From Candidatus Gastranaerophilales bacterium (GTDB taxonomy: Bacteria; Cyanobacteriota; Vampirovibrionia; Gastranaerophilales; Gastranaerophilaceae), in contig CALUSN010000006.1 in the NCBI GenBank assembly GCA_944323435.1, positions 1 to 33,473 on the forward strand: DNA of 33,473 bases, given 5' to 3'. Under the pieces are notes generated by a model. It was not told the origin of the DNA. It worked only from the letters and a program-made list of their open reading frames with translations, and ran no database searches. Within the stretch, counting starts at the first letter, position 1. Every line of letters begins with the position of its first letter. Positions 1 to 33,473 of the stretch are shown one piece after another. Made by a program: the position numbers and the translations under genes.

Positions 1-77
1 AGGGCAGAATTTGTTAGCGAGCTGTGCGAGCTTAGAAATTCGGGTGAGGGGTTAAACCAACCCATGGAGGTGTGTGC

Positions 78-3000
78 ATGATAAGCATTAACACCAACCT
101 GGGCTCTTTAATCGTCCAATCGAACTTAAAAAAATCCACAAACGCCCTTAATACCGCAATCGAGCGCATGACAACAGGTTTCAAAATCAACGGCGCTAAA
201 GACAACGCAGCAAACTACAGTATCGTAACCGATATGGATACGCAAATCCGTTCTCTAGAAGTTGCAGAGGATAATGCTAGTATGGCATTAGACCTGCTAT
301 CTACTGCGGATTCGACGTTGGAACTCGTTAACTCACATTTGCAGAGAATAAGGGATTTGGCAGTAACAGCTTCTAATGGAACTTATTCAAAACAATCAAG
401 AGATGCCGTGCAGGCAGAAATCGATGCAAGAAAAGCTGAAATTGAAAGAATAGTTGAAAATGCTGAATATAATGACATAAGGTTGTTTGACTCAATTCAA
501 ACTCTGGCAGATGAAGCTGCGGGTATAAACCTTTACAGTGAGATAGTCGCAGAAATTGATACTACATTTAAAGATCTGGGCATAACATCTGAATCTTTTG
601 AAATTTATGACGCGTCAGGAAGTCGTGTTGGAAGTTTTAGTATAAATCAGAATGATACATTGCAGGATTTTTTCGATATACTTCAAACAAATGGTTTAAC
701 TGCTTCAATCACAGACGGTGTTATAAGTATCGTATCGACAAATGGCGGATATATTCAGGGAGATCTTGCAGATGAGCTGGGTATCAGTACAAATACCAGA
801 ACAATTATTCAGGATACAAGTTACTCCTCAACATTAATGATTGGTCAAACGGTATCAACAACGGCGGATGTGTCTGCAACTCTTGCAGATTTGGGAATTT
901 CAAACAGTTCTTTTGTTATTGCGGATAAAAATAATAATGCCGTTAAAACGGTTCAGGTAAGTTCAACAGAAACAATAGGCGGACTTATAAATACACTGGC
1001 AGCAAACAGTATTACTGCTTCAATGACTAACGGGGTTTTGTCACTGACCTCGGCTGATAATTATACAATAACAGGGGAACTTGCAGGGATTTTAGGAATA
1101 ACGCAAAAAACAGAAACCATTGAATCATCTTATACCCAAACGCTAAATTTACCAATATCTCAGGCTCAGCCGGCTATGTCCGGTACAACAGGTGTTAATA
1201 CGGTAACTTCTGGAAAGTTTATGAAATCAGTTAGCAGGATTAATACTTCAGGTATCAAATCAGTATCAGATGTTCTTTCAGTGTGGGACACAAATTTTTA
1301 TAGAACAATATTAGAGGATCCGAATGCAACGGTTAAGATATCAACAACAGAGGACTTAGAACGTTTGCAGAATTGCAGTGGTACTGTCGAATGTAAACTT
1401 GTTCTTGCTAATAATATTAATGCTTCAAGTATTGACGATTGGGAACCGTTGAGCATTGCTAACTCTTTTGATGGCAATGGATATACTATCTCCAATTTAA
1501 CATCAACACAGGGTGCTTTTTTAGAGGTTAATGAACGGGATGATAATACTGATATAGAGATTAAAAATTTAGGACTTGTTAACATTAATATTGATAAAAC
1601 AGGTGATTATACAGGTACTGTGGGAGCTCTTTTTGATATAGGTTATTTGCAAAGCGATGCAGCTACTTTAGTAGACAATTGCTTTGTTACGGGTTCAATA
1701 ACAACAGGTGATGTATATATAGGAGGGATTACTGACACTCCTAATGATGATACAAAAATTTCTAATTGTTACACAGATCTGTCTATTCAATGGACTCCTG
1801 TAGATGAGGGTAATCCTTTTGGAGATATAGAAAATGTGCATATAGGAGGCATAGCTGGTATAATTAACGCAAATCGGAAAGTAGATATATCAAATTGCTA
1901 TTCTAATGCAAGAATTACAATGTCAGCCGGACAAGGTATAGCACAAATAGGCGGCATAGTAGGATTGGTCGGTTTTTCTTCTACTGCCGGTTTAAAAAAT
2001 GATATCGGGGAGGTTAATATATCAAATGTGAGATTTACAGGAACAATTAATACAGACAATATAAATGCAGCAGGTGGTATTATAGGTGCCTATATCTCTA
2101 AAAATACGTTAACGCTTTCAAATGCATATTTTGATGGAGCTTTTACAGGTTCAAAAAGCGACAAAGCAGGAACTATAGCAGGAGTATGTCCTACGCCGGC
2201 AAATGTAAATATATCTTCTGTGAACTCTGCAAATTCATCTAACCCGCTTATTTATAACTGGGGTGTAAATCAAATAAATTTAAATTCCACATTATCTGAT
2301 ATAGGTATAACTAATGGAGATATAATGATACTTAACAAAAATATAAAATCTGGTAATGATAGTTTTGATATTTATGATATTTATGGCTCAAAAACGATAT
2401 CAGAATTTTTTAGCGAATTGGAAGCGTACGATATAAAAGGAACCATAAGTAACCAAAATATAATTTTCTCGTGTGAAGGGGATTGGTATTTTGATAAAGA
2501 TGATACTTATATTATGAATACAGCATCTAATGCCTGGGTATTAATTTCCGATCATATAATAAATTATTCCACAATCTATTCCAACACAACATCTTCCAAC
2601 TTGTCACAAAATACTACACAAACAATAACCAATTCTTCTACACTTGGCAGTTTGGACGGGTATTCAAACGGTAATGGAGAAGTTGTTATTAATAAAGATG
2701 GAAAAGTATATGCAACAGTTACATTGAGCACAACAGACACTATCGCGGATTTGATTTCAAAACTTTCAAACTATGGTATAACAGGAACACTCCAGAACGG
2801 ACTGCTTTCATTTGAAGCTCCGGGAAATACAACCCTTGATTCAGCTAACGGAGGAAGCAACATATTAGATGTATTACATATAGGTTCGGCGCAGCATACA
2901 GAAAATATCTTATATAACAACTCTGGTTCAAAATATTTATCTTATTCCGACAATCAGGGTGGCTCTCAGTCGGGTGGAGATACAAAACCGCCGGAAAAAC

Positions 3001-3389
3001 CGGAATATAATGGCGGGATTATTTTTAACGTTATAGGCGGAAATCCTGATGATTTTATTCAAATTGATTTAAGCTTTGATTTTGTTCTTGACATTGACGT
3101 TTCAACAGATGAGACAGCCAGAATCGGAATAGAAAATATTGACCGCGCGCTTTCTGCAGTTCAAGCAAAACAAACAGAAATAGGCGCAGTAGAAAATCGG
3201 TTTGAATCAGTTCTGGAGGAAATATCTACCAAATATGAAAACCTTGTCTCCTCGCGTACAACCCTGCGTGATGCGGATATTGCGGAGGTTTCGAGCGAAT
3301 ATATCTGCAACCAGATTCTCCAGCAAGCTTCTGCAACCCTTCTTGCAACTGCCAATCAGACGCCTGCAATTGCACTGCAGTTGTTGTAG
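78..3389 (+). CDS. Giant flagellin with GLUG-type insert
   Basis: Structural subunit of the flagellar filament, exported by the flagellar type III system. The N-terminal ~138 residues (start MISINTNLGSL, then NSHLQRIRDLAVTASNG) and the C-terminal ~95 residues (IGAVENRF, LRDADIAEVSSEY, ending in ALQLL) are classic D0/D1 flagellin helices. Between them lie about 870 extra residues, giving 1103 aa against 270-500 for ordinary flagellins. The core has IN-like modules near residues 161-238 and 264-343, a GLUG-like beta-repeat region near 393-713 (FDGNGYTISNL, then repeated GGI(V/A)G with SNCY), two more IN-like modules near 736-808 and 853-935, and a Gly/Pro hinge near 958-980. I chose ATG 78 because GGAGG at 66-70 lies 7 nt upstream; a GTG at 72 would add two residues. 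The family is certain; the role of the insert is unknown. Confidence 0.93.
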   Translation: MISINTNLGSLIVQSNLKKSTNALNTAIERMTTGFKINGAKDNAANYSIVTDMDTQIRSLEVAEDNASMALDLLSTADSTLELVNSHLQRIRDLAVTASNGTYSKQSRDAVQAEIDARKAEIERIVENAEYNDIRLFDSIQTLADEAAGINLYSEIVAEIDTTFKDLGITSESFEIYDASGSRVGSFSINQNDTLQDFFDILQTNGLTASITDGVISIVSTNGGYIQGDLADELGISTNTRTIIQDTSYSSTLMIGQTVSTTADVSATLADLGISNSSFVIADKNNNAVKTVQVSSTETIGGLINTLAANSITASMTNGVLSLTSADNYTITGELAGILGITQKTETIESSYTQTLNLPISQAQPAMSGTTGVNTVTSGKFMKSVSRINTSGIKSVSDVLSVWDTNFYRTILEDPNATVKISTTEDLERLQNCSGTVECKLVLANNINASSIDDWEPLSIANSFDGNGYTISNLTSTQGAFLEVNERDDNTDIEIKNLGLVNINIDKTGDYTGTVGALFDIGYLQSDAATLVDNCFVTGSITTGDVYIGGITDTPNDDTKISNCYTDLSIQWTPVDEGNPFGDIENVHIGGIAGIINANRKVDISNCYSNARITMSAGQGIAQIGGIVGLVGFSSTAGLKNDIGEVNISNVRFTGTINTDNINAAGGIIGAYISKNTLTLSNAYFDGAFTGSKSDKAGTIAGVCPTPANVNISSVNSANSSNPLIYNWGVNQINLNSTLSDIGITNGDIMILNKNIKSGNDSFDIYDIYGSKTISEFFSELEAYDIKGTISNQNIIFSCEGDWYFDKDDTYIMNTASNAWVLISDHIINYSTIYSNTTSSNLSQNTTQTITNSSTLGSLDGYSNGNGEVVINKDGKVYATVTLSTTDTIADLISKLSNYGITGTLQNGLLSFEAPGNTTLDSANGGSNILDVLHIGSAQHTENILYNNSGSKYLSYSDNQGGSQSGGDTKPPEKPEYNGGIIFNVIGGNPDDFIQIDLSFDFVLDIDVSTDETARIGIENIDRALSAVQAKQTEIGAVENRFESVLEEISTKYENLVSSRTTLRDADIAEVSSEYICNQILQQASATLLATANQTPAIALQLL

Positions 3390-3397
3390 GGCAGTGC

Positions 3398-3529
3398 AAA
3401 ACTTTCCCGCTCGCCCCATTGGGGAGAGCGAAAAGTTGAAAACCTCTCCCGCAAAGCGAGGGGAAAAATTAAAAAAACTCCCAAAGGAAAGAGGGAAAAA
3501 GTTGAAAACCTTTCACAAAAAGCGAGGGG
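3398..3529. repeat. Tandem 33-bp repeats behind the flagellin
   Basis: Three consecutive 33-bp units occupy 3431-3463, 3464-3496 and 3497-3529. The first and third are close copies (both begin AAAAGTTGAAAACC and end AAGCGAGGGG); the middle is diverged. A further 33-bp segment at 3398-3430 begins with AAAA and forms a hairpin (CGCTCGCCCC / GGGGAGAGCG arms, loop ATT). Open frames here are low-complexity Lys/Arg/Glu and are not believable genes. The rest of the spacer to 3747 is AT-rich with no gene seen. Confidence 0.7.
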
Positions 3530-3747
3530 AAGGCGCGCTGGCGGTCGATTATTTATTTTTTGGTACGGCAGTAACCGCTCAATACCGTTGCGATTGTTTC
3601 TTGAATCCACCCCGCAATAAATATTAAGTTTTGTAACAAATTTTTCTTCTTTTGAAATTGCATATTTTTTAAATACTTTATATATATGTAAGATGTGAGT
3701 TACATAAAAGATTTAATCCCTAAATCCCTTCCTAACTAATTTTCCAG

Positions 3748-3774
3748 CTTCTCCTCCAAGAGAAGTTTTTTTTT
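3748..3774 (+). terminator. Intrinsic terminator, plus strand
   Basis: A 6-bp stem CTTCTC / GAGAAG with a 6-nt loop is followed by nine T residues. It would end transcription from the flagellin side and abuts the stop codon of the convergent DnaJ-like gene. No T-run follows the hairpin on the minus strand. Confidence 0.75.
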
Positions 3775-4795
3775 AGCTTAATTTCTGAATCTTTTTATAT
3801 AAATCAACAACTTCTTTTGTCATATTTTTGGGAATAACTATTTTAATTTTTGCGTTTAAATCACTGTAGCCGGAGGTTTTCGGCAACCCCATTTGTTTAA
3901 GTCTCAACGACTGTCCGCTTGAAACTCCGGCAGGAATTTTAATATTTATTTTCCCATGCAAAGTGGCTATTTCTTTAGAACAACCCAGAACAGCCTCAGG
4001 AGGAGTTATTTCTACTTCTTTTACAAGATTTTCTCCATCAAAATCATATTCGCTGTCTTTAAAGTGAACTACAAAATACAAATCGCCTTTATTGCCGTAA
4101 GCATCAGATTTTCCCTCGCCTTTAAGACGAACTTTTTTACCTTCAGTGATTCCCTTCGGTAATTTTACTTTTACGGTTTTGGGGTGTGATACTATACCAG
4201 TCCCGCCGCAATTTGAGCAGTATCCGTTTCCGTTACACTGGGTGCACTTTTCTATATCATTAAATGTAACTGATATTGGTTTTCCGTCAAAAATTTCTTT
4301 TGCTGTCACATTAAGATTTTTAGTTATATCTAAGTCTTCAGGCTTTGGTTGTCTTGTTCTTTTCTGTCCTGCAGAGCCGCCCCCTCCGGTAAAATCAAAA
4401 CCTCCGTAATTGCGTCCGGCTCTCTGGTTTCCCATATTTCCCATCATATCGCCGAATAAAGAACTGAAAAAGTCTGAGAAGCCGCTTCCGCCGAAATCAA
4501 AGCTTTGAGCCCCGCCCTGATTAAAATTAAAACTGAAGTTTTCAAATCCGGGAGGAGGGGTATAATCTGCCCCGCCCTGCCAGTTAGAGCCCAAACTGTC
4601 GTAACGCTGCCGTTTCGCTTTATCTGATAAAACTTCATAAGCTTCGTTTATGTCTTTGAATTTCTCTTCAGCTTCTTTTGTTTTATTTACGTCAGGATGA
4701 TATTTTCTTGCAAGTTTCCGGTATGCGGACTTAATTGCTGCAGCGTCAGCATCTCTTGAAACTCCGAGTATTTCATAATAATCTTTATATTTCAT
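3773..4795 (-). CDS. DnaJ-family co-chaperone with half zinc finger
   Basis: Hsp40 co-chaperone expected to stimulate DnaK ATPase and deliver clients in the cytoplasm. The J domain covers residues 1-68 with the invariant HPD at 33-35. A Gly/Phe-rich linker runs from about 72 to 145. The C-terminal substrate-binding beta domains follow from about 155 to 335. The zinc region is reduced: only CTQCNGNG and CSNCGGTG (Cys 184, 187, 193, 196) remain, where DnaJ has four CxxCxGxG motifs. The protein is 340 aa, shorter than DnaJ (~375) and nearer to CbpA, which has no zinc finger at all. The start [12 protein letters not shown] is the family's normal N-terminus. No grpE or dnaK lies nearby, so this is probably an accessory Hsp40. 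Confidence 0.9.
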
Positions 4796-4893
4796 TGTTA
4801 ATCCTTCATATTTCTTTATATTTAAATATTAATACAAAAATATGTAAAACCGGTCAAAGTTAATTTTTTTTTAATAATACAATTCTTTATTTG

Positions 4894-4902
4894 TGATAAA
4901 AT
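4894..4902 (+). promoter_or_regulatory. Extended -10 promoter of the pseudo-kinase operon
   Basis: TGATAAAAT at 4894-4902 fits an extended -10 box. AAAGGA at 4909-4914 serves as ribosome site 10 nt before ATG 4925. No good -35 is seen. Confidence 0.45.
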
Positions 4903-4924
4903 ACATTCAAAGGATTTAAGAATC

Positions 4925-6010
4925 ATGGATATAAAAAAGATATTGTTTAAAACTAATTCTATAGATGTGGAGAAAGCTCTTCCGGATGCACTTGTGCTTT
5001 GTTCAAAAGACGGAAAAATTCAATGGGTTAATGATGCTGCTGCAGAAATTTTTGAAACCTCAAAAATGCATTTGTTAACCTCAAAAATTTCTGATTTTAT
5101 TGAAAATCCTGTTAATCTTATCAACAATTCTATTATTATGCATCGCCCTGTTATAACAAAAAAAATTGACAGGGAAGTTTATTTTGATATGACAGCCCGC
5201 GAAATTGAAGAGGGATATGTTTTAGATTTCAGAGATTCTTTTGTTCCGGAGCCTAAAGATGCTAACTGGTCGGAAAACAATAATGTGAATAGGGAAAAGA
5301 ATAAATTTTTGCTTAAACTGTCTAATGATTTAAAATCTCCGATTCAATCAATTGTAGGTTTTTCTCAGGCAATGGCAGACGGTCTGGGCGGTGAGTTGAA
5401 CGCACAACAGGAAAAATATATTAAAATAATTAATAAAAATTCTTCTGATTTAATGTATTTTATAGACAAGCTGCTGGAGCTTTCACAAACAGAGTCTGAT
5501 TTAAAAAAGCCAGATAAAAAAATTTTTGATATCTTAAGTCTTGTACAGTCCGTAGTAAAATTCAATGAACAACTTTTTTCCGATAAAGAAATAAAGATTA
5601 GTATATGTACACAGGAAAACTTTAGTAAAACAATTACAAATGATGACGAAATAATTAAACAAATTGTTCAGAATTTGTTAGAAGTTATATACAAAGCAAT
5701 TGATATGGGAGAAGTTACTATTACACTTTCAAATCCGGATGATGAATTTATTTCTTCAAAGAATCTTACACCGGCAAGTTATACACTTATAAATTTTGCA
5801 AGCAATTCTTTACTTCTTGCTGAAAATGATTTAGAATGTATGTTTGATCCTTATAAAATAATTGATACTTCAAACAAAAAAAATATTTTAAGAGCAATTA
5901 TTCTGTCCGGAGTAAAGAATATGGTTCAATCAATTGGCGGTATTGTCTGGGTGGAATCTAAAATTTTAAAAAATACAACTTTCAATGTATTAATTCCTGA
6001 TAAGCGTTAG
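4925..6010 (+). CDS. PAS/histidine-kinase-like protein lacking catalytic residues
   Basis: The fold of a soluble PAS sensor histidine kinase is recognisable. A PAS-like domain covers about 15-105 (ALVLCSKDGKIQWVNDAAAEIF). An HisKA-like dimerisation helix follows at about 125-190 (FLLKLSNDLKSPIQSIVGFS), then a HATPase-like domain at about 205-359 ending GGIVWVES...NTTFNVLIP. The phosphoacceptor His is replaced by Asn134 (codon AAT, 5324-5326), where the family has SHELRTP. The N-box Asn is replaced by Val (NLLEVIYKAI for NLLSNAIKF). The DTGxGI loop reads FASNSLLL and the GTGLGL loop is absent. The frame is intact, so it is probably a pseudokinase acting by binding rather than phosphotransfer. 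No response regulator is adjacent. It lies 20 bp before the ABC ATPase gene, probably in one operon. No membrane segment is seen. Confidence 0.85.
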   Translation: MDIKKILFKTNSIDVEKALPDALVLCSKDGKIQWVNDAAAEIFETSKMHLLTSKISDFIENPVNLINNSIIMHRPVITKKIDREVYFDMTAREIEEGYVLDFRDSFVPEPKDANWSENNNVNREKNKFLLKLSNDLKSPIQSIVGFSQAMADGLGGELNAQQEKYIKIINKNSSDLMYFIDKLLELSQTESDLKKPDKKIFDILSLVQSVVKFNEQLFSDKEIKISICTQENFSKTITNDDEIIKQIVQNLLEVIYKAIDMGEVTITLSNPDDEFISSKNLTPASYTLINFASNSLLLAENDLECMFDPYKIIDTSNKKNILRAIILSGVKNMVQSIGGIVWVESKILKNTTFNVLIPDKR

Positions 6011-6030
6011 GGGAGCGGGTAATAAAGTTT

Positions 6031-7059
6031 ATGAGCGGTGTATTGCTGAAAAATCTTGTAAAGAGTTATGACGGAACTAAAAATGTAATAGACAATATTA
6101 ATCTTGAAATCAGGGATAAAGAATTTATTGTGCTGGTCGGCTCTTCAGGCTGCGGAAAGTCTACAATTTTAAGACTTATTGCCGGGCTTGAAGAAATTAC
6201 TGCCGGTGAAATTTTGATTAATGAAAGAGTTGTTAACAATATTCATCCAAAAGACAGAGATATTGCGTTTGTTTTTCAGAGTTATGCACTATATCCGCAT
6301 ATGAGCGTGTATGATAACATTGCATTTGGTTTAAAAATGCGTAAGTATCCGAAATCTGAAATTTATACAAAAGTCAGGGAGGTTGCAAAATCACTTAATT
6401 TGGACGAGCTTTTGGACAGAAAACCCCGGCAGCTTTCCGGCGGTCAAAGACAGAGAGTTGCACTCGGGCGGGCTATTGTAAGAAATCCTCAAGTTTTTTT
6501 GATGGACGAGCCGCTTTCAAATCTGGACGCAAACTTGCGTATACAAATGCGTTCCGAAATAAAAAAACTGCATCAAAAACTTCAAACAACATTTATCTAC
6601 GTTACCCACGATCAAACAGAAGCTTTGACAATGGGTGACAGAATTGTTGTTTTAGATAAAGGAAAAATTCAACAGGCTGATACTCCTGATATTATTTATA
6701 ACAAGCCTAAAAATAAATTTGTAGCAGGATTTATAGGGCAGATGAATTTTATTGATACCAATATAGAAAATGGAAGGTTTAAAATTCTGGATAAGGAGTT
6801 TTATATTCAAAAAGATATACAGGGGGCTGTAACTGTCGCTATAAGAGCCGAAAAGATGATTAACGGAAATGAGGTAATATCTGTTTGTCCTGAAATTATT
6901 GAAATGACTGGCGGAGAAAGAATTATTTATTTTAACCTGAACGGGAGTAAATGCTCTGCAAGACTTCCTCTAGATTATCCGATAGGAGAATCTGTTCAGT
7001 TGAAAATTTCTGTGAATGACATGTATTTCTTTGATAAGAAAACAGGAGAAGTTATTTAA
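6031..7059 (+). CDS. MalK/UgpC-type ABC transporter ATPase
   Basis: ATP-binding subunit of an ABC importer of the carbohydrate type, acting at the inner face of the cytoplasmic membrane. Walker A GSSGCGKST is at residues 37-45, the Q-loop is VFQSYALYPHM, the signature is LSGGQRQRVALGRA near 135, Walker B is VFLMDEPLSNLD, and the H-loop is VTHDQTEA. A TOBE-like C-terminal domain begins near 240 (VAIRAEKM). The length of 342 aa is slightly short for MalK (~370). No permease or substrate-binding gene is near, so it may be a shared ATPase for several permeases, as MsmK or MsiK is in other bacteria. It follows the pseudo-histidine kinase by 20 bp and precedes the AsmA gene by one base. The substrate cannot be told from the sequence. 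Confidence 0.9.
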   Translation: MSGVLLKNLVKSYDGTKNVIDNINLEIRDKEFIVLVGSSGCGKSTILRLIAGLEEITAGEILINERVVNNIHPKDRDIAFVFQSYALYPHMSVYDNIAFGLKMRKYPKSEIYTKVREVAKSLNLDELLDRKPRQLSGGQRQRVALGRAIVRNPQVFLMDEPLSNLDANLRIQMRSEIKKLHQKLQTTFIYVTHDQTEALTMGDRIVVLDKGKIQQADTPDIIYNKPKNKFVAGFIGQMNFIDTNIENGRFKILDKEFYIQKDIQGAVTVAIRAEKMINGNEVISVCPEIIEMTGGERIIYFNLNGSKCSARLPLDYPIGESVQLKISVNDMYFFDKKTGEVI

Positions 7060-7060
7060 T

Positions 7061-10000
7061 ATGAAAAAAAAATATAGAAATTTAATAATTACAGTAGTTA
7101 TTATACTTGCATTTTGTGTATCGGTTTGTTTTATTCCGATTGACGCAACACGTTTTATACCTTCAATTGAAAAACAAGTTACAAAAGATTTAGGAATTAA
7201 TATACATATAGAACGTTTAATTTTGCGTTTAGGTCCGTCATTAAAAGTAAAAGCACCTGCTATGCATATTATGTATGAGGACGGACAAAAATTCGGACAG
7301 TTTACAAATGTAAAATTTTTTATTCCCTGGTCATCACTGTTTAAAAATGAATTCATAATAAAAAGATTATATGCAGATAAATTTGTTCTGAAATTAAAGT
7401 CAGATGATAAATACCTGAATAAATTAACAGCAAAATTAAATTCCAAAGATTTTGACGAGGTTCCGAATTTGAGACTAAAGGGGTACAGCATTTCGTACTG
7501 TGATTGTGATTCTAAAAAGCAATATAAATTAAGCGGAACCGCTTTAAACTTAACTAAAGTTGCAAGTTATCAAAATTTTCAGCTTAAAACTTTGGGAGAA
7601 TTTTTTATAAATGATAAGAAATATATTTCCTATGACATATCAGTACTTCCTAACATAAAAATACCTGCGAAAAGTTTTCAGTTTGATATTATATCATTCC
7701 TGAACCAGATGGAAGATTTGGATTTTTATTCCGACATAATTGCTGATTTAAAATTATATAGCACTCTGAGCGGTGAGACACAGATTTCGGGTCTTGTTAA
7801 CATTGATAACATTTCTGTACTTGATCCGGTCAGAAAATCACCTAAAAGTTTTATTTATTTGACTTTTTTAGGCGATAAAGTCGGAGTCTTATCTAATATA
7901 TATGCGGCAAAAGATAAAAGGGTATATATTGACGGTGTTATAAATAATTCAAAGAAAAAAAGCGTTGATTTAAAAGTAAAAACAGATGAAATAAAAATAC
8001 AGGATTTATATCCAAAAATTAAACTTATGGCTGATTTATCACGCTTCAAAGCAATAAGTACAATAGACGGAAAAGTAAAAGCGGATTTTTCGGTAAAAGG
8101 CGATTTCAGTAAGCTGAAATCCTCCGGCTTTTTGACTGTAAAAGAAGGTACTATCAAAGCAAACGGTATTGATATAAACAATATTTCTTCAGAAATAGAT
8201 TTTTCAAATAATATTATAAATATTACAAATGCAGTCGGCTATGTAAATAATGCGCCTATAATGGTAAAGGGCAGTATAAATAAAAACATTGATATTGAGC
8301 TTTTGATGAACAAGGTTGAGTTAAAACACCTCCTGCCTTCATCTCTTGGTATAAAAAGCGGCATTGCTTCCATTGTTGCCAATTTAAGCGGTACACCGGA
8401 AAATATAATTCATAAAGAAAATATACAGATAGAAAATTTTAAATGTACAAAAAATAAAAACAGCCTTGCATTTTCAAATCTTAAAATTGACACGAATAAA
8501 GAAAATACTGCTTATGTCAACAATATAACAATCAATACAGATAAAACCGAAATGATTAAATTGCCTCTTTTAAAATTGTATATAGACAGAGATGCTATAA
8601 CCGTTCCGGAAACGAACATTTTTATGCCGAATTCAAAATTAAAAGCAAAGGCAGATATAACAAATTACAATACAAAGGATTTGTCCTTTAATCTGAGTTT
8701 AAACGGTTTTATAAATTCCCGTGACATAAAATGTATTAAGTCAAATTTTGCGGCATATCCGGTTAAACTGTCAGTAAACGGAGACAGCAAAGTCCAAAAT
8801 CTTTGGGTTCAGATTTTAATGGAAAAGGCTTTAATTTTAGATGAGCCGGCTATAATAAATGTTGTTTCCAGAATAGAAGGCAATAATGCTAAGATTGAAG
8901 ATTTAAGCATTTCATCTTTTACCGGAAAACTATCAAATGAATTTAAAGCAAATCTTAAAGGGCAAAAGAAGCTTATAGTTTCCGGAAATATTGAGAGTTT
9001 GACAAAACCTGTCCTGAAAAATATCAGAATTTATATTCCGCAGCAGTTGAATATTTCGTTTTTTAACACTATTGCTCAGCTAAAAGGCGACTTGTTTATA
9101 AACGGAAGTATCGACAAGCCTGAAATTGTCGGGCAATTAACTGCACAAAACATAATTAATCAGTTTTTACAGCTTGCGGTAAACAACTTAACAATAGATT
9201 TTAATAAGTCTATTGCAATCTTAAATGCCCCGCAATTTAAGATTGGAGATTCTGTTATGGGTATAAATTCTACTCTCTCTACAGATATTTCACGCGGGGT
9301 GGTTGTAAAAAATTTAAATATAAAATCTAAATATCTGAATACAGATACATTTTTAATGTACAAAGACAGCCCTGCATTTAACTTTATGCCTGTTACAATC
9401 AATCAGGGCAGCATATATTCTGAAAAAGTACTGGCAAATATATATAATTCTCCGCTTTATCTTTCAGCATTGTCCGCTGATATAGCTTTGAAAGACAATG
9501 TTTTATCCTTAAGCAATATTTCTTCTGAATTGTTTAACGGCAAATTAGCCGGAGCATTTGATTTTAATCTTAAGGATGAACATTTTAATTCTTCAATACA
9601 GGCACGAGGTGTAAGTGCGGCACCGATATTTGACATAATTTCAACAAGGAAAGATTCCGTGAGCGGAATTATGGATTTTGATACAATATTAGGCGGAAAT
9701 TTAAGTTCAAAGCAATCTTTAAACGGCAAAATAAAGTTTATTGTAAATAACGGCAGAATGGGAACCCTGGGAAAACTTGAACATTTATTGTATGCCCAGA
9801 ACGTAATTGCCGATAATATGCTCAGGACATCTCTAAGCGTTGTAACAAAAGCAATTATATTGAAAGATACCGGCTTATTTAAATACCTGCGGGGAGATAT
9901 AGAACTCAAAGACGGAATAGCTGATATTGCATTTTTACAATCGCAGGGACCTCTTATGTCATTGTTTATAAAAGGTGCGTACAATCCAGATACAGATTAT

Positions 10001-10327
10001 GCGAAGCTTATTATTTTAGGACGTTTGTCTGATGAAATAATATCCGGACTTGGTGTTTTTGGAGATTTTTCACTTAATAAACTTATGATAATGCTGACAG
10101 GAGAAGAAAATAAGTATAATCTTTTGCCGCAGGATTTTGAGAATCTGCCGCAGCTGCCGACTAAATATACAAAAGAATTCAGGAGTGTCATCAATGGTAT
10201 TGTTGATAAGCCGAGTTCTGTTATTATGTTTAACTGGGTTTCTTATTCCGAAAAATCGTACAGACAAAAGGATGTTCCGATGACAAATATAAAAATTCCT
10301 GATTTTATTGAATCATTGCCAAACTAA
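7061..10327 (+). CDS. AsmA-family envelope protein
   Basis: Large AsmA/TamB-like protein of 1088 aa, anchored in the inner membrane and projecting into the periplasm; relatives are thought to carry or guide lipids to the outer membrane. An N-terminal signal-anchor lies near residues 8-25 (LIITVVIILAFCVSVCF). It is followed by the AsmA N-terminal pattern (IEKQVTKDLGINIHIERLIL, then LKVKAPAMHI), long beta-rich repeats, and a C-terminal AsmA-like segment (GKIKFIVNNGRMGTLGKLEH ... FKYLRGDIELKDGIADI). ATG 7061 is preferred over an in-frame ATG at 7016, which would run 44 bp into the ABC gene. GGAG at 7045-7048 precedes it and the ABC stop codon is one base upstream, suggesting coupling. Its presence implies a two-membrane envelope. 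Confidence 0.85.
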   Translation: MKKKYRNLIITVVIILAFCVSVCFIPIDATRFIPSIEKQVTKDLGINIHIERLILRLGPSLKVKAPAMHIMYEDGQKFGQFTNVKFFIPWSSLFKNEFIIKRLYADKFVLKLKSDDKYLNKLTAKLNSKDFDEVPNLRLKGYSISYCDCDSKKQYKLSGTALNLTKVASYQNFQLKTLGEFFINDKKYISYDISVLPNIKIPAKSFQFDIISFLNQMEDLDFYSDIIADLKLYSTLSGETQISGLVNIDNISVLDPVRKSPKSFIYLTFLGDKVGVLSNIYAAKDKRVYIDGVINNSKKKSVDLKVKTDEIKIQDLYPKIKLMADLSRFKAISTIDGKVKADFSVKGDFSKLKSSGFLTVKEGTIKANGIDINNISSEIDFSNNIINITNAVGYVNNAPIMVKGSINKNIDIELLMNKVELKHLLPSSLGIKSGIASIVANLSGTPENIIHKENIQIENFKCTKNKNSLAFSNLKIDTNKENTAYVNNITINTDKTEMIKLPLLKLYIDRDAITVPETNIFMPNSKLKAKADITNYNTKDLSFNLSLNGFINSRDIKCIKSNFAAYPVKLSVNGDSKVQNLWVQILMEKALILDEPAIINVVSRIEGNNAKIEDLSISSFTGKLSNEFKANLKGQKKLIVSGNIESLTKPVLKNIRIYIPQQLNISFFNTIAQLKGDLFINGSIDKPEIVGQLTAQNIINQFLQLAVNNLTIDFNKSIAILNAPQFKIGDSVMGINSTLSTDISRGVVVKNLNIKSKYLNTDTFLMYKDSPAFNFMPVTINQGSIYSEKVLANIYNSPLYLSALSADIALKDNVLSLSNISSELFNGKLAGAFDFNLKDEHFNSSIQARGVSAAPIFDIISTRKDSVSGIMDFDTILGGNLSSKQSLNGKIKFIVNNGRMGTLGKLEHLLYAQNVIADNMLRTSLSVVTKAIILKDTGLFKYLRGDIELKDGIADIAFLQSQGPLMSLFIKGAYNPDTDYAKLIILGRLSDEIISGLGVFGDFSLNKLMIMLTGEENKYNLLPQDFENLPQLPTKYTKEFRSVINGIVDKPSSVIMFNWVSYSEKSYRQKDVPMTNIKIPDFIESLPN

Positions 10328-10345
10328 ATTAATCTATTTATATGA

Positions 10346-10375
10346 TTACTACGGGGCATATTTTTAGTTTATAAT
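10346..10375 (+). promoter_or_regulatory. Promoter of the PilZ-like gene, apparently leaderless
   Basis: TATAAT at 10370-10375, with a weak TTACTA at 10346-10351 (18-bp spacer). The -10 box ends exactly 7 nt before ATG 10383, so transcription should start at or next to the start codon. No Shine-Dalgarno sequence is present. Confidence 0.55.
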
Positions 10376-10382
10376 ATAATCT

Positions 10383-10988
10383 ATGGATTTATTAAAAACA
10401 GGGCAGAAGATTAGTATATTTTTTCAGAAAAATACAAAGTTAGTTGAAATATCCTGCGTAATATCAGAAGTATTGGAAGATCGTATTATAATAGAACTTC
10501 CGCAATATTTTATGAGATATATAGAATATCTTGATGTTGGCTGCAAGCTTACGGTAAAAGTATTTTCAAAAATCGGTACGGTTGATTTTAATACAATAGT
10601 AATTTCGTCACCGTTAGAAAATGATTTTTCGGTTGAGTTGGATTATAATGCAATGAAGTTGACTCCGAATGAAGAAATTCCGGTTGTAAATGCAGTGGAA
10701 ACGCTCAATATAACTACTGATGATTCCAGATTTTTTAAGGTAAACACTTTTGAAATAGCTACTGAATATTTAAAATTCTACAGCGACTACGAGTTTCAAC
10801 TAAACGAATCTTTTAACTGTGAGTTAAATTTACCTAAAAACTGTGGTATAATAAGATTTAGGGGTACAGTTATTTATGTAGACCCGGTGTATGATAATGA
10901 ATTTAAGATTTCATACTCAAATATGACAGAAGATGACAGGCAAAACTTATTATATTATATGTATTTATACACCAATAGTTCTGATTAG
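10383..10988 (+). CDS. PilZ-like protein without c-di-GMP motifs
   Basis: 201 aa, soluble. The first ~95 residues resemble the YcgR/PilZN beta-barrel (LLKTGQKISIFFQ ... IIIELP). The second half resembles PilZ (ESFNCELNLPKNCGIIRFRG, VIYVDP, then MTEDDRQNLLYYMY, a typical PilZ ending). The two c-di-GMP-binding signatures, RxxxR and (D/N)xSxxG, are not seen: the expected places read IPVVNAVETL and TFEIATEYLKF. If the assignment is right, it is a non-binding PilZ relative, possibly a flagellar or surface-motility adaptor. It is followed 8 bp later by the TPR gene. An unrelated two-barrel protein is the alternative. Confidence 0.55.
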   Translation: MDLLKTGQKISIFFQKNTKLVEISCVISEVLEDRIIIELPQYFMRYIEYLDVGCKLTVKVFSKIGTVDFNTIVISSPLENDFSVELDYNAMKLTPNEEIPVVNAVETLNITTDDSRFFKVNTFEIATEYLKFYSDYEFQLNESFNCELNLPKNCGIIRFRGTVIYVDPVYDNEFKISYSNMTEDDRQNLLYYMYLYTNSSD

Positions 10989-10996
10989 GAATGAAT

Positions 10997-12589
10997 ATGA
11001 AAAAATTAGCAGATAATGAGACAAACAGAACAAAAAGTTCTAAAAATAAAATGTATGATCAAATTGAAAGATGCCGTTTGGATTTGCAGAAAGATCCGAC
11101 AAATCCTGCGCTTCACATAAGACTGGGAGATTTATACATAAAATGGCATCTGGATATATATAATGCCTGTCAATATATTGATGAAGCTATTACGGAATAT
11201 CAGCTTGCAATGGAATCATTGATTGATTCTTATGAAATATATTATAAAATAGGCGTTGCTTTTTACCATAAAGGAGAGCTGGATAAAGCCATAAATTATT
11301 TTACAATGGCTTTGGAAAAGAAAAATAACTATTATGAAGCATACTATATGCTTGCGGAAACTTTTGTAAAAAAAGCACATTTTACAGACGCTATCGATGC
11401 GGCGCAGGCCGCAATACAATGCTCGGCATTAAAGTCCTCCAGCGCACATTATTTGCTTTGTAAGTTGTATGAGGCATCTTCATTTAAAGATTATAAAACA
11501 AAACTGAAAGCCTTTGGTGAAAAACTAATTTCAATTATTTTAGTTCCGTTTGATAAAACAGCACAAACAAACATACTGAAAAATATTTTTTATTTAAAAT
11601 TTTTGCCGCTTTTTATCAAGGGTTTTTATGCAATACAGGTAAAAGATTTTGCAAAAGCAATTCAGCTATACAAAAATGCAATAGAAAAGGCTTCCGGATT
11701 TGCCCCATTATACTGTGTTTTGGGAGATATTTATCTTTCTACCGGCTACTTTGAAGATGCAATTACGGAATATAAAATGGCAATATGGCTGGATTCGTTT
11801 AATATTGCAGCATACCGTCATTTATGCCGTGCTTATGAAGAACAGGGGGACTATAATCAGGCAATAGAAGTTTATAATAAACTTATTGCAATGGCGCCGA
11901 ATATGCCGGATTTGTATTCTAATCTTGCTAATATTTACTATATTAAAGGGGAATTTGATCTTGCTATATCAAATTATCAGACAGCAATTACGTTAAATCC
12001 AAACAAATCCTGGACAAGTGTTATTGCCCAGACTATGGGATTTGTATATCAGGAAAATAAATCTGATCCTGATGCAGCAATATCTGCTTATCAGACGGCG
12101 TATGTACTAACTCCTGACGATATTGACATATATGTTAATCTAGGAAGTGCATTTTATGACAAAGAAGATTATAATAATGCTCTTGCTGTATACAGGCAGG
12201 CGCTTGAGCTGCAGCCGCACAATGCAAAAATACATTGTAATCTTGGTTTCCTGTACTGGGGCAAGGGTGATACGGAAGAGGCTATCAAATCTTATGAATT
12301 AGCAATTAAGTATAACCAGAACTATGATATTGCATACAATAATCTCGGGGTAATTTATCTGGATGACTTAGGACGTGTTAATAAAGCTATAGAGTTATTC
12401 AAAAAGGCCGTGGAAACAAATCCTAATTATGCTTTAGCCCACTTTAATCTTGCAAGAGCAACTTCTATTGTCGGAGATAAGGTTGAAGCTGCAAAATTAT
12501 ACCAGATGGCTCAGGATATTAACAAAATAACTCAGGAAATTGACCCTAGGGATATAGCAGATAAGATAAGCGAACTTTTTGAATCTTAA
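10997..12589 (+). CDS. Tetratricopeptide-repeat protein
   Basis: Soluble helical scaffold protein of 530 aa with about ten TPR units. Clear examples are EAYYMLAETFVKKAHFTDAI, PLYCVLGDIYLSTGYFEDAI, DLYSNLANIYYIKGEFDLAI and IYVNLGSAFYDKEDYNNALA. An interruption near 170-215 (KLKAFGEKLISIILVPFDK) separates an N-terminal group from the main array. There is no signal peptide and no enzymatic domain. AGGA at 10987-10990 sits 6 nt before ATG 10997; an in-frame ATG at 10991 would add MN and is too close to that site. It follows the PilZ-like gene in the same direction and is probably cotranscribed. The partner is unknown. Confidence 0.85.
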   Translation: MKKLADNETNRTKSSKNKMYDQIERCRLDLQKDPTNPALHIRLGDLYIKWHLDIYNACQYIDEAITEYQLAMESLIDSYEIYYKIGVAFYHKGELDKAINYFTMALEKKNNYYEAYYMLAETFVKKAHFTDAIDAAQAAIQCSALKSSSAHYLLCKLYEASSFKDYKTKLKAFGEKLISIILVPFDKTAQTNILKNIFYLKFLPLFIKGFYAIQVKDFAKAIQLYKNAIEKASGFAPLYCVLGDIYLSTGYFEDAITEYKMAIWLDSFNIAAYRHLCRAYEEQGDYNQAIEVYNKLIAMAPNMPDLYSNLANIYYIKGEFDLAISNYQTAITLNPNKSWTSVIAQTMGFVYQENKSDPDAAISAYQTAYVLTPDDIDIYVNLGSAFYDKEDYNNALAVYRQALELQPHNAKIHCNLGFLYWGKGDTEEAIKSYELAIKYNQNYDIAYNNLGVIYLDDLGRVNKAIELFKKAVETNPNYALAHFNLARATSIVGDKVEAAKLYQMAQDINKITQEIDPRDIADKISELFES

Positions 12590-12622
12590 TTTATACCCCT
12601 TTACCTGAAATTTTCTTACATG

Positions 12623-12628
12623 TATAAT
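12623..12628 (+). promoter_or_regulatory. -10 box of the uridine-kinase-like gene
   Basis: TATAAT preceded by CATG; a poor -35 (TTACCT, 12601-12606) lies 16 bp upstream. The leader would be about 16 nt. Confidence 0.45.
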
Positions 12629-12650
12629 GTAACAATACCGGAATTAAAGT

Positions 12651-13535
12651 ATGACTGAAGAAGATAAAATCGGAATATCTCATTTAATTCAAAAAGAGTT
12701 AAACTCTTCTGATAAAATATTAAAGCCTGATTTTAACCAGAAAACAGGTCGTGAGCTTCTGGCGTTTTATTTGCAGTCAAAATTTAAACAGTTATTGGCA
12801 TATGATAATAAAGCTGCCGAACCGATTTTTATTGAGGTTCGGTATGATTTTATTCAGAGGTTTTCAAAAAGGCTGATTCAAAATCCCGAAAAGCGTATTA
12901 TGATTGGTGTTACAGGAGAATCAGCTTCCGGCAAGTCAACTATATGTAAGGAAATCGAAAACGTTATTGAACGTTTTAATATGCCGGTGACAATTTTAAC
13001 TACAGATAATTATTTCAATGATATCTCCGGTTTAATTAAAGAATACGGAACATTTGATAATTTAAGAGATAACGGCTACGATGTAGATTCCCCAAATAGT
13101 TTCCAGCTTGATGTCTTAAAAGAAGATTTAGACAAGATTTCACATGGTGAAGATATTTATTCTCCGGAATATTTGCTTAACGGAACCGGTGTTTCTGTTC
13201 CTAAGGCTAAATTTGTACCTTCTAACAAAATCGTTGTTGTAGAAGGTATGGCTTCTATGTTCGGCGATAACAAGGATATTTTCGATATAAAAGTCTATGT
13301 GGAAACAGATTTGGATATAAGAAAAGAACGTTTCCTCACAAGAGCTTATACGGAGCGTAATCAGGATTTAGAAAATGCTAAAAAACACTGGGAATATATA
13401 CTGGGAGCCGGAGAAAAGTATGTAAAACCATACAGAGCTGAGGCTGATATTATAATTAACGGAGATTCCAATCTGGCTTATTTTTCGCAGATTTTAGAAT
13501 ATATACATACAATTACCAATAACTTTGAAGCCTAG
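12651..13535 (+). CDS. Uridine-kinase-like P-loop kinase
   Basis: NTP-dependent kinase of the uridine kinase/phosphoribulokinase superfamily, probably phosphorylating a nucleoside in pyrimidine salvage. Walker A is GVTGESASGKST, near residues 85-96. The DxD-like substrate motif is TTDNYF. VVVEGMASMF is the second core strand, and a lid follows (KERFLTRAYTERN). An N-terminal extension of about 80 residues (TGRELLAFYLQSKFKQLL) precedes the P-loop; classic Udk (~210 aa) lacks it. Related kinases with different substrates cannot be excluded. The gene has its own promoter-like -10 box and ends inside a G-rich tract shared with the next gene's leader. Confidence 0.75.
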   Translation: MTEEDKIGISHLIQKELNSSDKILKPDFNQKTGRELLAFYLQSKFKQLLAYDNKAAEPIFIEVRYDFIQRFSKRLIQNPEKRIMIGVTGESASGKSTICKEIENVIERFNMPVTILTTDNYFNDISGLIKEYGTFDNLRDNGYDVDSPNSFQLDVLKEDLDKISHGEDIYSPEYLLNGTGVSVPKAKFVPSNKIVVVEGMASMFGDNKDIFDIKVYVETDLDIRKERFLTRAYTERNQDLENAKKHWEYILGAGEKYVKPYRAEADIIINGDSNLAYFSQILEYIHTITNNFEA

Positions 13536-13564
13536 GGGTAGGGGTAAATGTAGGGGGAAAGGGG
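13535..13564 (+). other. G-quadruplex-like tract
   Basis: Four runs of at least four G (13535-13538, 13541-13544, 13553-13557, 13561-13564) are separated by loops of 2, 8 and 3 nt. The first G is the last base of the upstream stop codon and the tract ends 10 nt before ATG 13575. Such a G-rich stretch stands out in this AT-rich sequence. Confidence 0.65.
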
Positions 13565-13574
13565 TAAAGGATTG

Positions 13575-14087
13575 ATGAATATTACAGCAGTAAATAGCGT
13601 TTCATTTGACGGCAAGCCGAGATTTTTGTCAAAAAACGGACACGAAAATCTTAAAACAATTTTGAAAAATATTAATGCGGAAACAACAATGAAAAAGAAT
13701 GATTTCTGCTGGAGCTCTGAATTTATTAAATCTGTCGCTCTAAAGAATGAAAATGTAAAAGTAACAGATGGCAGGATGTTACTGGATAAAGTTCCTCAGG
13801 AAGATCAGCTGATAAAAGAAAGTATGATTGATGTAGGCAAAACCGAACTTGTAATAGACAATAAATCAGGCGAAATTATTGACTACTATAAAAAATTCTA
13901 TACCCCATGGTCTAAAGTCTTGAAAAAACTGGAACAGGGACTGGAGACAATAAAAGAAAACCTGAATAATCCGGAAGTTGTGAAAAAACAATGGCTGGGC
14001 ATGTCAGGATTTACTTCTAAAGGCGCACAAAAGCTTCAGGAAGTAAAACAAGGTAAAAAATCCAATGTTACAACTTATCTTTTATAA
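13575..14087 (+). CDS. Small orphan protein with lineage-type N-terminus
   Basis: 170 aa, soluble, no recognised domain. It starts MNITAVNSVSFDGKPRF; an N-terminal Asn-rich stretch ending in F-x-G is a pattern I associate with many uncharacterised Gastranaerophilales proteins (recall, not a search). The body is charged and helical, with a KVLKKLEQGLETIKENLNN segment near 112-130 and a basic tail (KQGKKSNVTTYLL). AAAGG at 13566-13570 precedes ATG 13575; a TTG at 13572 is discounted. The leader contains the G-rich tract. Function unknown. Confidence 0.7.
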   Translation: MNITAVNSVSFDGKPRFLSKNGHENLKTILKNINAETTMKKNDFCWSSEFIKSVALKNENVKVTDGRMLLDKVPQEDQLIKESMIDVGKTELVIDNKSGEIIDYYKKFYTPWSKVLKKLEQGLETIKENLNNPEVVKKQWLGMSGFTSKGAQKLQEVKQGKKSNVTTYLL

Positions 14088-14116
14088 TCAGTAGATTTAT
14101 CGCATCAAAGAATAAA

Positions 14117-14145
14117 GTCACCGCAGCAGTTACTGCTGCGGTGAC
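14117..14145. other. Perfect 13-bp hairpin
   Basis: Arms GTCACCGCAGCAG and CTGCTGCGGTGAC with loop TTA, 30 bp after the stop codon of the preceding gene. There is no T-run on the plus strand; the minus strand continues TTTATTCTTTG. It may be a weak terminator, an mRNA-stabilising hairpin or a repeat remnant. Confidence 0.6.
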
Positions 14146-14230
14146 TGCACGATTCATAATGACAGGTCTCATTTTCTAAACAGAAAAACTCAAAATTCCC
14201 GTCCAGTATCCTATATTCTGTAAAATTTAT

Positions 14231-14364
14231 GTCATAGCGAGGGAACAGCCAAAACAGCCCGAAGCAATCTTGAACAAATTCCACAAATAAAAAATGCAGG
14301 TTGGGTGAAACCCAACGATAAATATATGGATTGCCACGAAAATCAGAGATTTTCTCGCAATGAC
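14231..14364 (-). repeat. MITE-like repeat, copy 1
   Basis: 134-bp segment bounded by GTCATAGCGAG and CTCGCAATGAC, 11-bp inverted ends with one mismatch. Internal blocks (GGGAACAGCC, CAGCCCGAAGCAATC, CACGAAAATCA) match copy 2 at 30542-30646 in reverse orientation. This copy carries extra sequence in the middle, including the hairpin GTTGGGTgaaACCCAAC at 14300-14316. No transposase is encoded. Confidence 0.7.
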
Positions 14365-14385
14365 GCCCTACCAGAAATCTCATCT

Positions 14386-14472
14386 ACCAGCCCAAATATT
14401 TACCCCTGCAATGACAACAAGCTGGTAGTGTCATTTACCAACCCAAAACATTTACCCCCCCCCCGTAATGAC
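14386..14472. repeat. Direct repeats with a C10 homopolymer
   Basis: Two related units (14386-14415 and 14437-14472) share ACCA-CCCAAA-ATTTACCCC and end in AATGAC. The second contains ten consecutive C at 14455-14464, where the related sequence near 30449 (reverse strand) reads CATTTACCCTCGCAATGAC. The rest of the spacer shows no gene. Confidence 0.6.
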
Positions 14473-14525
14473 GTAAAATCTGACCTAAAAATTTTATTTG
14501 TCCAAGATTTGTAAATTTTTTTATT

Positions 14526-14564
14526 AAAAAGGTCGGGCACACATACGTGTGCCCGACCTTTTTT
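14526..14564. terminator. Strong bidirectional terminator
   Basis: A 12-bp perfect G+C-rich stem (14531-14542 with 14547-14558, loop ATAC) is extended by five A:T pairs and flanked by A-run and T-run. It ends the minus-strand acetyl-CoA synthetase gene (stop codon 20 bp away) and blocks plus-strand readthrough. Confidence 0.93.
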
Positions 14565-14583
14565 ATTTTCTATAAATTATCCC

Positions 14584-16749
14584 CTATACATTGCAAGCGC
14601 AAACGCCGTCTTTGCAGCAGTAGTTCAGAGCTTCCTGAGCTTCTGCCATTCTTACTTTAATACGACCGTCTACTGCAATACCTTCACCTGTTTTTTCAGA
14701 AATCAACAACGGGTTGATATCTAATTCGTCGATGAATTTGAAGTCGTTAACTAATTGAGATAATCTCAATAAAGTTTCTTCAATTTGTTCCATCTGAGCA
14801 GGTTTAGTACCTCTTGCGCCTTCAAGCAATTTATAAGCCTTAACTGACTTAATCATTTCTTTAGCGTCAACGTCAGTCAGCGGAGCAATTCTGAAAGTTA
14901 CGTCCTTCATAACTTCAATGAATACGCCGCCTAAACCGAACATCATCATAGGTCCGTATTGAGGGTCGGTTGCAATACCGCAAACCATTTCTCTGTTGCC
15001 TTTTACCATTTCTTGAATGATAACGCCTTCAAGACCTTCAAGAAGTCCTTTTGCTTCGAGCTTAGAAATCAAGTCTTTATATTCAGCTCTCAATTGTTCA
15101 GCAGATTGAATGTTAACTCTAACACCGCCTACGTCAGTTTTGTGAGAAGTTGTTTTTGAAGTCATTTTCATAACAACCGGATATCCAATAGAATCAGCTA
15201 TTGATACAGCTTCGTCTTCGGATTTTGCAAAACCTGATTTACATACTCTGATTCCGTAAGCGTCAAGTACATCAATTGATTCTCTTGTAGTTAACTGATC
15301 TCTTCCTTCGTTAACTGATTTTGCAATGATTTCCTGAGCTTTTTTGTAATCAACATCAAATGCAGGGATTTTGCCTTCTGCTCTTTCCATCCATAATCTC
15401 TGCTGATTCAATCTGTTTAAGCCGTCAGCAGCTTCTTCTGCGTACATAAAGAACGGCATATTAACATCCATATCAGAAATCTTGTTGAAGAATTCGCTCT
15501 TGGTCATAAATACACCGATAACAGGTTTTTGCGGATTCTTAGCCTTGATTTCCATAAGTGCCTGAGCAACATCAATATCTTTCAAGCCAAGGAACGGAAG
15601 ATAGATTGTGATAATCATATCAACATTTTCATCAGCTATAACTGTTTCTAATGTTTGCTTGTAGTGCTCGATTGGAGCAGAAGCAATCATATCTACAGGG
15701 TTTTTAACAGAAGCTGCAGCCGGTAAGAAGCTTCTTAACTTTTCTTTTGTAGCGTCTGTTAATTTAGCCATCTGCATGCCGTGTTCGCAAACAGCATCTG
15801 TTGCCATAATACCGGGACCGCCTGAGTTTGTAATAATAGCAACTCTGTTTCCTTTAGGAATAGGGCAGTTTGCAAAAACTTTAGCGGTTGCGAACAGGTC
15901 TTTAAGAGAGTATTCTCTGATTACACCTGATTGCTGCAACAAAGCATTGGCAGCCTTATCAGCACCTGCTAAAGAGCCGGTGTGAGACGATGCAGCGCTT
16001 GCACCTGCTGCAGAACGTCCAGCTTTAAGTGCAAGAATAGGTTTTTTCTTAGAAATTCTGGTAGCTAATTTTCTAAAGTTTGCAGGGTTTTGAATTGATT
16101 CCATATAGAGAAGAATTTGTTCAACGTCAGAATCATTTTCCCAGTATTCAAGAGCGGTTTCAGCGTTAACATCAGCCTGATTACCGATTGAAATAAATTG
16201 TGCAAAACCAAGGTTGAGGTCTTTTAAGATGTTTAAAATACCGCCGCCTAAAGCTCCTGATTGAGATACGAAACCGATGTTTCCTCTCTCAGGCAGAGAT
16301 TCTGCAAAGCAGCCGTCCATTCTGATGTCAGGGTGAGTGTTTACAACACCTAAGCAGTTAGGACCAACACATCTCATACCGTATTCACGGACTTTTGCCA
16401 ACAATTGTTTTTCAAGTTCAGCACCTTCAGCGCCTGTTTCTTTAAAACCGGCTGTAATTATGCATAAGCCTTTGATACCTTTTTCGTGGCATTGATCAAT
16501 TGTTGAAAGTACAAATTTTGCATTAACAACAATGATTGCCAGATCAACTTCTCCGGGAACTTCCAGTACAGAAGTGTAAGCCTGTAATCCTTCAATTATA
16601 CCCCCTTTCGGGTTAACAGGATAAATTTTACCGTTAAAATTGTATTCCTGTAATCTTTTCATAATATCTGAACCAATTGTGTGTTCTTTGGTAGAAGCAC
16701 CAATAACCGCAATTGATTTTGGTTTCATGATTTTGTCTAAAACGTTCAT
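14584..16749 (-). CDS. ADP-forming acetyl-CoA synthetase, fused subunits
   Basis: Converts acetyl-CoA (or another acyl-CoA) + ADP + Pi to acetate + CoA + ATP, a substrate-level ATP-forming step of anaerobic fermentation. Order of domains: CoA-binding Rossmann domain (about 8-130, IAVIGAST), succinyl-CoA-ligase-like domains (about 155-450, IGFVSQSGALGG and NSGGPGIMATDA), and ATP-grasp domain (about 485-705, VVMKMTSKTTSHKTDVGGV, FIDELDINPLL). The phosphorylated His is H256 in SSHTGSLAG. At 721 aa it matches fused alpha-beta enzymes; the longer Pat-type protein lysine acetyltransferases carry an extra GNAT domain that is absent here. The C-terminus has an odd Cys cluster (CCKDGVCACNV). AAAGGAAGA precedes the ATG. 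It stands alone, divergent from mtnP. Confidence 0.92.
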   Translation of the reverse strand: MNVLDKIMKPKSIAVIGASTKEHTIGSDIMKRLQEYNFNGKIYPVNPKGGIIEGLQAYTSVLEVPGEVDLAIIVVNAKFVLSTIDQCHEKGIKGLCIITAGFKETGAEGAELEKQLLAKVREYGMRCVGPNCLGVVNTHPDIRMDGCFAESLPERGNIGFVSQSGALGGGILNILKDLNLGFAQFISIGNQADVNAETALEYWENDSDVEQILLYMESIQNPANFRKLATRISKKKPILALKAGRSAAGASAASSHTGSLAGADKAANALLQQSGVIREYSLKDLFATAKVFANCPIPKGNRVAIITNSGGPGIMATDAVCEHGMQMAKLTDATKEKLRSFLPAAASVKNPVDMIASAPIEHYKQTLETVIADENVDMIITIYLPFLGLKDIDVAQALMEIKAKNPQKPVIGVFMTKSEFFNKISDMDVNMPFFMYAEEAADGLNRLNQQRLWMERAEGKIPAFDVDYKKAQEIIAKSVNEGRDQLTTRESIDVLDAYGIRVCKSGFAKSEDEAVSIADSIGYPVVMKMTSKTTSHKTDVGGVRVNIQSAEQLRAEYKDLISKLEAKGLLEGLEGVIIQEMVKGNREMVCGIATDPQYGPMMMFGLGGVFIEVMKDVTFRIAPLTDVDAKEMIKSVKAYKLLEGARGTKPAQMEQIEETLLRLSQLVNDFKFIDELDINPLLISEKTGEGIAVDGRIKVRMAEAQEALNYCCKDGVCACNV

Positions 16750-16787
16750 TAGTCTCTTCCTTTCTTGTTTTTAAAAACCACATTTAA

Positions 16788-16793
16788 ATTATA
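16788..16793 (-). promoter_or_regulatory. -10 box of the acetyl-CoA synthetase gene
   Basis: TATAAT on the minus strand, predicting a leader of about 32 nt with AAAGGAAGA at the ribosome site. No strong -35 seen. Confidence 0.5.
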
Positions 16794-16848
16794 GTACAAA
16801 CACTGTTTAAGAGGTAATAAAATATATAGTTTTGTTAAAAAATATTCA

Positions 16849-16857
16849 TGCTAAAAT
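16849..16857 (+). promoter_or_regulatory. Extended -10 of mtnP
   Basis: TGCTAAAAT fits an extended -10 box; ATG 16897 follows after a short leader with AAAGG at 16886-16890. Confidence 0.45.
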
Positions 16858-16896
16858 AAGAAATATGCAACATAAGGGATAAATGAAAGGAATTAA

Positions 16897-17697
16897 ATGA
16901 TGGAAAAATTAGCAGATATTGGCGTATTTGGCGGCTCGGGGTTTTATAAATTTTTGGAGGATATAAAAGAAGTTAAAGTTGAAACACCTTACGGCATGCC
17001 GTCTGACAGCTTGTTTATCGGAAAAATCGGCTCACACAATGTAGCGTTTATGCCGCGTCATGGAAGAAGTCACACAATTCTTCCTCATTTAATTAACTAC
17101 AGGGCAAATGTTTGGGCAATGAAAGAAGTCGGCTGCAAGAGGGTAATTTCTCCTTGTGCTGCAGGAAGTTTGCAAAAACATGTTGAGCCGGGGCATTTTG
17201 TAATCTGCGACCAGTTTGTAGACTGGACAGACGGCAGAAAGACAACTTTCTTTGAAGGTCCGATTGTAACTCACCCGTCCGCTGCCGAGACTTACTGTCC
17301 TGAACTTAGAAAATTAGCAATTGATACAGCAAAAGATCTGGGAATAAAAGTTCACGAAACAGGTACTGTTGTTGTAATAAACGGTCCTAGATTTTCAACA
17401 AAGGCAGAATCAAAGTTCTTTACGTCTCAAGGTTGGGAAGTTATTAACATGACAGCGTTTCCGGAAGCTTATCTTGTGAAAGAAATGGATATGTGCCCGT
17501 TGAATATTTCTCTTATAACTGATTATGATGCAGGTCTTGTAGGAGATGTTCCTCCGGTTTCTCACCATGAAGTTATTCAGGTATTTAATAACAATCTGGA
17601 TAATTTGAAAAAGCTTTTATTTACTATGATAGAAAAAATTCCTGCTGAAAATAACAATTGCGAATGCGCACAGACAAGAAAACATTCGCAGCTGTAA
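16897..17697 (+). CDS. mtnP: S-methyl-5'-thioadenosine phosphorylase
   Basis: Phosphorolysis of methylthioadenosine to adenine and methylthioribose-1-phosphate, recycling the by-product of polyamine synthesis. The purine nucleoside phosphorylase family 2 fold is clear: GVFGGSGFY (residues 8-16) binds phosphate with MPRHGRSHTILPH (about 52-64), VVINGPRFSTKAES, then INMTAFPEA and LITDYDAG for purine binding. Length of 266 aa is normal. DYDAG favours the adenine-type (MTA) enzyme; a related methylthioinosine or guanosine phosphorylase is less likely. Two adjacent ATG codons (16897, 16900) are possible starts. It is followed 67 bp later by the YggT gene, without a terminator between. Confidence 0.9.
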   Translation: MMEKLADIGVFGGSGFYKFLEDIKEVKVETPYGMPSDSLFIGKIGSHNVAFMPRHGRSHTILPHLINYRANVWAMKEVGCKRVISPCAAGSLQKHVEPGHFVICDQFVDWTDGRKTTFFEGPIVTHPSAAETYCPELRKLAIDTAKDLGIKVHETGTVVVINGPRFSTKAESKFFTSQGWEVINMTAFPEAYLVKEMDMCPLNISLITDYDAGLVGDVPPVSHHEVIQVFNNNLDNLKKLLFTMIEKIPAENNNCECAQTRKHSQL

Positions 17698-17764
17698 TTT
17701 CAAATATTAAGACCTCACCCGAACCCTCTTTTGTAAGGATAGGAAACGAGACTAAGGAGAAAAA

Positions 17765-18028
17765 ATGATATCGTTTATAGTGGCAAAATTATTTTATTTC
17801 TATTATTTGCTGTTGATTATAAGAATTTTCTTAACCTGGCTTCCGAATATTGACTGGAGTCAGCAGCCGTTTTATGGTTTGCGCTCAATCACGGATCCGT
17901 TTTTGAATATTTTCAGAAATGTGATTCCGCCAATTGGAATGCTTGATATATCTCCGATTTTAGCAATAATTTTATTAATGGTTCTTCAGGGAGTTATTTG
18001 CGGATTCTTGCAAGGGTTAGGCTTATGA
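17765..18028 (+). CDS. YggT-family membrane protein
   Basis: 87-aa integral membrane protein with two hydrophobic helices (about 4-24 and 58-83). It carries the YggT signatures RIFLTWLP, near residues 20-27, and SITDPFLNIFRNVIPPIG, near 41-58. The family is widespread, including YlmG/CCB3 of cyanobacteria and plastids, where it affects nucleoid or membrane organisation; the biochemical role is not settled. AAGGAG precedes the ATG. Its stop codon overlaps the start of the next gene (ATGA), so the two are translationally coupled. Confidence 0.88.
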   Translation: MISFIVAKLFYFYYLLLIIRIFLTWLPNIDWSQQPFYGLRSITDPFLNIFRNVIPPIGMLDISPILAIILLMVLQGVICGFLQGLGL

Positions 18029-19614
18029 TAGATATTGAGCTTATACAAAAGGCTATAGCTTTAACTCAGAGCGGGAAAGTTCAGGAAGCAAAAGAAATTT
18101 ACGAAGATTTACTTAAAAAAAATCCCGATGACGGAAATTTATTATCTGTCTACGGGCTTTTTTATGTAAACATCGGGGATTATGATAAGGCGTGCGAACT
18201 CTTGAGACGGGCGTGTGAAATTAATGAAACTTTCGGGACTATATCAGCCCTCGGGTTTGCGGAATTTGAACGGGGAAATTATCTTGAAGCTGCACAAATT
18301 CTGGAAAAAGCTATTACTTTAGGCGAAAATCCGGATATTTACAACAAACTTGTAATGAGTCTTTTTGAAATCAGAAGTTACAAGAAGGCAGTTGAGTATG
18401 CGGATAAAATGTACGAACTGTATCCTGACGATGTGAGAGCAGTTGCAAACAAAGTCAAGGCTTTAACCCGGACAGGGAAACTTATCGAAGCGGAAAAGCT
18501 TTGTGTTGAGGCACTTAAGAAGAATCAGGAAGCCGCGTCTTTATGGTTTCATCTCGGGTTCTTAAAGGAACTTATCTATTGTAACGATAAGCAGGCAAAA
18601 GAATGTTATCAAATTGCCTCTGACCTTGGAAATCCGGAGGCTGATTATAATATTGCAGTAAGCGCCCAGAAACTCGGAGAGTTTGAAGAGGCGGAAAAGC
18701 ATTACAAAATAATGCTTCAAAGATTTCCTAATGATATTAATACAATAACTTCGCTCGGCATGTGCTATTTGACTCAAAAAAAGTTTAAAGAAGGTTATGA
18801 CCTGTTTTTCAGACGGGATAAATCTAAGTTTAAAGACTTATCAAATAATTTCTGGAAACCCGGAGATAAAATTGATGATGAAATCAATATAATATGCGAC
18901 CAGGGTTACGGCGATCATATTATGTTTGCAAGATACTTACCATTTTTGAAAGATAAAAAAATTACTGCAGGCTGCCGTGAGAGCCTGAGAGAACTGTTTT
19001 CCAAAAATTATGCAGAAGTAGATTTTATTCCTCATGAAGAGTTGAATCCGGATAATCAAACGCTTTTTATAACAGACCTTGCGTACGCTTTAAATATGGA
19101 TTTTGATAATATTCCGTTTGCGGAAGGGTATTTGAATGCGGAAAAAGCTGTAATTGAAAATTCCAAACCCAAAGTCGGATTCTGCTGGGAAGCCGGAAGC
19201 GCCGGAATCAGGACTATGATTAACCGGACAATCAATATAAAATTCTTTGAGAAAATGCTGGATCTGGAAAACATACAAGTTTATTCTTTTCAAGTAGATG
19301 ACACACTGGACGGCAACGGCAGATATCCGCAGATGATTAATCTGGCAAAAGATTTTAAGAATTTTTCCGATACGGCATCTGCTCTTAAGGCAATGGATGT
19401 TGTAGTGACTGTTGACACTTCAGTTGCGCATCTTGCAGGCGCTCTAGGGGTTAAAACTTATCTGATGCTTCCTTATGCCGCTGATTGGAGATGGTTCAGA
19501 GATACAAAAACAACCCCGTGGTACCGAAGTGTTGAAATCTTTAAGCAGCAGGATTGTATCTCGTGGGAAAAAGAAATTAATGAAATAGTTGAAAATCTAA
19601 GGGTTTTAAACTAA
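18025..19614 (+). CDS. TPR protein with GT-B glycosyltransferase-like domain (copy 1)
   Basis: 529 aa from ATG 18025, which overlaps the YggT stop; a TTG at 17998 is not preferred. The N-terminal ~270 residues are TPR units (AKEIYEDLLKKNPDDGNLLSVYGLFYVNIGDYDKA-type spacing). The C-terminal ~245 residues form a GT9/GT41-like domain, with DQGYGDHIMFARYLPFL near 292 and the nucleotide-sugar-site motif VDTSVAHLAGALG near 465, then LPYAADWRWF. The TPR + GT-B architecture is that of protein glycosyltransferases such as FlmG, which glycosylates flagellin in Caulobacter; that role here is inference. A paralogue sits at 23949-25418. No secretion signal is seen, so it should act in the cytoplasm. Confidence 0.82.
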   Translation: MIDIELIQKAIALTQSGKVQEAKEIYEDLLKKNPDDGNLLSVYGLFYVNIGDYDKACELLRRACEINETFGTISALGFAEFERGNYLEAAQILEKAITLGENPDIYNKLVMSLFEIRSYKKAVEYADKMYELYPDDVRAVANKVKALTRTGKLIEAEKLCVEALKKNQEAASLWFHLGFLKELIYCNDKQAKECYQIASDLGNPEADYNIAVSAQKLGEFEEAEKHYKIMLQRFPNDINTITSLGMCYLTQKKFKEGYDLFFRRDKSKFKDLSNNFWKPGDKIDDEINIICDQGYGDHIMFARYLPFLKDKKITAGCRESLRELFSKNYAEVDFIPHEELNPDNQTLFITDLAYALNMDFDNIPFAEGYLNAEKAVIENSKPKVGFCWEAGSAGIRTMINRTINIKFFEKMLDLENIQVYSFQVDDTLDGNGRYPQMINLAKDFKNFSDTASALKAMDVVVTVDTSVAHLAGALGVKTYLMLPYAADWRWFRDTKTTPWYRSVEIFKQQDCISWEKEINEIVENLRVLN

Positions 19615-19647
19615 CAAAAAACAAAATTTACAGGGTTTTTATTTTGT

Positions 19648-20355
19648 ATGGTAAAAATGAATTTCTTATCAAAACCTGTATGGAAAAATTTTTCTGATGT
19701 GAAGCTCTGCTCTTTTTCGCTTAATAAACAGGGGCTGGGTGAAATAAGCGCCAAAGTTTCCCATAGGCGTGATAATTATTATTTAACAACACTCACCGCT
19801 AAAGACGGCAAAACTCTCGGAACGGATAGTTTTGGTATGTATCCGGAGGAAAAGCGGATGTTCGATTTTGATATAACAACGCTGCCGTTTTTCAGAGGGA
19901 AATTCCGTTTGGGCGAACTTATGCGTCTTATAAGCATTATGGAAATGTTTGAAAATAATCTTGAATTTATGGAATTATATTCACGTGAAACCGCTATCAA
20001 TTTTCATGCAAAATACGGATTTCGTCCTGACATAAAAAGGTTTCTGCACAGGGACATGACACTTAAAACAATATCAGAAGACATAAGGTTTGAAGAGCTT
20101 TCTCAAAAAGCAAAATTCCTGATTAATAAAGTTAAATCAAGTACCAGCGGTGAAGAGCTGCGAAACCTTTGCCGGCTTACCTCAAAACTTGCTGATGAAT
20201 ATCTGCAAAAAGTTAAAAATCTGCAAATTCAGGAACAGAAAATGTTTCTGTTTAAAGAAGGGTTTGATATGAAACTCAATAAAAATGATATTTTACAGCA
20301 AAAAGACAGGTTTAATGATTTGTTTGAAAAACACGGAATCGATTATAAAATCTAA
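19648..20355 (+). CDS. Uncharacterised protein with GNAT-like segment
   Basis: 235 aa. The first half resembles an acetyltransferase of the GNAT fold: GKFRLGELMRLISIMEMFEN, near 90-110, followed by NLEFMELYSRETAINFHAKYGFRPDI, near 111-136, parallels motif A and the closing (F)HxKYGF motif. The CoA-binding Q/RxxGxG/A loop is poorly preserved (GKFRLGEL). The second half (about 140-235) is helical and charged. A second in-frame ATG at 19657 is a possible start. It is convergent with, and overlaps by 4 bp, the acyltransferase gene on the other strand. Function cannot be assigned. Confidence 0.6.
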   Translation: MVKMNFLSKPVWKNFSDVKLCSFSLNKQGLGEISAKVSHRRDNYYLTTLTAKDGKTLGTDSFGMYPEEKRMFDFDITTLPFFRGKFRLGELMRLISIMEMFENNLEFMELYSRETAINFHAKYGFRPDIKRFLHRDMTLKTISEDIRFEELSQKAKFLINKVKSSTSGEELRNLCRLTSKLADEYLQKVKNLQIQEQKMFLFKEGFDMKLNKNDILQQKDRFNDLFEKHGIDYKI

Positions 20356-21173
20356 ACTCCTGAACCTTTGACTTCAATTTTTTTCAAACGCTGTTCAATT
20401 CTTCTGTACCATTTTAATTTTCTCTGGAAAAGAGTTTCATACCCTTTAAAATTAGCATGACTTATATCATAGAACTGTTTGTCGCATAATTCTTCAAGCG
20501 TTTTGCCGAGAAAATGCGTATATTCTTTTCTGTCAGGCTTGTCACTTGTAAGTTCTATTACTTTACCCATCTCAACAAGAACCTCCGGTCTGTTGTCTCT
20601 GAGGAACATATAATTAACCGCAACCGGCATGAGATGAACTTTGCCGTATTTTTTAGCGGCTTTTTCCGCTATATAAGTTAAGCCTGATTGAAGCTCAATA
20701 GGTCTGTAATTAGGCGGTTTAATTATTCCCTGCGGAAACAGGTAAAGAATGTTATTTAAATCTCCCAGAACATTAACAGAATATTTTATAGCCTCCATAG
20801 ATGCCTGCGGAGATTTTTTGTTAACATTAAATGCTCCGCCCCTTCTTAAAAGCGGAAACCGGTTAAGCTCTTCCACCATCAATCGGATTTCTTTTTTGAA
20901 AATTCTGTTACAGATATTATACCCGACAATTCCGTCCCACCAGTTGCTGTGAGGAGCAAATAAAATTATAGGAGTATTCATATCTCTTAAATAAAAATTT
21001 TCAGCCCCTTTGTACCTGAACGCATAGAATCGGTTTTCCAGCATTCCGTAGAAAAATCTGTCAGCTACCCACAACCAGAACGGTGAAGTTTGCGCCGGAC
21101 GGAACTTCTCGTCAATATTCCTTAACTTTGTCGGCGGTACCTGTGAATATAAATCCTCTAAGTTTATAAACAT
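20352..21173 (-). CDS. PlsC-like acyltransferase
   Basis: Membrane-associated acyltransferase of the 1-acylglycerol-3-phosphate acyltransferase superfamily, probably in phospholipid or glycolipid synthesis. The catalytic block is FAPHSNWWDG, near residues 71-80 (His and Asp of HxxxxD). Later blocks are GGAFNVNKKS, YLFPQGII (for FPEG, Glu replaced by Gln) and LMPVAVNY. 273 aa from ATG 21173. An upstream ATG at 21191 would add six residues (MCIINN). I prefer 21173 because a promoter ending 7 nt before it predicts a leaderless message, and neither ATG has a Shine-Dalgarno site. The acceptor lipid is unknown. Confidence 0.8.
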   Translation of the reverse strand: MFINLEDLYSQVPPTKLRNIDEKFRPAQTSPFWLWVADRFFYGMLENRFYAFRYKGAENFYLRDMNTPIILFAPHSNWWDGIVGYNICNRIFKKEIRLMVEELNRFPLLRRGGAFNVNKKSPQASMEAIKYSVNVLGDLNNILYLFPQGIIKPPNYRPIELQSGLTYIAEKAAKKYGKVHLMPVAVNYMFLRDNRPEVLVEMGKVIELTSDKPDRKEYTHFLGKTLEELCDKQFYDISHANFKGYETLFQRKLKWYRRIEQRLKKIEVKGSGV

Positions 21174-21180
21174 ATTATTT

Positions 21181-21209
21181 ATAATACACATCTAAACTCT
21201 TTTTGTGAA
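21181..21209 (-). promoter_or_regulatory. Promoter of the PlsC-like gene, apparently leaderless
   Basis: On the minus strand TTCACA (21209-21204), a 17-bp spacer, TATTAT (21186-21181), then 7 nt to ATG 21173. Confidence 0.5.
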
Positions 21210-21360
21210 CACTTTTTATGTCAATTTTAATTAAAGTTTACAATTTGTTTCAGAAGGATTCAGGAGGCATTGGAAACAGTATTTGTTAGTTAAATAGTGA
21301 ATAAATTTGTTAATCATATGTAAATTTGTCAAGTGTCAATAAATTTTGCGAAAGGTCAGG

Positions 21361-21540
21361 AACTAAATAGTTGTTTCTCCAAAAGTATAACGGCAAGGCG
21401 AGGACGTTAAATTGATGATAACAGACAGGTGTATTGAAAAGCAGGTATGTTTATGCTGGCATAGCGATGGTTGAACAATAACGCATATTCTCTCTCCCGC
21501 ATTTTAGCTTTCGCCAGACAGCCGCTATGCCGAACTCTTC
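21361..21540. other. Unexplained structured spacer
   Basis: Part of a 390-bp gene-free spacer that is less AT-rich than its flanks. GGCATAGCG (21458-21466) pairs perfectly with CGCTATGCC (21523-21531) across a 56-nt loop. AACG/CGTT arms bracket GCAAGGCGAGGA near 21389-21408. I see no match to tmRNA, RNase P, SRP RNA or a riboswitch I know. It could be a small RNA, a 5' leader of the glycosyltransferase gene or a degenerate repeat. The part at 21210-21360 is AT-rich without visible features. Confidence 0.35.
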
Positions 21541-21563
21541 ACTAATCGCATTATTTATTGTAT

Positions 21564-21569
21564 TATAAT
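21564..21569 (+). promoter_or_regulatory. -10 box of the GT2 gene
   Basis: TATAAT, followed by AGAGGA at 21574-21579 and ATG 21585; the leader would be only about 9 nt and begins within the ribosome site. Confidence 0.5.
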
Positions 21570-21584
21570 TTTAAGAGGAATACA

Positions 21585-22547
21585 ATGATTAACAAGAAAA
21601 CGAGACTTGCTATTATAGTTCCGTGTTTTAATGAAGAGTTGGTAATAAAATCAACGGTTGAAACTCTTATTAAAGTTTTGGATAAACTAATTTTTAAAGA
21701 TAAAATTTCAAAAGACAGCTACGTTTATCTTGTAGATGACGGCTCAAAAGACAGAACATGGGATATTATTGAAGAACTTCATTTATCATATGGAAAACGC
21801 GTAAAAGCATTGAAATTTATCCGTAATTACGGGAATCAAAAAGCTTTGATAGCAGGGCTTCTGGCGGTAAAAGAAATCGGATGTGACTGTGCTGTCTCAA
21901 TTGATGCCGACTTGCAGCAGGATGAAAATGCAATAGAAATTTTTATAGATGAGTTTTACAAAGGGGCTGAAATAGTCTCCGGTATTAGAAATGACAGAAA
22001 AACAGATTCATTTTTTAAAAGATTCACCGCAATTTGTTTTTATAAATTGATGAATCTTCTGGGGGTAAAAATTCCGCAAAACCATTCTGATTTCAGGCTT
22101 GTAAGTAATAAAGCACTGGAAATTTTTGAAAAATACCATGAAGAAGGTTTGTTTCTTAGAGGATTTTTTCACGAACTCGGACTAAAAACATCTTATGTGC
22201 ATTTTGATGTAAAACCAAGAATGGCGGGAAAATCGAAGTTTAATTTCTTCTCGCTTACAAGTCTTGCGCTCAACGGAATAACAGCATTCAGCATAGTCCC
22301 ATTGAGAATAATTGCAGTTCTCGGGGTGCTTACAGTTCTGGGGAGCTTTCTTCTGGCGCTTGAAGTTATATTTGAAAAATATTTTCTGCATGATATGCCG
22401 AGCGGCTGGGCAACACTTGTTGTTCTGATGGCGTTTTTCGGAGGCGTTCAGATATTCTGTCTGGGAATAATAGGTGAATATATCGGGCAGATTTTTAATG
22501 AAGTTAAGGCAAGACCGAGATATATTAAAGAAAAACAGTTGTTATAA
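21585..22547 (+). CDS. GT2 family polyprenyl-phosphate glycosyltransferase
   Basis: Transfers a sugar from a nucleotide donor to a polyprenyl phosphate at the inner membrane, like DPM1/GtrB/ArnC-type enzymes, supplying envelope polysaccharide or protein modification. The GT-A domain occupies about 1-225: AIIVPCFNEE, near 9-18, LVDDGSKDRTW, then SIDADLQQD (DxD) and DFRLVSNKALE. Two hydrophobic helices follow near 235-260 and 275-300, typical of this subfamily (320 aa in total). The TTG at 21558 is rejected because AGAGGA sits 5 nt before ATG 21585. It is convergent with the HAD gene, overlapping by 6 bp. The sugar is unknown. Confidence 0.87.
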   Translation: MINKKTRLAIIVPCFNEELVIKSTVETLIKVLDKLIFKDKISKDSYVYLVDDGSKDRTWDIIEELHLSYGKRVKALKFIRNYGNQKALIAGLLAVKEIGCDCAVSIDADLQQDENAIEIFIDEFYKGAEIVSGIRNDRKTDSFFKRFTAICFYKLMNLLGVKIPQNHSDFRLVSNKALEIFEKYHEEGLFLRGFFHELGLKTSYVHFDVKPRMAGKSKFNFFSLTSLALNGITAFSIVPLRIIAVLGVLTVLGSFLLALEVIFEKYFLHDMPSGWATLVVLMAFFGGVQIFCLGIIGEYIGQIFNEVKARPRYIKEKQLL

Positions 22548-22883
22548 TTTTTTCCAGAAAGGTCGAAAGTTTCTGATATCTTCAAATGTGTCTTTAAAAT
22601 TTCCGTTAAAGCGCAGCGCTCTGTCATCTATTATAATACTTGTGTAAGGACTTTTTATGTTTGTAATATTACTTATGAATGCAGTTAAATTGTATTTCTC
22701 CAGCCATTTTTTTGCCAGATTTTTATCTCTTGCTGTGAAAATTTCTATCCGGTATTCTTTGGCAATATTTTCCAAAAATTCTTTTGCGCCTTCCCTTGGC
22801 GGCGAAATCTCGTGTTCACAGTAGTTTCCTTCATATGTATTTAAAACTCCGTCGAGGTCAATTAATAATGTTTTCATCAACAT
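22542..22883 (-). CDS. Small HAD-superfamily hydrolase-like protein
   Basis: 113 aa. HAD motif I is LLIDLDGVLNTYEG with the nucleophile and acid Asp pair DxD; motif II is IEIFTAR (Thr); a late acidic motif reads SIIIDDRALRF. The small size means no real cap domain, as in short 5'-nucleotidase-like or polynucleotide-phosphatase-like HADs. GGGAG at 22898-22894 is 10 nt before ATG 22883; ATG 22877 (MKTLLIDLDG) is the alternative start. The substrate is unknown. Confidence 0.72.
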   Translation of the reverse strand: MLMKTLLIDLDGVLNTYEGNYCEHEISPPREGAKEFLENIAKEYRIEIFTARDKNLAKKWLEKYNLTAFISNITNIKSPYTSIIIDDRALRFNGNFKDTFEDIRNFRPFWKKL

Positions 22884-22984
22884 GATTGAGATACTCCCAG
22901 CATATTATTTGTTTGCAAAAATTATTTATCAATGATAGCATTTTCATTTTGCTTTTGCAATGATATAGTAAAATAATAAGAATA

Positions 22985-23008
22985 AAAATAGGGTATGTGT
23001 CCTATTTT
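22985..23008. promoter_or_regulatory. Inverted repeat upstream of lipA
   Basis: AAAATAGG and CCTATTTT are perfect 8-bp arms around GTATGTGT, 32 bp before ATG 23040. It could be an operator or a leader hairpin. A possible -10 (TAAAAT, 22969-22974) lies just upstream. Confidence 0.4.
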
Positions 23009-23039
23009 AGTTTAACAAGGATATTATAACGGAGGAAAA

Positions 23040-23891
23040 ATGCTGCGTCTGCCAAAATATTTGAGACGTCCAATTATAGATACGGAAAAAACAAAAAAAG
23101 TCCGGCATATTCTCAAAGCAAAATGTCTTAATACTGTTTGCGAAGGAGCAAGATGTCCGAATAAGAGTGAATGTTATGCTCACAATACAGCAACATTTTT
23201 GATTATGGGGGCTGTTTGCACAAGAAATTGCAGGTATTGCAATATTTCTCCTGCACATCCGGAACCTTTGGATATAGATGAGCCAAAGCATGTTGCGGAA
23301 GCTGTGCAGGAACTCGGCTTAAAATATGCCGTGATTACATCTGTTACACGTGATGACCTTCCGGACGGAGGAGCCGGACATTTCAAAAACTGTATTGAAG
23401 AGATACGGAAAATTTCAGATGCAAAAATTGAAATTCTGACGCCGGATTTTAAGGGAAATAAACACTCGCTCGATACTATAATCGCTGCATTTCCGGAGGT
23501 TTTTAATCACAATATTGAAACAGTGAGAAGAATTTTTAAAACCGCAAGACCGCTGGGAGATTATGACTGCTCTCTTGGAGTTCTGCAATATATAAAAGAA
23601 AACTCTTCAATTGTTACAAAATCCGGTCTCATGGTAGGTTTAGGAGAAAATTTAGAGGATATTGAAGAAACTCTGATTGATTTAAAAAAATCCGGAGTAG
23701 ATATTTTAACTATAGGACAATATATTCAGCCGTCAAAATTACACCTTAAAGTTGCAAAATATTATACTCCGGATGAGTTTGAAAATCTGAAAAATCTTGC
23801 GCGCAAAATAGGGTTTAAAAACTTTCAGATAGGACCTCTTGTCAGAAGTTCATATCATGCAAAAAATACATTTGAAAACTGCTTGAAATAA
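23040..23891 (+). CDS. lipA: Lipoyl synthase
   Basis: Radical-SAM enzyme inserting two sulfurs into octanoyl groups on lipoyl domains or the glycine-cleavage H protein. Both iron-sulfur sites are present. The auxiliary cluster is CEGARCPNKSEC (Cys 34, 39, 45) and the radical-SAM cluster is CTRNCRYC (Cys 60, 64, 67). The C-terminal RSSYHA supplies the Ser ligand of the auxiliary cluster. Other conserved blocks are SVTRDDLPDGGAGHF and SGLMVGLGE. 283 aa is normal. GGAGG at 23031-23035 precedes the ATG. No lipB/lplA or lipoylated enzyme gene lies near. Confidence 0.96.
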   Translation: MLRLPKYLRRPIIDTEKTKKVRHILKAKCLNTVCEGARCPNKSECYAHNTATFLIMGAVCTRNCRYCNISPAHPEPLDIDEPKHVAEAVQELGLKYAVITSVTRDDLPDGGAGHFKNCIEEIRKISDAKIEILTPDFKGNKHSLDTIIAAFPEVFNHNIETVRRIFKTARPLGDYDCSLGVLQYIKENSSIVTKSGLMVGLGENLEDIEETLIDLKKSGVDILTIGQYIQPSKLHLKVAKYYTPDEFENLKNLARKIGFKNFQIGPLVRSSYHAKNTFENCLK

Positions 23892-23948
23892 ATTACATAA
23901 ACAAGTACAATTTAATTAGATATTTTCCGGTATAAAGAAGAGAAAAAA

Positions 23949-25418
23949 ATGACAGTGCTGCAAGATGTTAACAGATTAATTAATATAGGTTTTTCACTCC
24001 ATGAAGCAGGAAAGTTTGAAGAGGCTGAGGATGCTTATCAGGAAGCATTGGTGCTGGATAATGAGAATGCCGAGATTTACAACCTTCTGGGTGTTTTAAA
24101 ACTCCAGCAGCAAGATGTTATTTCTGCGATAAATTGGATTGAAAAAGCAGTAGAGCGAAAGCCTGAAGCGTATTTTTACGAGACTCTTTTTCAGGCGTAT
24201 GTAAGAGCAGGACTCTATAAACAGATTGTGAAACGTGAAAATGAGGTTTTGAAATTATTTCCGGAAAATTTTTCACTTTTGTTCAATATAGCGCTTGCAA
24301 ATACAAAGACAAAAAACATAAAAGCTGCAATAAAATTTTATGATAAAGCGCTGAAAATTAATCCCGGCTCTTATGACGGATGGTTTAATTTATCACACCT
24401 GTACAGTATCGAAGCGGAAACTGATAATGCAGTTTCTGCACTTGAAATATGTAAAAAAATCCGGCCGAAAGATATTGATATAGATTATTTTTTGAGCCTT
24501 GCGTATATGCGTATAAAAAATTATGACAAGGGTTTGAAACTATTTGAAACAAGATTGTGCAGGGAAACAGCAACAGCACTTCAAAACAAAACATATCCTA
24601 ATAAAGCCTCTAAAGAAAAGCTCTGGAGAGGTGAAAATATACAGGATAAAACGGTTTATGTATACTATGAAGCTGGTTTCGGTGATGTAATAATGTTTGC
24701 ACGATATATTCCGCTTCTTGCAAATCGGTGTAAAAAAATACTATTTTTACCGCAAAAACCGCTTGTCCCGCTGTTTCGCGAAAACCCGCTCGGGATAGAC
24801 GTAATAATTGATAAATTCATTCCGGAAAGTGATATAGATTTTGATGTACACGTTCCGTTATTGAGCCTTCCTTATCTTTTAGGTCTGAAAGGGAATAAAG
24901 TTTTTGCATATCCGGAAGGGTATTTGAGAGCAAATAAAGAGCTTGCGGCTGAGTATAAAAAGAAATTTTTTGATAATGACAAAATAAAAGTCGGAATAAA
25001 ATGGCAGGGAAATACGTATTATGATCAGGACAGAGTGATTCCTGTCAAATATTTTAAACCGCTTATGGAAATTGAAAATACGCAATATTATTCATTTCAG
25101 ACCTTTGAAGGTTCGGAAGATACTAAAGATTTGGACGGAATTATTGATATCGGAAAAGATTTGATTGATTTCGGACAAACTGCGGCAGCTTTAAGTAATT
25201 TGGATTTAGTCATCTGTAATGATACATCTCTTGTTCACCTTGCAGGTGCCATGGGTATTCCTTGCTGGGTCTTATTGCCTTATGAAGTTAATTGGAGATG
25301 GCATACCGATTTGAGTGTTTGTGACTGGTATAACAGCGTAAAACTTTTCCGCCAGCATAAAATCGGGGATTGGAAAAGTGTATTTGATGATGTTTTGAAA
25401 GAAATGCAGCCGGATTAA
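23949..25418 (+). CDS. TPR protein with GT-B glycosyltransferase-like domain (copy 2)
   Basis: 489 aa, same architecture as the gene at 18025. TPR units fill the first ~200 residues (EAEDAYQEALVLDNENAEIY, AAIKFYDKALKINPGSYDGW). The GT9/GT41-like domain follows, with YEAGFGDVIMFARYIPLL near 240, VGIKWQGN near 345, CNDTSLVHLAGAMG near 422 and LPYEVNWRW. The fold motifs match copy 1 closely, while the TPR part is shorter. It may modify a protein such as the flagellin at 78-3389, by analogy with FlmG; no acceptor is shown here. It lies 57 bp after lipA on the same strand. Confidence 0.82.
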   Translation: MTVLQDVNRLINIGFSLHEAGKFEEAEDAYQEALVLDNENAEIYNLLGVLKLQQQDVISAINWIEKAVERKPEAYFYETLFQAYVRAGLYKQIVKRENEVLKLFPENFSLLFNIALANTKTKNIKAAIKFYDKALKINPGSYDGWFNLSHLYSIEAETDNAVSALEICKKIRPKDIDIDYFLSLAYMRIKNYDKGLKLFETRLCRETATALQNKTYPNKASKEKLWRGENIQDKTVYVYYEAGFGDVIMFARYIPLLANRCKKILFLPQKPLVPLFRENPLGIDVIIDKFIPESDIDFDVHVPLLSLPYLLGLKGNKVFAYPEGYLRANKELAAEYKKKFFDNDKIKVGIKWQGNTYYDQDRVIPVKYFKPLMEIENTQYYSFQTFEGSEDTKDLDGIIDIGKDLIDFGQTAAALSNLDLVICNDTSLVHLAGAMGIPCWVLLPYEVNWRWHTDLSVCDWYNSVKLFRQHKIGDWKSVFDDVLKEMQPD

Positions 25419-25470
25419 AAAAGAATCAGTAAAAACTTTTTTAAAAAATTTATATTTTCTCTTTATCATG

Positions 25471-25476
25471 TATAAT
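25471..25476 (+). promoter_or_regulatory. -10 box of glyS
   Basis: TATAAT preceded by CATG, the same context as at 12623; GGAG at 25490-25493 is the ribosome site, 8 nt before ATG 25502. Confidence 0.5.
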
Positions 25477-25501
25477 TTATAAGAGAAACGGAGAAATATA
25501 A

Positions 25502-27490
25502 ATGAGTAAATATTTATTGGAAGTCGGTGTTGAGGAATTGCCTTATAAATTTATACCTATGGCAATTTCACAATTAGAAAACGGTTTTAAAACTTTTCTG
25601 GATGATAACAAAGTAAAATTTGATAAGATTAAAGTCATGGCAACACCAAGGCGTCTGGCTGTCATTGTTGACGGGTTATCTTCTTCCCAGCCGGATGTGG
25701 AAAAAGTTGTTAAGGGTCCTATTGCAAAAGCTGCATTTGATGAGAACAATAAACCTACAAAAGCAGCGGAAGGTTTTGCAAACAAAAACGGCGTCGGAGT
25801 AAATGACCTTTATGTAGAAGATAACTACGTATACGCAAAAATATTTATCAAAGGTAAAAACACAAAAGATTTGCTTCAGGAAAATGTTCCTTTAATATTT
25901 TCAAAACTTCAGGGACCGCATTTTATGAGATGGGGAAACAACGATGTTAAATTCTCACGTCCGATTAGATGGGTTCTTTCGCTCCTTGACGGGGAAGAAG
26001 TCAAAGTCAGAATTATTGATAAAGACTCTTCTAATATTACAAATGGACACAGATTCTCTAAACAGAATATTGTAATCAATAATCCTGATGAATATGTAAA
26101 TAAATTAAGAGATGCAAAAGTTATAGTCGATCAGGAAGAAAGAAAAGAGCGTATTTTAGAATTAACTAAAAAAGAAGCAGATAAACTTAATGCAATTACT
26201 AAGATTTCCGATGACTTGTTGGAAGAAGTAACTTTTCTCTGCGAATGGCCGGTTGCTGTAGTATGCAATTTTGATGAAGCTTTCCTTACAATTCCGCAAG
26301 AAGTTGCGGTTACGGTCATGGAAACTCATCAGAGATATTTTGCGCTCTACACTAAAGAAGGTAAATTAATAAACAAATTTATTACTATTACAAACTATGT
26401 AGGTGATGAGTTTGAAAACATTAAAGCCGGTAACTTGAGAGTAATCAAGGCAAGGCTGGATGATGCGGTATTTTTCTTTAACGAAGATACTAAAAAACCT
26501 CTTGAATCTTATGTTGAGAATTTAAAAGGCATGACTTTCCAGAAGGGAATGGGCTCTGTTTACGATAAAACTCAGAGAATAATTAAGCTTTCCGAAAAGA
26601 TCTCGTCAGAGCTTGGAGTAAACAAGCCTTCAATCAAGAGAACGGCAGAGCTTTGCAAAGCCGATTTAGCGACAAACCTTGTATTTGAATTTACGGAGCT
26701 TCAAGGGTTTATCGGGGCAGATTATGCAAGAGTATCCGGAGAAGATGCTGAAGTTGCGGAAGGTATTAAAGAACATTATTTCCCGCTCAATGCCGACAGC
26801 GAAACCGCAAAATCAATCGAAGGTCAGATTGTAGGTATTGCAGATAAAATCGATACAATTTGTGCAGTATTTGTATCAGGTAAAAAACCAACAGGCTCTT
26901 CCGACCCGCTGGGCGTAAGACGTGCAGCTTTAGGTATTATTAAAACAATTCTTGAACATAACTTAAAACTTGATATTTCAAAATTGATTGATGAAACATT
27001 AGAACTTCTTCCGATGAAGGCTGATGTTAAAAAAGACGTGGAAGAGTTTTTTGTTCAAAGATTGATTATTTTTATGAATAACGATTACTCAAAAAATATT
27101 CTGGAAGCATGCTCAACAAATAATCCTTGCAAAGACTTCTGCGATTATTCTGAAAGAGTAAAAGCAATTTCAGGCGGAGTCGATGAAAAGCTCGTTGAAA
27201 ACGCCAACAGAGTTCTTAGAATATTAAAAGAAGAAGCCGGTGAAATTAAGCCGGAACTCTTTGTACTTGATGCAGAAAAGGATTTGTACAAGGCAATTGA
27301 AGGCGTAAAATTTGACGGTGATTACAAAAAATATCTCAAAGAATTAACAGACATAAATCCTGTTGTTACAAAATTCTTTGACGATGTTCTTGTAATGGAC
27401 AAAGACGAAAAAATTAAAAATAACAGGCTTGCACTATTGAAGAGTTTGAAAAATAAGTATATAATACTAACAGATTTCTCAAGATTGTAA
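25502..27490 (+). CDS. glyS: Glycyl-tRNA synthetase beta subunit
   Basis: Tetrameric (alpha2beta2) glycyl-tRNA synthetase; the beta chain recognises tRNA-Gly. The start YLLEVGVEELPYKFIPMA is diagnostic. Other family blocks are ATPRRLAVIVDGL, KGPIAKAAFD, FMRWGNNDVKFSRPIRW, ETHQRYFALY and GSSDPLGVRRAALGI. A DALR-like anticodon-binding part is near the end (ANRVLRILKEEAGEI). 662 aa is slightly short against ~690. The alpha gene glyQ is not adjacent. Confidence 0.96.
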   Translation: MSKYLLEVGVEELPYKFIPMAISQLENGFKTFLDDNKVKFDKIKVMATPRRLAVIVDGLSSSQPDVEKVVKGPIAKAAFDENNKPTKAAEGFANKNGVGVNDLYVEDNYVYAKIFIKGKNTKDLLQENVPLIFSKLQGPHFMRWGNNDVKFSRPIRWVLSLLDGEEVKVRIIDKDSSNITNGHRFSKQNIVINNPDEYVNKLRDAKVIVDQEERKERILELTKKEADKLNAITKISDDLLEEVTFLCEWPVAVVCNFDEAFLTIPQEVAVTVMETHQRYFALYTKEGKLINKFITITNYVGDEFENIKAGNLRVIKARLDDAVFFFNEDTKKPLESYVENLKGMTFQKGMGSVYDKTQRIIKLSEKISSELGVNKPSIKRTAELCKADLATNLVFEFTELQGFIGADYARVSGEDAEVAEGIKEHYFPLNADSETAKSIEGQIVGIADKIDTICAVFVSGKKPTGSSDPLGVRRAALGIIKTILEHNLKLDISKLIDETLELLPMKADVKKDVEEFFVQRLIIFMNNDYSKNILEACSTNNPCKDFCDYSERVKAISGGVDEKLVENANRVLRILKEEAGEIKPELFVLDAEKDLYKAIEGVKFDGDYKKYLKELTDINPVVTKFFDDVLVMDKDEKIKNNRLALLKSLKNKYIILTDFSRL

Positions 27491-27584
27491 AAAATTGTAA
27501 CAAGTTCCGTAAAAACAGTCAATTTTTATCTTGAGGAGACTTTATAAAAGTACAAGTGAAGGTAGTAAAAACAAAGAGGTCGTT

Positions 27585-27881
27585 ATGTTCAACCTGAAAT
27601 TTTTAAAGTCACTGAAACAAGCATTAGATACAAAAGCAAACTTATTAACATTCTCTAGCGGTCAAAGGCAGATGAATGAGAGTTATATAGAGTCATTGTC
27701 AAGCAATGAACTAAAAATAAAAGCTGACGAACAGAGGCTGGAAGCAATGGTCAGACAACAATTAAAAGAAGAGTTTCCGAACATTGAAAAGAGTTCTTCT
27801 TACGACTTACTGGTTGACGCTGTCATCCACAATTACAAGTCAAAACAGCTTCAAGCCATGGACAATACTGAAGTTAAGTAG
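27585..27881 (+). CDS. Small hypothetical protein
   Basis: 98 aa from ATG 27585, with AGAGGT at 27575-27580; an upstream TTG at 27531 would add 18 poorly coding residues. Basic at the N-terminus (MFNLKFLKSLKQALDTKANL), then acidic-helical with QLKEEFPNIEKSSSYDLLVDAV and a final YKSKQLQAMDN. No membrane segment, no known domain. It stands between glyS and a strong terminator and may be cotranscribed with glyS. Confidence 0.6.
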   Translation: MFNLKFLKSLKQALDTKANLLTFSSGQRQMNESYIESLSSNELKIKADEQRLEAMVRQQLKEEFPNIEKSSSYDLLVDAVIHNYKSKQLQAMDNTEVK

Positions 27882-27903
27882 TTTTGTCAATTAATAAAAA
27901 AAC

Positions 27904-27938
27904 ATAAAACCGTCCGGTCTATATCCGGACGGTTTTAT
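27904..27938. terminator. Bidirectional terminator
   Basis: Perfect 14-bp stem (27904-27917 with 27925-27938) with a 7-nt loop. GC core CCGTCCGG / CCGGACGG, flanked by AAAA and TTTT. Confidence 0.9.
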
Positions 27939-27960
27939 ATTGATTGTTATTTTCAGCAGG

Positions 27961-27989
27961 TTGCCGGTTGTTTATATTTCATTTATAAT
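27961..27989 (+). promoter_or_regulatory. Promoter of lepA, nearly leaderless
   Basis: TTGCCG (27961-27966), 17-bp spacer, TATAAT (27984-27989), then 9 nt to ATG 27999, with no Shine-Dalgarno site. The terminator immediately upstream isolates it. Confidence 0.65.
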
Positions 27990-27998
27990 AAAGCAGTT

Positions 27999-29804
27999 AT
28001 GAAATATAGAGAAAATGTTCGGAATTTTTGTATAATAGCACATATTGATCATGGGAAATCAACACTTGCCGACAGGTTATTGGAAGCGACAGGAACAATT
28101 GCAGAAAGAGATATGCAGGATCAGCTTCTGGATACAATGGATATTGAACGGGAGCGGGGTATTACTATCAAATTGAATGCCGCAAGAATGAATTATGAGG
28201 CACAAAACGGCGAAAAGTATATTTTTAACCTGATTGACACTCCGGGGCATGTTGATTTTTCGTATGAAGTTTCCCGCTCGCTTGCTGCTTGCGAAGGTGC
28301 TTTGCTTATCGTGGACGCTACTCAGGGGGTTGAGGCGCAAACGTTAGCCAATGTTTATATGGCAATAGAGCAGAATCTGGAAATAATTCCTGTTATCAAT
28401 AAAATTGACCTTCCGTCTGCCGATGTCGAAAGGGTTAAAGAAGAAATTGAAGAAATATTAGGAATTGATACTTCTATGGCAATTCCTGTAAGTGCAAAAA
28501 CCGGTTTAAATATTGATCAGGTTCTGGAAGCTATTGTAAAATACGTTCCGCCGCCTGTTGATACTTCTGAAAAACCTCTAAGGGCGCTTGTTTTTGACAG
28601 TGCTTACGACCCTTATCTCGGAACTTTGTGCTTCTTTAAGATTATGGACGGCAAAATGAAACTCGGGGATAAAGTTAAATTTATGGCGTCCGGAAAAGAG
28701 TATGAAATTGTTGAACTCGGGTATTTAACACCTCACAGAGTTCAGGTACGGGAGCTTGTCTGCGGGGATGTAGGGTATTTTGCAGGCTCAATCAAAGAGA
28801 TTACAAGATTTGTAGGTGATACGGTAACACACGTTGAAAATCCCGCAGGAGAGCCTTTACCCGGTTACAAAGAAGCGCTTCCAATGGTATTTTCGGGCAT
28901 GTATCCCGTTGATAATGAAGATTACCACGAACTTAAAGAGGCGCTGGAAAAACTCAAACTTTCTGACAGTTCAATTACATTTGAGCCGGAAACCTCAAGT
29001 GCGCTTGGTTTTGGATTCCGCTGCGGATTCCTTGGTATGCTCCATATGGAAATTGCTCAGGAACGTCTGGAGAGAGAATATGCTCTCTCTATTGTTACCA
29101 CCGCACCTTCTGTTGTATATAGAGTCCATAAAACAAACGGCGAGGTTGTGGAAATCGATAATCCGGCAAATCTGCCTGCTGCGCAATACAGAGACTATAT
29201 AGAAGAACCGTATGTAAAGGTCTCGATAATTACTCCGAATGATTATGTCGGGACTCTGATGGATTTATGCCAGACAAAACGCGGTATTTTTATTAACATG
29301 AATTATCTGGACAAAGTCCGTGTTGATTTAATCTACCACTTGCCTTTGAGTGAAGTTATTACTGATTTTTATGACCAGTTAAAATCACGTTCAAAAGGAT
29401 ATGCAAGTCTGGATTATGAATTTGAGGATTACAAGCGTTCAAAGCTTATCAAACTTGATGTAATGCTTGCGGGCGAAGTCGTTGACGCGCTTTCGGTAAT
29501 CTGTCATGAGGACAATGCTTATTATATCGGGCAGAAATTGACTGAAAAATTAAAAACAATTATTCCGCGCCAGATGTTTGAAGTCCCGATTCAGGCGGCA
29601 ATCGGCGGAAGAGTTATTGCAAGAACCAACATTAAAGCTTTAAGGAAAAGCGTTCTGGATAAATGCTACGGCGGTGATATTACCCGTAAGCGCAAACTTC
29701 TGGAAAAACAGAAGAAGGGTAAAAAGCGCATGAAAGCAATCGGGCGTGTAGAAGTCCCGCAGGAAGCTTTTATGGCAGTTTTGAGTCTAGATGAGGATAA
29801 GTAG
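27999..29804 (+). CDS. lepA: Elongation factor 4 (LepA)
   Basis: Ribosome-associated translational GTPase (back-translocation or initiation quality control). G1 AHIDHGKST at residues 14-22, switch [10 protein letters not shown]3 DTPGHVDF, G4 NKIDLP, G5 SAKTGLN. The LepA-specific C-terminal domain is seen in [20 protein letters not shown] and [22 protein letters not shown]. 601 aa is normal. It has its own promoter and is followed closely by the P-loop kinase gene. Confidence 0.97.
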
Positions 29805-29811
29805 CCGGGCT

Positions 29812-30327
29812 ATGGCAGATAGGATTATAATTTTTTCGGGCAAACAATATTCGGGCAAAGATACCGCAGCAAAGATTCTGATGGAAGCGATGCCGGAGTT
29901 TAAGCGTTGTGCTATGGGTGATATTATCAAAATAGAATACGCCAAAAAGCATAATCTGACTTTTGAAGAAATAGAAGCGAATAAACCTAAGTACCGTCAG
30001 GGTTTAATTGATTTAGGTAATTGGGGAAGGGCGCAGAATCCGGATTACTGGTTAGAAAAAATTGTAGCGCAGGAGGGTAATATTGTTGTAACAGATGTCC
30101 GGATTAAGCACGAATATGAAGTTTTCAAAAAATCTGGAGCAATTTCAATAAGAATTGAAGCCGCAAGAGAAATAAGAGAAGCCCGCGGCGGAAAACTTGT
30201 CGGAGAAGATGATGTTACAGAGGTCGATTTAGATAATATTCAGGATTGGGATTTTCTAATCGACAATAACAAGGATTACGAAACATTGAGAAAAAATGTT
30301 CTAAAAATTGTTGAAAAATTGCGTTAA
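29812..30327 (+). CDS. P-loop kinase resembling phosphomevalonate kinase / phage dNMP kinase
   Basis: 171 aa from ATG 29812 (MADRIIIFSG); an in-frame ATG at 29791 overlaps lepA. The P-loop is IFSGKQYSGKDTAAK. Further blocks are IIKIEYAKKHNLTFEEI, YRQGLIDLGNWGRAQNPDYWLEKIV, VVTDVRIKHEYEVFKKSGA and VDLDNIQDWDFLIDNN. From memory these align in order with animal-type phosphomevalonate kinase (FSGKRKSGKD, GLDNFGDFDWVIENHG), a fold shared with T4 dNMP kinase. A nucleotide or small-phosphate kinase is likely; the substrate is open. No mevalonate gene is in the window. Confidence 0.7.
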   Translation: MADRIIIFSGKQYSGKDTAAKILMEAMPEFKRCAMGDIIKIEYAKKHNLTFEEIEANKPKYRQGLIDLGNWGRAQNPDYWLEKIVAQEGNIVVTDVRIKHEYEVFKKSGAISIRIEAAREIREARGGKLVGEDDVTEVDLDNIQDWDFLIDNNKDYETLRKNVLKIVEKLR

Positions 30328-30448
30328 TCATTAAAGTTATCTCCTTTTTATCTGATTTGTTAATTTTAAATGTTTAAGTGATTCTTCACCCCGAACTGCT
30401 GTCGGACTCGGAATGACGGCTAGTTTGTAGGTCTATCAGCCGGAGGGT

Positions 30449-30552
30449 GTCATTGCGAGGGTAAATGAATTAGGTTAGTAAGTGAGACTACTAATCGGGT
30501 GTCATTGCGAGGTGCGTGAGCGCCGTGGCAATCCATCACCTGTCATTGCGAG
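30449..30552. repeat. Cluster of GTCATTGCGAG repeat ends
   Basis: The 11-mer GTCATTGCGAG occurs at 30449, 30501 and 30542 in the same orientation. Around it (30381-30420, 30680-30720, 30761-30800) are further palindromic fragments containing GAATCTTCGGGCTAACGCCC-like sequence on the minus strand. The 554-bp spacer 30328-30881 holds no believable gene; its one open frame (from 30482) translates the repeats. Confidence 0.65.
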
Positions 30553-30646
30553 AAAATCTTTGATTTTCGTGGTAATCCATTTTTATTTAATTGTCAAATT
30601 TATTCTGGATTGCTTCGGGCTGCTCTGGCTGTTCCCTCGCAATGAC
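30542..30646 (+). repeat. MITE-like repeat, copy 2
   Basis: 105-bp segment with perfect 11-bp terminal inverted repeats (GTCATTGCGAG / CTCGCAATGAC). Its reverse complement matches 14231-14364 in order, minus the extra middle section of that copy. Confidence 0.75.
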
Positions 30647-30881
30647 ACCCAATTTGCAGGTTCCACTTACCAGATTGCCGTCATTCAGTGGGCGTTAGCC
30701 CGAAGAATCTCTAAAGTTAGTGAAGAGTGAGGTGTGAAGGGTGAAGATAAAAGTTAAATGGATTCTTCGCCCCTGAATTGGATGTCGGGCTAACGACAGA
30801 TCTATTACTTCAGGTTTGACATTAAATTCAGGATGCGGAAATTTAGTTTTATTCAATTGTCAAAGTTTATGATAGCTTATT

Positions 30882-32357
30882 TCAGGCTGTTCCTGCAGGC
30901 TTTGTGGCTGCCTGAGCAAGTGTATCTACAGGCTTTTTGGGGTTCAAGGTCCTATCAGCTATACTTCCCAGCTGGCTTAATCCTGCGCTTGCAAGAGAAC
31001 CGTATATAATACTCTGGACTCCGGAAAATAACATTGCCGTAAGTGCCATTGATGCTCCGATACCTGCGACAGCCGGGAAGCCTAGAGTCAAGGCTCTGGA
31101 GACTCTGTCCTCTTTAGTATCTGCCGTTCCGACAGCAATACCGCTTAAACCAATCATGCCGATACCGCTGATTATGTCAGAAGGCGCACCGCCAAGTACT
31201 AAGTCACGTTTTTTGTCAAAATAATCTATACATTCGCTATGATTAGCTTTTGTTAATTTTTTCTTTGCAGTTTTAAAACTTTCATCTAAAAGATTTTTTT
31301 CTTCTTTGGATATATACGGAGATATCAAATCTATTATCTCATTATACTTGCCGCGTATATCTTTTCCGTTTCCCATAAGCTCGTCAACAGCTTTTTTGCC
31401 ATTCTGTTCAAAAGTATTTCTGGAAGGCATCAGCATATCTTCAGCCCAGAAGGACATGTTATCTTTTATTATTTGTTTGTTGTGCTGCATTTTTTGAGCG
31501 AAAGTACCTTCAGATTTTATGCCTTTAAATTGTTTTAAATATCCGTTGAATAACTTGTTTTTAAAATCTTTTTCAAGATTCGACATTGCTTTTTCCTGCA
31601 GGGCAAGACGTTCCAGGGTATTATTGTGGGAAAAATACTGTTGTGACGCCTTTAGTTCACTCAATTTCTGTTCTAATTGTTTTTGTTCTGACGGTGATAA
31701 TTTTCCTTTATAGCTGTAGATTAAATCATCCAGTTCTTTCATTTTTGTTTTTGCTGATTTGTACTTGTGGAAAACAGTACTTTTACTTATGCCGTCAAAC
31801 CATTTTGTAATTCCGTCATGAACCGGAGTCATTATTTTTCTGAACCCTGAATCACAGGTTTTAAGAATTTTTCTTGCAGTTTCATTTTCAACTCCGTTGA
31901 ATTTTTCAGCAGTGCAGAGCCACTTAAAGCCCAGATCCTTTGAAGCGTTTGCAGAGTTTGTGAATTGAAAAATATCAAAAACTTTTTTTAAGAAATTTTC
32001 ACTGGCTTTGTAAAATTTACTTTTGAATATATCGTCTTTATTTTTTTGTACATTTATACTAGCCTTGTGCGATAAATTCTTCAATTTTCCAAGAAATTTT
32101 CCGGAAAATCTCGGGTTAAGAAGTGCTATCAGTGTTGATAATACAAGTACAGAACTGCCGGCTGCAATAGCTGTTTTATGAGATTTTTTCTTTTCTTCAT
32201 CCTGTTGATCTTTTACAAAGGTGTCTACTGTATTATTTATAACATTTTCAACTTTTTCAATCGGTTTGGCAATGACCTCGGGAGCATTTGGAGATGCTGC
32301 CGAAAAATTTACATATGATCTGTATTGATATGGATTGTTATACAAACCAAGAGACAT
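30882..32357 (-). CDS. Lineage-type membrane orphan protein
   Basis: 491 aa with no recognised domain. The N-terminus (MSLGLYNNPYQYRSYVNFSAAS) carries an N-F-small motif like that of the 13575 protein. A hydrophobic helix is near 62-81 (TAIAAGSSVLVLSTLIALL). A long charged helical body with coiled-coil character follows (about 190-270, KMKELDDLIYSYKGKLSPSEQKQLEQKLSELKA region). Further hydrophobic stretches are near 392-412 and 420-460, Gly/Ala-rich. The tail is Pro/Ala-rich. This suggests a membrane-bound structural or secreted-surface protein; function unknown. TTGACA lies on the minus strand about 50 nt upstream. Confidence 0.7.
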   Translation of the reverse strand: MSLGLYNNPYQYRSYVNFSAASPNAPEVIAKPIEKVENVINNTVDTFVKDQQDEEKKKSHKTAIAAGSSVLVLSTLIALLNPRFSGKFLGKLKNLSHKASINVQKNKDDIFKSKFYKASENFLKKVFDIFQFTNSANASKDLGFKWLCTAEKFNGVENETARKILKTCDSGFRKIMTPVHDGITKWFDGISKSTVFHKYKSAKTKMKELDDLIYSYKGKLSPSEQKQLEQKLSELKASQQYFSHNNTLERLALQEKAMSNLEKDFKNKLFNGYLKQFKGIKSEGTFAQKMQHNKQIIKDNMSFWAEDMLMPSRNTFEQNGKKAVDELMGNGKDIRGKYNEIIDLISPYISKEEKNLLDESFKTAKKKLTKANHSECIDYFDKKRDLVLGGAPSDIISGIGMIGLSGIAVGTADTKEDRVSRALTLGFPAVAGIGASMALTAMLFSGVQSIIYGSLASAGLSQLGSIADRTLNPKKPVDTLAQAATKPAGTA

Positions 32358-32385
32358 GAAAATATTACCTTCTTAACCTGCTACA

Positions 32386-32411
32386 ATAATATAAAGTATA
32401 TTTTTTGTCAA
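32386..32411 (-). promoter_or_regulatory. Possible promoter of the membrane orphan
   Basis: Minus-strand TTGACA (32411-32406), 14-bp spacer, TATTAT (32391-32386). The consensus -35 is good, the spacing short. Confidence 0.35.
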
Positions 32412-32516
32412 AAATTGCCAGATAACTTGTTTATATTAAGACATGTAACAAACGGAACTTTTTTTATTTTTTTTCGTCTATAAAACCGGAACAGCTTGAG
32501 AGAGGAGACGAAAAAG

Positions 32517-33443
32517 ATGAGCAGAGCTTTTAATAATGCTGAGTATATCGACAGCACGGAGATAGAAGCAAATTTACCGCGAACATTCAGTACGATTGTA
32601 AACAATGATGATATTTTACAAATGTATTTGAAAGAAATCGGCAGGAAGAAAATGTTAACAAAACTCGAAGAAGTAGAATTAGGACGACGCATACAGGAAG
32701 GAACGCCGCTGGAGCGGGAACAGGCCAAAAGAGAACTTATTCAGGCAAATTTAAGACTGGTTGTAAGTATTGCAAAAAAATACATTGGTCAGGGAATTTT
32801 ATTTATGGATCTGGTTCAGGAGGGTTCAATGGGATTAATCAAGGCCGCTGAAAAATTTGATTATAAAAAGAATTTCAAATTTTCAACATATGCTACCTGG
32901 TGGATTAAGCAAACAATTATAAGAGCAATATCAAACCATTCAAGAACAATAAGGATTCCGGTTCATATGCTGGAAAAAATCCGGAAGTATAAAAAGGCCT
33001 GCAGCATTGCTGCTTTCGATGAAAATATTGATATAGATGATGAAACTATTTCAAGACTTTCAGGATTAGACAGCAAAAAGATTAATGAGGTTAAAAACGC
33101 TTTAAAAAAAGAACCGATTAGTCTTGATACTTTTGTAACGGATGATTTATGTATACAGGATTATGTTGAGGACACTTCTTATTCTTCACCGGAAAACAGT
33201 GCGCAAATGAATTTAAGAAAAAAAGATGTAAAGCGGCTTTTAAATAAGCTTGACAGCAGAGAGCGGGAAATTTTAACCAGAAGATTCGGCATAGGAAATG
33301 AAGAACCGAAAACTTTAGAGCAAATAGGTAATGATTTAGGGTTTTCAAAAGAGAGGATAAGGCAGTTGGAGAATATTGCATTACAAAAATTGAGGAAAGT
33401 TGAGCGTGTGGATAATTTAAAAACCTATATAGAAGAAGAGTAG
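32517..33443 (+). CDS. Sigma-70 family RNA polymerase sigma factor (group 2-like)
   Basis: 308 aa from ATG 32517 (GAGGAG just upstream; the TTG at 32496 is not used). Region 1.2 is [26 protein letters not shown]. Region 2 is [12 protein letters not shown], then [20 protein letters not shown] and [19 protein letters not shown] for -10 binding. Region 3 starts [11 protein letters not shown]. Region 4 has [15 protein letters not shown] and [21 protein letters not shown], the -35-binding helix-turn-helix. Region 1.1 is missing, which with the short length suggests a group 2 (non-essential primary-like) factor as in cyanobacteria, though a short primary factor is possible. Confidence 0.92.
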
Positions 33444-33457
33444 TAAATTGTTTTTAG

Positions 33458-33473
33458 CGGGATAGAGTTCCCG
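33458..33473 (+). terminator. Probable terminator cut by the window end
   Basis: CGGGA and TCCCG arms around a 6-nt loop, 15 bp after the sigma-factor stop codon; the expected T-run would lie beyond the window. Confidence 0.35.

Follow-up and report, generated by a model that had tools for sequence, protein, structure and literature searches.

Flagellin surface regions are hugely diverse, and few of them carry a domain of a known family. Gastranaerophilales are gut Melainabacteria, relatives of the cyanobacteria, and the beginning of a 33-kb contig in a 1.86-Mb draft genome of this order raises the question of whether a domain otherwise familiar from IgA1 proteases has been built into a true flagellin, and what a filament made from such a protein might be used for. 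The whole stretch of DNA that was analysed, 33,473 nucleotides, is referred to here as the window. An earlier note, made from the letters alone, had proposed that about 320 residues inside a flagellin encoded there read as GLUG-type repeats.

To judge the gene itself, we examined its reading frame and both of its ends. The gene starts 77 bp into the contig, and the frame runs unbroken through 1,103 codons from the ATG at 78 to a stop at 3387-3389, giving a protein that passes the 1,000-aa mark used here for a giant flagellin. Both ends score far over their Pfam cut-offs (Flagellin_N, 114.8 bits against 26.6; Flagellin_C, 61.9 bits against 23), and Flagellin_N contains LQRIRDLAV at the TLR5-contact position, residue 88. 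Among NCBIfam models, the best flagellin model reaches 161.5 bits and the FlgL model TIGR02550 only 66.1, against a cut-off of 127.2, with the long flagellin models likewise falling below their own cut-offs on this protein. Judged by these matches, the gene is a bona fide bacterial flagellin, closer to the flagellin models than to those of FlgL. The features of the locus are collected in Table 1. Further along the window, a sensor kinase (4925-6010) and an ABC ATPase (6031-7059) lie beside a large protein (7061-10324) with a sub-threshold match to DUF748 (AsmA-like).

Table 1. Features at the flagellin locus, in window coordinates; residue numbers are those of the flagellin.
Feature	Position	Strand	Basis
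Flagellin gene, 1,103 aa	78..3389	+	ORF and Pfam; NCBIfam flagellin models far above FlgL model
Ribosome-binding site GGAGG, 5' of the ATG at 78	66..70	+	Sequence reading
Flagellin_N (PF00669), residues 4-142, D0/D1 N-terminal helices	87..503	+	E 4.2e-33
Exposed module array 1, residues about 150-392, Flagellin_IN-like repeats	525..1253	+	blastp against FliD
Predicted GLUG-type beta-solenoid domain, residues about 418-724	1329..2249	+	Domain HMM, AlphaFold, VIA-align
Exposed module array 2, residues about 725-1000	2250..3077	+	blastp against FliD
Flagellin_C (PF00700), residues 1018-1103, D1/D0 C-terminal helices	3129..3386	+	E 7.5e-17
dnaJ/cbpA-like gene, convergent neighbour of the flagellin (context only)	3773..4795	-	Pfam DnaJ and DnaJ_C

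The motifs named in the earlier note are all present, FDGNGYTISNL at residue 464, GGIxG as GGIAG, GGIVG and GGIIG at 590, 625 and 666, and SNCY-type motifs (ISNCY/LSNAY) at 561, 604 and 680. The Pfam GLUG motif (PF07581), a model of 28 positions, stayed below its cut-off on the window protein (E 0.12, 13.3 bits against 20.5) and reached 13.7 bits when the whole genome was searched. A short-motif HMM made from GLUG repeats of this genome gave the insert 5.2 bits and its best shuffle 7.7. Since a 28-residue motif failed against both the cut-off and the shuffles, a test of the whole domain was needed. A domain-length HMM built from 25 GLUG-motif flagellins of relatives scored 107 bits on residues 418-724, with the top of 1,000 insert shuffles at 8.2. 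The GLUG profile search that had been suggested is thus positive at domain length and negative for the Pfam motif, and the GLUG-like stretch itself stands, with the homologous region running over residues 418-724 (1329-2249) instead of the 393-713 (1254-2214) first proposed.

Other comparisons place the domain in the same family. In blastp, the insert matched two bona fide GLUG flagellins that both pass PF07581 (L048 and L044) at E 2e-16. A six-row insert profile searched against the PDB retrieved IgA1 proteases of known structure, with matches at E 1.9e-22 and 2.3e-19, along with 3n6z, the whole set lying between E 1.9e-22 and 2.3e-18. Both profiles contain GLUG sequences by choice, and the six-row one also the window sequence itself; the PDB chains are in neither. 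A phmmer search of PDB sequences with the insert alone gave no meaningful match. These results identify residues 418-724 as a divergent GLUG domain of the IgA1-protease type, wider than the Pfam motif. The dipeptide HE, and hence HExxH, is absent from the whole window protein, which also has no Pfam match to Peptidase_M26; lacking HExxH, the insert falls outside the M26 IgA1 protease and flagellinolysin classes.

The fold was predicted with AlphaFold from the insert and five relatives, and the result was an all-beta solenoid (mean pLDDT 72.7, pTM 0.78, ends below 50), in agreement with the beta-helix anticipated earlier. A full-length flagellin model made from three sequences was poor (pLDDT 50) and was set aside. 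In the PDB, the top six Foldseek matches were IgA1 proteases and 3n6z (E 1.1e-7), the latter a putative member of the same enzymes. VIA-align gave Z scores of 25.4-27.9 to the IgA1-protease beta-helices, with 27.9 for both 7uvk and 6xja, and 18.3 for the best other beta-helix, a non-GLUG fold. The insert is accordingly modelled as a right-handed beta-helix of the GLUG/M26 IgA1-protease type between the flagellin halves. An enzymatic reading from polysaccharide lyases and tailspikes was rejected, their VIA-align scores (Z 16-18) being general beta-helix matches only. A viral fold library was also discarded as a functional clue; its top match was a phage protein named putative IgA1 protease, the others were phage proteins and giant-virus beta-helices, and none added functional information. 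A search of viral contigs revealed no relative of either the window insert or a second GLUG flagellin described below. Beta-helices are common as scaffolds, and no particular ligand follows from the fold.

The regions flanking the beta-helix are shared with a filament cap. The window genome encodes a complete FliD of 6,137 aa in one frame (G000:C158, L039 from 2836, L123 to 4235), with a FliD_N start, a FliD_C end, about 13 GLUG-domain matches in its translated part and about 40 GLUG motif matches, as well as two further FliDs of 590 and 1,927 aa. In the translated open frame of the giant FliD (L039 part), array 1 of the window flagellin matches residues 888-1084 (blastp E 9.6e-25) and array 2 residues 4642-4865 (E 3.7e-20), at only about 30% identity, and the two arrays resemble each other (E 3.8e-11). 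Across the order there is usually one FliD of about 480-640 aa per genome, and many genomes, mostly in three genera, have additional FliD_N frames of about 1,080 to 6,603 aa; G003, for example, encodes a 4,649-aa FliD with both ends. By these similarities, filament and cap draw on one module toolbox, and modules may have been exchanged between FliD and flagellin. Two still longer open frames with GLUG matches, of 11,061 and 8,905 aa, occur in G226:C5 (L116) and G267:C1 (L117), each paired divergently with another large frame whose start is similar; the scanned part of the G226 frame has Flagellin_IN and Glug matches over cut-off.

Because both module types are also found in oversized FliD caps, extracellular recognition appears to be the most likely use of the insert. 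The variable middle of flagellins is exposed on the filament and accepts large inserts (PMC6248924, PMC7018530, PMC5595980), so the beta-helix should face outward. In the mechanism we envisage, two Flagellin_IN-like arrays with the GLUG beta-helix between them have taken the place of the D2/D3-type surface region; the helical ends would pass through the flagellar export channel and co-assemble like those of any flagellin, and the beta-helix would fold after export, pointing outward from the filament. Displayed in thousands of copies, with related modules for binding both on the filament and at the tip, it could give the flagellum an adhesive or ligand-binding role, as a multivalent surface for mucus, host or microbial ligands. 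There are precedents for binding by such proteins. Mucin and mucus components are ligands of flagellins and FliD in other bacteria (PMC4009794), and the N-terminal domain of the Streptococcus pneumoniae IgA1 protease, which consists mostly of this beta-helix, touches the IgA1 Fab (PMC7695701) and behaves as a moving gate (PMC7695701, PMC9637739). Taken as a whole, the explanation that this is a real flagellin with a beta-helix insert, serving a ligand-binding flagellum, seems to us somewhat more probable than the sum of its competitors.

A mechanical role, in which the beta-helices bind no ligand but pack against one another at the surface and make the filament thicker or stiffer, has a real but minor share of the probability. 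Thickening or stiffening has already been proposed for other giant flagellins, those of marine gamma-proteobacteria form filaments at least 30 nm wide (PMC6248924), and the window protein is longer than 1,000 aa, while a related GLUG flagellin reaches 2,081 aa. However, the same modules occur in FliD caps, outside the filament lattice, which argues against a purely structural role within that lattice. In addition, GLUG flagellins range from about 550 to 2,085 aa, and one and the same genome can encode them together with plain flagellins of less than 300 aa, unlike what a conserved lattice contact would suggest.

In G084, an assembly of 10 contigs, an 818-aa GLUG flagellin is convergent with the orthologue of the window dnaJ, beyond which come the same kinase and ABC-transporter genes; the flagellin's N-terminal core is 57% identical to that of the window protein, and its GLUG/exposed part 27%. 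A second GLUG flagellin in the window genome (G000:C2:36752-38437) has both flagellin ends and four GLUG stretches over cut-off (46.7 bits), and its locus is syntenic, with a glmU-like neighbour, in the relatives examined, five genomes in all. Pairwise dN/dS among the five orthologues was 0.10-0.28 for the GLUG part and 0.03-0.15 for the core ends, rough values that are safe only for a qualitative reading because dS is near saturation. The GLUG part of this flagellin is under purifying constraint, yet it changes faster than the core. One orthologue (G085:C7:101607-103290, with L087) is split into two frames of 226 and 358 aa, for which a pseudogene, a sequencing error and a switchable frame are candidate explanations. 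Our analysis most likely points to a fast-evolving, purifyingly selected beta-helix that would bind ligands on both filament and cap.

Rapid change of the exposed part, as in the syntenic G084 copy, would also be expected of an interface with host immunity, either a fast-changing antigenic or shielding coat or an immunoglobulin binder, which would let the bacterium cope with secretory IgA and TLR5 in the gut. The Fab contact of the related IgA1 protease domain would fit this, as would the TLR5-contact motif kept in the window flagellin, as reported for other Melainabacteria flagellins (PMC3787301). Nevertheless, the window protein has neither an IgA-protease catalytic domain nor HExxH, and a scan of contigs from close relatives, in which flagellin matches came only from Gastranaerophilales, also detected non-flagellin GLUG proteins in one Sedimentisphaerales MAG and one Firmicutes MAG. 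Quick divergence alone is no proof of immune selection, and dN/dS is well below 1. We regard an immune function as unlikely, slightly more so than the mechanical one.

To see how widespread the fusion is, we used a 585-position model built from 14 GLUG flagellins. At E <= 1e-65 it matched 40 of 382 genomes of the class, all in three families of the order Gastranaerophilales; the matches were taken as flagellin-GLUG fusions from the listed spans, and a few are split or cut at a contig edge. An order-level sample contained any Flagellin_N in 97 of 241 genomes and, among the matches listed, fused matches in roughly 28, and in a phylum sample the fused matches were confined to the window's family. 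In a tree computed from flagellin cores alone, the inserts left out, 44 GLUG flagellins, including that of the window, fall on the same side of a branch (support 70/96), which is compatible with a single origin but does not establish one, as the tree held only ten plain flagellins. By this survey, GLUG flagellins constitute a recurrent flagellin class within Gastranaerophilales, and the same insert is indeed found in related flagellins, as the earlier note had wished to see surveyed. A much larger example lies on the minus strand of G032:C16 (L120:5612-11866); at about 2,081 aa it far exceeds the two giant flagellins studied in PMC6248924, and it has both Flagellin_N and Flagellin_C as well as eight GLUG stretches that pass the cut-off.

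The window genome has eight Flagellin_N loci and encodes FliG, so that a motor component exists. Elsewhere in this genome (G000:C46:1-452, L042), a contig edge truncates a flagellin start whose first 95 bp share 92% identity with the start of the window gene, suggesting that it may be a close paralogue. With so many loci, the window gene could be a minor or silent copy drifting after recombination with FliD-like modules, its decoration having little function. Most relatives lack a close orthologue of the window copy; among dnaJ loci (n=30, besides L124), several of them short, a flagellin adjoins only the window and G084 copies. Promoters were also considered. When eight upstream regions were scanned, no sigma-28-like promoter upstream of GLUG flagellins beat the shuffles, the window gene having 77 bp upstream; a perfect site of the sigma-28 type, TAAA-N15-GCCGATAA, was present in one of the eight, upstream of the plain flagellin L002. 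A sigma-28 promoter was accordingly dropped as evidence of co-regulation, and GLUG flagellins may be under other control. Drift is nonetheless improbable given the intact 1,103-codon frame with its ribosome-binding site, the synteny and constraint of the second GLUG flagellin, and the spread of the class over 40 genomes.

That the assembly had joined a flagellin to some other gene, a possibility which the earlier note had itself raised, might be suspected where a contig begins 77 bp ahead of the gene, another flagellin is truncated by a contig edge, and the repeated sequences of flagellin ends can mislead assemblers, but it is practically ruled out by the G084 gene at the same dnaJ/kinase/ABC locus and by independent genomes, with the window core grouping among GLUG flagellins in the insert-free tree and the modules too different from FliD, at about 30% identity, to be copied read-through.

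The favoured reading, a ligand-binding flagellum, can be extended to a modular receptor-binding organelle, in which GLUG and Flagellin_IN-like modules are exchanged among several flagellins and giant FliDs and equip every cell with filaments and tips of differing ligand specificities; we offer this larger version tentatively, as a possibility. Flagella may serve as binding surfaces as well as propellers, and here a lineage-wide flagellin class carries a surface domain from a solved family, with the modules recurring in outsized caps. If the domains bind ligands, this would be a natural case of a swimming organelle that serves in the gut as a multivalent receptor.

Melainabacteria have already been reported to be flagellated and to have TLR5-type flagellins (PMC3787301), and both flagellins with foreign (protease) domains and flagellins of more than 1,000 aa are known. 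Among the open-access papers searched we found no report of GLUG flagellins, beta-helix flagellins or giant GLUG caps, although the architecture may be listed without comment in protein-architecture databases or in subscription literature. GLUG inserts, which the earlier note considered not standard in flagellins, recur within Gastranaerophilales.

The beta-helix of the M26 IgA1 proteases (6xja/6xjb, 7uvk/7uvl, 3n6z) belongs by profile to the same family as the window insert and is its closest fold (Z 25-28), and the two share the entry motif LVLANNIN..W.P....FDGNGYTISNL; unlike those enzymes, the window domain is without a protease and is inserted between flagellin assembly helices. The giant FliD of the same genome has both exposed module types in common with the window flagellin, but its FliD_N and FliD_C ends make it a cap and not a filament subunit. 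The giant flagellins of Oceanospirillales (PMC6248924) resemble the window protein in exceeding 1,000 aa and in having a large surface insert between the D0/D1 halves; the DE/DX inserts of the former are reported to have matches in flagellins alone, whereas the window insert is common to IgA1 proteases and to its own FliD. Flagellinolysins (PMC5595980) likewise carry a foreign folded domain in the hypervariable region, which in their case is a gluzincin metalloprotease and in the window flagellin a predicted beta-helix without a protease motif. With the GLUG flagellins, a second kind of flagellin insert of known family joins that of the protease flagellins.
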